This document shows, piece after piece, positions 1-55,678 of a stretch of 55,678 bases of DNA. The stretch's first letter is position 1. Each line of letters opens with the position of its first letter. Under the pieces are notes generated by a model that was given only the letters and a program-made list of their open reading frames with translations, had not been told where the DNA came from and did not search any database. Source of the DNA: a virus; the IMG/VR virus record IMGVR_UViG_3300020451_000899, positions 1-55,678 of that record; one strand, given 5' to 3'. A program made the position numbers and the translations under genes.

Positions 1-1
1 T

Positions 2-1948
2 GCTTCTACACCAACCACTACTACTCCAGCAGTTGATGATTGGCAACATGAATCGAGCTTAAAGGGAAAAAGTTCAGATGAATTTTTTGGAATGTCTATA
101 AACTTCACTAATGATGATACTGGAGTTATTATAGGTAGACCTAGCGCCGAATTAGCGATTGATTTGCCAAGCGCTGACAAGGGCGGTTTTAGTTTTCATA
201 CAATTACAAGCAATGTTCCAAGCCCTACACCGTTATTTGAACATGTTAATGATTTAGAAACGACTGAGTTTGGCAAACATGTTTTTGCGTTTGATACAGT
301 AGACGATATTTTTATAGTCGCCTCTGCCACGGGTGAGAACAGCTGTGTAGTCAAAATGAAGTATGATAAGTCTACTGAAGGTCTTGCATTATTAGATGTT
401 ATGTCTCGTAGTGATTTGAATGAGAGTTCGCCAATTCAAAGCATCAAAGATCAGGCTGCGCATGATTTGTCTGTCTCAGATGACCTTAGCGTGATTGCAT
501 GTAGCAATCCTTTCGATGAAGTCTCTTCTAATCCTTCGAGGGGTTTGGTTTCAATTTTTGCTGTTCGTCATAATTTTCCTTTTAGAAAACGACCAAGTGA
601 TATTGTACAAATCTCAGGTGGTGAAGAAAACGCCCAGTTTGGAAAATCTATCGCTGTTAACGCATCTGCTACTTACTTGACAGAAGCTATCATTGCTGTA
701 GGCGCTCCAAAGGCAACGCAAGGTAGCGATCTCAAAGCTGGAAGTGTTAAGGTTTATAAGATAGATTATACTAACAATAATACTCAGGTTCAGCTTGGGG
801 GAGATTTAGCAGACGTAACAGGGTTTACGCCTGTGGCTGGTGCATTTTTTGGAAGCAAAGTTGCTATTAGTGGAGATGGCTTGGTAGTTGCTGCTTCTGA
901 ATTTGATCCTGCGACATCTTACGGAGCTGTACATATATTTAGTTGGACGGGCAGCGCTTGGGTATTCCAACAAACGCTGAGTAACAATATAGACTTTGAA
1001 TATTTTGGTCAAGAAATTAAACTGAATAACGAAGGCAGTGTTGTAGCAGTTGGAAGCGAAAACTCTTTTCCCAATGGCAAAGTACAAGTTTATTATGATG
1101 CAGTTGGAGCGCCAGCATTTACTTATGCTCAAATGGGCAGAACATTAAGACCCTCCATTGGCTCTGGAGCCTCCACAAGTTATGGTAAAAAACTTGCTAT
1201 TAGCAGAAACGCCGATTTGGTAGCGGTTGGGTATGATCATAGTTCTGTTGGTCTTGTAAATGTAGGAGCGTCAGATTTTTACAGTCTCGACAACGCTGCT
1301 CTTCCAACCCCCGCGCCCGTCTCTACAACACAGACTCCGCCAACAATCACAATAGGTACTCAGCCACAGGCTACTACAGTGACGGGTAGCACAGCTCAAT
1401 TTACCATAGCGGCTACTTCTAGCGATTCAGGTACTGTTAATTATCAATGGTACAAAAGGACGGGACAAAACAGCTCTCAACCAGTTGGTTCAGATTCTAG
1501 TACCTTGACATTAACAGGCTTGACGGCAAGCGATAACGCATCTGACATTTTCTGTAGAGTTACTAGATTGGGAGCGTTAGCGACTAGTGACGTAGTTGTT
1601 CTTACAGTGACAAGCTTGTCTATAGCTTCCCAACCTGTTAGCACATCCAGTAATCCTAATAACAATACAGAATTTTCTGTCTCTGTGAATGCTACTGGTG
1701 GCACTGTTGAATATAGATGGCAAGTCAGTAACGACGATTCTGCTACTGAGGCACAACCACCATCAGATTCTTCTTATAGCACCATTGATAATAATTCCAC
1801 AGGGCGTAGATATGATACTACCAGTGGAAATACTAATCCAAGGTCTTTTCACAGATGCAGAGTCCGGTTGAGGTTAGCAGACAACACCGTGGCATTAACT
1901 ATTTTTAGCGCCCCTGCCAGACATTTTCTTGCTCCACAAGCATCTTAA
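2..1948 (+). CDS. Virion surface protein with FG-GAP-like propeller and Ig-like domains, 5' partial
   Basis: The frame is open from the window edge through the first internal ATG at 92, and the residues before that ATG (WQHESSLKG, DEFFG) already belong to the first repeat, so the gene starts outside the window. About seven copies of a repeat follow, each with an FG-type turn and a hydrophobic strand ending in VG or similar (EFFGMSI, EFGKHVF, QFGKSIAV, FFGSKVAI, YFGQEIKL, SYGKKLAI). That number would suit a seven-bladed FG-GAP/integrin-alpha-like propeller. Two Ig-like segments follow, at roughly residues 435-520 and 535-615 counted from position 2, with YQWYKR and VEYRWQVS as core strands. 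Such folds are common in phage adhesion and decoration proteins. A surface or fibre role is inferred from fold and from the tail genes downstream. Confidence 0.7.
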   Translation, partial: ASTPTTTTPAVDDWQHESSLKGKSSDEFFGMSINFTNDDTGVIIGRPSAELAIDLPSADKGGFSFHTITSNVPSPTPLFEHVNDLETTEFGKHVFAFDTVDDIFIVASATGENSCVVKMKYDKSTEGLALLDVMSRSDLNESSPIQSIKDQAAHDLSVSDDLSVIACSNPFDEVSSNPSRGLVSIFAVRHNFPFRKRPSDIVQISGGEENAQFGKSIAVNASATYLTEAIIAVGAPKATQGSDLKAGSVKVYKIDYTNNNTQVQLGGDLADVTGFTPVAGAFFGSKVAISGDGLVVAASEFDPATSYGAVHIFSWTGSAWVFQQTLSNNIDFEYFGQEIKLNNEGSVVAVGSENSFPNGKVQVYYDAVGAPAFTYAQMGRTLRPSIGSGASTSYGKKLAISRNADLVAVGYDHSSVGLVNVGASDFYSLDNAALPTPAPVSTTQTPPTITIGTQPQATTVTGSTAQFTIAATSSDSGTVNYQWYKRTGQNSSQPVGSDSSTLTLTGLTASDNASDIFCRVTRLGALATSDVVVLTVTSLSIASQPVSTSSNPNNNTEFSVSVNATGGTVEYRWQVSNDDSATEAQPPSDSSYSTIDNNSTGRRYDTTSGNTNPRSFHRCRVRLRLADNTVALTIFSAPARHFLAPQAS

Positions 1949-1960
1949 TGGAGATATTCA

Positions 1961-2449
1961 ATGCCTATTAATGTTCCTGATTCTGTGTTCGATAAATACT
2001 TCGACGTAATAGACTCGACGTTTAATATATTTGGTGTTACATGTCAACTTGTTTCTTTAGAGAAGAAAGAGATTATCACTCCTCACAATCCTAATAATAA
2101 TATACCAGATAGAAATACTATTAATAATCATAGACGTAATGGTGGTGGTGATCATGATATAGGCAATAAAACTATTAGGGAAGTTGAGACTCTCACTGAT
2201 ATAAAGTTAAAAGTATACTGGGATCAAAAGCAGTGGATTGGTGTAACTGATACAATCAAAGTCCCCGATGGTTCTATTCAAACTATTGCTTATATGAGCG
2301 ATTTAGAGAAAATACTTAGAGCTAAATCTCTTATAGTTCATAAAGATATCAAAGATAAAAAAGAATTAAGATTTGAGAGATTTGGAGAACACATTCCATC
2401 TGGGTTAAAACAAAACAGATATTTCGCCTGCTTTTGGAAACGTGTATGA
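1961..2449 (+). CDS. Hypothetical virion neck/head-completion-type protein
   Basis: This 162-residue protein is not recognised at family level. It starts 12 bases after the previous stop, with GGAGAT upstream of the ATG. The middle is a polar Asn/Gly/His-rich stretch (residues about 45-70). The C-terminal half is a compact mixed strand-helix region containing LKVYWDQKQW and ending FACFWKRV. Its size and its place between a large surface protein and tail genes would suit a head-closure or neck protein. That role is an inference from synteny only. Its end overlaps the next gene by an ATGA junction, so the two are likely translated together. Confidence 0.45.
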   Translation: MPINVPDSVFDKYFDVIDSTFNIFGVTCQLVSLEKKEIITPHNPNNNIPDRNTINNHRRNGGGDHDIGNKTIREVETLTDIKLKVYWDQKQWIGVTDTIKVPDGSIQTIAYMSDLEKILRAKSLIVHKDIKDKKELRFERFGEHIPSGLKQNRYFACFWKRV

Positions 2450-3081
2450 ATATAACTCTAAACTTAGTAGAATCAGAAGCTCAGATTATGCGCAAAGTAA
2501 ATGCTGCTATTGCGCCTAGTATTAATATATATTTAGATAAACGACTCCCCGCTATTATCGCTGGAGCAAGACAGCTTGTCATATCTTGGGTAACAAATTC
2601 TAACGCGATGGAATCTTTGGCTCAAGCTTCTCCCGATTCATTGGCTGGGGCTTTTGGTGTACGACCAAGTTCTGCAATAGATATAGTGAGTGTTATTGCA
2701 GAGTCTGTTGCTGCTTCAACTACTGTAGAAATGAAGAAATTTGATGCAAATCTCAAAGGCTCTTTATCATTAAGCGTACAGCCAGATGACTTCATAAATT
2801 TATTATCGTTACCTCAAGGTCATACAATATACGATGGTGGCGACTTGCATTGGTTGCAGTGGTTGATTACGATTGGCAATGCGCCAATAGTCAGAAATTA
2901 TCACTACGAGGCTGGCTCTGGTCGAGGTAGAACTGGTCTAGGCGTCATGGCTTCTGGTGGGTCTTTCCGTGTGCCTCCTGAATATTCCGGCACAATTGAT
3001 GACAATTTTATTACTAGAGCTTTGTCTGGAGTAAGTAAAGAAAATCAAATAGCCAGCATGATAGAGAGGATATTAAAATAA
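2446..3081 (+). CDS. Hypothetical virion neck/tail-completion-type protein
   Basis: The ATG at 2446 overlaps the upstream stop as ATGA and is preferred over a TTG four codons earlier; it gives 211 residues. The N-terminal half is helical. The C-terminal half carries GRGRTGLGVM followed by GGSFRVPPEYSGT. From memory, motifs of this type recur in uncharacterised tail-completion or neck proteins of marine and other large phages, but I cannot confirm that by search. The gene ends in a TAATG overlap with the next one, which supports co-translation with the tail module. Confidence 0.45.
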   Translation: MNITLNLVESEAQIMRKVNAAIAPSINIYLDKRLPAIIAGARQLVISWVTNSNAMESLAQASPDSLAGAFGVRPSSAIDIVSVIAESVAASTTVEMKKFDANLKGSLSLSVQPDDFINLLSLPQGHTIYDGGDLHWLQWLITIGNAPIVRNYHYEAGSGRGRTGLGVMASGGSFRVPPEYSGTIDDNFITRALSGVSKENQIASMIERILK

Positions 3082-4037
3082 TGTCATATTCTCTATCTGG
3101 TTTTGGTAATGTTTTTGACAATAGTTTTCAAAATGAAATACAAGATAATATGGTGGAGTGGCTAGATTGGGGGCTGCTCAACAAGGGTAATTATTTCAAT
3201 GTTACGCTTGGAGAATTATCTCAAGATAGTAGAGATATGAGCCTTTTGCAATTGTCTGCAAACAACAACTTTGCAGCTGGTCAAGCTTGGGACGGCTTTC
3301 GATCAAATTGGATTTGGCAGAGCGGCATCACGGTCGAGAGTGGTGCTGAAGCCCCCATTGTTAGCGACAATAATGTAATTCCGGGTATATCTGGTGTTTA
3401 TGTAGATGATACATTTTATGCCTCAGATACCACTGGAACATACGCTCACCATGTTGATTATTTTAATGGAAGGGTAGTATTTGACACACCTATTCCCACG
3501 GGTTCCAAAGTACAAGCCGAATTTAGCTATAAATATATTAATATAATATATGCTAACAATCTCCCTTGGATACAGGAGGTTAGCGCGAGAAGTCTATTTC
3601 CCACGGGGGATGATCCTATTTTACCCCCAGAAATGGAAGTTCAGCTACCATCAGTAGCTGTGGAAGTCACATCGAATCGTAAATTTAAGCCCTTTGCACT
3701 CGGGTCTCAGGGCAATCAGTATGTATATACAGACGTTTTGTTTCATTGTATAGCAGATAATGTCTATACTAGGAACGCTATGGTGGACATGGTATCGCTT
3801 CAGAACGACAAAAATTTCGCTATATTTGACACAAATAGTGTAATTAATAGTGGAGAATTGCCCATAAATTATAACGGCTCTCCGGCTAGTGGCGCTCTGA
3901 GGTATCCAGATTTGATTTCTAAGCATCGCTATACAGATATTAGAATTCGTGATACTAAGTCACAGCAGGCAATAAGCATAAACTCTAATGTACATATTGG
4001 AGTCGTTACATCAACAATCGAAATAATAGGTTTTTAA
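3081..4037 (+). CDS. Virion structural protein, neck or tail type
   Basis: This 318-residue protein starts inside the TAATG junction with the previous gene. The N-terminal region reads MVEWLDWGLLNKGNYFNVTL. A central part has WDGFRSNWIWQSG and then SGVYVDDTFY and HHVDYFNGRVVFDT, which look like beta strands. I recall similar organisation in conserved structural proteins next to tail genes of large phages; the exact function is unknown to me. The position just upstream of a tail-tube-like gene makes a tail-terminator or connector role plausible. No catalytic motif, signal peptide or membrane segment is visible. Confidence 0.5.
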   Translation: MSYSLSGFGNVFDNSFQNEIQDNMVEWLDWGLLNKGNYFNVTLGELSQDSRDMSLLQLSANNNFAAGQAWDGFRSNWIWQSGITVESGAEAPIVSDNNVIPGISGVYVDDTFYASDTTGTYAHHVDYFNGRVVFDTPIPTGSKVQAEFSYKYINIIYANNLPWIQEVSARSLFPTGDDPILPPEMEVQLPSVAVEVTSNRKFKPFALGSQGNQYVYTDVLFHCIADNVYTRNAMVDMVSLQNDKNFAIFDTNSVINSGELPINYNGSPASGALRYPDLISKHRYTDIRIRDTKSQQAISINSNVHIGVVTSTIEIIGF

Positions 4038-4059
4038 ATAAACACGGGAGAATAACACT

Positions 4060-5043
4060 ATGAGTAACAGTCGTATTTTTTATGGCCTCCAGAACGTATC
4101 AATCAGTACTGATGACACTGCTGGTAATTTGCAGACTATCAGAGGCGTTCAGTCTGTAGGTACAAGTTCTACAACGAATATAGAAACGTTTAGTTCCTTT
4201 GGTAGCATTGCGGCTACTAGTATTCTGCAAGACATGGATCTAGAAATCACAATGGAAGTTGGTATAGGTTCGTGGACTACCGCTTTGTCAAGAATCGGAT
4301 ACGCTGGTTTCAGTTCAGGCTTCTTTGACACAACTAAAAAGGTCAGAATTACTTATGATGTCGGCGGCACTACTAAGTACGTAGAGCTTAATGCAATTCT
4401 AACGTCGTATTCTGCACAACTGGGTACTGACGGACCTGCTACAGAATCTTTAACATTTCAAAATGCTGGTAATGCCGGTTTTGGCACCGAAACAGCTGGA
4501 ACTACTCCTCTGCCAGAAGCACCGTCATCACTCGACTTGTGCGGTGTATTTACTAGACCAGACATGCATAATTTTCATAGAAAGTATCGAGCAGATTGTT
4601 GCTCAACTGCTGGCCCTGTTCTTAATACGGTCTCTAATGCTACCTCTTGGTCTATTAGTATGGATGCAAGTAACGAAAAGGTTAGTGTTCTTGGTCAATC
4701 CATGCCTTTTGGAAAATTTGCTAGCTTCCCCGTTGAGACAAGCATGGAAGTAGAAATGCATCTGGACCCAAGCTCAAGCATGGGGAGTTTTAATTCTGGA
4801 TCTGTAACTAGCGGTACTCTTGCTGATGTATGCTACGATCCGACTGTAATTCTTGGCCCTGATGGATCAAGTGCTACTAGTAAATCATGGAACCTACATA
4901 GAGCTAGACAGTCTGGTCAAAGCCGTAGTGGTGGTGACGTTGGTGGTGGAAACGTAACCGTCTCAGAGTCTTATACAGGGTACAATGACCTTGGTCATGA
5001 TTCAGATCTTAGTACGGGAACGACAGAAGCGCCATCAGCATAA
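4060..5043 (+). CDS. Tail-tube-like virion protein
   Basis: This 327-residue protein has a clear ribosome binding site (CGGGAG, about 12 bases before the ATG). It is rich in Ser, Thr and Gly, with alternating strands. Two segments look related in plan: residues about 25-140 (IRGVQSVG, then DLEITMEVGIG) and about 185-260 (SWSISMDASN, then SMEVEMHLDPS), hinting at a duplicated beta fold. Gene order (tube-like, then chaperones, then tape measure) is the usual order for a major tail tube protein, and this is the basis for the call. The C-terminal tail is Gly/Ser-rich and probably flexible. A baseplate or decoration protein is the alternative. Confidence 0.5.
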   Translation: MSNSRIFYGLQNVSISTDDTAGNLQTIRGVQSVGTSSTTNIETFSSFGSIAATSILQDMDLEITMEVGIGSWTTALSRIGYAGFSSGFFDTTKKVRITYDVGGTTKYVELNAILTSYSAQLGTDGPATESLTFQNAGNAGFGTETAGTTPLPEAPSSLDLCGVFTRPDMHNFHRKYRADCCSTAGPVLNTVSNATSWSISMDASNEKVSVLGQSMPFGKFASFPVETSMEVEMHLDPSSSMGSFNSGSVTSGTLADVCYDPTVILGPDGSSATSKSWNLHRARQSGQSRSGGDVGGGNVTVSESYTGYNDLGHDSDLSTGTTEAPSA

Positions 5044-5073
5044 TAGGGGTAAAATAAAAAAAATAAGATTGTT

Positions 5074-6006
5074 ATGAGGACAGAAGAACAGGAACTCATC
5101 ATACAGACTATACGTTCCGGTACTGTTATTCATAGAGATATGGTGATAGTACCGGCTACTATAGACAGGAACAGGAAAGCACTAAGGGTCTATAACAAAA
5201 GTTATAACGACGCCTTGGGGAAAGATATTATGACAGACCAAATGCTTGAACAGTGGATGATTGAAAATGGTCTTTTGCCAATGAATTTTTTGGTTAGGAG
5301 AGATCAATTAACCACACAGCTTGAAAATCTTAAAGCAGAGCTTTTTGAAAAAAACGGATCTAAGGTTGCCACAAAACAGATCAAAAAAACAATCAAAGGC
5401 GCACGACAATCATTGTCCGATCTTTTAAGACCTAAAACAGAGTATGCTCAAAATACCTGTGAATTCATTGCTAATATGGCTAAGATTGTATACATGTTAA
5501 AACATACTGTGTATAAGCGTGGTAAAAAGTATCGTTTTACTAATTATGATCAGATTGTTAATTGGTGGCAAACATCTTTATTGTCTGAGTCTGAAATTAG
5601 ATCTATAGCTAGAAGTCCAATTTGGAAAAGTCTTTGGGCCTCTAAGGGTTATGGTTTTAAACTCTTTGTGACCAGAAAAAATGCAGACATGACTATTAAC
5701 CAAAAAAACTTAATTACATGGTCTAGAGTTTATGATAGTATACATGAATCTATGGACGCTCCTACAGATCGTGTTATCAACGATGACGATATGTTAGATG
5801 GCTGGTTTATAGTGCAGTCTAGAAAAAGAGAAAAAGAACAAACTGAAAGTGAAGCTGAGAAGCTAATGGGTAAAAGCTCATCTATGCAAGACGCTACGCA
5901 TGTCATGATAAACAGATCATATGATAATGTAGATATAGATCAATTAAATAGTGGTATGACTGCCCCTGATTTGGAACAATCTTTAAAACAAACGACAGGA
6001 AAATAA
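5074..6006 (+). CDS. Probable tape-measure chaperone, paralogue A
   Basis: This 310-residue, charged, mostly helical protein lies two genes before the tape measure gene. Residues about 40-68 end in DIMTDQMLEQWMIENGLL and line up with KIMTKKELNNFLYSNGIW of the protein starting at 6346. Further on, AQNTCEFIANMAK lines up with EQNTAEAIADNAK in the same partner. The shared order and spacing of both blocks make the two genes paralogues. Tail assembly chaperones commonly sit in pairs just upstream of the tape measure gene, so that role is inferred from context. The C-terminal 70 residues are polar and probably disordered. Confidence 0.5.
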   Translation: MRTEEQELIIQTIRSGTVIHRDMVIVPATIDRNRKALRVYNKSYNDALGKDIMTDQMLEQWMIENGLLPMNFLVRRDQLTTQLENLKAELFEKNGSKVATKQIKKTIKGARQSLSDLLRPKTEYAQNTCEFIANMAKIVYMLKHTVYKRGKKYRFTNYDQIVNWWQTSLLSESEIRSIARSPIWKSLWASKGYGFKLFVTRKNADMTINQKNLITWSRVYDSIHESMDAPTDRVINDDDMLDGWFIVQSRKREKEQTESEAEKLMGKSSSMQDATHVMINRSYDNVDIDQLNSGMTAPDLEQSLKQTTGK

Positions 6007-6008
6007 TT

Positions 6009-6362
6009 ATGGATAATTTCAAAAACCGAAGAGAGAGAATACACGCTCAAAAATCTAAGGCGAAGCTTTCGCAAAATTTAAAAAAGAAAATACAAACAAC
6101 GATGATAGGAGCGTTAAGCAGCATCGAAAAACACTTTGGTTTTTTATGGGAACATCAAGACATTCCTGAATCAAAAAAAGAGGAAATGAGAAATGTTTTT
6201 AATGATTTAAGATCAGATATTTTAGATAAGGGAAATCATCAACTCAGAAATGTTGATGCTGAACTTTCTAATTATGAAGTTTTAGTAGATAAGGGATATC
6301 ACGATATATCATTTGTACCACCATCAATTTTACTGGAGAAATATCATGGCGAAGGACAATAA
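6009..6362 (+). CDS. Small hypothetical protein of the tail-chaperone cluster
   Basis: This 117-residue, highly charged helical protein starts two bases after the previous stop. A basic N-terminus (KNRRERIHAQKSKAKLSQ) is followed by amphipathic helices. Its last 17 bases overlap the start of the next gene, so expression of the three genes between 5074 and 7236 is probably linked. No known domain is recognised. Position between two paralogous chaperone-like genes and ahead of the tape measure suggests a part in tail assembly; this is inference only. Confidence 0.5.
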   Translation: MDNFKNRRERIHAQKSKAKLSQNLKKKIQTTMIGALSSIEKHFGFLWEHQDIPESKKEEMRNVFNDLRSDILDKGNHQLRNVDAELSNYEVLVDKGYHDISFVPPSILLEKYHGEGQ

Positions 6363-7236
6363 AATTAGGAACGTCACTGTTAAGCAGGATGACGGCACTG
6401 AAATCAAAATTACTGTTAAAAGACCTGCGGGTCGTGCTATGGCTGACGCACAACGTGTATCTGCTAAAGTTTGGACAGATTGTGTGCGTGACAAGATCAT
6501 GACAAAAAAAGAGTTGAATAATTTCCTATATTCTAATGGTATCTGGGATAAGAAAAAAGATCTAGAACAGGTGATCATTTCAGAACAGATACAGGAAATG
6601 GAAAAACAGCTTTATACTGGTGGCGACAAAAGCAAAGAAATGAAAGCCTCAGATGCTAAAGATTTAGCCATACAAATGCGTATTAAAAGGATTGAGCTTA
6701 GGGATTTAATTGCTGAAAAGATGGAATTAGAACAAAATACCGCTGAAGCTATCGCAGATAACGCTAAATTTGACTTTTTGGTAGCTAGGTCAACTTTCTT
6801 TGAAAATGGCGAAACCGTGTATAAAGATGTAGAAGATTATGAAGCAAACGCAGATTCACCAATCGGTTCAGCAGCTGCTAGCGCATTGGCTGAAATGCTT
6901 TATGCTTTAGACAAGAATTTTGAGGCTAATTTGCCTGAAAATAAGTTCTTGACTAGCCAGCACATGGTCAACGAAGAGTTGTCTTTAGTTGACGATGAAG
7001 GTAATACTGTAGATACAAAGGGCAGGAGAATTAATGAATTTGGTCATTATTTAAATGACAAAGGACAGCGGACAGACTTAGATGGAAATCTACTTGATGA
7101 AGAGGGTAATTATATTCCCTCTGTTACTTATATAGATGATATTCACGAAAACACTGCTATAGACGAAGAAGAAGCCACCAAGCCAAAACCTAAAAGAGCT
7201 AAGAAAAAGGTAGCTACTTCTAAATCTAGCAGATAA
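6346..7236 (+). CDS. Probable tape-measure chaperone, paralogue B
   Basis: The ATG at 6346 is chosen because GGAGAA lies seven bases upstream; an earlier TTG at 6313 lacks such a site. This gives 296 residues. The protein repeats two sequence blocks of the gene at 5074 (see that entry). Its C-terminal third is a run of Asp/Glu/Gly-rich turns (DDEGNTVDTKGRR, DLDGNLLDEEGNYI) followed by a basic tail (KPKPKRAKKK). The turn-rich region is absent from paralogue A. Position directly before the tape measure gene supports a tail-assembly chaperone role. Confidence 0.5.
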   Translation: MAKDNKIRNVTVKQDDGTEIKITVKRPAGRAMADAQRVSAKVWTDCVRDKIMTKKELNNFLYSNGIWDKKKDLEQVIISEQIQEMEKQLYTGGDKSKEMKASDAKDLAIQMRIKRIELRDLIAEKMELEQNTAEAIADNAKFDFLVARSTFFENGETVYKDVEDYEANADSPIGSAAASALAEMLYALDKNFEANLPENKFLTSQHMVNEELSLVDDEGNTVDTKGRRINEFGHYLNDKGQRTDLDGNLLDEEGNYIPSVTYIDDIHENTAIDEEEATKPKPKRAKKKVATSKSSR

Positions 7237-7253
7237 AGTCTAAGGATGTTTAT

Positions 7254-10200
7254 GTGTCCAAATTCGTATTAACTGCTCAATTACAATTACAGGCTCCTAA
7301 TAATACTAGGCAAGTCGTACAGCAAATACAAAACCAGCTAAAAGGCGTTAATGTTAACGTCGCCGTACAAGGTACGGCTCAAGCCAATAAGCAAGTACAG
7401 AAGCTTTCTGGCAACCTAAATGCAGCTTCTAAAAATGCTGGCAAATTAGGAAAGAATTTTGCAGCTTCAGTAAGAAGATTTTCTGCTATGGCTATTGCCA
7501 ATAGAGCAGTCAGTCTCTTCACTAATACGCTGTCTGCTGCTATTTCTGAATCTATAAAGTTTGAACGAGAATTAGTTAAGATTGTTCAGGTCACGGGAAA
7601 AAGTACTGAGCAGCTTCAATTCTTGACAGACACTGTTAGAAATCTTGCTACAAGCTTGGGCGTGGGGTCTACCTCTTTATTAGGCGTTAGTAGAACTTTG
7701 TCTCAAGCGGGTATGTCTGCTAAAGAGACACAGATCGCATTGAAGACCCTTGCCAGAACTGAATTAGCACCTACATTTGAAAATATCACACAGACCGCTG
7801 AAGGTGCTGTGGCTATCTTTAATCAGTTTAGAGCTGGTGCTGCTGCTCTAGAAGAACAATTGGGCGCTGTTAACGCCGTAGCTGGTAAATTTGCTGTTGA
7901 AGCAGGTGACATTATCGCCGCTGTTCGTAGAACTGGTGGTGTCTTCAAAGCCGCTGGTGGTGACTTAAATGAACTTATAGCATTGTTCACTAGTGTTAGA
8001 TCTACTACACGAGAAAGTGCAGAAAGTATTTCTACTGGTTTACGTACTATCTTTACTCGTATTCAACGTCCTAAGACAATTGAATTTATGAAACAGTTTG
8101 GCGTAGAGCTGACTGACTTAGAGGGTAAATTCGTTGGTCCTTTTGAAGCTGTTAAAAGACTTAGTGGAGCATTAGCTGGTCTTGAACAGGGGGATGTAAC
8201 TTTTATTAAGATCGCTGAAGAGCTTGGTGGTTTTAGACAGATTGGTAAAGTTATTCCTTTGATCCAAGAATTTGCTGTAGCCCAACAAGCATTAAAAGTA
8301 GCACAAAAAGGACAAGATTCTTTAGCAAAAGACGCAGCATCTGCTCAAGCTGCTCTTGCTATTAGGATTGCTAAAGTAAAAGAAGAATTTCTAGAACTTA
8401 TAGATAATGTAACTAAAACACCTACATTCCAATTGATGGCTAGTGCTGCTCTTGGTCTCGCCTCTGCGTTAATTAAAGTTGCAGATTCTTTAAAAGTTAT
8501 ATTACCAATTATTACTGCCATAGCAGCTGTTAAATTTACAAAAGGTATTTCTGGATTTTTAGGTGGCGTTGCTGGCGCTTTCTCTGGAAAGGCTAGAGGT
8601 TTTAATAAAGGCGGTTTTGTTCCGGGGTCTGGCAATTCTGATACTGTACCAGCTATGCTTACTCCCGGCGAATTTGTTATTAGGAAGAAAAGCGCCCAAG
8701 CTATGGGCGGCGAGGCTCTAGGCGCTATCAATAAATACGCTAAGGGGGGAAAGATTTTAACCCGTAGACAACCAGTTGGTATGTTGGTCAATAGTATTGG
8801 TGAAGGAGATCCAAAAGACACGGAAGGTTCTGTTACTCTAAAAAGTATTAAGAGTGGTACTCCAGCCATTAACAAACTAAAAACAAAAGCAGCAAGTATT
8901 GGCAAGCCATATAAGTTTAAAGTAAAAGTAGCAAAATCACAGTTCAATAAGCAAGATAAATTCAAAACAGATGCAATAGACCCTGTTACTGCTAGCATTG
9001 AAGACGCTGCTGGAATGCTAGGTATTGCACCCAAGGGTGGCTTAGACAAAATAAATACTGCTTTAGGCCAAATGTTTGAAGATTTTGTAAATAAACAGGC
9101 TGGTCTAGATTCTCCGGGCAGTGCCAATTTTGACTTAGTTGACAAAGAAGCGGCTCTTAATGGTCTCACTAAAGAAAAAATTAAGAAATTTACTGATATT
9201 AAATTGCGAGATACAGATGAAAATGCTAATACGCTCGCAAAGAAAGCAGTAAATGAAGGATTATTTAATGCTCATGCTAAACGCGAATTTAATAAGATAA
9301 AAAATCAGAGATCGAAGAGAGTCAAAAAAGCTGCTGGTGGTTCTATTACTGGTGCAGGTTCAGACACAGTGCCAGCGTTACTGACTCCCGGTGAATTTGT
9401 AGTAAATAAAGAATCTGCTAAAAGTATTGGTTATTCTAATCTTAGCCACATGAACAAATACGCTGACGGCGGTATTGTTAGTCAGTTTAAAAGATCTGGC
9501 GTACAAGGGCTGTCTAATGGTGGCTTGCCTATGGTTCCGCTAGGCGCTTTGCAGGGTCAGGCTTATACACATCAGCAGGGTCAAAGCAGGATGGCTATGT
9601 CATCTCAAACTGCTCCTTCTCCTGTCGGCAAGGCTTCTAAGAAAACAGCAGAAGGTTTAAATGCATTAACTGGTGGTCTCGTTGGCGCACAGATGGCTCT
9701 TAGCATGTTGACACCAGCTATAGATGAAAATAGTAGTGGCACTATGAAAGCTACAGCTTTTGTAATGAATTCTATGAATAGTTTAGTTGGTACAATTACA
9801 TTAGTGCAAATGGCATTAGCCATTTTCGGAAAAGAATTGACGATGGACAGTGTTAAAAAATTCTTTAAAAACTTTGACATGGGCGATGTTAAAGACATGC
9901 TTAGTGGCAAGGGTGGTAAGATTAAAAGCGCCATTACTAAAGGAGCTACATCAAAAATTCAAGGTGCTGGCAAAGGTCTGCGTAATATTGGCAGGAACAT
10001 GTCTCAGGGTGCAAAGGCAATGGGAGGGGCAAGGGGCAAAGCTGCGAATCTAGCTGGCAAAGGTATACGGAATGTTGGTAGACTGTTCACAAAACTTGGC
10101 CCATCACTTGGTAAACTGATAGGTACAGTATCTGGACTTGTTGGCCCTATGACTCTTGCAGCTGGCACTGTTAGTATGTTTAATGGTTTCTTGGATTCTT

Positions 10201-13200
10201 ATACTGATTATGCAGCGAAGGCGAGTAAGGCAATCGAAGAGGGCAATGTGGCTTCTGCTGAAAAAGCCGCTGCGGAGGATCATGGAGCTAAGGCTGTAAA
10301 TAATGTCGTCACTGGCATGACCGCTTTGGCAGCTGTCGTTCCCGTTATTGGTCCCCTCTTGGCTACTGTTGGTGGGGTAGCAATAAAAGTTGCTAGCGAG
10401 TTGCCTTACGTTGGTAAATTTGTTAAAGAGTTTGCTTCTGGTATAAATGTAATGTTTGGTGGCAAAACAATGTCCAGCGTTGTTGCTATGGCTGGTGCTG
10501 CCGCCGCTGTTGCTAAGGCTCACAAAAACTTGGAATCTGGCATCAAAAAAGCCGCTCAAGCTATGGAAGATTTTAAGGCTGGTAGAATTAGCGTAACCCA
10601 AATGGTTCAAAAGACTGTCTCACAAACTAAGAACATAGATGAATCTAGAGAGAAGACTAAGGAAGCAATAAAAGAAAATAATAAAAACAAATCTGGCATG
10701 GGTGACGGCTTCATGAGAGGTACTGCTAGGGTTTTAACTCTTGGTATAGCTGGCTACATGGGCTTGGAGTCAGGCGCACAAAGAAACAAAGGCATTGATG
10801 AAGAAAATAAAAAAGCGTCGTTGGCTCAAATGGATCTTGACGCTAAACAAGGAGACATGCGTAGAGGCGCTGCCATGTCTGCTGCCAGATCTTCTTTTGC
10901 AAGTGGTAAATCTATAAAAGAAACTGAAGCAGATCTAGAAGCTCAAGGTTTAGGTCCGGGCGCTCAGAGAGAACAATCGAAAGAATATCTTAAGTTAGCC
11001 AGAGATCTAGAGGACAGTGGTGATAAAGAAGGAGGTAAACAAGCTAGGGAAGCAGCTGCTGCTGCGGAACAAAGAGCGCTTGATCTTGAGAGAGGTCTTA
11101 AGAATTTAAAAGAAGAAGTTGAAAGAAACATAAAAGCATTTGCAGCAATGAATTTGGGCCTTAACAGTTCTGTTGGCTCTGCTAATTCTATGAGCCTAGC
11201 CATGTCTCAATTTATGCAAGCTCAAGAGTCTGGCACATCCACCCTGATGAACAGTTTCAACACTTTGGAGTCTAGCGCTACTAGTGCAGCAGTAGGACTA
11301 AGTTCTGGCGCATTTAAGTCGTCAATGAACGAAGTCACTGGTGTAATGAAAGAGTTTGGAGCTAGTGGAGACCAAATTGACAAATTCCGTGGCAATATGA
11401 CCGCTGTGTTCCAAGCTCAGAAAAATTCTGAAAAAGGGTTGAAGAAATTCCAAGAACGACTAAAGTCTGATCAAGAAGGTGGATTAGGCGGTATGAATCC
11501 ACAAGAAAAATTAAATTCTCTTGTAGATACAATTTTGCCAGCCGGTATGGACGAAGATGTAAAGAAAAGATTTAAAGAGCAACTTGCTGGAATGGATATT
11601 GATTACGATCAGATTGCAAAAGGTGATTTTAGCCAAATTGAGGGAGCTTTCCAAGGTGTTGCTGATGCTCAACTGCAACAAGTCAAAGCCATTATGGAGG
11701 CTGAGAATCAGTATAGACAGGCTGTTCTTGATATTACAAAGAAACGATACGCAGCTGAAGACGCACTTATCGGCGCAACTAAGAAGACAGCGGATTTAAG
11801 AGCTGAATCTGAGAAGATCATTGCTGATGCTGGTGGTCCAGCATTTACTCCTGATAGACAAAGAGAAATCTTAATGGAGAAAACCAATGCTGGCGCTGGT
11901 GCTGCTGGTGTTGACCCATTGACAGGCATGAGTGCTGCGGACATTAAAAAACAACAACAAGATCTACAAACTAGAACTAAACAAGTTGAAGGTGCAAAAC
12001 AGCGTAATATTATTGGAAGTTCTGCTAAGATTGTAAAGGGCGATGCTGATCCCGCCGCCAGAGGAGCCATGACTGATGAAGAACGAATGGCTACTGATAA
12101 AAGCTCTGCTGACGTAGCCAAGCAAAATATGGAACTGCTTAACACTACCAGATCTTTGATTGATATTAAAAAGGCAGAAATACAAATTATTCAAGCCAAG
12201 AATAAACTTGAATCAGATTCATTCAACGCTCTAATGTCTGGTGATATTGACAGCTTCTTCCAAGCGCAATCGACATCGGGTGCTATGGGCGCAATTGCCA
12301 GTGGTAATACTGGTGACTTCTCTGCTGATCAATTGCAATCTGCATATGAAGAATTAAAGAGACAAGCAGACGCTGGCGTAACAGAGTTTAATGGTCAACA
12401 ATTACAGGGTCCGGGCGGCTTGTTGGAGAAAGCTGCCACATCAACTTTGACAGCTCGTGGTATGGACCCCGGAGCAGCAGCTGCTATGGCGCAGAGAAAT
12501 GTTCTTGGTAGTCCAGAAGAACAGGCTGCTAATGCAGAAATTAGAGAGCTTGCGGCATTGCTTCCGGGCTTTGGTGAAACAGAACAATTAGCTGCTAGTA
12601 TGCAGATTCAGGCAGCAGAATTGCAGTTGATGGCAGCTGGTAAGATTAAAGAGAAAAAGCTGGAAGAAGCAGAAAACTCTAAGACCCTAGCTGCTGGAGG
12701 CGTAGTATACGCATCTCGGGGTAAACTTATTAATTTCCAACCTAGAGGTACAGATACTGTTCCAGCAATGTTGACTCCCGGAGAATTCGTTGTTAACAGG
12801 TCGGCTGTTAGAAGTGGCAATAATCTGAGCGTACTCAAGGCTATGAACAGTGGGGCGCGTGGAGCAGCCACAGCCACAATGTCTAAAGGTGGTACAGTAT
12901 ACGCACAGGGTGGTGGTCAAATTGCAGGAGCTGGAGGTGCAGGGATGGATAGCTCTACTATGACCAATTTTGTCACCGCTTTAGAAAACTTCAACAAGAC
13001 AATTATGGAAAGCATCAATGCTCTTCAGAATACTCAATTCACAGTCAAGCTGGAGCCAACGACTGTTAATATTAACCTTACTGGTGGTTCATTCCTGCAA
13101 TCTCTAACAAGCAACCTCAAAGATCAATTACTGCAAACAATCGGTGAAAAATTCAGAAGTCTTCGCGTTAACAGTGATGGTAAGGTAGTCGAATCACAGA

Positions 13201-13211
13201 GTGAAGTATAA
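7254..13211 (+). CDS. Tail tape measure protein
   Basis: This 1985-residue protein begins at a GTG, with AAGGAT about nine bases upstream. The N-terminal 400 residues match the phage minor-tail/tape-measure pattern, with helices rich in Ala, Gln and Ser and segments such as GIFKAAGG-like VFKAAGGDLNELIALF. Hydrophobic helices follow at about residues 390-430, 870-890, 960-985 and 1020-1055, typical of a protein released through the tail into the membrane. A Gly-bounded motif, DTVPAMLTPGEFV or a close variant, occurs three times (residues 463, 704 and 1834; bases 8640, 9363 and 12753); this motif is common in tape measure proteins. Charged coiled-coil-like stretches fill residues about 1130-1330 and 1480-1650. 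It sets tail length and probably helps genome entry. Confidence 0.93.
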   Translation: MSKFVLTAQLQLQAPNNTRQVVQQIQNQLKGVNVNVAVQGTAQANKQVQKLSGNLNAASKNAGKLGKNFAASVRRFSAMAIANRAVSLFTNTLSAAISESIKFERELVKIVQVTGKSTEQLQFLTDTVRNLATSLGVGSTSLLGVSRTLSQAGMSAKETQIALKTLARTELAPTFENITQTAEGAVAIFNQFRAGAAALEEQLGAVNAVAGKFAVEAGDIIAAVRRTGGVFKAAGGDLNELIALFTSVRSTTRESAESISTGLRTIFTRIQRPKTIEFMKQFGVELTDLEGKFVGPFEAVKRLSGALAGLEQGDVTFIKIAEELGGFRQIGKVIPLIQEFAVAQQALKVAQKGQDSLAKDAASAQAALAIRIAKVKEEFLELIDNVTKTPTFQLMASAALGLASALIKVADSLKVILPIITAIAAVKFTKGISGFLGGVAGAFSGKARGFNKGGFVPGSGNSDTVPAMLTPGEFVIRKKSAQAMGGEALGAINKYAKGGKILTRRQPVGMLVNSIGEGDPKDTEGSVTLKSIKSGTPAINKLKTKAASIGKPYKFKVKVAKSQFNKQDKFKTDAIDPVTASIEDAAGMLGIAPKGGLDKINTALGQMFEDFVNKQAGLDSPGSANFDLVDKEAALNGLTKEKIKKFTDIKLRDTDENANTLAKKAVNEGLFNAHAKREFNKIKNQRSKRVKKAAGGSITGAGSDTVPALLTPGEFVVNKESAKSIGYSNLSHMNKYADGGIVSQFKRSGVQGLSNGGLPMVPLGALQGQAYTHQQGQSRMAMSSQTAPSPVGKASKKTAEGLNALTGGLVGAQMALSMLTPAIDENSSGTMKATAFVMNSMNSLVGTITLVQMALAIFGKELTMDSVKKFFKNFDMGDVKDMLSGKGGKIKSAITKGATSKIQGAGKGLRNIGRNMSQGAKAMGGARGKAANLAGKGIRNVGRLFTKLGPSLGKLIGTVSGLVGPMTLAAGTVSMFNGFLDSYTDYAAKASKAIEEGNVASAEKAAAEDHGAKAVNNVVTGMTALAAVVPVIGPLLATVGGVAIKVASELPYVGKFVKEFASGINVMFGGKTMSSVVAMAGAAAAVAKAHKNLESGIKKAAQAMEDFKAGRISVTQMVQKTVSQTKNIDESREKTKEAIKENNKNKSGMGDGFMRGTARVLTLGIAGYMGLESGAQRNKGIDEENKKASLAQMDLDAKQGDMRRGAAMSAARSSFASGKSIKETEADLEAQGLGPGAQREQSKEYLKLARDLEDSGDKEGGKQAREAAAAAEQRALDLERGLKNLKEEVERNIKAFAAMNLGLNSSVGSANSMSLAMSQFMQAQESGTSTLMNSFNTLESSATSAAVGLSSGAFKSSMNEVTGVMKEFGASGDQIDKFRGNMTAVFQAQKNSEKGLKKFQERLKSDQEGGLGGMNPQEKLNSLVDTILPAGMDEDVKKRFKEQLAGMDIDYDQIAKGDFSQIEGAFQGVADAQLQQVKAIMEAENQYRQAVLDITKKRYAAEDALIGATKKTADLRAESEKIIADAGGPAFTPDRQREILMEKTNAGAGAAGVDPLTGMSAADIKKQQQDLQTRTKQVEGAKQRNIIGSSAKIVKGDADPAARGAMTDEERMATDKSSADVAKQNMELLNTTRSLIDIKKAEIQIIQAKNKLESDSFNALMSGDIDSFFQAQSTSGAMGAIASGNTGDFSADQLQSAYEELKRQADAGVTEFNGQQLQGPGGLLEKAATSTLTARGMDPGAAAAMAQRNVLGSPEEQAANAEIRELAALLPGFGETEQLAASMQIQAAELQLMAAGKIKEKKLEEAENSKTLAAGGVVYASRGKLINFQPRGTDTVPAMLTPGEFVVNRSAVRSGNNLSVLKAMNSGARGAATATMSKGGTVYAQGGGQIAGAGGAGMDSSTMTNFVTALENFNKTIMESINALQNTQFTVKLEPTTVNINLTGGSFLQSLTSNLKDQLLQTIGEKFRSLRVNSDGKVVESQSEV

Positions 13212-13212
13212 T

Positions 13213-16200
13213 ATGTCATCAAATGATTTCAATTGTGTATTCCAAACAAATTCTACAGCTAGGAACAGTTCTAAATCTAAAATTAGGACTGTCTCTCGCG
13301 TAGTATCTCATGTGCTTCAAAAGCTTGACACTAAGGTTCGTTTGAAGTCAACGCTATCTGCTAAAATAAAATCTTCCGTCAGAGTATCTTGCTCCCCTTC
13401 TATAAGAGCGACATTAAATACTAGTCAGGTCGCAGTATCTGCAAGGGTTCATAATGATTTTAAATTAAATTCTACTGCCACCAAATTACACTCTGCCAAG
13501 TCTCACATACATAACAACGCAAAAGTTGATGTCAAATTTACTGATAAAATTGGTGGTGATTTGACGCAGATAAATAAGTTTGATAATTTTCTTTCTACGC
13601 AGAGGCTTTATCCAACTGGTGACGTTACCAGCGTTCTGGGCAGTAACCCATTTATAAACGAAAGCCAACAATCTTCTAGTTTATTTTCTAGTATAGATGA
13701 AGGTATATTTACTGGTAATTATAATGAAAATTTTAATTCTAGCACTAGAATATCTGATGATATAAAAACATTTATACAACCTTCTGGTCTTGGCACTAGT
13801 GGTACTTTTAGATATAAGTGCGAAGTAACAAGCCCGTTGACTTCTCCCAAAGAAAACTTCTTGTTTATCAGAGCTTCTGCGCCTACATACAATTTTGCAT
13901 CCAACGCTCCTCCTGCGTATAAATTTCATAATATATTCTTTAATGATAGTAGTGGAAATCTGATTACCCAATATGAAGACATGACTATACGTGGAGATAG
14001 TGATTATAGAAAACAAGATAAAAACTTTTCTACATACATTTTTAGCCCAAAGATTAATAATGCCAAAAAAAGATCCACACATCCTGATTTCCCCACCTTC
14101 TTAAACGAAGACGGTTATTCATTATCATTTGACGTAGAGGTACAATGTAAAGACACATCTTTTAGTTCTGGATTTTCTTCTGGATATATCGTTGAAGACT
14201 GTAATCTTCCAGATGTGCTAGATCCTAGTGGCAATGATTATTTAGCTAGTGATGGATCTCCTCTTTCAACTCAGTCACAACATTTTCTTAACCCCACCTA
14301 CTCTATTCGTATAAGTGCTTTAGAGATTGTTTCTAGTGGTAACAAATTTGGTTTTAATTCTGATGATGATATTTCCTGCTTCGTGCAAACAGATCCTAGC
14401 GGATACAGAATCACACGAGAGATTAGACCTTCAGAAGTGCAGCTGTCATCATTTGATACAGGCATATACCCAACAGTAACTTCGACTTGGCAGTCTAACG
14501 ACAACGCTCATGATAACAGTACTAGTAGTGGTTGCAAAGAATTGTTAAAGATTATAAGACAAGAAAATACAGATAAATATTTAGATTTAGATAGCTCTAC
14601 AGTAGCGGACTCTGGTAAGTTAATTCTTAAATTTTCTCATGAGCCTCCAATTTCTCAAAATAGGAATGTTGCAGGGGCTTTTGACATCGGATATCTTAAC
14701 GCAGTAAAAGAATTCGATAGCTCTACTTTTGAAACTGTTCATTTTCAAGATTCAGTTTTTAAAGTTGACGAAGTATATCTTAAGATAGTAGCTAAGAAAG
14801 ACACTGGCAGTTCAGACTATACTTTAGATTTGGTGGGTTATAGCTTCGACCACCTTTTGCATAACACTCCAGCTGTCAATGGATTTTTGCAGAATGAGCC
14901 GGGAGGCACGGGTAGTATACCAACAATCACATCCACCACGGGCGTAGATTCTCTATCTGTATCAGCTGAGTCTTTATCAGACAAGGGTCAGATTATAGTC
15001 AGGCCAGCAACAGTCAGCGATGGTGGCGACCATTATTTGTTAGCCACTTCGCCAGTTGTAGACTCGACTACTTTTAAAGAATACATTGTTCCTTTACGTG
15101 TTTATAAACAATCTCAATTTGGTATTATTCCAGACTATGAGTTTAGTTCATTCTTTGAAAACTTATTTATAGATATATGTCCCTTGCCAGACAATGCATC
15201 TATCGCCTCTTTATCTCTGATAGTCACTCATAAGCCTTCTGACGCGATACATTTGCACACCATTGGTCACGATAACGGTATTGATCTTGGTTCTGTTAAT
15301 AGCAGCATGTTTGTCTCTGACAGAAAATCAGTAGATCAAGCAAACAATGCGGGAAGTGTGTTGTCCGACATAAATAATATACCACATGGATACGGTTCTC
15401 CAAACACTCTGAAGACAAACTATTCTAGACGTTGGAGAGGGGTAGACGGTTTGGTAACATCCGGGCCATACAATTCTAATGAGTTTAGTTTTTCTTTTGA
15501 CAATCCTGTTTTAGAAACTCCGTTCTTTGGTGGTTATTTCTCTTTTAACAATGATTCTGGCAGCAGTATTATATCTGACGATATGCCCTCTGGATTCACT
15601 GCTCTCCAAGGCACTTATAATGGTACTTATACAAAGACTCATAATGTTGGCTCTAGGTTCAAGTCTGCGTCTTTGTTTGGCTTAACAACTGGACATACTA
15701 CCATTGACTTTACCGCTATGTCTGGATATTCTAACCACGCATTATATGGTCAGATTGCAGACTCTTACGACAACGCCCTAAAAGTTTCTGGGTCTACTGG
15801 ATACATTTCATTCCCTGACTTTGACATTCATAATGGATTTATAATATTCTTTAGATTTAGCCCTGATGAAAACATGGATTTTAATTCATCTACCCTGTTT
15901 GCTAAAGATGATCAAATTTCAGTTGGCTTTGTAAATAATAAATTACGAGTTACTGTGACTGATAGCACCCTGACCACACAAACTATAGAAGACACTATAG
16001 ACTATGATGACTATTCATATCCTTTATCCATAATGGTTACATATATTGATAACGTACTTTCTTTATATGTAGATAATGAGCTAGACTCTCATAACTTCAC
16101 CAGACTGAGAGACTCTTTGACTTTGAGCGGTCTTCCCAATTTCTCCAACGCCTTGACATTTGGCTACAACCCCGGAGATAGTACTGGCTTTAGCGGCTAC

Positions 16201-17127
16201 ATTACAGATATAGCTATATCTGCTTCTTCTCTAAACACTGACTTTGGTTCAGCAAACCAGTTTGCAATAAATGCTAATTCCTTCTTCAATACTATACATA
16301 ATAAGTATTGGGCTGACGGTGAATCATATGTTAATGATACAGTTAAATTATATGATTATATTAATACTGATACTGCTTCTTGGACTTTAGGAGACTTCCA
16401 ATCGTGTCAATTTAGTTCAGACTTTTATATATTTACAGAAAAAGTTGGGACCAAATTTTTGACCCACTCAATTGAGAGTGATGGTACTTCATATGACAGC
16501 GCATGTGATCTGACATTACCTACCAACGTGGATACTAATACATCGTATCACACGCAGATAGAAAATGATTTTATTAGATTTAATTTGATAGACGTTCCAG
16601 ACTCATTCATGGACGAAGATGTCGTATATGCCCTCAGACCAAGAATACAAAAAACATTGCCGCGAGGATACAATTTTATGCAGGATTCTGTGTATGTAGA
16701 TACTATAATAGAGCATAAAATAGATAGCCAATTAACTTGGTCAGATGGTAGTGTTGGTGGAAAATTAATAGTAAGTTTATATACTCCTAATAAAGATAAT
16801 GAATTATTATCATTGACAAACCCCGGATTAATCAATAGATGCACTCATTACTTATCACCAGATATGTGTGTTCACAAAATTAGTAGTAAATTTAAATTTG
16901 CTGATTTAATAAATACTGGATCTGAAGATTGGTCAAAATACGATCAATCTTTAAATACTACTGAGTTTTACGAAAAATACTTTGCTGATGATGTTCAAAA
17001 AATGTTCTTGCAATATGATATAGTATATCCCTCTGGAACTGCTTATCATGCAACAGTAACTATTTTTGCAGCGACTGTGAAATTTACTAGACCGCTTCAT
17101 AAGGCGAGATCAATTTCTAATTTATAG
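13213..17127 (+). CDS. Large tail-tip or fibre protein with LamG-like domain
   Basis: The ATG at 13213 follows the tape measure stop by one base and is preferred over a GTG 12 bases upstream; it gives 1304 residues. The first 100 residues are basic and Ser/Thr-rich, the rest is beta-rich. Residues about 855-1010 resemble a concanavalin-A/LamG sandwich (GSTGYISFPDFDIHNGFIIF, then LSIMVTYIDNVLSLYVDNEL, then GYITDIAIS), a fold used for sugar binding. A gene directly after the tape measure normally encodes a distal-tail, tip or baseplate protein. Host-surface glycan binding is inferred from the LamG-like segment. The remaining regions are not recognised. Confidence 0.6.
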   Translation: MSSNDFNCVFQTNSTARNSSKSKIRTVSRVVSHVLQKLDTKVRLKSTLSAKIKSSVRVSCSPSIRATLNTSQVAVSARVHNDFKLNSTATKLHSAKSHIHNNAKVDVKFTDKIGGDLTQINKFDNFLSTQRLYPTGDVTSVLGSNPFINESQQSSSLFSSIDEGIFTGNYNENFNSSTRISDDIKTFIQPSGLGTSGTFRYKCEVTSPLTSPKENFLFIRASAPTYNFASNAPPAYKFHNIFFNDSSGNLITQYEDMTIRGDSDYRKQDKNFSTYIFSPKINNAKKRSTHPDFPTFLNEDGYSLSFDVEVQCKDTSFSSGFSSGYIVEDCNLPDVLDPSGNDYLASDGSPLSTQSQHFLNPTYSIRISALEIVSSGNKFGFNSDDDISCFVQTDPSGYRITREIRPSEVQLSSFDTGIYPTVTSTWQSNDNAHDNSTSSGCKELLKIIRQENTDKYLDLDSSTVADSGKLILKFSHEPPISQNRNVAGAFDIGYLNAVKEFDSSTFETVHFQDSVFKVDEVYLKIVAKKDTGSSDYTLDLVGYSFDHLLHNTPAVNGFLQNEPGGTGSIPTITSTTGVDSLSVSAESLSDKGQIIVRPATVSDGGDHYLLATSPVVDSTTFKEYIVPLRVYKQSQFGIIPDYEFSSFFENLFIDICPLPDNASIASLSLIVTHKPSDAIHLHTIGHDNGIDLGSVNSSMFVSDRKSVDQANNAGSVLSDINNIPHGYGSPNTLKTNYSRRWRGVDGLVTSGPYNSNEFSFSFDNPVLETPFFGGYFSFNNDSGSSIISDDMPSGFTALQGTYNGTYTKTHNVGSRFKSASLFGLTTGHTTIDFTAMSGYSNHALYGQIADSYDNALKVSGSTGYISFPDFDIHNGFIIFFRFSPDENMDFNSSTLFAKDDQISVGFVNNKLRVTVTDSTLTTQTIEDTIDYDDYSYPLSIMVTYIDNVLSLYVDNELDSHNFTRLRDSLTLSGLPNFSNALTFGYNPGDSTGFSGYITDIAISASSLNTDFGSANQFAINANSFFNTIHNKYWADGESYVNDTVKLYDYINTDTASWTLGDFQSCQFSSDFYIFTEKVGTKFLTHSIESDGTSYDSACDLTLPTNVDTNTSYHTQIENDFIRFNLIDVPDSFMDEDVVYALRPRIQKTLPRGYNFMQDSVYVDTIIEHKIDSQLTWSDGSVGGKLIVSLYTPNKDNELLSLTNPGLINRCTHYLSPDMCVHKISSKFKFADLINTGSEDWSKYDQSLNTTEFYEKYFADDVQKMFLQYDIVYPSGTAYHATVTIFAATVKFTRPLHKARSISNL

Positions 17128-17135
17128 GATTAAAC

Positions 17136-20100
17136 ATGGCTGGATTTCTTTTATTTTGTAGCGGTGAATTTAACGGTTTTGGTATATCACCGTTATACAC
17201 TGAGGGTAAACAATATGCCCACTCCAATCTTCCATTGTTTCATTCTGGTCAAGTTCCCCCTGATGACAGCATTAGCTTGTACGCTAGCGGCACTTTATAT
17301 CAAATTAATGTGTTGTCCATGCATACAATTTCTGCTACAGAGACAAATGACAATGTAAACTTGTACGCTAAGGCTGCATTGGTTCCTAATGATCCACCTA
17401 TGCCGCTATGGGTTGCAAACCAAGGAGTTGAAGAATTTGCTAGCATCAACATGCATCTTGAAAATGATGGGGTTATTAATAAAAAATCTGCTATGGCTTT
17501 AAACGTCTTATGTCTACCACAAATCGTAAATGCAACAATTCCTACAGCTCAAGAAAACTCACCATTATTTGTCAGAGGCGCAGTACAAAATACAACTATC
17601 TTTGAAGCATCTCCATTATTTTTACAGGTTGAGGACGCAACAGGTCAAGAGATAACGAATGAAAATTTGTCACTCTTCATGTCTCAGTCTCATGGTTTTA
17701 GATGGGATTCAGAAAATTCAGGATCTGAGATAGAGCCTGACGATAATATATTTGCTACTATTGAAAGTACAGATCCAATTCGTGGCGTAGAATTAATATG
17801 TCATGGAGGGTGTGCTGCCGGTACGTGCGATGAAGTCGTATTAGAATCACATGATACAAATTGGTTCACTGCTGACTGTGTTGATGGTGGTATATTTAGA
17901 GCAGAAAAAACTTATACTAATCCCAATGTCAACGCCTTTGGTTCTGATGTTCCTTACAGTGGGCATTTTTATGGAATACGAAAGTTTACTGGTCTTGATC
18001 CTTTTGGTCCATACAACATTACTATGACAGGATCTTCTGGATCTACAGCAAGAATTCCAGCCCCTAAACAGTTGGTATCTTGGGAATACGAGAAAGAAGG
18101 CACTAACGCTTTATTCTCTGGAATTAAATTTATAGGTGATCACCCACATGTTGCTGATGGTAGAAATGCAGGAGACAATTATGGCACTTCTATATCTGTT
18201 AACGCAGATCTACTTTGTGTAGGATCTCCAAACTATGATCTTGATTTTAATTCTGACACACTGTCAAATGCTGGTACAGTTTTTGTATACAGAAGAGGGG
18301 AAGAGCCAGCATCCTATACCAATCTAGCAGAGAACAAAGCCGATTGGTCTTTTGAAACTCAGCTTGTTTTACCATCTAGTATAAGGAACAATTATTTTAA
18401 ATCTACTTCAGTGCCACTAGCTGGCACGAGCGAGAATGTAGAAAAAAGACAGTGGTATCTTGGTCAAGAGGGTAGGAACTTTGGCAGCAGTTTAAGTTCG
18501 ACTGTCACATCTTCTGCTCTAGAAACAACTTTGGATGGTAAAGATAAAGAAATTATAGTTGTTGGCGCACCAAATGGCAACTTCACAGAAACGTTTACAC
18601 CTCCATCAATGATAGAGAATGAAGTTTTGATGATGGTGTTTACTGATGAGTTTAATCCGACTATAGGCAATTTAACATATAGAGATATTTTATCTAATAT
18701 AGAAAGCAAAAATTATTTATATAAATACTTTTCCCAACCTACTATAGACGTAAAGATAAAGATGATTGTCTTCAGGCCAATCTCTATAGAATTGCAAACA
18801 GACTTAGACTTTCCAGAGCCTAAGCCCACCTTTATATCTAAGAAGACTATTACTAGACATACTAATGACATTCCCGGAACGTCTCAACACACGACTGTGG
18901 ATGATCAAATTTTGCAAGAAATTAAAGATGCATTCTTTGAGCTGTATCCAGATGCTGCAAATCATGTACCTGCACTTTTAGGAGTCTACATTGATAATAG
19001 TAGGTCTTTAGGTGATACAGCAGTAAATCCAGCTGTATCTAGATTCGTAGACTTCTTTAAAGGTCATGCTAGTAGCGAAGGTTTGGTAGACTACAATGGC
19101 AGTCCTACCGATGGCGCTGTATTACAAACTACAACCAACGATGAAAATTGGATTACACAATCTAACGCCTTACTCGATTTTGCTTTGGATAGTGGAAGAC
19201 TGATTCAAGAAAATTATTTAAAGCTTCTGACAAACCCTTCTACCTTCGGAACATTCAACACAGCACTGCCAGACTTCAACGACCCTCCACCTAGTGGTGG
19301 TTCTGTTTATGTATTTGAAAAAGAAAGCGGTGTTTGGGATTTAATACAAGAAATCAAATCTCCAACCGAAGACAATACTACACATCCAGACTTCTTTGGT
19401 AAAGCTGTAGACATTAGTAAGAATGCAGAAGTCATTGGCATTGGATCTCCTTACATGGATAGCGCTGTAAATATATATGAATATGATTACAGCGAGAAGG
19501 ATAGAATGTATAGCAATGTTGAAGCTTGGGTCGCTTATCATATAGCGAAAGAAACTGAAGACAACTTTTACTTAGGTCAAAAAACTAAACTTGATGCTCA
19601 CAGGGTAGAATTAGATAATGATACCACATTGCCAGAAGACGATACAAAGAGAGAAGAACAAGTCAAATTAATTATAGGTAAAAGTCTATATATCCAACTT
19701 TCTGCTGATAGAAAATATGGCTATAGAACTGACACAGCGTTCTGGGGTAATGGAAAAACAATTCAAGAATACAAAAATATTTTTGATTATAAGTATAGCG
19801 ATATAGCATATGCTGGTACGTATCAGCAGCTAGTTACAAAGTTTGCTCCAACTTCTAGAATGGGCTATAGTATTGCCGTGAATGAAACGGGTAGCGCTTT
19901 CGCTGTTGGGTGTCCTACTGACAGTTTAGATGTTACCGATGACTCTAATTTGTATTACCATCCAGACAACTCTGGTCAAATATTGTGGCCTTCATATGTA
20001 AACGCCGGAGCTGTTCGCGCATTTGAATCACGAAAGTATTACCCTCATAACAAGGTGGTAGACTATGGTAAATTTGGTAATACTCATAATAAAACTTTGA

Positions 20101-23100
20101 CCAACCCCGATCTTTATAATCATTATAATCAAGTTTATAAAACTGGAGAATATGATTTGGATTTTGTTCGTACAGATTTTAACGACGTAGATATTCCTCA
20201 AGATGCTGGCTTGTTACTTATTAATACGCCAGAAGTAAATTTTGCTAGTCTAGAAATTATGAATAGGATCAGAAATTGGCTGAAGCTTGGTGATAGAAAT
20301 TTAGTTTTAATTGCTAACAACGAGAGATGGGAAACTACGGGCAACGCTGACTATAAAGCGTCGAATGATATTGTAAATGATATTCTAGCCAAGTTAAACT
20401 CTGCTATGGCAGTTTATGATACCGACAAAAAGAAAACTTCATTGTTAAATGAAACAAATACTTGTCCAGACAAAGTAAATGTTATACCTTCTTCTAGGCC
20501 AGAAAATTCTATTTCTAGTTATATAGATACTTCAGCAAATCTTAGAGCTAGAGGCGTTGGTAATATTAGAGTGAGAACGCCTTCTCCTCCGTCTGATAGC
20601 GACTACGCTCAGAATGTTAGTACTGTCATGTATAAAAATTATATATGTAACGATGAGTATACTGAGTTTAATAATCACTGCTCTCCAACTTTGGAAAATG
20701 GAACAGACTTGAGGTCTGGATGGAAGACTACCAACTCTGTTAATAACTGGCCTAATTTTTTCACTGAAGTTTTTGGTGATACTCGTCAGGCTCCTGTGCC
20801 TCTAATGGTTGCTGCTGAATATAAAGATCCTATTACTGTTACGATTCCAGCGACACCCGCTAGATCTGGCGTGTTCACAGAGTTTGATTTAGTTGATGAC
20901 GGAGTTGCCCCCGTGTTCGGAGACCCAGTAGACGGAACTACTGCTTTTGAGTGGTCTGAACAAAATCAAAACTATTCGTCATTAGATGTAAACTTTGGTA
21001 ACAATACAAATTTAAATAGATTTTTTAATCCTGATGCAAAACTGGGCATAGATCCAATATTAGTTTCTGAGGGGTCTAATGGTACTGACGTTGTTACGAC
21101 AGAAAAAGAGATGTCTCCTGAATGTTATTATGCAGCTGAAGAGACTAGCGTAGATAGTGCGCAGTCAAGTATTGTACTAGTCGGATCTTTGAGAGGTGAA
21201 ACTTTAGATAAATTGTACGCTAGTAGCGATAGAAATATAAACTTTTACTTTAATTTAGTAGCCAAGAGACAAAGCGGAAGTTCATACATTGCTCAGTTAA
21301 ATTCCTTCACTGGCAGATCAGATTTTACCGACGCTAAAGAAGGTTCGTTGCTAGAGCTAGTATTTATTAACACTGGTAATTTTGTTCGTAAAAATGTAAC
21401 CGTTTCAGATCTATACGCTGGTCATCCCGATGGATCTGCTTATGACGTTTGTTGGATAGCCAATCCTGTGAATGAACCAACACTGGAAGAAGTTGGCTTA
21501 CTGAAAAAATGGCTTAAGAAAAACAATAAAAAAATTGTTATAACTTACGATAACGATGTGGCAGCTTCTAATGTTTCTAAGCTGTGTTCATTACTTGGTA
21601 TAAGCATGTCTCCTTTATACTTACCACAAAGGAAAAAGTTTGCAAATAATATATCTGATAATTCTAGAAATAATAGATTCTATAATACTAGAAATGCTGT
21701 TCGTAATATTGATATAGATTCAAGCCACTTCGTGAGTAAAGGCTTCATAGAGTCTAGAGATAGTATATCTAAACTCACCATAGATGCAAAAACAAATACC
21801 TTTATTCCTATCAATTTAAAAAATGCTAAACCGATAGCTCTGCTAGGTCATCCTGTGGTAGATGATAAATTTATAGATGTTGGATTTCATTTCATGAAGA
21901 CGGGAGTTTGCAAAGTTGATTTCCCAGTACAGCCCAACACTGCTTACAAAGTTTTCTTAGATACTCAACAATATTCTGATTCAGAAGCAGAACCTCTTCG
22001 AGTTTGGGTGTCTGATTGTAATAGATCTCCTAGCTTCACCTCTGTGGATATTCCTCCTGATCAACATGTTTATACATTCTCAAGTTCAGGAACATTTGAT
22101 TCTGTCTTCTATGGACCTATTGGTACAACCATTGAATTGGATTCTGGTGATTTGTCTTCTGTCAAACGTGTAGTCGAATTCCAAACAACTAATACTGCAA
22201 ATAATATTTCAATGTTTATTGAAGGCAACACTCCAAGAACTTCAATTCATGATACGACTCCTACTACCTTAAACTTAGTATCAATCTCTGGATGTGTCAT
22301 CAATGTAGATGCTAGAACTGTAAAGAAACGTGTCCCTAGATATGTAACTAAAAGAATATCTGACCCAGTAGATGAAACAACTTATACCATTGAGTTTGAA
22401 GATCCTTTAGCAATGTCTTCTTCAAGTCAAAAGTACTGCCCTAGCGCTGAATGTTCTAACATATTCGAGGGAACAACTATTGAAGACGGTCCAGTTGTTG
22501 TTGCTCAAGAAATATATTCTCATTCTGGACGATCTCAAGGTATCAATCCTTCTAGAATTACAGTTATATCCGATCCAGACTTAATTCAGGGCGAGTGCTT
22601 GTTTGACGAGGATGGCGTCATAAGAGATTCTTCATTAAATTTCTTACAAAGTTTATATCCAGATACACAATTTCCTTCTAACGCAAACGCTAGAATATTT
22701 GACATTAATAAAAAACTTGTAGCTCCAGAAAGAGGAAGCCCAGCCCGTTATATAAACTCTGTAGGTAAAGAGGGTCTAGTAACTAGATTCATGCCTCCAG
22801 ATGGGACTATTAGTTCTGGATTGTTAATGTCAGACTTTAGAGATGATGCTCCAAATAATATCAGTAGACCAGATGCGCTTACTGATTCTACATTAGCTAC
22901 TGTTTCTACTGCGTTCATAAATAGTGAAAATTATTATGGTTCTAATTCTAAATTTAATTGGACGGTTGATGGAGTCACTTATTCAGATACAGACGCTCGT
23001 GGTGGTGTACCATCAATAATGTCGTCTACTGGCAAAGATTTTATAGACTTCAACGCCTATCCTTCTGGCTATCCGGGAGATTTGTTTGGTTATTCTGTAG

Positions 23101-24476
23101 ACTATTATAAGGATAGAATTGTTGTTGGCACACCGTTTGGTGGATTTAAAAGCAAGGGTGTGTTAGATTGGGACGACGTTGCTTCAAATACTAGTCAGTA
23201 CAATCCCCCGTCTGGAACTTTGGTAAGTCAGTGGGGCGGCGCTGGTTCTGTATATATATATTCTAGAGATTCGGATAGTGTTTTTAATTTTTCTCAAAAA
23301 CTTAGACCATCAGGTATCAATGTTGGTCATGATTTAGATAATATATCAGACTCTGAATTGGTATCTGCTCTAGGACCAAATGATTATACATTAGAAGAGT
23401 TACGACTATATTCTCCAATTACTGATAAGTTTGGCTACTCTGTGGCTATTGATGGTGACATTATTGGCGTTGGCACTCCCGGTCATGATTACGCCAAAAG
23501 TACTATTGATAGTGTGAGTGGAGCATTTGAAACAAGATCATTCAACTTTGAATATGACATTAGACAAAGATTTAGTCGTGATTTAGGAGACCCTAATACA
23601 CGCGCACTGTTGACTATATCTAGTGGTATACTAAACAACGGTGCTGTTTATACATTTGAAAATAGATATGAGAAACAAGTATCTGCTCCAAGGTACTGGT
23701 CTGATGTCGAGAAGATAGTGCCACAAGGTTATAATTCTAGACTACAACAGACTCCTACCACATCTGGGACAGAAAACGAGCATTTTGGCGAGTATGTAGA
23801 CGTTAGCAGAGCAAAAAGAAAAGATGCAGATTATAGCATTGTTATTGGCTCCCCTTATCATAAGTTTGCTACCAGTGGTACGCATGGCTCTCCTGAGCCT
23901 CTAGAGGGCGCTGGAGCGGCTTTCTTGTTTGACGCTATGCTCCGTACCCCATTTGCATATGATGCCGGAGACGCTAATATTGACGCTTCTGTGTATGGTT
24001 CTCCAGATTTCAAGGTAAATCTGTCTATTGACAACACAAAACTAAACGCTATACATTATAGTGCTGGACTTATATATGCCAATAATGAAGGGGAAATTTT
24101 TATAGAGGCATCTGGTCAGGATGAGAATATTGATGGCTTTACACTCCATAGACCGTACATAAATAGTGTAGTCGGTAGAAAATCTCCTTTGAATGATACT
24201 GAAAATAGTAATGTTCATTTGTTTATGTCTAGCGTAGATGGATCTGAGGCAGAGTCAATGCCCCTGTTTGCAAATACTTCAAACAAAGGGTTTGTGTATA
24301 ATAATAATAGCATAACACTGTTTGTAGGATCTTTTAATACGGCTGAAACTGACACTGGACTATCTCTTTATGAGCATTGTCCTTCAGGTACTGCTGACTC
24401 AGAACAGATGCATATATTTGTGAGTGGGACAGCGCTACTTAACGAAACTTTCGACCTTATAACCTTTGGATTTTAA
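17136..24476 (+). CDS. Giant virion protein with FG-GAP-like repeats and two GATase-like segments
   Basis: This 2446-residue protein is the largest gene here. Both ends carry short repeats of the type (S/P)LF or LY with Gly (SPLYTEG, LPLFHSG, ISLYASG near the start; MPLFANT, ITLFVGS, LSLYEHC near the end). FG-GAP-like repeats occur at residues about 345, 447, 751, 907, 1981, 2097 and 2215 (for example LFGYSVDYYKDRIVVGTPFG and KFGYSVAIDGDIIGVGTPG), as two groups split by roughly 1000 residues. In the gap, LLLINTPEVNF with RNWLKLGDRNLVLIANN (about 1026) and CWIANPVNEPT with KKWLKKNNKKIVITYDND (about 1438) look like class I GATase-like or flavodoxin-like folds. A tail fibre, tip or surface role is inferred. 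Confidence 0.6.
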   Translation: MAGFLLFCSGEFNGFGISPLYTEGKQYAHSNLPLFHSGQVPPDDSISLYASGTLYQINVLSMHTISATETNDNVNLYAKAALVPNDPPMPLWVANQGVEEFASINMHLENDGVINKKSAMALNVLCLPQIVNATIPTAQENSPLFVRGAVQNTTIFEASPLFLQVEDATGQEITNENLSLFMSQSHGFRWDSENSGSEIEPDDNIFATIESTDPIRGVELICHGGCAAGTCDEVVLESHDTNWFTADCVDGGIFRAEKTYTNPNVNAFGSDVPYSGHFYGIRKFTGLDPFGPYNITMTGSSGSTARIPAPKQLVSWEYEKEGTNALFSGIKFIGDHPHVADGRNAGDNYGTSISVNADLLCVGSPNYDLDFNSDTLSNAGTVFVYRRGEEPASYTNLAENKADWSFETQLVLPSSIRNNYFKSTSVPLAGTSENVEKRQWYLGQEGRNFGSSLSSTVTSSALETTLDGKDKEIIVVGAPNGNFTETFTPPSMIENEVLMMVFTDEFNPTIGNLTYRDILSNIESKNYLYKYFSQPTIDVKIKMIVFRPISIELQTDLDFPEPKPTFISKKTITRHTNDIPGTSQHTTVDDQILQEIKDAFFELYPDAANHVPALLGVYIDNSRSLGDTAVNPAVSRFVDFFKGHASSEGLVDYNGSPTDGAVLQTTTNDENWITQSNALLDFALDSGRLIQENYLKLLTNPSTFGTFNTALPDFNDPPPSGGSVYVFEKESGVWDLIQEIKSPTEDNTTHPDFFGKAVDISKNAEVIGIGSPYMDSAVNIYEYDYSEKDRMYSNVEAWVAYHIAKETEDNFYLGQKTKLDAHRVELDNDTTLPEDDTKREEQVKLIIGKSLYIQLSADRKYGYRTDTAFWGNGKTIQEYKNIFDYKYSDIAYAGTYQQLVTKFAPTSRMGYSIAVNETGSAFAVGCPTDSLDVTDDSNLYYHPDNSGQILWPSYVNAGAVRAFESRKYYPHNKVVDYGKFGNTHNKTLTNPDLYNHYNQVYKTGEYDLDFVRTDFNDVDIPQDAGLLLINTPEVNFASLEIMNRIRNWLKLGDRNLVLIANNERWETTGNADYKASNDIVNDILAKLNSAMAVYDTDKKKTSLLNETNTCPDKVNVIPSSRPENSISSYIDTSANLRARGVGNIRVRTPSPPSDSDYAQNVSTVMYKNYICNDEYTEFNNHCSPTLENGTDLRSGWKTTNSVNNWPNFFTEVFGDTRQAPVPLMVAAEYKDPITVTIPATPARSGVFTEFDLVDDGVAPVFGDPVDGTTAFEWSEQNQNYSSLDVNFGNNTNLNRFFNPDAKLGIDPILVSEGSNGTDVVTTEKEMSPECYYAAEETSVDSAQSSIVLVGSLRGETLDKLYASSDRNINFYFNLVAKRQSGSSYIAQLNSFTGRSDFTDAKEGSLLELVFINTGNFVRKNVTVSDLYAGHPDGSAYDVCWIANPVNEPTLEEVGLLKKWLKKNNKKIVITYDNDVAASNVSKLCSLLGISMSPLYLPQRKKFANNISDNSRNNRFYNTRNAVRNIDIDSSHFVSKGFIESRDSISKLTIDAKTNTFIPINLKNAKPIALLGHPVVDDKFIDVGFHFMKTGVCKVDFPVQPNTAYKVFLDTQQYSDSEAEPLRVWVSDCNRSPSFTSVDIPPDQHVYTFSSSGTFDSVFYGPIGTTIELDSGDLSSVKRVVEFQTTNTANNISMFIEGNTPRTSIHDTTPTTLNLVSISGCVINVDARTVKKRVPRYVTKRISDPVDETTYTIEFEDPLAMSSSSQKYCPSAECSNIFEGTTIEDGPVVVAQEIYSHSGRSQGINPSRITVISDPDLIQGECLFDEDGVIRDSSLNFLQSLYPDTQFPSNANARIFDINKKLVAPERGSPARYINSVGKEGLVTRFMPPDGTISSGLLMSDFRDDAPNNISRPDALTDSTLATVSTAFINSENYYGSNSKFNWTVDGVTYSDTDARGGVPSIMSSTGKDFIDFNAYPSGYPGDLFGYSVDYYKDRIVVGTPFGGFKSKGVLDWDDVASNTSQYNPPSGTLVSQWGGAGSVYIYSRDSDSVFNFSQKLRPSGINVGHDLDNISDSELVSALGPNDYTLEELRLYSPITDKFGYSVAIDGDIIGVGTPGHDYAKSTIDSVSGAFETRSFNFEYDIRQRFSRDLGDPNTRALLTISSGILNNGAVYTFENRYEKQVSAPRYWSDVEKIVPQGYNSRLQQTPTTSGTENEHFGEYVDVSRAKRKDADYSIVIGSPYHKFATSGTHGSPEPLEGAGAAFLFDAMLRTPFAYDAGDANIDASVYGSPDFKVNLSIDNTKLNAIHYSAGLIYANNEGEIFIEASGQDENIDGFTLHRPYINSVVGRKSPLNDTENSNVHLFMSSVDGSEAESMPLFANTSNKGFVYNNNSITLFVGSFNTAETDTGLSLYEHCPSGTADSEQMHIFVSGTALLNETFDLITFGF

Positions 24477-24478
24477 TT

Positions 24479-26032
24479 ATGTCAAATTTAGTTACAGTAC
24501 ACCCAGTTGGGAATGCGACTCACCCCGCAATCACCATCACGGATAGTGGCAACGCTGAAAAATATTTTATTCCTGCTCCTTTGATTGGTTGGAGTAGTAA
24601 TACCAAAAGGCAAGGTAGTACCAAGCTTGCAGATGAAACCAATGTTACTTTAAGTTTCTTTTCTATTGCCGGAACGGGAACGGCTCAGGAAAGGGCAGAG
24701 GATCTCATAAGCTCTGTTGCTGCTATAGAAAAGGTTTTTGCAAATGCTAAGACATTAAAATTGAAAACGGCGGCTAACAAAACTGAACCAGATTTATCAT
24801 GGAGCATATTAGACCCTAGCGTTTCTGTAGACGAAAGCACCTTTAGTCAAGTTACTACATTGAATGTTTCTTTCTTAGGTGTCTACAAAGAATATGATTC
24901 TGTTAAATTTACAAAAAATGGTACAGACTATTATGCTAACTTGGAATCTTTTTCAGATAATTTATCCCTTGAGCCTGATGCCTCTTTAGGCTTTAGCCAT
25001 GATGATCCCACTGGTATGCCCTACAGATTCACAAGAACCATTTCTGCCACGCTGCGTCCTCAAAACGCAGGAAATCTTTTTAAAGATAAATTTAATCAAA
25101 GTGGCATTGAGTTTGCTAAAAGATTTGTAGATGCAAGAGAGAGTCATTATGCCGTGGGTAATGATTACCACGCAACCCACCTTGGACTCAAACATGCAGC
25201 TGGTGGCAGTAGTCCGCAAAATATATTTAATCTAACACGCTCTGAGACTTCTGATCTTTCTAACTTATCTTATAGTGTTACTATTCAAGGTATATATTGC
25301 GATGGTGGCAGCGTACAGCCTGAAGGAGCGTTTGAAACATATAATACTAGTGTTAGTAAAAATGCTGACTCGGCAGTAGTAAGTGTTTCCATAGATGGTA
25401 CTCTTCAGGGATATATTGCAAACAGTGGCGACACTACGTATAAACAGGTCAACTCTAGCGCTAGTAATGCTGCTTTTGATAAATTAAATGCAATCAGTAA
25501 CAATGGTAATTATGGTTATGGTAGCGTAATTTTTAAAAGAGCGCAGAACGCCGCAGGTATACCATTAAACGGTACACCTCAAAGCTTTTCAGTTGCTGAC
25601 AGCACTGTTTCTAATGCAAGTATAAGTTATAATGTCAGTTATGACAATCGTAGAAATCCTTCTATATCTGGAGCCATTACAGAAAGCATACAAGTTAGCG
25701 ATACATACCCCACAGACGTATACGCATCCATAGAAGTTATGGGCAAGAGAGATGGACCTGTTTTTCAGTACATGAATACAACTACTCATTTTGAACGAGA
25801 TGTGAGTATAGAAGTGCAGATGGACCCACACTTTATTCCTGCTTCTACTAATGGTGGCGAATTAATGAGTTATAGCCCTTCGATGAACAGCAATCAAAGG
25901 ATGCAATTAAATCAACTCATCAATTCTTTGTCTCCCTACGGAGCTAATTATGTAATGCTAAAATCTTCTAACGAAAGTTGGTCGCCAACAGATGGTAGAT
26001 ATTCTGCTAGTATAGGGTGGGTGTATCAATAA
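24479..26032 (+). CDS. Virion structural protein, tail or baseplate type
   Basis: This 517-residue protein starts two bases after the giant protein ends. It is beta-rich with no membrane segment. Regularly spaced blocks such as LNVSFLGVYKEYDSVKF, RTISATLRPQNAGN and LSYSVTIQGIYCDGG suggest repeated tail-tube-like or baseplate beta domains. A C-terminal block (SIEVMGKRDGPV, then DVSIEVQMDP) recalls the second half of the tube-like protein at 4060, but the match is weak. Its stop overlaps the next start as TAATG. The exact function is unknown; a structural role rests on context. Confidence 0.5.
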   Translation: MSNLVTVHPVGNATHPAITITDSGNAEKYFIPAPLIGWSSNTKRQGSTKLADETNVTLSFFSIAGTGTAQERAEDLISSVAAIEKVFANAKTLKLKTAANKTEPDLSWSILDPSVSVDESTFSQVTTLNVSFLGVYKEYDSVKFTKNGTDYYANLESFSDNLSLEPDASLGFSHDDPTGMPYRFTRTISATLRPQNAGNLFKDKFNQSGIEFAKRFVDARESHYAVGNDYHATHLGLKHAAGGSSPQNIFNLTRSETSDLSNLSYSVTIQGIYCDGGSVQPEGAFETYNTSVSKNADSAVVSVSIDGTLQGYIANSGDTTYKQVNSSASNAAFDKLNAISNNGNYGYGSVIFKRAQNAAGIPLNGTPQSFSVADSTVSNASISYNVSYDNRRNPSISGAITESIQVSDTYPTDVYASIEVMGKRDGPVFQYMNTTTHFERDVSIEVQMDPHFIPASTNGGELMSYSPSMNSNQRMQLNQLINSLSPYGANYVMLKSSNESWSPTDGRYSASIGWVYQ

Positions 26033-26745
26033 TGAGCAATACTCATGAGCAAAGGAATACAAGATATAATACAGCTAGACTTAGCGGAGTTGTTGATCCC
26101 CAAGATTCTTTTTCTGTAGTCGTAGTAGATAGTGGCTTTTATCTTAATAGAAAGCAAAGAGACGATAATCTATTTGTAGCAAAAGCCACTAAAGACGGTA
26201 CAGAATCTTATTTTAACAAATGGGAAGAAGAAAACGGTTTCAATCCATTCCCCAGTGGGAGTTTATATGGTAACAGACATAGGCTGACAGGTACGGCTTT
26301 TTATGGGGGACTGAGAGGGAGTGGCGATAAACCAGAAGATAAATTTGTGTCAGACCACTTACCAGTAACTTCTGGCAACTGGCCTGACGGAACTGGCAAG
26401 CGGGGTAATTTTATAGATGCTGCTCAAAGTGGAGCTTACAATTCTTCTGTTGCTAGATATGACTTTACAGCTTTTACTTACAGGTCGCCAGACAATAAAA
26501 CAAAAGAAATAGATATACAAACTGGAAGCATAAGCGGCGTGAGTACTATTACAGAGAGACAATCGGCCCCAGATATGGGGTCTTCATATGATCCAACAGT
26601 AAAAGGCGTTGGAAATGGTGAACCACAACCGCCAGAACCAGAACAGCCGCCAGAAGAAGAGCCACCAACAGGAACAACCTCGCCTCCAACCGGAGGATCG
26701 GGCAATTCATCGGTTGCGGGTTGGCTTGGCGATCATACAAATTAG
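26032..26745 (+). CDS. Hypothetical virion protein with Pro/Glu/Gly-rich tail
   Basis: The ATG at 26032 sits in a TAATG overlap with the previous gene and is preferred over a GTG five codons earlier; it gives 237 residues. The first 190 residues are polar and soluble, with FNPFPSGSLYGNRHR and FTAFTYRSPDNK as the only notable blocks. The last 45 residues are low complexity (PQPPEPEQPPEEEPP, then Thr/Gly-rich), which looks like a flexible linker or stalk. No family is recognised. Position among tail-tip genes suggests a minor virion component. Confidence 0.45.
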   Translation: MSNTHEQRNTRYNTARLSGVVDPQDSFSVVVVDSGFYLNRKQRDDNLFVAKATKDGTESYFNKWEEENGFNPFPSGSLYGNRHRLTGTAFYGGLRGSGDKPEDKFVSDHLPVTSGNWPDGTGKRGNFIDAAQSGAYNSSVARYDFTAFTYRSPDNKTKEIDIQTGSISGVSTITERQSAPDMGSSYDPTVKGVGNGEPQPPEPEQPPEEEPPTGTTSPPTGGSGNSSVAGWLGDHTN

Positions 26746-26757
26746 GAAGGATTATTT

Positions 26758-29700
26758 ATGCCGAACTCAATTATTAAAACAAATTGGTCAGCTCCGGGTG
26801 TTCCCGGTACTGAGCAATATCAGAAAGATTTTATTGCTAGTGGTCATTTTTACCCATCGCAACAATCTTTTCTAGGTGCTTCAATTACATCGTTTAGTAT
26901 AAGCGCTGGTGATGGCTCCACGGCATCCAGCCTAAATGTAAATTTAGTTGAAGATGGAGGTTTTCAAGGTAATAAAGATGATGATGACAAGCCCATAGAT
27001 CCTTATCATCCTATCAATGCTGGAGACAGCTTCAGTCCTCCCGGCGTCGGTATGCCTGTCTTCTTTGTCTATAGCAACCCTCCGATGAAAATAGTTGATG
27101 CTTTTGCGGGCAACGAGGAGTATGGAACTTCCACATTTACATTTGGTGGTATTTTATCCAGCTTTCATAGAACGAGATCAACTGGTGGTAGAACATTTTC
27201 TGCCACAATAACAGACCCAAGAGAAATACTTACGAACACTTATTTAATATTAAATCATACAGATAACAAAGTTGGCCTTAAAGAATATAATATATTTAAT
27301 GTATTTGGTTTCTTAGAAAATAATATCAGTGAAAATGTTAAAAGTACCTTTGACAGTTATGTTGATAATAAATTATCAAGATCAACCAATGAAGACGGAT
27401 TAGTCAATTGGAAGGGCGATGATATGTATCATTCTAGCGAATCTTCTATAGGAGAAGGGTATTTTGAGAATGGGGGGTATAGTAGGAAATTTCCAATTAC
27501 CGGAACAGGGATGTCTCGACGAAGTAGTTCTGGCATACCTTTCTATAGAATAATGCAAGCTTTGGCTGCTATGTCTAGCGAACTGCCGGGAGAACCAGAG
27601 GAAGAAGAAGGAGAAGAAGGAGAAGAAGAGGGCAGTGAGCCTAGTTCCACCTCAGAATATACAGGTTTTGGCAATGATATATTTTATAGAGGTTTGTATT
27701 ACGAAATAAATTTTATTGACTTTCCAGAATTGTCTCCATTCTATCATTTTGACCACGACAAGATAGACTTATTGTCATTCCTCTTAGAAGTTTCTGAGTC
27801 TACGGCTACAGAAATTAGTGTCTCTTTAAGTCCTAAATTGGGGACCAGAGTTGGAGGTATTATTAATGTCAAATTTATTGATAGATCAAAAGAAGTATCT
27901 GTAGGATCAATCGGTAGATTTATAAACAGGCTCACGGATGTCCAAAAAGATGATATTGGTTTTGAAAATGCTGACCCAGTAACTAGCAGAGTTATTTTTG
28001 GTGCAAATCGGGTAGACCTCTATGCGTTCACTTCTAATCAAGATCCACATTTTTATGGTGGCCCTTTGGATCAGGATCACCAGATATTGCCTTTTTATGG
28101 AACAATTTCTGACGGTGTAATTACTCCCACTAAAGGTAACGGTGCTTACAGGCAAATAATGTTAGACTCTACCGGACTAGGTGCTTACGGTGTAGGCAAT
28201 TATTATATTGCTACAGAAGCAGAACTTAGATATGCTTCTAAGTCCTTCGAAGCTTGGAAAAGTTTTTTAGTATTTTTCAATAGAAAATACATTGAAAAAA
28301 TGACAAATAAACCAAAAGTAAGATACGAAGACTTATTCGCTGGCAACAACCCAGAGTTGACAATTACAGACGGTGATGGAGAAAGTGACCGTGGGTTAAA
28401 AGTTCCACGCTCTTTGTTTGTTGGTGATGATCTTGGTCAGTGCTGTCCGAGATATGGTTATCCTTTGTACTGGGGTAGAGCCACAGCTATTGGTTTAAGC
28501 TTAGAAGACGTTGTAGATAATAGATATACTGTTATAGCAGATTTAAACAATCTAAGTGGCAGCTCCCCTGATTATATCATGGCTGTACGAAATGCCATGC
28601 TGGAGAAATATGAAAGGCTTAGTAGTGTTAGAAGACTAACGGCTGCTGAATTGGATTTGATAAAAACTTTAAGAGACAAGAATTTTGATAAAGAGTATTT
28701 AGGAAAAGCAGCTGCCGCTCTACAGAGTCAAGTTCAAACGGGTAGTAAGCAGGAGTCCAGAAAAGAGAATTCTTCCAAAGTCTATAATTTTGTAAGAAGA
28801 ATAGCCACTGAATACTATGGTAAAAAATGGCTTGTTAGAATTCCGGGGAAGCCTAATTTTGATTTTGAAGAAGAAGTTACAAAAGCGGGAAACCAATACA
28901 TGTCAGGTCCGTTTGGATTTCCCCCCAGAGAGGCATCTTCTACCGCAAACAAAGACGCGATAACAGGGCAAGATGGAGAGGCCGATTTTAATTTTGTCAA
29001 GAGTTCTAATTCTCCCGCAGTAACTGAGGAGCAATCTAAGTTTTACCCATGTTTAACTTCAGAATATAATCCCGTGGACGATCAATTGCAACACAATTTT
29101 TTGCCTGATAACAATGGAGGCTTCTTTACTAGGACTGCATACGACAAGGCTGTTAGTAACGCTTTGTCTCCTAGAGACCTCTCTACGTTTGGGGCAAGCC
29201 ACAGAATACAAGCTTATGTAAGATATGATTGTATGGAAAAATTGAGCGCTGGAACCAATAAAATATATACAGAGCAAATTGGTGATCATAGAAAGAAGTA
29301 TATACCATCAAAAACTTTGGAGTCTAACGGTATTGATGCTACTCCTAGCGGTGGCGCTTTGTTAGGTTTTATGCCCGTAGATTTAGATGAAAGATATTAT
29401 TTCTTCCCAAAAATGAAAACGCATACCATTGGAGTCTCTGCTAATACTTTTACAAAAGTATCGAAATATATTCCTGCACCGATTGTTCCTGATGCTAGCG
29501 GTAAGTTGAATGAAGAAGCCGGTACTGTCAAGCGAGTTGTACTAGTAGAACCTAAAAAGAAAACCACGGGAGAAAGTATCGAAATTGATGATGTGCCGAG
29601 AGTTTCCGGCGTAATGGTCGGTATGCCTGATCGAAGACGCGCTTTTGCCCTGATCACATTGCCAGAAAAAGTGACTGCTAAATTGGAGAAAATTTCTGAC

Positions 29701-30792
29701 ATACCTATTTTCAAATCTTATCCTCCGGCTACATATTTAGGTATGCCGGGATTTGAAGATTCTGAACTAAACACACATACGAAAACAGTAATTCATAAAA
29801 GGTTAGATTTAAATAATTATGGCGAAGGTATGACTTTTTATAACCCTACAAAATTATTTTCTGCTCCTAGAGGTCTTAAACCAGATGTTGTTGTATTACC
29901 TCTAAGAAATGAACAAGCGTGTTATGGACCTTATCATAACGGACCAATTAAAACAAAAGACGACAACGATCAAGATGTTTGGTTAGAAGTCAAAAATCTT
30001 GGAGGCAAAGTAGAACTTGAAAATGATTCTGGTTTAGCTCCTTGGAATTATGGTTCTTATGGTTTGATGGATTTTGTAGGAAAATCTAGAGCTGAACTGT
30101 CAGCCACTTTATACCTAGCATCTGAAAAGGGATCTGTTACTTTCCCCGGTATGCCTTCTGGTAATTTCACTATAGGTGATGTTGTAGAAGCCGCTGGGCC
30201 ATGTATTGATAGTATCAATCTTGATATTGGAGTGGGCGGTGTAACCACTGGTTATAAATTCCAAACTTATAAAAAGAGTTATGGAAATTTAAAAAAACAA
30301 CAACAGAAAATGTTAGATCTCGTCACCAGAGAAGCTTTGAAAGGTTCAGAAGCTCAGTTTGAATTGGGAATGAAAGGGATAACCAAAAACAAGTTTAAAG
30401 GAAAAATGCCTAAGCCAGATGTTAAGCCCTATGAGTCTTTCTATGAATCCCCATCGTATCCTCACGACACGCAAGTGTCTGCCATGATACCAAGTGTAGA
30501 TTCTAACGATCCACGAAAGCCACCTAGCGAATTTACTCCTCAAGCTTCTAGTATGTCTTCTAAACAGGCTCAAGATTTTTTAGACTCGCAAGATGATCCG
30601 TCGCAAATAGAACGAGACCGTTATTTGTCAGCTCAGTCTTCTGCTTCTGATAACAACGTGGCTATATCTATGGAAGCTCATTCTGTGCTACCAAGCGTGG
30701 AGCCTCCAGACCAATATGCTATGGAAGACATTTTTACGCAGCCTACCGACGCATATGACATAGAATCTTTTGACATAACTTATTGGAGTTAA
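26758..30792 (+). CDS. Large baseplate or tail-tip structural protein
   Basis: This 1344-residue protein has AGGAAGGA a few bases before its ATG. The N-terminal 150 residues contain ITSFSISAGDG, SSLNVNLVEDG and RTFSATITDPREIL, which look like beta strands of a baseplate-hub or tail-tip domain; this is a resemblance by eye only. An acidic run (residues about 279-295, EEEEGEEGEEEG) separates the N-terminal region from the body. Two Cys pairs are scattered, with no zinc motif. The C-terminal 200 residues are polar and probably disordered. Only two bases separate it from the next gene. No enzymatic motif is visible. Confidence 0.5.
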   Translation: MPNSIIKTNWSAPGVPGTEQYQKDFIASGHFYPSQQSFLGASITSFSISAGDGSTASSLNVNLVEDGGFQGNKDDDDKPIDPYHPINAGDSFSPPGVGMPVFFVYSNPPMKIVDAFAGNEEYGTSTFTFGGILSSFHRTRSTGGRTFSATITDPREILTNTYLILNHTDNKVGLKEYNIFNVFGFLENNISENVKSTFDSYVDNKLSRSTNEDGLVNWKGDDMYHSSESSIGEGYFENGGYSRKFPITGTGMSRRSSSGIPFYRIMQALAAMSSELPGEPEEEEGEEGEEEGSEPSSTSEYTGFGNDIFYRGLYYEINFIDFPELSPFYHFDHDKIDLLSFLLEVSESTATEISVSLSPKLGTRVGGIINVKFIDRSKEVSVGSIGRFINRLTDVQKDDIGFENADPVTSRVIFGANRVDLYAFTSNQDPHFYGGPLDQDHQILPFYGTISDGVITPTKGNGAYRQIMLDSTGLGAYGVGNYYIATEAELRYASKSFEAWKSFLVFFNRKYIEKMTNKPKVRYEDLFAGNNPELTITDGDGESDRGLKVPRSLFVGDDLGQCCPRYGYPLYWGRATAIGLSLEDVVDNRYTVIADLNNLSGSSPDYIMAVRNAMLEKYERLSSVRRLTAAELDLIKTLRDKNFDKEYLGKAAAALQSQVQTGSKQESRKENSSKVYNFVRRIATEYYGKKWLVRIPGKPNFDFEEEVTKAGNQYMSGPFGFPPREASSTANKDAITGQDGEADFNFVKSSNSPAVTEEQSKFYPCLTSEYNPVDDQLQHNFLPDNNGGFFTRTAYDKAVSNALSPRDLSTFGASHRIQAYVRYDCMEKLSAGTNKIYTEQIGDHRKKYIPSKTLESNGIDATPSGGALLGFMPVDLDERYYFFPKMKTHTIGVSANTFTKVSKYIPAPIVPDASGKLNEEAGTVKRVVLVEPKKKTTGESIEIDDVPRVSGVMVGMPDRRRAFALITLPEKVTAKLEKISDIPIFKSYPPATYLGMPGFEDSELNTHTKTVIHKRLDLNNYGEGMTFYNPTKLFSAPRGLKPDVVVLPLRNEQACYGPYHNGPIKTKDDNDQDVWLEVKNLGGKVELENDSGLAPWNYGSYGLMDFVGKSRAELSATLYLASEKGSVTFPGMPSGNFTIGDVVEAAGPCIDSINLDIGVGGVTTGYKFQTYKKSYGNLKKQQQKMLDLVTREALKGSEAQFELGMKGITKNKFKGKMPKPDVKPYESFYESPSYPHDTQVSAMIPSVDSNDPRKPPSEFTPQASSMSSKQAQDFLDSQDDPSQIERDRYLSAQSSASDNNVAISMEAHSVLPSVEPPDQYAMEDIFTQPTDAYDIESFDITYWS

Positions 30793-30793
30793 T

Positions 30794-33700
30794 ATGGAAA
30801 ATCATTATTTTGTTACTAACGATCCAGCTTTAATGGCTTATGGTATGGGAAGTTTTTCTAAGAATACCGTTAAAACAGGATTAAAAAAAATCTATGATGA
30901 TGGGGATAAAATATCTGAAGAAGAATTTTATACAAATACAATTCAAGGCATGTCCTCACTTGCTGATGACGCTGAACAGTCTGAAGATGAAAGTAGTTTT
31001 GAATTGTTAGATGCATTAAACCTAGACGGTTCTTGGACTGCGACTACTTTTAATTCTAATAGTAAGACAGAAACTAAAAAAACATATTCTTGGCAGGAAG
31101 TTAAAGATTTGATAGATGATTTTGAAGAACAGATGGAAAAATTAATTCTACAACCCGAAGATAGAGATGATGAATCTAATAAAAGAAAAGAAGTAAAAAA
31201 GTTTTTAAGAGACAACATTGCTCCAATCAAGGCTGGACAAGAAAAGTGCCTAACAATATATCAAGCTCCTCTATGGGAAAAAGAGAGTGATGACGACACA
31301 GTTTATTATGTAGAACTTCATTTTACACTACCAAGTGAAAGAAATAACCAGCGAGTAGTTGGTCAAAAGGGCAGACCAGTTATAGCAGAAGTGGGAAGAA
31401 GAGCAACTGGCGCTACATATTCTTTATCAAAGACTAGGCTTCGTCGTGTCATTGATGGGGAATTTGGTGTATTTGTAGACGCAGATGCAAAAGATGGATC
31501 TGTTACTGGAGACTTAGCGTCTGGACCTATGCGTATTTCATATAATGAAGGGCTAGGAATGTGGGAGTCTGCTCAAACAATTTTAGCCAGACTGATCACT
31601 GATGTCTCTGCTCCAGAAAATGCCAACTTTCAGATGCCCCCAGAATCTGATGGTTATATTGAAGATGAGGAATTTGATGCTTCTAAGTTTTACGATACAG
31701 CAGATGAATTTTATGGTGGTGGATTTACAACTGGTGTTGCTGTTCCTGTTCAATCTCACGCTAAAAATCCACACATGTTTGGGCCAAATATTAGAATAGA
31801 CTCTGGTGGTAAGAAAGTAGAAAAGATACGAGTTGTTAACAGATCTGCAAAAACTTTTACTGCTGGTACATTAGTATTATGCACACTCATAGGTGCTGAA
31901 TGGATCATTCAAGAATTTAGTGATCCGGGCAATTTAGACACTAGCGCCTCCTTTGGGGCTTGGACTTTCTCAAAACTTATCGCTAATGGAGACTCATTCT
32001 TTAGAGAAAAGGATGGTGGATCTCTAGTGGATGTTGGAGATTACGAAGCGCGTGCTAGAAAAGCTTGGTATGATGGATGGAAAAGCGCTCAAGCTGGCGG
32101 CACTCCTTTATTAGCACACCACGATGGTAATACAATTTATAATAAGAATATTAGTATGCTGCAATCACTTATTAGTGCTGTGAGTAGCGCGGCTCAGGGG
32201 AATGTTCTTGCTTTATTCGGAGGGGCTGCATTTAATCTTAGTAATAATTATTTCTCAAGTACATCCTTTGACAGCGTTGACTATTATACGGGTGTCAATA
32301 ATATGGATTCGTTGGACGCCAAATATCCTCAGTGGGGAGTAGAGGGTAATTCTCCAGAAGTTAAAACATTTTGGGGGCCATTATTTCCAGATGGATACGT
32401 TGCAAAACCAGCTGGTGAATCTACTGCTGCTTACGGTATTAATTCTGATAAATATTTTTTCAGTACGGAAATACCTTCAGATTTAAAACAGCTTCCTGCG
32501 GACATTGCCGTGAATGGTCCATACCGTAATGGCACATATCAATCTCCTATACTTCCGATTGATTATTTTCAATCACAGATAGAAGCTAATGGTTTTTATG
32601 CTGCTACTAAAGCTTATTTAGGAACTACTGTTAATAACCCCACTTACAAAGACGGATTTGGATACGTCCCCAGTAATCCAAAAAGATTGCAATTTACTGC
32701 ATTGTCAGCAGAGGCTGTAATTGGTGGGAGTGATAGAAGTGATTTTACCACTGGAGCATTTGCTGGTAGCGACAGTAGAAAAAGCACTTTCCTACAAGCT
32801 GTATATGATTATGCAAACAAAGAAGAAGTTGCTAGTGGTCATACGTTTGGACATATGAAAGCTAGACATGGCGGCGAGTCACTTAAATACGATGATGATT
32901 TACAGTATATACCAAATACATCTACCCCGTCCGACTTTTCTCCTTTATGGGAAACTGGGGTTGGTGATGGTACTAACGGCTTACATGTGGTGGGTATAAC
33001 CTCGGCTATTAACAAGATAAAAAAGCCCGGAGGTGGTACAGTAAATATAGATGTAAATCAAATGTTTGGACTTCAAGTATGGAAGACCACAGTAGTATCA
33101 CAATCTGACAATACGTTTTTTCTGCCAATTGGTGGAGGTTTTGGTGGTGGGAGTGTATCAACAAATACAACCGGCTATTGTAAAAATCAGTGGGGGTCTA
33201 GGAATGATAAGTATAATGATTTTGGCACAACCGCCTTACATGCTAGAGTATATGATGGGTGGCCTAATGAAGACACGATTTGGGATACTAGATATTTTAG
33301 CGCATTACATTTCAATCCAACTAAAGAAGATGAAGATGGTGTGTGTGAAGTGGATTTTCCAGTGCCTACTCTACAAGATGGTGGCATCGCAAGTGTTGGT
33401 ACTAACCCTAATAATGTAGAATTTAAAGACAAATCGGATTGGGCGATGGATACCATTCGTCGTGGAATGTTATTGACAAACGGTGGATTTGCTTACGGCA
33501 AGCTTACACTTGGTTTGGATGTTGACAACGCGACCATAGCAAAAGCTGGCGAAGAGGCTGTAGATGGAACAATCGACAATGTACCCAAGGGGTATAGCTT
33601 GACCGTGACCACTAGTGGTGGAGCTGTTACTGGTATCAGCGCCAATACGCTACCAGCCAACGCAAGCTCTTGGGCAAATTTTTTGAATACTATTGGTCTT

Positions 33701-34111
33701 GGAGAACCATTAGAGGGAGAAGATTTTAGTGCCTCAAATTTCGAGTCTGAATATACTGACGATAGCGGTACGGTCCATAAAGGTTTTATAATAGATTACG
33801 CAGATGCCGTTATAGTAATTCCGGGTATTGTCAAAATGGTTAATAAGGTAGATCCAGCTCCCAGACAACATGGAGGTATCAGCAGATTGACTGATGCTAG
33901 CAATCCTATAGAAAATAGGGGGTGTAATAATAATAAGGTCACGGGTATTAAAACCAGTGAATTAACGCTAGAATACAATGATCAGGGCGAATATGACCTA
34001 TTTTTATTCTTTCATAATGACATTACCCATTCGTGGATTAATAATTCATATCCATCTGCGAATCCACCATTAATAAATGACCCACAATTCGTAAGTATCA
34101 CTATAAGCTAA
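30794..34111 (+). CDS. Large tail-associated structural protein
   Basis: This 1105-residue protein starts one base after the previous stop. The first 150 residues are acidic and helical (FELLDALNLDG; DDFEEQMEKLILQPEDRDDE). A short beta block at about residues 345-375 (VVNRSAKTFTAGTLVLCTL) is of a type often seen in phage structural proteins that bridge to fibres. The C-terminal third is Gly/Asn-rich and probably beta-sheet. I do not recognise the family. It closes the uninterrupted tail run; a 49-base gap with its own regulatory-looking sequence separates it from the last plus-strand gene. Confidence 0.45.
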   Translation: MENHYFVTNDPALMAYGMGSFSKNTVKTGLKKIYDDGDKISEEEFYTNTIQGMSSLADDAEQSEDESSFELLDALNLDGSWTATTFNSNSKTETKKTYSWQEVKDLIDDFEEQMEKLILQPEDRDDESNKRKEVKKFLRDNIAPIKAGQEKCLTIYQAPLWEKESDDDTVYYVELHFTLPSERNNQRVVGQKGRPVIAEVGRRATGATYSLSKTRLRRVIDGEFGVFVDADAKDGSVTGDLASGPMRISYNEGLGMWESAQTILARLITDVSAPENANFQMPPESDGYIEDEEFDASKFYDTADEFYGGGFTTGVAVPVQSHAKNPHMFGPNIRIDSGGKKVEKIRVVNRSAKTFTAGTLVLCTLIGAEWIIQEFSDPGNLDTSASFGAWTFSKLIANGDSFFREKDGGSLVDVGDYEARARKAWYDGWKSAQAGGTPLLAHHDGNTIYNKNISMLQSLISAVSSAAQGNVLALFGGAAFNLSNNYFSSTSFDSVDYYTGVNNMDSLDAKYPQWGVEGNSPEVKTFWGPLFPDGYVAKPAGESTAAYGINSDKYFFSTEIPSDLKQLPADIAVNGPYRNGTYQSPILPIDYFQSQIEANGFYAATKAYLGTTVNNPTYKDGFGYVPSNPKRLQFTALSAEAVIGGSDRSDFTTGAFAGSDSRKSTFLQAVYDYANKEEVASGHTFGHMKARHGGESLKYDDDLQYIPNTSTPSDFSPLWETGVGDGTNGLHVVGITSAINKIKKPGGGTVNIDVNQMFGLQVWKTTVVSQSDNTFFLPIGGGFGGGSVSTNTTGYCKNQWGSRNDKYNDFGTTALHARVYDGWPNEDTIWDTRYFSALHFNPTKEDEDGVCEVDFPVPTLQDGGIASVGTNPNNVEFKDKSDWAMDTIRRGMLLTNGGFAYGKLTLGLDVDNATIAKAGEEAVDGTIDNVPKGYSLTVTTSGGAVTGISANTLPANASSWANFLNTIGLGEPLEGEDFSASNFESEYTDDSGTVHKGFIIDYADAVIVIPGIVKMVNKVDPAPRQHGGISRLTDASNPIENRGCNNNKVTGIKTSELTLEYNDQGEYDLFLFFHNDITHSWINNSYPSANPPLINDPQFVSITIS

Positions 34112-34116
34112 AAATA

Positions 34117-34150
34117 GTGTATATACACATATAAACCCACTTTCAGGAGG
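34117..34150 (+). promoter_or_regulatory. Palindrome and strong ribosome binding site before the last plus-strand gene
   Basis: A perfect 12-base palindrome, GTGTATATACAC, lies at 34117-34128 in the only notable gap of the plus-strand run. A full AGGAGG ribosome binding site at 34145-34150 lies ten bases before the ATG at 34161. The AT-rich spacer could hold a promoter -10 element, but I see no convincing -35 partner. The arrangement suggests separate, strong expression of the following gene. Confidence 0.35.
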
Positions 34151-34160
34151 ATTTTTAACT

Positions 34161-34913
34161 ATGGCAGCCGAAATAACATTTCACAAAAACATCATCAACA
34201 ATACCCACACTGCGGAAGCTACCGCTATTGATCATAAAGATACTGGTAATAATGCTCATGGTAAAGAGGGAATAGGCTTTTATGGCCTTTCTCATGGCCT
34301 GTCGGTCCCTGTTGGTAGTGTGCAAAACACAACTTGGGTTACAAATGAAGCAGGAACTTATGCCGGATCACAACTCAATAATACCGCTAAGACATCAGAC
34401 GGAACTGATAGTGTGGCTGGCAAGGTATCCGTTAATGGGGCGGGAGATCTTGATTTAGATCTACTACCTAATTATCTATGCCCACTCAATATTAGATTTA
34501 CAAATCCAGACTCAGTGAGAGTCCAAGAGTGTAAGCTAATGATCTTTGATAAATCTCAAACTTCTAATCCAGCTTCTGGCGTCACTACGTATGTCTATGA
34601 AGCAAGAAGGCCAAGTGATAGTCAATCCAATACTATTCCTAATTTAAATCATCGTGGCAGAAATGCAAACTCTTGGGTAGAATTTAGTCCTACTTTGGGA
34701 GCTGTGGAAATGACTATGACACCATCTCCGGGAGCTAGTGGTTTGAATGGAGATGGCAATGATACGAATACAGATGCTGGGTATACTAGTAACTCAGGTC
34801 AGTTGCATTCTGATGTCAGACATGATTGGTATGTCGCTCTTTCAGCAAAACCAGAGAGCATTGGCAGCAAGTCAGACTACGCTCTGTACTTTACGCTAGA
34901 ATATTTGTCTTAG
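34161..34913 (+). CDS. Abundant-looking virion protein, last gene of the structural block
   Basis: This 250-residue protein has the strongest ribosome binding site on the plus strand (AGGAGG, ten-base spacing). It is rich in Thr, Asn, Gly and Ser, with strands such as LCPLNIRFTNPDSVRVQECK and YVALSAKPESIG and an ending of DYALYFTLEYLS. There is no signal peptide or membrane segment. It ends just before a strong hairpin terminator. Composition and strong translation signals would suit a decoration, tail-fibre or major minor-structural component; the family is not recognised and this is inference. Confidence 0.45.
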   Translation: MAAEITFHKNIINNTHTAEATAIDHKDTGNNAHGKEGIGFYGLSHGLSVPVGSVQNTTWVTNEAGTYAGSQLNNTAKTSDGTDSVAGKVSVNGAGDLDLDLLPNYLCPLNIRFTNPDSVRVQECKLMIFDKSQTSNPASGVTTYVYEARRPSDSQSNTIPNLNHRGRNANSWVEFSPTLGAVEMTMTPSPGASGLNGDGNDTNTDAGYTSNSGQLHSDVRHDWYVALSAKPESIGSKSDYALYFTLEYLS

Positions 34914-34925
34914 TATAAAAGAAAA

Positions 34926-34945
34926 GGGGGGCATTTCTGCCCCCC
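34926..34945. terminator. Bidirectional intrinsic terminator between convergent blocks
   Basis: GGGGGGCA pairs perfectly with TGCCCCCC across a TTTC loop. On the minus strand the hairpin is followed by CTTTTCTTTT, a good U-tract; on the plus strand only TT follows. It therefore ends the minus-strand block well and probably also stops the plus-strand block. The plus-strand stop lies 13 bases away on one side, and the minus-strand last stop about 50 bases away on the other. Confidence 0.85.
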
Positions 34946-34946
34946 T

Positions 34947-34998
34947 TAGAGATGATAACCTGAATCTAGAATACACTAGATGATAAGCTGAATCTCTA
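34947..34998. repeat. 52-nt covarying hairpin element, copy C
   Basis: Outer stem TAGAGAT (34947-34953) pairs with ATCTCTA (34992-34998). Internal loops GATAACCTGA (34954-34963) and GATAAGCTGA (34982-34991) face each other. Inner stem ATCTAG pairs with CTAGAT, closing the hexaloop AATACA (34970-34975). On the minus strand the element begins exactly at the TAG stop of the last gene and is followed by the terminator. The same geometry occurs twice near 48.5 kb with different but still complementary outer stems. Function is unknown. Confidence 0.8.
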
Positions 34999-35328
34999 TT
35001 CTGCTACACCCTTCTTGGAGTTCCACTTGGTCCATCCATTGTCTGGTAGCCAATTGTCGCCATCCTTACGTTTAGGGAAGAGTCCTCCACCCTTCTTCAT
35101 GGAACCAAACGCAAGTTTAGCTCCACAGTCCATACATCGTAGCTCAAAGTATTCGTTTTCATCTACAGTCCTGACTACGAATCTAAGATTTTCAGAGCCG
35201 CACTTTCCACACTTTGTTTCTTCAAACACCTCTTGAAATTTGGATATTTGAGTGAAGAGTTCTCTGTGAGTGTCCGCATCGAACTCTGCTCTGATTCTGT
35301 TGTTTGCCGTTGTATAAGTTAACTTCAT
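34996..35328 (-). CDS. Zinc-ribbon protein next to the annealing-type gene
   Basis: This 110-residue protein has one clear zinc ribbon: CGKC at about residues 40-43 and CMDC at about 65-68, separated by beta strands (LRFVVRTVDENEYFELR). A basic Gly-rich C-terminal part follows (MKKGGGLFPKRK). Its ATG abuts the stop of the upstream gene as TAAATG, so the two are surely co-translated. Many phages carry a small zinc-ribbon protein beside recombination genes; nucleic-acid binding is likely, but the partner is inferred. The stop codon lies inside the copy C hairpin element, so the end of this mRNA may be structured. Confidence 0.6.
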   Translation of the reverse strand: MKLTYTTANNRIRAEFDADTHRELFTQISKFQEVFEETKCGKCGSENLRFVVRTVDENEYFELRCMDCGAKLAFGSMKKGGGLFPKRKDGDNWLPDNGWTKWNSKKGVAE

Positions 35329-36099
35329 TTAGTTTCTCCATTCTTCATTGTAACCAACAATCTCTTGCGGGATTGTACTTTTATCGCGTTGGTAATTGTT
35401 GAGAACATCAATGATCTCGCTAGCTACCTTCTTAGAAATCTTACGATTATTGTCTACATTAAAAATATCTTTAAACAACTTCGATCCATTTACTTTTAGT
35501 TGTTTGCATTTGATATCAATAAAGTTGTATTGAGCATCGCTCATCCTGCCGGTATCGTCATAGTCTCCAGCGCTACTATTGTTTTGCTTAGAAATATCAC
35601 GAACAATTTTAGCAGTATCTTTCTTAGTCAATTCTTCTGCTGCAACGCCCTTGATTTTCAGTACTTTTCTCAAAGCCCTAGCTTCCGCTCTGGTGCTAGC
35701 GATTGCTACGGCGAACGCACAAAACATATCATCAGTATTGCCTTCCCAAGAGTCAGCAACCTCAGAACATTTTAGCCCATTAGCAAATTCTAATGTGAAG
35801 ATGACTGTGGCTCTGCCATGATGATCATCTCTTTCTGTTGGCTTCACCCATGTTGGACCGCTAAAAGTCATTGGCCCAAGAACAAGTTCAGACACCCTCC
35901 TAAGCCCAGTGACTAAGGGATGCCCATTCATCATCTCGTCTTCTTCAAATAGGCTCATAGCATAATCATGCCATTCTGGAGACAGCATAGATGGTGCATC
36001 GTCTTTTATTACATTTTTTACTGACGTATCAGTATTTGATGGTGTACTCAATTCTTCTACTCCTTCAAATAAGTTTTCTGGTTCCATTGTCATAGTCAT
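35329..36099 (-). CDS. Putative ssDNA-annealing or recombination protein
   Basis: The ATG at 36099 is chosen because GGAAAGG lies just upstream and the preceding gene stops at 36104; this gives 256 residues. The core (about residues 55-155) has LRRVSELVLGPM, GRATVIFTLEFANG and then ASTRAEARALRKVLKIKG. From memory, the last motif resembles the conserved helix of phage Rad52-like or Erf-like annealing proteins. The C-terminal 90 residues are polar and helical and may form a separate domain. Neighbours fit a recombination role: a zinc-ribbon protein follows directly, and SSB and replication genes lie upstream. A different uncharacterised recombination factor is possible. Confidence 0.42.
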   Translation of the reverse strand: MTMTMEPENLFEGVEELSTPSNTDTSVKNVIKDDAPSMLSPEWHDYAMSLFEEDEMMNGHPLVTGLRRVSELVLGPMTFSGPTWVKPTERDDHHGRATVIFTLEFANGLKCSEVADSWEGNTDDMFCAFAVAIASTRAEARALRKVLKIKGVAAEELTKKDTAKIVRDISKQNNSSAGDYDDTGRMSDAQYNFIDIKCKQLKVNGSKLFKDIFNVDNNRKISKKVASEIIDVLNNYQRDKSTIPQEIVGYNEEWRN

Positions 36100-36103
36100 A
36101 GAT

Positions 36104-36880
36104 CTACCTTTCCTGTAAGTCAATTTCAATATATCTCTTAGATTTAGCTGGGAATTTGTTACCCATTTCTTCGAGAAGTTTTATCAATCTGTTCTTTAGA
36201 TCCTCCTGCGTAGATAAAGGTACAGAGTCCAGCAGACTCTTTACTCTAATTATAGCATAACCCTTACTCAAAATCAACCCTGTTTTATTTGCGTCTGCTT
36301 TTATTTGTTTTTGCAGTTTCTCTTCACCCCATATTGGTAAAAAATGAGAAGGACCATCTACTTCTATTATAGTCTTAATCATGGGCAAGTACAAGTCGAT
36401 TTCTAAATTTTCATTTGGTATAAGATTCTTTTTATGTATTTCGACAGAATGACCTTCTTTAGTTAATTCTAATTTTAAAAATTTTTCTAACTTAGAACCT
36501 TCTTTCCCAGCCAGCTGTATAGCCTTCGTTGCGGCAGACTGCATATCTTTTTTTTGTTGGTCTGTTAATTTAGACCATCTGTCCTTGCATTTTTTTACGT
36601 GTAATTCATACTTTTTAGGATCTATATTTTCCCACGCTTTTTTTTGTGAAGCGCTGATCTTTAACTTTTCTTCTTTTGTCCTATGTTTACCCTTCGTTGG
36701 TATTGTAGCAACACCTTTTATCAATGCGTTTTTTTGAGCCGTGCTTTTATCTTTAATCTCTACATTATTTTTAATTAATATTCTACGTATCTTATTGGGA
36801 TATGTATTAAATATCTCAGCGATTTCATACGTACTCTTCATGTCCGTGGTGTACATGGTAATTATTTCTTTAATATTCAT
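36104..36880 (-). CDS. Homing-endonuclease-like protein with HTH, NUMOD3-like and PD-(D/E)XK regions
   Basis: This 258-residue protein has three parts. Residues 15-42 look like a helix-turn-helix (STYEIAEIFNTYPNKIRRIL). Residues 62-84 (TKGKHRTKEEKLKISASQKK) resemble the NUMOD3 DNA-binding motif of phage homing endonucleases. Residues 128-215 resemble a Vsr/PD-(D/E)XK nuclease: E160 and D162 in LEIDLYLP, then E173 and D175 in IIEVDGPSHF, then a distal helix and IIRVKS. Family knowledge suggests a self-mobilising DNA nuclease. It overlaps the upstream gene as ATGA, so it is integrated into the transcript. No intron boundaries are seen. Confidence 0.6.
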   Translation of the reverse strand: MNIKEIITMYTTDMKSTYEIAEIFNTYPNKIRRILIKNNVEIKDKSTAQKNALIKGVATIPTKGKHRTKEEKLKISASQKKAWENIDPKKYELHVKKCKDRWSKLTDQQKKDMQSAATKAIQLAGKEGSKLEKFLKLELTKEGHSVEIHKKNLIPNENLEIDLYLPMIKTIIEVDGPSHFLPIWGEEKLQKQIKADANKTGLILSKGYAIIRVKSLLDSVPLSTQEDLKNRLIKLLEEMGNKFPAKSKRYIEIDLQER

Positions 36881-37308
36881 GCTAAATCCTCCAGCATCTT
36901 ATTAATGTTTTCGTGTTTTTTGACTTTTATATTATTGCCCAAAGTTCTACAGACCTTGCTATTCACAGCGTCATCTATACAATGTACTTGATATTTTTCT
37001 CTATAATATAAGCATCTTATTGGATCATACTGGTTATCTAAGTCTGGGTAATATGCAAACTTTATATCAGAAGTAATGTTTAAAAATTTTGTTATTTCTA
37101 CCATAGATGTAAAAATTAATGTTCCACTAAACGCCCATAGTCCATAAGAGTCTATAACTGAAGTGTCACAATCAATTGATTCATCATACGTGTCCGTATA
37201 AAATATTACATGATCATTTATACGCAAGTCTCCGCAAGCTCTAGAGAACTCTTCTGCAAATTTTCTAGAAGCATCATCCTGAAGGTTTGTTAGTAGCGCT
37301 ATACTCAT
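36877..37308 (-). CDS. Hypothetical protein, possibly one Rossmann domain of a glycosyltransferase-like set
   Basis: This 143-residue protein overlaps its upstream neighbour by ATGA-type spacing and the homing-endonuclease-like gene downstream. The first strand MSIALLTNL with a following helix (ASRKFAEEFSRACGDLRI) looks like the start of a GT-B-like or Rossmann fold, and GTLIFTSMVEITKFL a later strand-helix unit. No sugar-nucleotide or catalytic motif is visible. It directly follows a gene series of sugar enzymes, so a linked role is possible. The family is not recognised. Confidence 0.45.
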   Translation of the reverse strand: MSIALLTNLQDDASRKFAEEFSRACGDLRINDHVIFYTDTYDESIDCDTSVIDSYGLWAFSGTLIFTSMVEITKFLNITSDIKFAYYPDLDNQYDPIRCLYYREKYQVHCIDDAVNSKVCRTLGNNIKVKKHENINKMLEDLA

Positions 37309-38180
37309 TTTTGCTCCATGTTTTGGATTATATCATAAGTGTCTTTTAGTTGAGACAATATAGTCTTGACTCTATTTACTGGTGTATGTTTCTTGTTTAT
37401 TGTTTCTTTTATTGCATCTATGTTATAATCGCCTTTATTATTATAATCAAATTTTGTATCTTTGTCAAAAATATTTTGTAGGGTGCTTTGCAATTTTCTA
37501 GCTTTCTCTTCGTCGTCGTTGTCAAAGTATGTTAGCACACCAAGACTTAGAGATGTAAAAAATGCTTCCGGTATGTTGTCAGCATCAATGTTTCTAAATA
37601 TAATTTCTGAATAATTATTGCAGATTTTAGTAAAGAACATATTATTTCCTTTAATGTCTGCTATGTCATTTTCATTAAATAGATTAAATGTGTGGTAATC
37701 ACCATCGTATTCTTTTTTATCCGAATCTACGGAAACAATGATTAGTTTAGATATATCGAAATACTTTTGACTCGTAGGCAAGTATATGTCAGCACACGAC
37801 ATTATTTTAACAAAAGGGCATGGTAAATCAGCAGACTTAAATTTATCATCCGTACTAAAAGTTAATACTACTTGTAATTCTTTTTCATTTTTTAAAAATG
37901 TTCGTAGTGGACCCACATGTTCTTCTGGAACACCGTCAAGATTTAATATGTGTTTAATTTTATTATCAGTGTTTTTATTGTAATGCATAAGATGCTCATA
38001 GTTTGTTCTTAGAGCGCTAACTATTGAATAGTCTGGCTTATTATTATCGTATATTTCATATATCTTAGATGTGTCACCAAACACATAGCTATTACATCCA
38101 TCTGTTTTTGTTAAACTTTCGTGCAAATACAGGGGCTGAAACTTATCTGTTGAAGAATAATTAAATATTGTAAAGTTCAT
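37305..38180 (-). CDS. Hypothetical protein in the glycan gene run
   Basis: This 291-residue protein is not recognised. It starts within an ATGA-type overlap with the nucleotidyltransferase-like gene. Alternating strands and helices (IKHILNLDGVPEEH, ELQVVLTFSTDD, SKLIIVSVDSDK, then ASLSLGVLTYF-like TSLSLGVLTYFD) suggest an alpha/beta protein, perhaps a degenerate GT-B fold. The C-terminal 60 residues are charged and helical. The local DNA is clearly AT-richer than the structural block (line at 37381-37440 is 27 percent GC by direct count). A glycan-related role is inferred only from neighbours. Confidence 0.45.
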   Translation of the reverse strand: MNFTIFNYSSTDKFQPLYLHESLTKTDGCNSYVFGDTSKIYEIYDNNKPDYSIVSALRTNYEHLMHYNKNTDNKIKHILNLDGVPEEHVGPLRTFLKNEKELQVVLTFSTDDKFKSADLPCPFVKIMSCADIYLPTSQKYFDISKLIIVSVDSDKKEYDGDYHTFNLFNENDIADIKGNNMFFTKICNNYSEIIFRNIDADNIPEAFFTSLSLGVLTYFDNDDEEKARKLQSTLQNIFDKDTKFDYNNKGDYNIDAIKETINKKHTPVNRVKTILSQLKDTYDIIQNMEQK

Positions 38181-38917
38181 TTGGACACCCCCATGTTTTG
38201 TATTCTTAGCACTTTGCTACTACTTGTATTGTATGATATTTTTAAATTTTTCTGTATCATTGCGTTCATAAACTCGTAAAATACTTTGTTGTTAAATTCT
38301 CTAGACTCTAAGCTTTTTCTCATTTCATTTAAAGAATTCTCTTCTGACACGTATAGTATCTCACACCATTTCTTATCAATTGCTCCGTATGAAATATGTT
38401 CTACTAGTTTTGTTTTCTCATTAACATTTGCACCCACATCCATGATTTTATTAACATCATCGCTAGACATAATTGTTTCTAAAGATTCCATTTGCATATC
38501 TTGTAACAATTTAGTCTCAAATAACATACTGCCATTTATAATTAAAAGTTTATTATTATTTGTATTATTCATTGCTAGCCTTATAGACTCGCACGTATTA
38601 GAGTTCTGGTAGTCTGTGTTTTCGACGCATCTAACATTTAAATTTTTATATTTTTTATATATATATTGTTGTACTTTATAGGACTCATGACCAACGCTAA
38701 TTATTATCTCATAGTTATCCAGTGTTTTGTCTATCATAGAAAGATGTTTGTCTACAAGTCTTTCTGTTTTATTTATCATTATCATAGCTATATTGCCAAG
38801 AGCTTTCATTCTGGTGGCAAAACTATGATATACCAATATCACAGTAACCAAACCTTTTTCTTTTTGGCTTGGTTTTTTCTTTTTGCTTGCAGATGTTATG
38901 TATCTTGTTCTGGTCAT
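38177..38917 (-). CDS. Nucleotidyltransferase-like protein with degenerate active site
   Basis: This 246-residue protein has a basic 22-residue N-terminal extension, then the order of elements of sugar-phosphate or choline-phosphate nucleotidyltransferases. These are a first strand (LVTVILVY), a position for the G-x-G-T-R-M signature (residues 31-37, here HSFATRM), a strand with IIISVGHESY, the block NTDYQNSNTCESI (100-112), and a strand ending INGSMLF (127-133). In active members the last block usually reads NGD. Here both the Gly-rich nucleotide loop and the metal-binding Asp are altered, so the protein may be inactive or have a changed substrate. It lies between a methyltransferase-like gene and an unknown, with ATGA overlaps on both sides. 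Confidence 0.5.
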   Translation of the reverse strand: MTRTRYITSASKKKKPSQKEKGLVTVILVYHSFATRMKALGNIAMIMINKTERLVDKHLSMIDKTLDNYEIIISVGHESYKVQQYIYKKYKNLNVRCVENTDYQNSNTCESIRLAMNNTNNNKLLIINGSMLFETKLLQDMQMESLETIMSSDDVNKIMDVGANVNEKTKLVEHISYGAIDKKWCEILYVSEENSLNEMRKSLESREFNNKVFYEFMNAMIQKNLKISYNTSSSKVLRIQNMGVSK

Positions 38918-39342
38918 TTCTTACTGCATTTAATTGTATAATTTGACTCATTGATAGACACCGATTCTACGTTTATATTATGCTCTCTAAGCCTTGTTCT
39001 AGTTGATTGCCAAGTATGTAATAGTGTTTTACCCACTATAGATTCATTAAATTTGTCTAAGTTTTCATGAGCAGAGTCACACAGAGAAAGTGCATCTAAG
39101 TCTTTAATGATAAGACTACCATTTTTTCTTAACTTGAGAACAGCGAAATCAATTACACCTAGATAATATTCTTTGTTAGGGCAAAAAGACAACGCTTGAT
39201 CTATCACTATTTCATCTAGTGATGAGTCCATGTGCTTTTCTCCAGCAAGCTCTTCTATTAATAAAAATGATATATTTGTATTCCCTCTGTCTCTTTCGAT
39301 CATAGAATACTTGTCTTGTTGACTTACTATATGATGTATCAT
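38914..39342 (-). CDS. Methyltransferase-like short protein
   Basis: The ATG at 39342 overlaps the upstream stop as ATGA and has GGGAGA just before it, so it is preferred over an ATG six codons earlier; it gives 142 residues. The segment LDEIVIDQALSFCPNKEYYL followed by AVLKLRKNGSLIIKDLDALS matches the second half of a class I SAM methyltransferase as I know the fold (motif IV, then a strand after the K-x-G turn). The Gly-rich SAM loop expected before it is not visible. It may be a truncated or minimal methyltransferase-like protein. It stands within a run of glycosyltransferases, so sugar-related modification is plausible but unproven. Confidence 0.42.
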   Translation of the reverse strand: MIHHIVSQQDKYSMIERDRGNTNISFLLIEELAGEKHMDSSLDEIVIDQALSFCPNKEYYLGVIDFAVLKLRKNGSLIIKDLDALSLCDSAHENLDKFNESIVGKTLLHTWQSTRTRLREHNINVESVSINESNYTIKCSKK

Positions 39343-40325
39343 GATGTTCTCCCTACGCATGTATAAAATATTTTATTCCATTCTTTTACAAATCTTTCTA
39401 AATTGAATCTATCCAGTATAGTCTTTCTAGCATTTTCACCCATCCTCTTCGCTTCTTCGGGGTTGTCAAAAAGATATTGTATTCTTTCTTTTAGTTCTGT
39501 TTCGTCGTTTGATATAAACCCATTGACGCCGTTTTCTATGATCTCTGGTATCATACATGTGGCTGTAGACACTACTGCGCACCCACACGACATTGCTTCT
39601 AAAACAACTGTTGGTATAGGGCTGTGAGTAGTAGTGTTTAAAAATACTAAATGCGTGTTGTACAACCCTATTAATTCTTCTGGATTTGCAGCTTCCGACA
39701 ATCCGGGTGTGTCCCCTCTTACGGTTACATCAAACTTTTCGGTAACTCTTTGCCAACCAGTAAAGTTTAAACAATATTCTCTGTTTATGAAGTCATTGGC
39801 AACTGATAACACTTTCTTTTCTCTTTTATGATTTTTATTGCAAAACTGGTCTGTGTCTACACCGTGATGTATGATTGCAGTATTTGTATCTATGTCTACA
39901 TATTTCCTTGAGAATTCTGATATAAAAACATTGATATCTCCAACACAGCTTTTCATATATTGTATGGATGCATCGGAAGCATGTGGACCCAACATGGTAT
40001 GTTCTAGAGCGACTAGTGGTATTAAGAGTTTTTGTCTTATTTGAGACGCCGTTCTAAATTGGTAAAATCTGTCTTGAGATAATATCAAATCAAAATTAAT
40101 ATGATCAAATATTTGACCCTCTGGCATGAGTACATAATTTTCAGGCATGGGTGCGTACTTAGGATTCCATTTCTTCATTCCGTCTAAGTTGAAAGCATAG
40201 AAATTATGCCCTGTTTTACATAATTGCTCCTCATACCTTTCGTGCGTCTGGAACGTGAGTATGTTTAATTTTATGTCTTCTGTTTTGATATTTGACTTTG
40301 ATATGATTTTTTCAGCTGGGTTCAT
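39339..40325 (-). CDS. GT4-type (GT-B) glycosyltransferase
   Basis: This 328-residue protein has the C-terminal donor domain of family 4 glycosyltransferases: SPIPTVVLEAMSCGCAVVST at about residues 235-254, the usual E-x7-E region, then IPEIIENGVNGF. The N-terminal domain contains HTMLGPHASD and the linker IIHHGVDTDQFC typical of this fold. At 328 residues it is somewhat short for the family. ATGA overlaps link it to glycosyltransferase genes on one side and a methyltransferase-like gene on the other. Donor and acceptor cannot be told from sequence. Confidence 0.85.
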   Translation of the reverse strand: MNPAEKIISKSNIKTEDIKLNILTFQTHERYEEQLCKTGHNFYAFNLDGMKKWNPKYAPMPENYVLMPEGQIFDHINFDLILSQDRFYQFRTASQIRQKLLIPLVALEHTMLGPHASDASIQYMKSCVGDINVFISEFSRKYVDIDTNTAIIHHGVDTDQFCNKNHKREKKVLSVANDFINREYCLNFTGWQRVTEKFDVTVRGDTPGLSEAANPEELIGLYNTHLVFLNTTTHSPIPTVVLEAMSCGCAVVSTATCMIPEIIENGVNGFISNDETELKERIQYLFDNPEEAKRMGENARKTILDRFNLERFVKEWNKIFYTCVGRTS

Positions 40326-41434
40326 GATTCCAATAAGTCCTTTATTTTTTGTCCTACTTTTGTAAAGCTAAACTCCTTGCCTCTGATTAGACCATTACTT
40401 GATTTCTCTGTTTCGCTGCCCAGTTTATAATTTTTCTCCATAGCTCGTGCAACTTCAATTTGTTTTGGTACGTGCCAAACTTCTCTGCCAGTATATATAT
40501 TTGGTAAAGGTCTGTCTGAAGCATCGCAGAATACTTCGTTACATTCTACTAAAGTCCCTGTTTCTTTTGTAATGTATTCTTTTGGCCCTCCCCAGTTTGG
40601 ACATATAGGACGATTGCCAAAGCACATCGCGTCAAAAGATGGTATAGACCACGCTTCTCCTTTAGACATTGTTACAAAACAATGACTCTGATTGTGCAAA
40701 GATATCATTTCATCCTCTGAAAGCCTGCTGCCAACAATCAATATATTAGGATAGTTAGATCCATCTGGGTGTATCATAAGAGAATTTTTGATTTTTTCTG
40801 ACACAGCATTGACTTGGTTATATATATCTTGCTCGGATGCATTAGGCGCATTGACTTTAAGAATTAATAATACATTCTGTCCGTAAGAAAAAGTGGCGTA
40901 GTATGTCTTTAAAAGCTCTTCTATATTTTTTTTGCTAGAGTAGTCTGCTATAGTATAGAATATATATGTATTTTCATCTTTATATTTAGTGAAGTCTATA
41001 TGTCTGTGAAGTATCTTTGAATATTTAGACATATCAAAAGCATGTGGTACAGTCTGTACTTTGATATTAGATTGGCGAAAATACTCTGCATTGTCTTCAC
41101 ATGGAACCCAAACTTCGTCCACGAGAGACATCTTGTTTTTGTAAAAATTAGTCCTTATTGGTTTAGACTCTAGTACTGTATATGCAATATTCTTTTTGAA
41201 TTTGTCTGTACCTACGACAAAAGCTGGCAGAACATGTTGTATGCAATAGTCTACATCTTGTATGTCTTTGTTTTCAAAAGACTTGATTATTTCTGGAGTC
41301 TCTGCCCTCCCAGAGATAGGAATGTTTCTTGCTACTACATCTATATCTACTGAGTCCATAGCTCGCATAAGCCCTTGGGCGGCGTCAGACCACCCGCTAT
41401 TTTCTAAATAATGTCCTATATACAGTACCTTCAT
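40322..41434 (-). CDS. GT4-type (GT-B) glycosyltransferase
   Basis: This 370-residue protein starts MKVLYIGHYLENSGWSDAAQ, a typical GT-B first strand and acceptor loop. The middle has VQTVPHAFDMSKY and the nucleotide-sugar domain has YTIADYSSKKN and SKGEAWSIPSFDAMCFGN at about residue 265, equivalent to the E-x7-E region but with Asp in place of the second Glu. It overlaps both neighbours by four bases. Similarity of layout to the genes on either side suggests a set of enzymes acting in turn on one glycan. Substrates are unknown. Confidence 0.82.
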   Translation of the reverse strand: MKVLYIGHYLENSGWSDAAQGLMRAMDSVDIDVVARNIPISGRAETPEIIKSFENKDIQDVDYCIQHVLPAFVVGTDKFKKNIAYTVLESKPIRTNFYKNKMSLVDEVWVPCEDNAEYFRQSNIKVQTVPHAFDMSKYSKILHRHIDFTKYKDENTYIFYTIADYSSKKNIEELLKTYYATFSYGQNVLLILKVNAPNASEQDIYNQVNAVSEKIKNSLMIHPDGSNYPNILIVGSRLSEDEMISLHNQSHCFVTMSKGEAWSIPSFDAMCFGNRPICPNWGGPKEYITKETGTLVECNEVFCDASDRPLPNIYTGREVWHVPKQIEVARAMEKNYKLGSETEKSSNGLIRGKEFSFTKVGQKIKDLLES

Positions 41435-43083
41435 AGATTGTGCGCTCTCTTTCGAGTATCTTCACATGAATTAATAAAATTTCTTCTTGACAATAAATCG
41501 TCGTATGCATCTTTAATGCTATAAATTTTTTGTTCTATCTTTTTAGCAAATGATAAGACGGAATTGTCTTCATCAAAAAAAGATCCTATTATGGGAGAAG
41601 TTGTATACTCATACATTATATTACTAATCATCTCAGTATAATCTATACTGTTCTTTGCTTCAGAGTCTAACAAGACATTATCATAAAGCCAACTGACAGC
41701 TTCAGCAATCGGAATCTTTTCAAGATCTGGGTTGTAAGGTTGGGGCTGTTGTATATTGGGAAAAGAAAGCCATGTGTTTTCTTCTGGAATGACATCTACT
41801 GAATCAAAATATTTTTCCCATTGCTGTCCTGTTTTGTCCCATTGAAAATTTTCTAAGAACTTTTCTCTGGTATTTTTTGATAGTTGTAATCTCTCTTCGT
41901 CGCTTTTACTAAAAAATTCTTTTAATTTACTGACCGTGTAGTCATTGTCTGGCACGGCTCTCATACACCCTGTTTCCAGCTCTTTATATAAAGCCTTAGT
42001 TTTCAGAGGTGTGCCACCTAACTGTCTAACGACACTTGTCATGGCAGAATAGTCAACAGACATAACTGGAACTCCACAGGCAGCAGCTTCTACTTGAGGC
42101 AATCCAAACCCTTCTGAATTAGCATACTGAACGTATAGATCGAATACATTCATAACTTCTGCTAGTTGCTCATAAGACAATCCTTGCTTCACGCTAGAAA
42201 GCTGCGCTGTGGTAGTCCCAGTAAACGGAGAGACAGTTTTAGCACCCCTGAATGTAGATGCAAAACACTTCTTTGTTTCAGAACAGACGTATGTAAACAG
42301 AACATGGGAACACAAATTATGTTCATTTAATAAGTCTGGTATATTCCATCCAGCATCCGGGAAACTGGTATGACAATAAAGTTTATATTTTTGCGAATCA
42401 TCGTTCAAATCTAAAAATTTCCTAAATGCCGCAAAAAGATCTGGATATAGTTTTCTTCTTTGGTTTCGCATAACCGTTCCTATGATCTTTGTATCCTTGC
42501 CTATGCCAAAGCTTTCTTTTAAAAGCTCCTTGTCTAATGGCTTGTAGGCTGGATTTGCAGAAGGAGGTGCGCTACCAAGATAATTTATTTTGCCACCGCT
42601 CTGATTTTTCAAAACTTCTCCAGACCAATCAGAATAACTGAAACATGCATCTGCTGTGCTGTACGCATACATCCACTCTTTTGCTTGAGGAGCAGCATCA
42701 ACTGTTGGCATTAATGCCCATTTAAAAAACTTCCTGAATGGAGATTTATATATAAATTCAATCATCCAAAAATCTCTGATATCACACACGATATCAGGTT
42801 TAAAATCTATGCATGTTTGCTCAAAACTGTAGCCACCAAATTGACCCCTTAAAGATTGTTTGTATTTTTCTAATGATGCTTCATCTTCAGGGTGTGGCAT
42901 TACCCCATAAAATTTCCAAGGGGTTTGTGATTGAGGGTCGCCAGTGTAGGAGTAAGCACCTAACTCAGCCAATTCATACTTCCCAGTACCGTATAGATAC
43001 TTCATAACTTCTTCCGTATACGTGGCATAACCCGTATGCAAGAAAGTTGCCTCAGTGCAAAACAAAATTCTTTTTTTTCTCAT
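41431..43083 (-). CDS. Large GT4-type (GT-B) glycosyltransferase
   Basis: The ATG at 43083 overlaps the SSB stop (TGATG) and is preferred over a TTG one codon earlier; it gives 550 residues. The start KRILFCTEATFLHTGYATYT is a GT-B acceptor-domain strand and loop. The donor domain carries NSEGFGLPQVEAAACGVPVM at about residues 324-343, the canonical E-x7-E motif. About 110 extra C-terminal residues after the donor domain (from VIPEENTW) form a helical extension not seen in the neighbouring enzymes. It is directly coupled to ssb, an unusual pairing of a replication and a sugar gene. Confidence 0.85.
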   Translation of the reverse strand: MRKKRILFCTEATFLHTGYATYTEEVMKYLYGTGKYELAELGAYSYTGDPQSQTPWKFYGVMPHPEDEASLEKYKQSLRGQFGGYSFEQTCIDFKPDIVCDIRDFWMIEFIYKSPFRKFFKWALMPTVDAAPQAKEWMYAYSTADACFSYSDWSGEVLKNQSGGKINYLGSAPPSANPAYKPLDKELLKESFGIGKDTKIIGTVMRNQRRKLYPDLFAAFRKFLDLNDDSQKYKLYCHTSFPDAGWNIPDLLNEHNLCSHVLFTYVCSETKKCFASTFRGAKTVSPFTGTTTAQLSSVKQGLSYEQLAEVMNVFDLYVQYANSEGFGLPQVEAAACGVPVMSVDYSAMTSVVRQLGGTPLKTKALYKELETGCMRAVPDNDYTVSKLKEFFSKSDEERLQLSKNTREKFLENFQWDKTGQQWEKYFDSVDVIPEENTWLSFPNIQQPQPYNPDLEKIPIAEAVSWLYDNVLLDSEAKNSIDYTEMISNIMYEYTTSPIIGSFFDEDNSVLSFAKKIEQKIYSIKDAYDDLLSRRNFINSCEDTRKRAHNL

Positions 43084-43400
43084 CAATAGTCTTCCTCTGT
43101 GTGGCTACAAATATCAAATTCATTAATTCTAAAAACTATTTCATCATCATGTTGAGACCTGTGCTTCACTGATGCTTGTATAGTAATTTTTGTACCCTTC
43201 GTGGCAAATCTCTCAATTGTCTCTGCACCCGTGTGCCAAGCTTCGCATAGTACATATGTGGGTATTCTACTTTTTTCGCCAGTACTTTTGGTCTTTCGAT
43301 ATGTATATATAACCATAGTAAATTCTGCCATTACGACATTATTTATTACAGAGGTGTTTGGATTCTCTACTAGGTATCCAGTAAAACAACAATTATTCAT
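43083..43400 (-). CDS. ssb: Single-stranded DNA-binding protein (SSB-like OB fold)
   Basis: This 105-residue protein has a good ribosome binding site (AGGAGAG about four bases before the ATG). The layout is that of bacterial-type SSB: MNNCCFTGYLVENP at the start, AEFTMVIYTYRK as strand two, PTYVLCEAWHTGAETIERF and then GTKITIQASVKHR. It is short, ending just after the OB fold with HTEEDY, an acidic tip that may serve as a minimal partner-binding tail. It lies immediately downstream of the polymerase C-half, which fits a replication role. Confidence 0.78.
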   Translation of the reverse strand: MNNCCFTGYLVENPNTSVINNVVMAEFTMVIYTYRKTKSTGEKSRIPTYVLCEAWHTGAETIERFATKGTKITIQASVKHRSQHDDEIVFRINEFDICSHTEEDY

Positions 43401-43421
43401 CTTCTCTCCTATCTTAGTATA

Positions 43422-43438
43422 TTAGCTATAACAGCTAA
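43422..43438. other. Small hairpin beside an A/T-tract before ssb
   Basis: TTAGCT pairs with AGCTAA across ATAAC in the 47-base gap between the polymerase C-half and ssb. On the minus strand a run of eight T precedes rather than follows the hairpin, so it is not an intrinsic terminator. A weak promoter reading (TTGTTT, 17 bases, TAATAT) overlaps the same gap. Either might give ssb its own control; the signal is weak. Confidence 0.25.
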
Positions 43439-43447
43439 AAAAAACAA

Positions 43448-45013
43448 TTAAATTTCGTGGATTTTATCAACAATAAAGGAGCTATCATTCTTACTAACAC
43501 TTCCACAAAGTATGAGATTATTTCCTTCATATAATATATATTTATATTTAGATTTGACGCTGGGGAATATAATTACGCTATCTAATACAGACGATTCATC
43601 TTCTATAGTCAGAAATGACATAAGCTTCCCTTGGGAATCCCCTTTCTTTATTTTATAATCTGCCATTCTTGTTATGTTGCCAACTACACATAGATTCTTT
43701 CCCTTTTTACCATTAACTATTTCCTTACACGTTGTGTTGGCGGCAGACGTATCTGAAGCATCTACTTTAGACATGCTAACTGGACATCCCAAAAATCTAG
43801 TTTCTTGATCTATAATCCAGCTGGGGTCATCAGAAAGATCGTATGGGGGATCTTCCAGCAATTGTATTTCATTTTGGACAGCTTGACTTCTTTCTATTTT
43901 GTGGGTTCCACCCCCCTGTTTTTTTGTGGGAGCCAAGTCAGTAAGACACTTTATGAAGTCTTTCCATTTCTTTTGATTATAATTTTTTTGTATCCAAGCT
44001 TGTTCTGCTTTGGTTAGCGTTCTAAATATTTCGTAGTCGTAAAGCGCTTTGTTTCTGCTTATCTTTCCATCAAAGTCTCTAAAAAATCCTACAGAGGCTA
44101 GTGCTTTAAAAGCTGTTGAATTTATATTAGGAGCAAAAAACAATAGTATTTCTATCCATGTAAATTTTTTGATGTTTTTATTACATGTCTCTTCAGCCAA
44201 TTTGATTCCATCTGTTACTTTATCTCCTGTCTTTCCTGTCAGAGATTTAATATCTTTTATACCAAAATATACTTTCTTATTTTTTATATTGAACTTAGAA
44301 TCAAAGTTTGCTATACTAGGAGTCCTCGCCTGTATATCAAAGAGTTTCGCTTCTGATATTAACTCATATATTTCTTGATGTGGATCTTGTTTTTCATTTG
44401 CATAATACAAGTAGGCTAGAAAAAATTCTTCTGGATTGTGAGCCTTTTGGTAAGCACTCCAATAAGAGCATACTGCATATGATACACTATGAGACTTATT
44501 AAAAGCATATCTAGAAGATTTTTCAATCCAGCTAAATATTTCTTCAGCCGTGTCTTTGTCTACAATCCCAGTTTTCTTAGACCCAGATATAAACTTCTTT
44601 TTGACCTTAGCCATTAGGTCTGCTTTTTTCTTACCAATTGCTTTTCGTAGAACGTCTGCTTCTTCAAGATTGAAACCAGCTATCTTCTGTGCAATACGCA
44701 TAGATTGTTCTTGATAGACTAAGACTCCATAGGTTGGCATTAGTATTTCTTCTAGTGACTCGTGTAGATATGTCACATCCTCTCTACCATGCTTACGGTC
44801 AATGAAGTGTTGAGTCATAGACTTACCATCTACAAATGCTTTTAAGCATCCGGGACGTATAATAGCTATCAAAGCAGACAACTCTTCTAGAGTATTTGGT
44901 GCAAGTTTTTTAGACCAAGATTTTCCAAGATTGCTCTCTAGCTGGAACACGCCCTTGGTTTTACCTTCAGCGAACAATTGCCAAGTCTTTTTATCATCAT
45001 AAGATGTGTTCAT
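43448..45013 (-). CDS. dnaE: DNA polymerase III alpha subunit, C-terminal half (split gene)
   Basis: This 521-residue protein starts at an ATG (MNTSYDDKKTWQLF) and opens with the region that follows the palm in bacterial alpha subunits: GVFQLES (21-27), then IRPGCL, the DRKHGRE block, PTYGVLVYQEQSMRIAQ, RKAIGKKK and YAFNKSHSVSYA. A helix-hairpin-helix region follows, then an OB-fold domain over the last 80 residues (CVVGNITRMADYKIK, LMSFLTIEDES). The three catalytic Asp residues are not here; they are on the N-half encoded at 46916-48478. The protein must therefore act with that partner. No intein C-domain precedes it. Its start overlaps the glycosyltransferase gene upstream by 17 bases. Confidence 0.9.
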   Translation of the reverse strand: MNTSYDDKKTWQLFAEGKTKGVFQLESNLGKSWSKKLAPNTLEELSALIAIIRPGCLKAFVDGKSMTQHFIDRKHGREDVTYLHESLEEILMPTYGVLVYQEQSMRIAQKIAGFNLEEADVLRKAIGKKKADLMAKVKKKFISGSKKTGIVDKDTAEEIFSWIEKSSRYAFNKSHSVSYAVCSYWSAYQKAHNPEEFFLAYLYYANEKQDPHQEIYELISEAKLFDIQARTPSIANFDSKFNIKNKKVYFGIKDIKSLTGKTGDKVTDGIKLAEETCNKNIKKFTWIEILLFFAPNINSTAFKALASVGFFRDFDGKISRNKALYDYEIFRTLTKAEQAWIQKNYNQKKWKDFIKCLTDLAPTKKQGGGTHKIERSQAVQNEIQLLEDPPYDLSDDPSWIIDQETRFLGCPVSMSKVDASDTSAANTTCKEIVNGKKGKNLCVVGNITRMADYKIKKGDSQGKLMSFLTIEDESSVLDSVIIFPSVKSKYKYILYEGNNLILCGSVSKNDSSFIVDKIHEI

Positions 45014-45647
45014 TCTTTATAACCTTTTTCAACGTGTCGTTCTTTTTGTTTATGGCTGTTTCAACATCTTCATACAAAGTACTATGATTGCAAGCGTGGT
45101 AAATAAATTGACCCTGACCATTAAACGCTTTTGAAGGAAACACTGATACTATATCTGTCATCTTAGCTTTCATCATAAATTGGAATAAGTCCTGATCATT
45201 TAATTCATAATTATTCGTACTCGCACCTTGAAAATAAGACATCAAAAATGTAATAACTTTTTTATTGTTACTAAATATGATTGAACCAGTATTTACATTC
45301 CAAGATATATCATCTTTTCCATCTTCTGCTGCACATATCATTATATCCTTGTCTGTCATCTTGGTAAAGATTCTGATATCTATATCATGATCTAATACCA
45401 CAGCGTCTGCGTCTAGCATAAAAACATAGTCAAAGTCATTTGTTACCAGAACGTCTCTAGCTAGAAAAAACTTATGATAATAATCTTTGTATTTACCGCT
45501 ATACGAAGATAAATTTACACCATCATATTGAGTTATATATTTGATATTATGCTTTTTGCAATACCGTTTGTTTATAGTCTCAACAATTTGTTGTGTATCT
45601 TTAAAAGCTTTGTCAAAGTAAACGCACATGGCGACATTACTTGACAT
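44997..45647 (-). CDS. DxD glycosyltransferase (GT-A, GT34-like)
   Basis: The ATG at 45647, preceded by GGGGGA, is preferred over a TTG at 45683; it gives 216 residues. The order of blocks fits a nucleotide-sugar-dependent GT-A enzyme: KYKDYYHKFFLARDVL (acceptor-side helix), YVFMLDADAVVLD with the DxD metal motif at about residues 79-81, NTGSIIFSNN, NDQDLFQ, and a late FNGQGQFIYHACNH. This layout recalls alpha-galactosyl or mannosyltransferases of the GT34 type. It lies between the exonuclease and the polymerase C-half and overlaps both, so it is expressed with the replication genes. Donor and acceptor are unknown. Confidence 0.7.
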   Translation of the reverse strand: MSSNVAMCVYFDKAFKDTQQIVETINKRYCKKHNIKYITQYDGVNLSSYSGKYKDYYHKFFLARDVLVTNDFDYVFMLDADAVVLDHDIDIRIFTKMTDKDIMICAAEDGKDDISWNVNTGSIIFSNNKKVITFLMSYFQGASTNNYELNDQDLFQFMMKAKMTDIVSVFPSKAFNGQGQFIYHACNHSTLYEDVETAINKKNDTLKKVIKNEHIL

Positions 45648-46317
45648 ACAATCCCCCGTTGGCAAAAGCTTTTTCAAATTCAATATTCTGATACACAGCT
45701 CTGTGAGTTTTTAGCAATTTGATAAAGATGTTGGCTGTATCTTTTACGTCTTGTAATGCGTCGTGAGCATTCTCTGTAGATAGCCCCATGCGTTCTCGTA
45801 GTGAATCCATGCTGATAGACCTGATACTTGGATCTCCCTCTGTCCACATATGCATGTTATCCATGACATCGCATTTATGAATCTTGCTAAAGATTTTTTG
45901 TTGCTGCCTTCCATCATCAAATGGTCCATATTCTTTACATAAACGGTTGATGATAATCATATCAAAACCAATAATATTAAAACCAACAGGGATGGGATTG
46001 AAGAACGGGTCTTTTTTCCAATTGTATTGATCCACAAAAGAGCAGAACTTTTTCCATACCGACTTTAAAGCTGGAGCTTTAGCTAAGTCTGTTCTGTTTT
46101 TACCAGTTACTTTTAAAGCCCCATCTTCAATTGGATCTAATCCAGCAGCAATAGCTTTATCGTCGTCTAGTATGGGTTTGATCTCACTATTGAATGTTCC
46201 TTTCATAGCCAAATTTCTTCCATCTAGTGCCAACGCAGCGATTTGCGTGGGTTGAGTTTTGTTGGGGTTACGACTTCCTGTTTCAAAGTCAAAAACTATA
46301 TAATCTCTGTTTGCCAT
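45637..46317 (-). CDS. DEDDh 3'-5' exonuclease, probable proofreading subunit
   Basis: This 226-residue protein shows the DnaQ-type exonuclease motifs in order: FDFET (D10, E12), NIIGFD (D119) and HDALQDVKDT (H185, D190). That is a complete DEDDh active site. An insertion between motifs I and II (about residues 45-105) makes it longer than the core domain. Lying between the halves of a split alpha subunit whose PHP domain looks inactive, it is a good candidate for the epsilon-like proofreader, hydrolysing mispaired 3' ends. No clamp-binding motif was identified. Confidence 0.85.
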   Translation of the reverse strand: MANRDYIVFDFETGSRNPNKTQPTQIAALALDGRNLAMKGTFNSEIKPILDDDKAIAAGLDPIEDGALKVTGKNRTDLAKAPALKSVWKKFCSFVDQYNWKKDPFFNPIPVGFNIIGFDMIIINRLCKEYGPFDDGRQQQKIFSKIHKCDVMDNMHMWTEGDPSIRSISMDSLRERMGLSTENAHDALQDVKDTANIFIKLLKTHRAVYQNIEFEKAFANGGLYVK

Positions 46318-46319
46318 AT

Positions 46320-46919
46320 TTATTTCCTTTTAGTAAGATCGGTATTCAATGAATCTGTTTTAGACTGTCTGTTGCTATATCCCTTCATATTCATGTAATT
46401 TAAGAATTGCGTCAACTTAGGGCTGTTGCTGTTACCCTTGCAAGCGCCGCCACAATGTATGTGTTCAAATGTAATATGAGAGACGTTGTATTTATTATAG
46501 TCGATAGTGTAAAGAATGTCAACATCAAGACCCTCAGTATCTATGTATAATCTTTCAATATCTTTTATATTATATTCTTCTAGTACTGAAGTTATAGTTC
46601 GAGCCGGATGGTTTACTTCAACAATATTTTCTGGAGGATGTCGATGGACTAACATGTGATCATAACTAAAAGACGTATGACCACTAAACATATTATTTTT
46701 TACATGGTAAAGAGTTATTTCTTCTTGATTGGAGTCTGGAGTGATAGCGCTTACAATAGTAGTTAATTTCTTTACATTTTTATATACTATATTTGCATTG
46801 TCTATAAAAGACTTATCAATGTCTATAAGTATTAGATGGTCAATTTTATCATTATTGTTATTAACATATCTACTCACATGATCATTACAATCATTACAAC
46901 CTATTTGTATTATATTCAT
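46320..46919 (-). CDS. FkbM-type SAM-dependent methyltransferase
   Basis: This 199-residue protein starts MNIIQIGCNDCNDHVSRYV, a SAM-loop strand. It then has LILIDIDKSF (acidic end of strand two) and ERLYIDTEGLDVDILYTID followed by HITFEHIH, the signature region of the FkbM family, with ITSVLEEY before it. FkbM enzymes usually methylate hydroxyl groups on sugars or small molecules. The gene overlaps the polymerase N-half as ATGA. Placed with glycosyltransferases and the split polymerase, it probably belongs to the glycan gene set rather than to replication. The C-terminus is a short polar tail. Confidence 0.75.
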   Translation of the reverse strand: MNIIQIGCNDCNDHVSRYVNNNNDKIDHLILIDIDKSFIDNANIVYKNVKKLTTIVSAITPDSNQEEITLYHVKNNMFSGHTSFSYDHMLVHRHPPENIVEVNHPARTITSVLEEYNIKDIERLYIDTEGLDVDILYTIDYNKYNVSHITFEHIHCGGACKGNSNSPKLTQFLNYMNMKGYSNRQSKTDSLNTDLTKRK

Positions 46920-48478
46920 TTTTTTAATTCCGTTATTTTCATCAATTTGTCTAAGAGATTGATGCCTAAAACATCAAACTTTACATGACCTAATGCTTCT
47001 AAGTCTGCCATTTCCAATCCAGCTATCTTTTCGCTTGAACCCTTTTGTACAACCATAGGGCATACGTTTTTCAATTGATCCTTAGATATTACAACGCCAG
47101 CTGCGTGTTTGCCCTGAGTTTTAAATGTACCTTCAATGTCAATTGCCTGCTGAAAGTATTCTGCGTAGTCTCCATCTAAATTGCCTTCATCTGTAATATG
47201 GCAAAAATCTCTCAATTCATCTGCCCTATTTATTAATGCCCATCTTATAATAGATCTGTCTTCATTGTCCATCTCTGCAAGTTGGTCAGATATATCTGCT
47301 TCATTTGGAACACTTTTGGTAATAGCGTTCATCTCACTAAAAGAACATGCCTCATTGACTCTAAGCACTTCTTTAATAGCGCTACGTCCTTGCAATCTAC
47401 CAAATGTAATCATTTGACTTACATGTTCGGTTCCATACTTTTCTTTTAAATAATCTATAACATCGTCCCGCTTCTTGCCGGGGACATCCATATCAATATC
47501 TGGTAGAGACACATGACCGCCAGTGTTACGCCCAGCGTTGTAGAATCTTTCAAATAGTAAATCATATTCTACTGGGTCAATTTTAGTTATTCCAATTAGG
47601 TATGATATTAAACATCCAGCAGCAGAACCTCTCCCCGGACCAGCTAAACATCCCATATCTTTTTCAATATGTCTTATGATGTCTTGCACAATTAAAAAGT
47701 AACCAAAGAGATCTGCGTCTTTAATAACTTTTAGCTCTTTTCTAAATCTATTACCGTACAACTCTCTTCTTGTTTCGTCGTCTCCAACCTTTTTTGATAG
47801 AAATCTCTTATAACCTTCACGCGCCATATTTGTTAAATACTCTTCTTGAGACAAACCTTTTGGGCAAAGAAACTTTGGTAGCATTGGTGGGCTTAATATT
47901 TCATAGTCTTCACACGATTGGTATATGTTTTCCAATTCTTTTGTAGCACCACCCTCTGTAATGCATTTATTGTCTTTAGTGAAGTATTCCAGTATTTCTG
48001 GGGTCAATTCATTTTTTCTAATCTTAGTCTGTATTTTGGGTAGTGTAGTCTTTAGTGCAGAGCATAATAATACTCTGTGTAAAGTAGCTTGTTCTTTTTT
48101 CGCATAATATGATGGATTGATGCTATCCTTAGATTTAGATACTGCTATAAGATTATTTCTACTTATAATATCTTTAGCAATATCTTTGGGCGTATTACCG
48201 TCTGCATCAGTCATTGATACCATCTGTATAAGATCGTGCCAGCCATCCTTGTTCTTGGCGTACACAGTCGTATTGTCAAATGAACAGCCAATGATTGGCT
48301 TAATGCCAACCTTCTTGCAGGCTTGATGGAAAGATACTGCGCCTGATATAGATTTATAGTCCGTAATCCCACAGGCTGGATAGTCATTGTCCGCACAAAT
48401 CTTTGCAAGCTCGTGCGGCTTAGAAAATCCTTTTAGTAAACTATAATGCGTAAAATTCTTCAATGGAAACCAGTTCAA
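46916..48478 (-). CDS. dnaE: DNA polymerase III alpha subunit, N-terminal half (split gene)
   Basis: This 520-residue protein starts at a TTG, five bases after a strong GAGGAGG site. Residues 1-200 are a PHP-like domain whose metal ligands look lost: LKNFTHYSLLKG where active forms have H-x-H and D, and ITDY where they have TDH. The palm follows: GPGRGSAAG (280-288), LPDIDMDV with D327 and D329, GKHAAGVVIS (about 457-465), and VKFDVLG with D502, so all three catalytic Asp residues are present. The frame stops 18 residues after D502 at KITELKK. The rest of the enzyme is encoded at 43448-45013. The 5' untranslated region holds hairpin elements A and B. Confidence 0.92.
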   Translation of the reverse strand: MNWFPLKNFTHYSLLKGFSKPHELAKICADNDYPACGITDYKSISGAVSFHQACKKVGIKPIIGCSFDNTTVYAKNKDGWHDLIQMVSMTDADGNTPKDIAKDIISRNNLIAVSKSKDSINPSYYAKKEQATLHRVLLCSALKTTLPKIQTKIRKNELTPEILEYFTKDNKCITEGGATKELENIYQSCEDYEILSPPMLPKFLCPKGLSQEEYLTNMAREGYKRFLSKKVGDDETRRELYGNRFRKELKVIKDADLFGYFLIVQDIIRHIEKDMGCLAGPGRGSAAGCLISYLIGITKIDPVEYDLLFERFYNAGRNTGGHVSLPDIDMDVPGKKRDDVIDYLKEKYGTEHVSQMITFGRLQGRSAIKEVLRVNEACSFSEMNAITKSVPNEADISDQLAEMDNEDRSIIRWALINRADELRDFCHITDEGNLDGDYAEYFQQAIDIEGTFKTQGKHAAGVVISKDQLKNVCPMVVQKGSSEKIAGLEMADLEALGHVKFDVLGINLLDKLMKITELKK

Positions 48479-48502
48479 TCTTTCCTCCTCAATTTATAAG
48501 TT

Positions 48503-48554
48503 GCCAGATACTAGCATGAATCTAGAATTAACTAGATGATAATCTTAATCTGGC
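48503..48554. repeat. 52-nt covarying hairpin element, copy A
   Basis: Outer stem GCCAGAT (48503-48509) pairs with ATCTGGC (48548-48554). Internal loops are ACTAGCATGA (48510-48519) and GATAATCTTA (48538-48547). Inner stem ATCTAG pairs with CTAGAT and closes the hexaloop AATTAA (48526-48531). It lies 10 bases from copy B and, on the minus strand, between B and the ribosome binding site of the polymerase N-half. Its left loop departs most from the consensus GATAANNTGA. Confidence 0.8.
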
Positions 48555-48564
48555 TTTGTATGGT

Positions 48565-48616
48565 GACGGATAATAAGTTGAATCTAGAATTAACTAGATG
48601 ATAATATGAATCCGTC
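48565..48616. repeat. 52-nt covarying hairpin element, copy B
   Basis: Outer stem GACGGAT (48565-48571) pairs with ATCCGTC (48610-48616), extended by one T-A pair outside. Internal loops are AATAAGTTGA (48572-48581) and GATAATATGA (48600-48609). Inner stem ATCTAG pairs with CTAGAT around AATTAA (48588-48593). It lies in the 178-base gap between the PAP2 gene and the polymerase N-half, in tandem with copy A. A weak minus-strand promoter reading (TTGATA, 16 bases, TATCAT) overlaps it. Confidence 0.82.
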
Positions 48617-48656
48617 ATGTATCAATGTGTTTTACAACTGTCGTTTTTCTGGCTCG

Positions 48657-49361
48657 TCAGACCTTGGGCTGTCTGTCAAGGGTATCTTCTCTGGTTCCGG
48701 CTTGTTCATCATAATGCTCTTTGATTTTAGGGTATAATTTATTTACTGCTATAACGCTTGCTTCATTGTCTGATGGGTAATGAACTCCCTGTAATATTCT
48801 AGCCAAAGCGCAGTACTTTGCCAATTCAAAAAAATCTTTTTTATGTTCAATATATTTGTTAGACAAAACGTGGGCTATCAATTCTGCATACATTGTGTGA
48901 CCACTGGGATAAGACGGGGTGTAATGCGTCTCTGTGTATAAGATATTAATTTTCTTATTGTAATATGGAGCTATTTGTTCTGGCCTCGCTCTATTAAAAT
49001 AATACTTTAAAGCATACATGTATTGTTCTAACACATTGTAATAACTATTAATAGTGGCTACAGGGAAGCTCAAATTTCTTTGCTCTAAGAAAGGTAGAAA
49101 TATATTAACGGGTGAATCATCAACATTATATACTAAGTCAATTTCCCTCCTAGTCCTAGACCGTGTAGCTTCTATAATAGCGTCTAATTCTCTAGACGTT
49201 GTTGCGCTACTGTTTTTAGGTGGTGCTGGTATAATACTCTTAAAGTCTATATCAAGTGTAGAAATATGATCATCGTATGACACTTTATTTGCTAAGTAAG
49301 CAACGTCATCTATATCTCTGCTAGTATCTATAATTTTGGCTACGTTATTTATTAAGCTCAT
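48657..49361 (-). CDS. PAP2-family acid phosphatase-like protein
   Basis: This 234-residue protein has the three PAP2/haloperoxidase-type motifs in order: K119-x6-R126-P127 (KYYFNRARP), P152-S-G-H155 (YPSGHTMY) and R188-x5-H194-x3-D198 (ARILQGVHYPSD; Ala replaces the usual Ser before Arg). His194 would be the nucleophile and His155 the acid. No signal peptide or membrane helix is evident, so it should act in the cytoplasm of the infected cell, unlike most class A phosphatases. It overlaps the DUF6356-like gene by 17 bases. The substrate is unknown; phosphorylated sugars or nucleotides are plausible given the neighbours. Confidence 0.8.
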   Translation of the reverse strand: MSLINNVAKIIDTSRDIDDVAYLANKVSYDDHISTLDIDFKSIIPAPPKNSSATTSRELDAIIEATRSRTRREIDLVYNVDDSPVNIFLPFLEQRNLSFPVATINSYYNVLEQYMYALKYYFNRARPEQIAPYYNKKINILYTETHYTPSYPSGHTMYAELIAHVLSNKYIEHKKDFFELAKYCALARILQGVHYPSDNEASVIAVNKLYPKIKEHYDEQAGTREDTLDRQPKV

Positions 49362-49566
49362 ATTTTCTCTCGGTAAATACTTTTTCTAATCTTTGGACTA
49401 ATTTAGTACCCGCTCTACGTCTAAAACATGGTAGTAAACCATGTATACATAAATATACACCAGCTCTTATGCATACGAGACCATGACCCACGGCAAATTT
49501 TAAATGTTGCCAATAGGTCATATTATTCTCTGCTAAATGCTCGTTCCATTTCTTTTTTAGTGCCAT
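49345..49566 (-). CDS. Small membrane-associated DUF6356-like protein
   Basis: The ATG at 49566 follows the upstream TAA by one base, so it is preferred over a longer reading from 49623; it gives 73 residues. The arrangement is NEHLAENNMTYWQHLKFAVG, then a hydrophobic span (LVCIRAGVYLCIHGLLPCF), then FRRRAGTKLVQRL. It matches my memory of the DUF6356 family (a His-containing helix, one membrane-type helix, a basic end), found in bacteria and some phages. Function in the family is not known to me. It could sit at the inner membrane. Confidence 0.6.
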   Translation of the reverse strand: MALKKKWNEHLAENNMTYWQHLKFAVGHGLVCIRAGVYLCIHGLLPCFRRRAGTKLVQRLEKVFTERKYELNK

Positions 49567-49567
49567 A

Positions 49568-50071
49568 TTACCAAGCCTTGCAAGACCAGTATCGAGCCTT
49601 CCAGCGTGGTCCGGGATTTTCACAATTATGTCTGGCTCTAAAACTTTTGCGTCTAGCCGGATCGTTTTTCTTAATCTTCATGTTGGGATCGCCAAAATTT
49701 ACTTTGACAACATTACCAGAACCATTTTTTACGTAAACGCTTCTCTTCTTAGGACCATCGGGAGTTAAGAATGGTTTGCCCAATTTAACTTTTCTACCTT
49801 GATATTCTGCTGATTGAGCCTTTTTCCAAGCCTCTGGGTCTGGCCTATCTTTGTCGCCCCTCTTAGCAGGCTTGTAGTTCTTGCCTTCTCGCTCCTTCTT
49901 CTTGCGAATATTTTCCCACAAGGAAGCAGCGTCATGCTCTTCTTCTTCTTCGCCAAAATCTTCATACTCTGCTTCTGCTGGAAGATAGAAGTTTTCTTCT
50001 GTCAATTCTTCAGTAAAACCATAGGTTTCTGCATTATATGTAGCGTCTGTTTCATTAACATAGTCGAACAT
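49568..50071 (-). CDS. Conserved phage-type protein with C-terminal RARHNC motif
   Basis: This 167-residue protein has an acidic N-terminal third (EDFGEEEEEHD), a basic linker (KREREGKNY-like region with KPAKRGDKDRP), and a compact C-terminal part. That part contains KPFLTPDGPKKRSVYVKN, VNFGDPNMKIKKNDPARR, FRARHNCENPG and a final RYWSCKAW. I recall this C-terminal sequence from uncharacterised proteins in many large phages; two Cys and one His are conserved-looking and might bind metal. No function is known to me. It lies between two sugar or phosphate enzymes, one base from the DUF6356-like gene. Confidence 0.5.
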   Translation of the reverse strand: MFDYVNETDATYNAETYGFTEELTEENFYLPAEAEYEDFGEEEEEHDAASLWENIRKKKEREGKNYKPAKRGDKDRPDPEAWKKAQSAEYQGRKVKLGKPFLTPDGPKKRSVYVKNGSGNVVKVNFGDPNMKIKKNDPARRKSFRARHNCENPGPRWKARYWSCKAW

Positions 50072-50084
50072 TTGTATCTCCTTG

Positions 50085-51032
50085 TTATGTTGGTTGAGGC
50101 TCTTGAGCCTGTGTGGGCTTATTGTTATGTTTGATATATTCTATTTCTTCAGTAGTTATCTTTCTTTTGAGCGCCCTCTTACAAGCCTGCTCAAGCAAAT
50201 CATCTAAAATATGGACTCTTGTATTTTGTCCCCCAAGATATCTTGGTAAAAAGTTTTGATATACATCTTGAATGAATGGGTCTTTTGGAGTCTGTTTTAA
50301 TTCCATCCAGCCGGTAAAGTAATTCCATATTCTATCCTCTAGACGTAGTGGATATTTTACACCATCTGGCCTACCAAATCTATGAAGCCATTTAAATTCC
50401 GGCAAGCAAATTGATCTACCGCCATTTAGTCTAAACTTCTCATGTATATATCCTTCTTCTCCACCAAATCCTCTAAATAGTTTACTAAATCCTAACCAGT
50501 TTTCAGTCTCGCAAGAGAATACTCCTAACCCCTGCATGGGAATGTCAAAAGGTTGTTTAGTTGCCAAGCCCTTATCGTCTCTAGCCCATTGACCGTACAT
50601 GTCTCCACCCCACGTAGGCTTAAAGTGTGTCGCACATCCTTTTAAATCGTCGTATAACATTGGTCCCTGTACGATGTCTTTGCAGTGTGGGTTTTTCATG
50701 TAATATTTTAAAAGCGCATCTAACGATCCAGTAGGGAACAGTACGTGGCAGTCCATACTGATAGTATATTTTCCTGTAGCGTTTTGAAATATAAGATTTC
50801 GATTTGAAGTAGATTGTTTTTTATCATAAGGAATATATTTAATTTCTTTGTTCCAGTTCATTAAACCTTGTATGGCTTCAGCATGTTTGGACTTGGGATT
50901 ATTATCTATGACTATTAATTCTACTTCACCATCTTTTACTAATTGATGATACATTTTTAATGCCTGTATGGAAAACCATACGCCATGAAAATCATCATAA
51001 TTACACATTCCAATAGTAAGTAATTTTTCCAT
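50085..51032 (-). CDS. GT2-type glycosyltransferase with DxH motif
   Basis: This 315-residue protein has a GT-A fold pattern: LLTIGMCNYDDFHGVWFSI, LIVIDNNPKS, and STSNRNLIFQNATGKYTI before the metal motif. That motif is DCH (in ISMDCHVLFP), a DxH form rather than the usual DxD. Later blocks FRGFGGEEGYIHEKFRLNGG and CLPEFKWLHRFGRP resemble the catalytic and acceptor region of polypeptide GalNAc-transferase-like enzymes, which also use DxH. The resemblance is by eye. It lies between the nuclease and a conserved phage gene, within the replication run. Donor and acceptor are unknown. Confidence 0.75.
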   Translation of the reverse strand: MEKLLTIGMCNYDDFHGVWFSIQALKMYHQLVKDGEVELIVIDNNPKSKHAEAIQGLMNWNKEIKYIPYDKKQSTSNRNLIFQNATGKYTISMDCHVLFPTGSLDALLKYYMKNPHCKDIVQGPMLYDDLKGCATHFKPTWGGDMYGQWARDDKGLATKQPFDIPMQGLGVFSCETENWLGFSKLFRGFGGEEGYIHEKFRLNGGRSICLPEFKWLHRFGRPDGVKYPLRLEDRIWNYFTGWMELKQTPKDPFIQDVYQNFLPRYLGGQNTRVHILDDLLEQACKRALKRKITTEEIEYIKHNNKPTQAQEPQPT

Positions 51033-51044
51033 TTTTTATTCCTT

Positions 51045-52070
51045 TTATCCGGGAGCTTCATAAAATCCAATATCGAAACCCTTCCTGCTACACTCAGATA
51101 TGGTCTTTTCCATACCGTGTTTATGGAGGTGCTTCTCTATATACATACACATATTTTGGTTTGTTTCAGGCCAGTTGTTCTTGCAAAAATGGCACAATTT
51201 GGTGCATTTCCAGTGGCTTCTGTCGCCAGAAATTGGCTTTGGTAGGTCGTTTTGTTGTATATCCTGAAATCTCTGTTTTAGCATATCTAGGAATCTAGCC
51301 TGATCAGCAATGTCAAAACACATAGAAAAAGGACCGCCATCTTTTACGAAGAAAATAGACATGATTGCCTGCTTGTATTGTGGGAAAAGCTTCGAAATAG
51401 CGTAATTGTAAAGCAATAGCTGGGGGTCTGAGCATAGTTTTTCATATGTTTTTTCTTCCCCTGTAGCCCAATCAATTCTCTTGCCTGTCTTCCAATCAAT
51501 TACTTCGATAGTCTCATCATCCACCTGAGTCACTAAGTCGATTGTTCCTTTAATTGCTAATTGTCCCTCTACTTCTTTTCCGTCTGGCATTTTATACTTA
51601 AACTTGGCCCAATCTTCTTCAATAGGTATATCAAAATGTGGCTCAGGAGCTACAATTTGACGTTTTCTGGGGTCAAATTGACCCTCGTTAAAGTCTAGGG
51701 TTTGCCACACTAATTGCCTACAGGTCTGCTTATCGCCTTTATACCAATCGTGTACAGAGGTACTAACATAAAAATCATAACTCAAATCTAAGAGGTGGCC
51801 TACCAATTCTTCGTCAAAAAGTCCAGATCTGTCCCAAGAGACATTCTTTAAAGCGTCGTCATTAATTTTCAGTTTTCTAACCCGCTTGCTAGCATCTTGG
51901 TCTGCTTGTTTAAATTGAGCTAGACATTCCATTACCTTGTGTACGATAGTGCCAAGTTCTGCCTTTTTACCACTTACAGATTGGTGTCCTAGAACATATG
52001 TAATAAAATATTGCATTTGACAATATGCATAATTATTATAACTAGATGATCTTATATATGTAATTAGCAT
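51045..52070 (-). CDS. Cas4/RecB-like PD-(D/E)XK nuclease with predicted Fe-S cluster
   Basis: This 341-residue protein shows the RecB-type nuclease core: H44 in LGTIVHKVME, D178 in IKGTIDLV, D192 and K194 in EVIDWKTG, and Q217 in DPQLLLYNY. Four cysteines in the Cas4/AddB pattern (C17, then C289/C293/C296 and C308) could bind a 4Fe-4S cluster. The enzyme would process DNA ends, probably as a 5'-3' or 3'-5' exonuclease. It overlaps the dNMP kinase gene (TAATG). No cas1, cas2 or CRISPR array is in the window, so a role in phage recombination or host DNA breakdown is more likely than spacer uptake. Confidence 0.82.
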   Translation of the reverse strand: MLITYIRSSSYNNYAYCQMQYFITYVLGHQSVSGKKAELGTIVHKVMECLAQFKQADQDASKRVRKLKINDDALKNVSWDRSGLFDEELVGHLLDLSYDFYVSTSVHDWYKGDKQTCRQLVWQTLDFNEGQFDPRKRQIVAPEPHFDIPIEEDWAKFKYKMPDGKEVEGQLAIKGTIDLVTQVDDETIEVIDWKTGKRIDWATGEEKTYEKLCSDPQLLLYNYAISKLFPQYKQAIMSIFFVKDGGPFSMCFDIADQARFLDMLKQRFQDIQQNDLPKPISGDRSHWKCTKLCHFCKNNWPETNQNMCMYIEKHLHKHGMEKTISECSRKGFDIGFYEAPG

Positions 52071-52795
52071 TATTTACTCCATAGATGGTTGATTTTTTTT
52101 AATTCTTCCTGAAGACTACTCAATGTTTGATCGTGATTATTGACCGTGTAATCAAAATTTTTCCAATCATAATTAGATGGATCTAAAGCAGATTCACACC
52201 TATGGTCATCAGAATATAAGTCTCTTGTCAAACGTATTACAATGCCACCAGCTTTGTGTATTGCTTCTATCTCATTTGGGAACCTAACGTCTGGAATTAA
52301 TGCAATTTCTGATTGTTCTAGTTTTATCATTTTAATAGCATAGTCTACCCACACGGTGTCTTTTATTTTTCTCATAACATCTGTGCCAAAGTATTGTAAG
52401 AATTCTCTAGCAGTCATCTGATGTTTCCATCCATTCTGTGTGTATGGAGTCTTTGTATTTTTATCATCATCTGTTCCATAAACCTGCTCTGGTTTGAGGT
52501 CAAAAAATTCTACGCATAGATTTTTAAGGGAGTCTGCAAAATGATACACTTTGATAAAAGGCCACAAATTTTCTTGGGCATAATATAAAAAATCTTTGTC
52601 TTTTCTGGTGACATCAAATACTCCCCACCCCAACTTTCCGAGACTGTTGGTTGTTTCTACTTCTAGACTACCTGTATCATTAATGTTAAAATTAGATATC
52701 ATCTCTTTGGTCTTTAAAACTTCGCCATTTATAAAATTAGCTACAGTATTTTTACCAGACTGTTTTCTTCCAGAAATTCCTATAATTTTCGTCAT
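52070..52795 (-). CDS. Deoxynucleoside monophosphate kinase
   Basis: This 241-residue protein begins MTKIIGISGRKQSGKNTVAN, with a P-loop at residues 9-16 (GRKQSGKN). Further blocks fit the phage dNMP kinase family (T4 gp1-like): KVYHFADSLKNLCVEFF, REFLQYFGTDVMR, IPDVRFPNEIEAI and IVIRLTRD. It would transfer phosphate from ATP to dNMPs to supply dNTP precursors, in the cytoplasm. It overlaps the primase gene as TAATG. If the phage carried modified bases, such a kinase might handle them, but nothing here shows that. Confidence 0.85.
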   Translation of the reverse strand: MTKIIGISGRKQSGKNTVANFINGEVLKTKEMISNFNINDTGSLEVETTNSLGKLGWGVFDVTRKDKDFLYYAQENLWPFIKVYHFADSLKNLCVEFFDLKPEQVYGTDDDKNTKTPYTQNGWKHQMTAREFLQYFGTDVMRKIKDTVWVDYAIKMIKLEQSEIALIPDVRFPNEIEAIHKAGGIVIRLTRDLYSDDHRCESALDPSNYDWKNFDYTVNNHDQTLSSLQEELKKINHLWSK

Positions 52796-53817
52796 TAATA
52801 CGTTCCTCTCAAATTGTTCAAAATGTCTTTCTTTATTTTGTACGTAGTCATATCTCCAATATCTTTGTCTGTCAATCTTGGAAATGTCAGTTTATACATC
52901 CTGCCAAATTGTCTTTGCATTTGTATTCTAGCCTCTCTCCCAGCCTGATCATTGTCCATCAGAATAACCAAGTGTGTAATTGAAAGTTTTTTCATTTGTT
53001 CTTCCTGCTGCTTTGATATAGTCTTGCCAAATACGCTTACAGCATTTTTTACGCCTGACTCGTGCAGCTTCCAAACATCTCCCTGCCCCTCTAATATATA
53101 TAAGCATTTAGTTTCTTGAGCTGTTGGCAACGCTCTGTGATAATTATAAAAGTAATTTCGTTTCTCAAACCCTTTTGGATATAGTAGAAACTTTGGCATT
53201 TTGTATTCTTTAATTGATCTGCCAATGACTCCCACAAGCTTGCTGCCATCTGCGCCATGTATGGGTATGACTGCCCTTTCTTTCATTATACCTTTTTCGT
53301 AGCAATCTCCCACACCAAAATATTTCATGGTTGACTTTTTAAACCCTCTACCTATAAAATATTCTGAAGGATCGTCGCAACTATATATGTTTTTAATTTC
53401 ATGTTCACAATGTTCGTTTTGTTCATGTCTGAGAGATTTAATTATTCTGTAGAATTCATCTTCTGGTTCTTCTGCAACCTCAACTTTGCTCGTAGACCCT
53501 GTGCTTTTTATATTAAACTCTTTGTATATCCATTTTAATACGTCTTTAAACTCTACATCAGCACCGTTTTGAGTTGACAATACACCCCTGATTAATCCAA
53601 ATATATCATTATTATAATGGTTTTGACAATCTCTTGTCCAGCACTTCCACATGCCTCTAGATTGACAGAAAGAAAACGCTCTAGGATTATCACTGTCTTC
53701 ATGTACAGGACAGGTGGAGTATATATTATCTCCAAAGCACTCACATTCCATACCAAGTTTTTTGAATACTAATTCTGACTTACTGTTCAGAATCTTCTTC
53801 ATCTGTTTCAAGTCCAT
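52795..53817 (-). CDS. dnaG: DnaG-like primase
   Basis: This 340-residue protein has a CHC2-type zinc finger (C36, H39, C59, C64 in TCPVHE and WKCWTRDCQ). The RNA-polymerase basic motif follows at 181-202 (RAVIPIHG, LVGVIGRS), and the TOPRIM core has E243 and D247 (ILEGQGD) and D288/D290 (MDND). It is much shorter than bacterial DnaG and lacks a helicase-binding domain of normal size. It would make RNA primers with the DnaB-like helicase, whose gene overlaps its first 38 bases. An internal ATG at residue 6 is a possible alternative start. Confidence 0.9.
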   Translation of the reverse strand: MDLKQMKKILNSKSELVFKKLGMECECFGDNIYSTCPVHEDSDNPRAFSFCQSRGMWKCWTRDCQNHYNNDIFGLIRGVLSTQNGADVEFKDVLKWIYKEFNIKSTGSTSKVEVAEEPEDEFYRIIKSLRHEQNEHCEHEIKNIYSCDDPSEYFIGRGFKKSTMKYFGVGDCYEKGIMKERAVIPIHGADGSKLVGVIGRSIKEYKMPKFLLYPKGFEKRNYFYNYHRALPTAQETKCLYILEGQGDVWKLHESGVKNAVSVFGKTISKQQEEQMKKLSITHLVILMDNDQAGREARIQMQRQFGRMYKLTFPRLTDKDIGDMTTYKIKKDILNNLRGTY

Positions 53818-55249
53818 CTTTTATTTTATCCATGTCTGCTACAAGCCCAGTATCGCCTACTGGTGCGTTTTTAAATTCATTTCTTGTTTTCAATTCTATT
53901 AACTTAGCATGTGCGCCTTGCATTTGCATATTAATATAATCTCCATCGTCCATCCCAGCGCCGTGTCTGGAAACAATGGGTACTAGTTTTCTATTTCCAG
54001 CGTTCGGTCCATCTTCGGCAAGCTCTTCTACTGATTTAGCTTTAAATATAGTGAACGATGTGCATAACCAAATAAGTCTATCAGATCCACTTACGGCATC
54101 TGTGCTTTCTTTAGTTATACCATCCCTATTCAACTGAACAAAGGACAGGCATGGTATATCAAGTTTAACACATAGGTTGTGCAGAGATGTGATCTGAAAT
54201 CCTAAAGCTTGGTACTCCTGAATATTATTTGTAATAGAAGAAGACGACATAAGTTTAAGATAATCATATATAATAACGCAGTCGTTTGTCTTGCCCGTCT
54301 CATCTGTTTTAACTTCTTGCACAACCCAACGTCTAATCATATTGAGTATGCCCTCAAAAGGCTTACCTGCAACGCTAATGTAGCTATACGGAATAGATCC
54401 CAACTTCTCTACTGCGTCCTGAACTTTTTCGTGTTTGATGGAATCTTCTACAAATTTACCAGTTGCCACTTCATTTATAGGAACGCCACTTATGTTGGCG
54501 ATGAGTCTATTTAAGTGATCCTCTTTAGACATCTCTGTGTCTAAGACTAATACCTTTATGCCTTCAGAGGCTACGTTAAGGGCAACATTATCAGCAAATA
54601 CCGACTTGCCAACTTTTGGTCTTGCAGAAACAAGGTCAACGCATTTTCGTCGAAGACCGCCACCAATGGCTTCGTCGTATCGCGCAAATCCCGTGGGTAC
54701 ACCAATGATATCACATTTGTTTTCTTCCAGAAATTGTACATATTCTTCTATTCCTTCTCCTATTTTTTCAGGATTCTCACCACCGTCATCCTCTCTTAGA
54801 AAATCTGTAACAGGGTCTTCTAATTTTTGTATAATATCATTGATTGTGTCTGCGCCGCTAACAGTGTCCATGTCTTCATGAATTTTTAATGTTAGCTTTT
54901 TGATTTTTCGAGCAAATTCAAACTTTTTAATTTGTATAGCAAAGCTGAACACATTATCGCTGCTGATTGGAAAGTCATATAAGGATTTTACATAAGCTAA
55001 TTCCTGCTTAGTAGTGATGTTTTCTGAAATCCCAAGACTCTCAGCCGCAGCAAGCAAAGTAGCAATGTCTGGCTTTTGTTCTTGTTCTATGATATGCTCA
55101 ACGCATCTATATAATAGTTTATTATTATAATGAGCGAATGAGTCTTGCGATATAATGTCTGATATATTGATATACGCATCAATACCGTATTGCAACAGAC
55201 CAGAAAGTACAGCGCGTTCCGCACCTACATCAGATAATTTTTCTTGCAT
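53780..55249 (-). CDS. dnaB: DnaB-like replicative helicase
   Basis: This 489-residue protein has an N-terminal helical domain (GAERAVLSGLLQYG) and a RecA-type motor: Walker A ARPKVGKS (209-216; the first Gly of the usual GxxxxGKS is Ala), catalytic E239 in VLDTEMSK, Walker B VIIYDYLK (325-332) and FVQLNRDG (370-377). It unwinds DNA ahead of the polymerase. The ATG abuts the upstream stop as TAAATG, and the primase gene starts within its last 38 bases. The C-terminus is acidic (ETDEEDSEQ). No loader gene is visible in the window. Confidence 0.93.
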   Translation of the reverse strand: MQEKLSDVGAERAVLSGLLQYGIDAYINISDIISQDSFAHYNNKLLYRCVEHIIEQEQKPDIATLLAAAESLGISENITTKQELAYVKSLYDFPISSDNVFSFAIQIKKFEFARKIKKLTLKIHEDMDTVSGADTINDIIQKLEDPVTDFLREDDGGENPEKIGEGIEEYVQFLEENKCDIIGVPTGFARYDEAIGGGLRRKCVDLVSARPKVGKSVFADNVALNVASEGIKVLVLDTEMSKEDHLNRLIANISGVPINEVATGKFVEDSIKHEKVQDAVEKLGSIPYSYISVAGKPFEGILNMIRRWVVQEVKTDETGKTNDCVIIYDYLKLMSSSSITNNIQEYQALGFQITSLHNLCVKLDIPCLSFVQLNRDGITKESTDAVSGSDRLIWLCTSFTIFKAKSVEELAEDGPNAGNRKLVPIVSRHGAGMDDGDYINMQMQGAHAKLIELKTRNEFKNAPVGDTGLVADMDKIKDGLETDEEDSEQ

Positions 55250-55612
55250 TTATTGCCTACCAATACATCGGTCGCAACGATAATATTCACCAAAGACTAA
55301 AGTCGCATGTACTTTAAATGTTTTGCCACAGGCGTTACATGTGACTTCTTTTTTCTTAGGAGAGGGTCTATTCCTCGGCGTAGGAGAGGCTTGTGGAGTT
55401 TCTATATCTTTGTGTTCACCAGTATCTTCCCAAGCGTTCTCTCTAGCTTGTACCGACTGTCTACGTTTTTGAGGCTTGATAGGATTGGAAGCCCTATTCA
55501 TAGTAAAGTCTTCACTTACTGTCGTCTCCACCTCGTCTTCTTTTGATAAAGCTTGTTGTAGTGCAGCTTTTTGCTCATCAGTCAGCGTCTTTAAAAAATC
55601 TTCCATACTCAT
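55250..55612 (-). CDS. Small zinc-ribbon protein upstream of the helicase
   Basis: This 120-residue protein has a helical N-terminus (MEDFLKTLTDEQKAALQQAL), a Pro/Arg/Lys-rich disordered middle and a C-terminal zinc ribbon (CNACGKTFKVH, then YRCDRCIG, i.e. CxxC and CxxC). The ATG at 55612 overlaps the stop of the gene before it, and GAAAGG lies upstream; a second Met two residues on is an alternative. Nucleic-acid or protein binding is likely. Tight coupling to the helicase gene suggests a replication accessory role, but no function can be named. Confidence 0.6.
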   Translation of the reverse strand: MSMEDFLKTLTDEQKAALQQALSKEDEVETTVSEDFTMNRASNPIKPQKRRQSVQARENAWEDTGEHKDIETPQASPTPRNRPSPKKKEVTCNACGKTFKVHATLVFGEYYRCDRCIGRQ

Positions 55613-55678
55613 GATCTTTTGCCTTTCTCCATTAGGATATCTGCTTTACGTTTTAGTTCATATATCTTGCCATCCAGT
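55609..55678 (-). CDS. C-terminal fragment of an upstream minus-strand gene, partial
   Basis: Read from the right edge, one frame stays open and ends LDGKIYELKRKADILMEKGK plus two more residues at a TGA that overlaps the next ATG (ATGA). Only the last 22 residues are in the window. They look like a charged helix. The tight junction supports a real gene that begins outside the window; its identity cannot be told. Confidence 0.5.
   Translation of the reverse strand, partial: LDGKIYELKRKADILMEKGKRS

What the first reader, a model, noticed from the sequence alone, without database searches (positions are those of the whole stretch)
48503..48616. Three 52-nt elements with identical geometry and covarying outer stems
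Copies A, B (here) and C (34947-34998) all fold as 7-bp stem, 10+10-nt internal loop, 6-bp stem, 6-nt loop. The outer stems are GCCAGAT/ATCTGGC, GACGGAT/ATCCGTC and TAGAGAT/ATCTCTA. The inner three pairs (GAT/ATC) are fixed, while the outer four differ between copies and stay complementary in every case. A protein operator would conserve sequence; conserved pairing with changing sequence is the mark of a structured RNA or extruded hairpin. I do not recognise it as any known RNA family.
Basis: partly seen in the sequence, partly recalled or inferred. Interest (0 to 1): 0.88.

Follow-up and report, generated by a model that had tools for sequence, protein, structure and literature searches.

The report
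Phage RNA hairpin with hypervariable triplets
Uncultured, mostly marine phages carry, between their genes, copies of a previously uncatalogued, strictly shaped RNA hairpin in which everything is conserved or compensated except two three-letter spots that change far faster than neutral DNA, which suggests a new kind of phage RNA element under an unidentified diversifying pressure.

Summary
The three 52-nt copies fold as described. Relatives found in IMG/VR bring the set to 70 distinct elements from about 30 uncultured phage contigs. Both stems covary strongly: in an alignment of 33 copies, 14 of 17 pairs change on both sides.

The "10+10 internal loop" is two inverted 6x2 loops (UCANNN/UY) separated by exactly two Watson-Crick pairs, which hold in 138 of 140 cases. 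G-U wobbles on that strand (outer stem: 20 G-U, 0 A-C) and co-orientation with the upstream gene (67 of 68) point to a transcribed RNA.

Elements sit after stop codons, in terminators, about at +1 of sigma-70-like promoters, and beside tRNAs. No Rfam family matches, and 12 pattern hits in 84,980 prokaryote genomes include no member.

The most surprising feature is the NNN triplets. They diverge 50-83% between relatives whose nearby 4-fold sites diverge 12-25%. Two otherwise identical 14.2-kb stretches differ at one base, which lies in a triplet.

Best reading: a cis-acting mRNA-end/intercistronic RNA element with diversifying selection on its two bulges. Partner and exact function are inferred, not shown.

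The parts
48503..48554 (-). Element A: 7-bp outer stem GCCAGAT/ATCTGGC, two 6x2 loops, inner stem ATCTAG/CTAGAT, 6-nt loop; 24 nt upstream of the DNA polymerase gene start
48565..48616 (-). Element B: outer stem GACGGAT/ATCCGTC (8 bp with the flanking T-A), inner stem ATCTAG/CTAGAT; tandem with A (10-nt spacer)
34947..34998 (-). Element C: outer stem TAGAGAT/ATCTCTA whose first 3 nt are the TAG stop codon of the 34996-35328 gene; at the convergent gene junction
48542..48544 (-). hypervariable triplet (N4-N6, 5' loop) of A
48514..48516 (-). hypervariable triplet (3' loop) of A
48604..48606 (-). hypervariable triplet (5' loop) of B
48576..48578 (-). hypervariable triplet (3' loop) of B; the corresponding position holds the only mismatch between contigs L070 and L005 over 14,191 bp
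34986..34988 (-). triplet (5' loop) of C
34958..34960 (-). triplet (3' loop) of C
34917..34945 (-). intrinsic terminator directly downstream of C on the minus strand (GGGGGGC-AGAAAT-GCCCCCC then TTTTCTTTT)
   Evidence: sequence
46916..48478 (-). gene downstream of A/B: DNA polymerase III alpha-like (PHP + NTPase domains), preceded by a GGAGGAAAG ribosome-binding site
   Evidence: sequence
48657..49361 (-). co-directional gene upstream of B (PAP2-family phosphatase), stop 40 nt before B
34996..35328 (-). co-directional gene upstream of C (weak TFIIS-type zinc-ribbon match, below the Pfam cut-off); its stop codon lies in C

Best explanation
The elements are cis-acting structured RNAs in the untranslated parts of phage transcripts: 5' ends, 3' ends, and junctions between genes or between genes and tRNAs. 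Each is one hairpin with a two-fold-symmetric core: two identical 6x2 internal loops (U-UCANNN / UY-A) facing each other across two base pairs. SHOWN by comparison: the fold, the strand, the conserved UCA and UY, and the faster-than-neutral change of the two NNN triplets. INFERRED: the symmetric core is a recognition surface, most simply for a homodimeric RNA-binding protein or RNase of the host (or one shared by the whole phage lineage), which marks, processes or protects transcript ends. The triplets probably stick out as 3-nt bulges (A3 of one strand can pair with U9 of the other). They are under diversifying selection from something that reads them, for example a host or competitor factor, or are hit by a targeted mutation process.
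For: Covariation: 33-sequence alignment, 92.9% of cells paired, 14/17 pairs changed on both sides, covariation 0.591 versus 0.213 shuffled and at most 0.12 for slid controls. Core: the two central pairs are Watson-Crick in 68/70 and 70/70 (20.9 and 30.5 expected); U1 and A3 are invariant on both sides; the pairs next to the central two match chance, so they are not real pairs. Strand: outer stem 20 G-U versus 0 A-C, inner stem 12 versus 6; the upstream ORF is co-directional in 67/68. Placement: TATAAT 4-12 nt upstream in 6/70 versus 0.7% at random positions; T-run directly downstream in 15/70 versus 5%; nine elements within 200 nt of a tRNA, several within 3-7 nt. Hypervariability: L025-window N 10/12 versus 4-fold 77/505 (P 3e-7); L006-L049 10/12 versus 62/510 (4e-8); L110-L106 13/18 versus 148/613 (2e-5); rest of element 7/92, 4/92, 7/138. 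A single SNP in 14,191 bp lies at a triplet position.
Against: No transcript data were available. No protein family was found that is shared by element-bearing phages and missing from close non-bearing relatives, so no partner is identified. End protection or processing rests on location only. Close relatives without any convincing copy (G008, G013, G034) show that the element is dispensable for the lineage. One pair shows no triplet change (L261-L259: 0/6 at 4% 4-fold divergence), and some comparisons are only marginally significant (P 0.01-0.04). The pairs compared are not all independent of one another.
Confidence: 0.5

Rival explanations
1. Transcription-control RNA: a nascent hairpin that acts on RNA polymerase, like HK022 put (antitermination) or as a specialised terminator/attenuator.
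For: Some copies start at about +1 of sigma-70-like promoters, as putL does (PMC9378689); others carry a T-run and an extended GC stem and look like terminators themselves (L216@3147, L217@1225, L210@3005).
Against: The two placements call for opposite activities. Most copies have neither a promoter nor a T-run. put is a two-stem ~70-nt RNA, not this single symmetric hairpin. Antitermination would not explain hypervariable triplets.
Confidence: 0.2
2. RNase III-type processing site: host RNase III (or a phage nuclease) binds the ~23-step helix and cuts around the central 2 bp, separating messages and tRNAs as T7 sites do.
For: Intercistronic and tRNA-flanking positions. The dyad with exactly 2 bp between loops matches the 2-nt stagger of RNase III cuts (general knowledge).
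Against: RNase III normally needs paired RNA where these loops lie; processing is not needed at +1 or inside terminators; it does not explain the invariant UCA/UY or the triplets. Not testable here.
Confidence: 0.12
3. DNA-level element: an extruded hairpin or single-stranded DNA site for a recombinase, transposase or replication enzyme, i.e. a small mobile or structural repeat.
For: Multi-copy intergenic palindromes, tandem copies, and a partial deletion of B in L069.
Against: The orientation follows transcription (67/68) and wobbles are strand-specific (20:0), which a cruciform would not give. The hairpin loop is as unpaired as the triplets but is not hypervariable. Copies keep their position among relatives.
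Confidence: 0.1
4. The hypervariability is an artefact of assembling repeated elements from metagenomes.
For: All sequences are metagenome contigs; one contig has a 10-N gap inside an element (L109).
Against: Mis-joining of copies would shuffle whole loops, but the central pairs and stems of each ortholog stay put while only the triplets change. 51 different triplets are seen. Independent contigs L070 and L005 are identical elsewhere over 14 kb.
Confidence: 0.08

Closest known systems
HK022 put antiterminator RNA
   Same: Phage cis-acting RNA; putL lies just downstream of an early promoter (PMC9378689)
   Different: put has two stem-loops of ~70 nt with a different core, and two copies near early promoters; here a single two-fold-symmetric hairpin is also found at 3' ends and beside tRNAs
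T4-like PeSLs (promoter-early stem-loop cassettes)
   Same: Intergenic stem-loops combined with sigma-70 promoters or terminators in phages (described in PMC4503421)
   Different: As described there, PeSLs are promoter/stem-loop motifs linked to gene shuffling; here the stem-loop has a conserved internal-loop core and usually no promoter
Phage T7 RNase III processing sites
   Same: Intercistronic hairpins of similar helical length with an internal loop (from memory, not tested)
   Different: No conserved UCA/UY symmetric core and no hypervariable triplets known for them (from memory)
REP/BIME intergenic palindromes
   Same: Multi-copy intergenic hairpins, sometimes in tandem (from memory)
   Different: REP elements are bacterial chromosomal repeats with conserved sequence; these were found only in phage contigs, with changing sequence and fixed geometry
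Diversity-generating retroelements
   Same: Localised hypervariability at fixed positions
   Different: No reverse transcriptase in 15 records, and all four bases occur at the variable positions

Membership tests
Any Rfam 15 family | covariance-model score at or above gathering threshold | tested here: not met
   no matches except two tRNAs elsewhere in L168; best chance match 20.8 bits against a threshold of 54.3
This new element family (R2 model) | fold plus UCA...UY core with two central base pairs | tested here: met
HK022 put RNA | two adjacent stem-loops forming the active unit | tested here: not met
   single hairpin; many copies stand alone
HK022 put RNA | suppresses termination by acting on RNA polymerase | not testable with these tools
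   needs in vitro transcription
T4 PeSL | early promoter combined with a stem-loop terminator | tested here: inconclusive
   promoter -10 at 6/70, T-run at 15/70, rarely both
RNase III processing site | cleavage by RNase III | not testable with these tools
   no biochemical data
Diversity-generating retroelement target | reverse transcriptase in the genome | tested here: not met
   PF00078 absent from 15 records, control positive; several records are fragments
Kissing/complementary-loop RNA pair | variable loops complementary to each other within the genome | tested here: not met
   2 complementary triplet pairs observed versus 4.5 expected; 1 versus 0.96 within elements
DNA operator for a dsDNA-binding protein | conserved primary sequence at both half-sites | tested here: not met
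   outer stem changes on both sides at 6 of 7 pairs, always paired

The most novel reading that the evidence does not exclude
A previously unknown class of phage RNA in which a conserved, two-fold-symmetric scaffold displays two 3-nt bulges whose sequence is kept in flux, either by diversifying selection (an RNA-level arms race or identity tag) or by a targeted mutation mechanism acting on exactly these three positions.
Probability: 0.5. Interest if true: 0.92.

Novelty: categorically new. Interest (0 to 1): 0.82.

Why it matters
If right, it adds a widespread RNA element to the poorly known non-coding part of marine phage genomes and gives a compact case in which positions inside a conserved RNA fold evolve faster than neutral sites. 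That predicts an unknown reader of the triplets (host defence, competitor or phage factor) or an unknown focused mutation process, and either can be tested with synthetic RNAs and population sequencing.

Tried and rejected
The exact core pattern gave 0 hits in viral contigs and a related one 0 in genome contigs, partly because the query's own record is left out. The first generalised patterns had one base too few in each loop; the 16 hits served as a wrong-geometry control and none had the fold.

A 4-bp central helix, my first guess and part of models R1 and R2, was rejected: only the middle two pairs exceed chance. Hits G043 and G008 were rejected as chance, since much of the fold is missing. 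The G046/L039/L040 hits lie inside an ORF. I first dismissed them, but differences between L039 and L040 inside the element fall only on triplet and central positions (11-13, 15, 42, 43), so they are probably real; they are not in the statistics.

tblastn of neighbouring proteins against 50,697 phage records found no close cultured relative. The gene-content comparison found no exclusive partner protein. Loop-loop complementarity was rejected. A reverse-transcriptase-driven mechanism was rejected. Among 12 genome-contig hits none has complementary outer and central pairs together. Literature searches returned titles and abstracts showing no description of this element; full papers were not read apart from passages of three.

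Full report
Observation. Elements A, B and C are at the stated coordinates with the stated stems. Each folds far better than shuffles of itself on either strand (z -3.0 to -5.6). The window is a 55,678-bp virus record. All three copies have the same orientation relative to the window, so on the minus strand they lie in the transcripts of minus-strand genes: B and A between a PAP2-family gene and the DNA polymerase III alpha-like gene, and C at the end of a zinc-ribbon-like gene whose TAG stop codon is the first three bases of C. C is followed on that strand by an intrinsic terminator.

Relatives. The polymerase gene brought in 66 related viral loci. Upstream of it, several close relatives carry the same tandem A/B pair. 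A structural scan found them, and covariance model R1 found further copies in the same records, including seven in the 119.9-kb record G002, three of them in tandem. A relaxed pattern without fixed stems found elements with entirely different outer and inner stems in other viral contigs; a one-base-shorter control pattern gave 16 hits and no fold. Model R2 and a second pattern raised the set to 70 distinct elements. The same kind of pattern in 84,980 prokaryote genomes gave 12 hits, none with complementary outer and central pairs together.

Structure. On the mRNA strand the consensus is X6-U-UCANNN-NR-UY-A-[inner stem, loop, inner stem]-U-UCANNN-NN-UY-A-X6'. In the 33-sequence alignment 92.9% of pair cells are standard, 14 of 17 pairs change on both sides, and the covariation score is 0.591 against 0.213 in shuffles and at most 0.12 when slid. 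RNAalifold independently returns both stems. Across 70 elements the two middle pairs of the internal region are Watson-Crick in 68 and 70 cases (20.9 and 30.5 expected), while the neighbouring candidate pairs match expectation, so the region is two 6x2 loops in inverted orientation around 2 bp. U1 and A3 are invariant (140/140 each), C2 is 129/140 and U9 130/140. As a check that does not depend on the model, 83 distinct matches to the second pattern, which leaves outer pairs 1-4 and the central pairs free, fall into two groups: 14 have 4/4 outer and 2/2 central pairs, only one has 4/4 outer without both central pairs, and slid controls reach 4/4 at most once.

Which molecule. In the outer stem, wobble-type cells are 20 G-U and 0 A-C on the sense strand; the inner stem has 12 and 6. 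The ORF upstream is co-directional in 67 of 68 cases; the downstream ORF is opposed in 10 of 67, i.e. the element goes with the upstream transcript. Elements begin 4-12 nt after a perfect TATAAT in 6 of 70 cases (0.7% expected), some with a perfect TTGACA (L216, L264), so that the RNA would start about at the stem. 15 of 70 are followed by a T-run (5% expected). Nine lie within 200 nt of a tRNA, some 3-7 nt away on both sides (L217@6238, L225@10564). This is the distribution of an RNA-level element, not of a DNA operator or cruciform. The nulls are random positions in the same loci, not only intergenic ones, so the enrichments are somewhat overstated.

Hypervariable triplets. Between orthologous elements the stems, UCA/UY and hairpin loop hardly change, but N4-N6 of both loop strands do. 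Examples: L025 versus window 10/12 changed with local 4-fold divergence 77/505 (P 3e-7); L006 versus L049 10/12 against 62/510 (4e-8); the triple cluster of G001 versus G038 13/18 against 148/613 (2e-5), with the nearest genes at 0.03-0.11; L134 versus L133 2/6 against 13/735 (0.005). Deeper pairs are saturated, and L261-L259 shows no change. Contigs L070 and L005 are identical over 14,191 bp except for one base, at N4' of element B. Over the set, 51 of 64 triplets occur and there is no complementarity within or between elements of a genome. The unpaired hairpin loop is not hypervariable, so mere single-strandedness is not the cause; the central pairs stay mostly fixed between close orthologs, so swapping of loops between copies is not the cause; no reverse transcriptase is present. 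An in-ORF copy (L039/L040) also differs inside the element only at triplet and central positions, although this changes amino acids. Diversifying selection or a focused mutation process remain; they are not separated here.

Function. The common denominator of the positions is the ends and junctions of transcripts. The symmetric core suggests a dimeric protein or a two-site recognition. No phage protein family tracks the elements (fragments and small ORFs limit this), so a host factor or a core phage protein is more likely. I commit to a cis-acting mRNA-end/intercistronic element (stability, processing or marking of ends) at about 0.5; transcription control 0.2, RNase III-type processing 0.12, DNA-level element 0.1.

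Known families. Nothing in Rfam reaches threshold. HK022 put (PMC9378689) and T4 PeSLs (PMC4503421) share the phage/promoter setting but not the architecture. Similar function to either is possible; membership is not supported.

Noticed in passing
window 43448-48478 (-): DNA polymerase III alpha is split: PHP/NTPase part (46916-48478) and finger part (43448-45013) are separate ORFs with an exonuclease-like ORF (45637-46317) and others between them.
   Followed up: partly
L069 8480-8561: Element B is deleted to a 5' remnant (GACGGATTCATC) directly abutting element A, suggesting recombination or deletion at the repeats.
   Followed up: no
L109 (G049), between its two intact elements: A 10-N scaffold gap lies inside the middle element of the triple cluster, near the triplet/central positions; possibly an assembly break caused by population polymorphism.
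   Followed up: no
L039 5252-5304, L040 504-556, L066 5177-5229: A probable element lies inside an open reading frame (144 aa) upstream of the polymerase; its triplet-position differences change the encoded amino acids.
   Followed up: partly
G008, G013, G034: Close relatives sharing most core genes have no convincing copy of the element; gain and loss within one phage lineage would be a natural experiment.
   Followed up: partly
L240 (166.5-kb contig) 116-406: Four tandem elements in 300 nt directly upstream of a tRNA-Arg.
   Followed up: no
window 48657-49361 (-): PAP2-superfamily phosphatase gene in a phage genome, conserved in relatives.
   Followed up: no
window 43083-43400 (-): Small SSB-family protein (PF00436), found in 10 element-bearing records and one of three non-bearing relatives.
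   Followed up: partly
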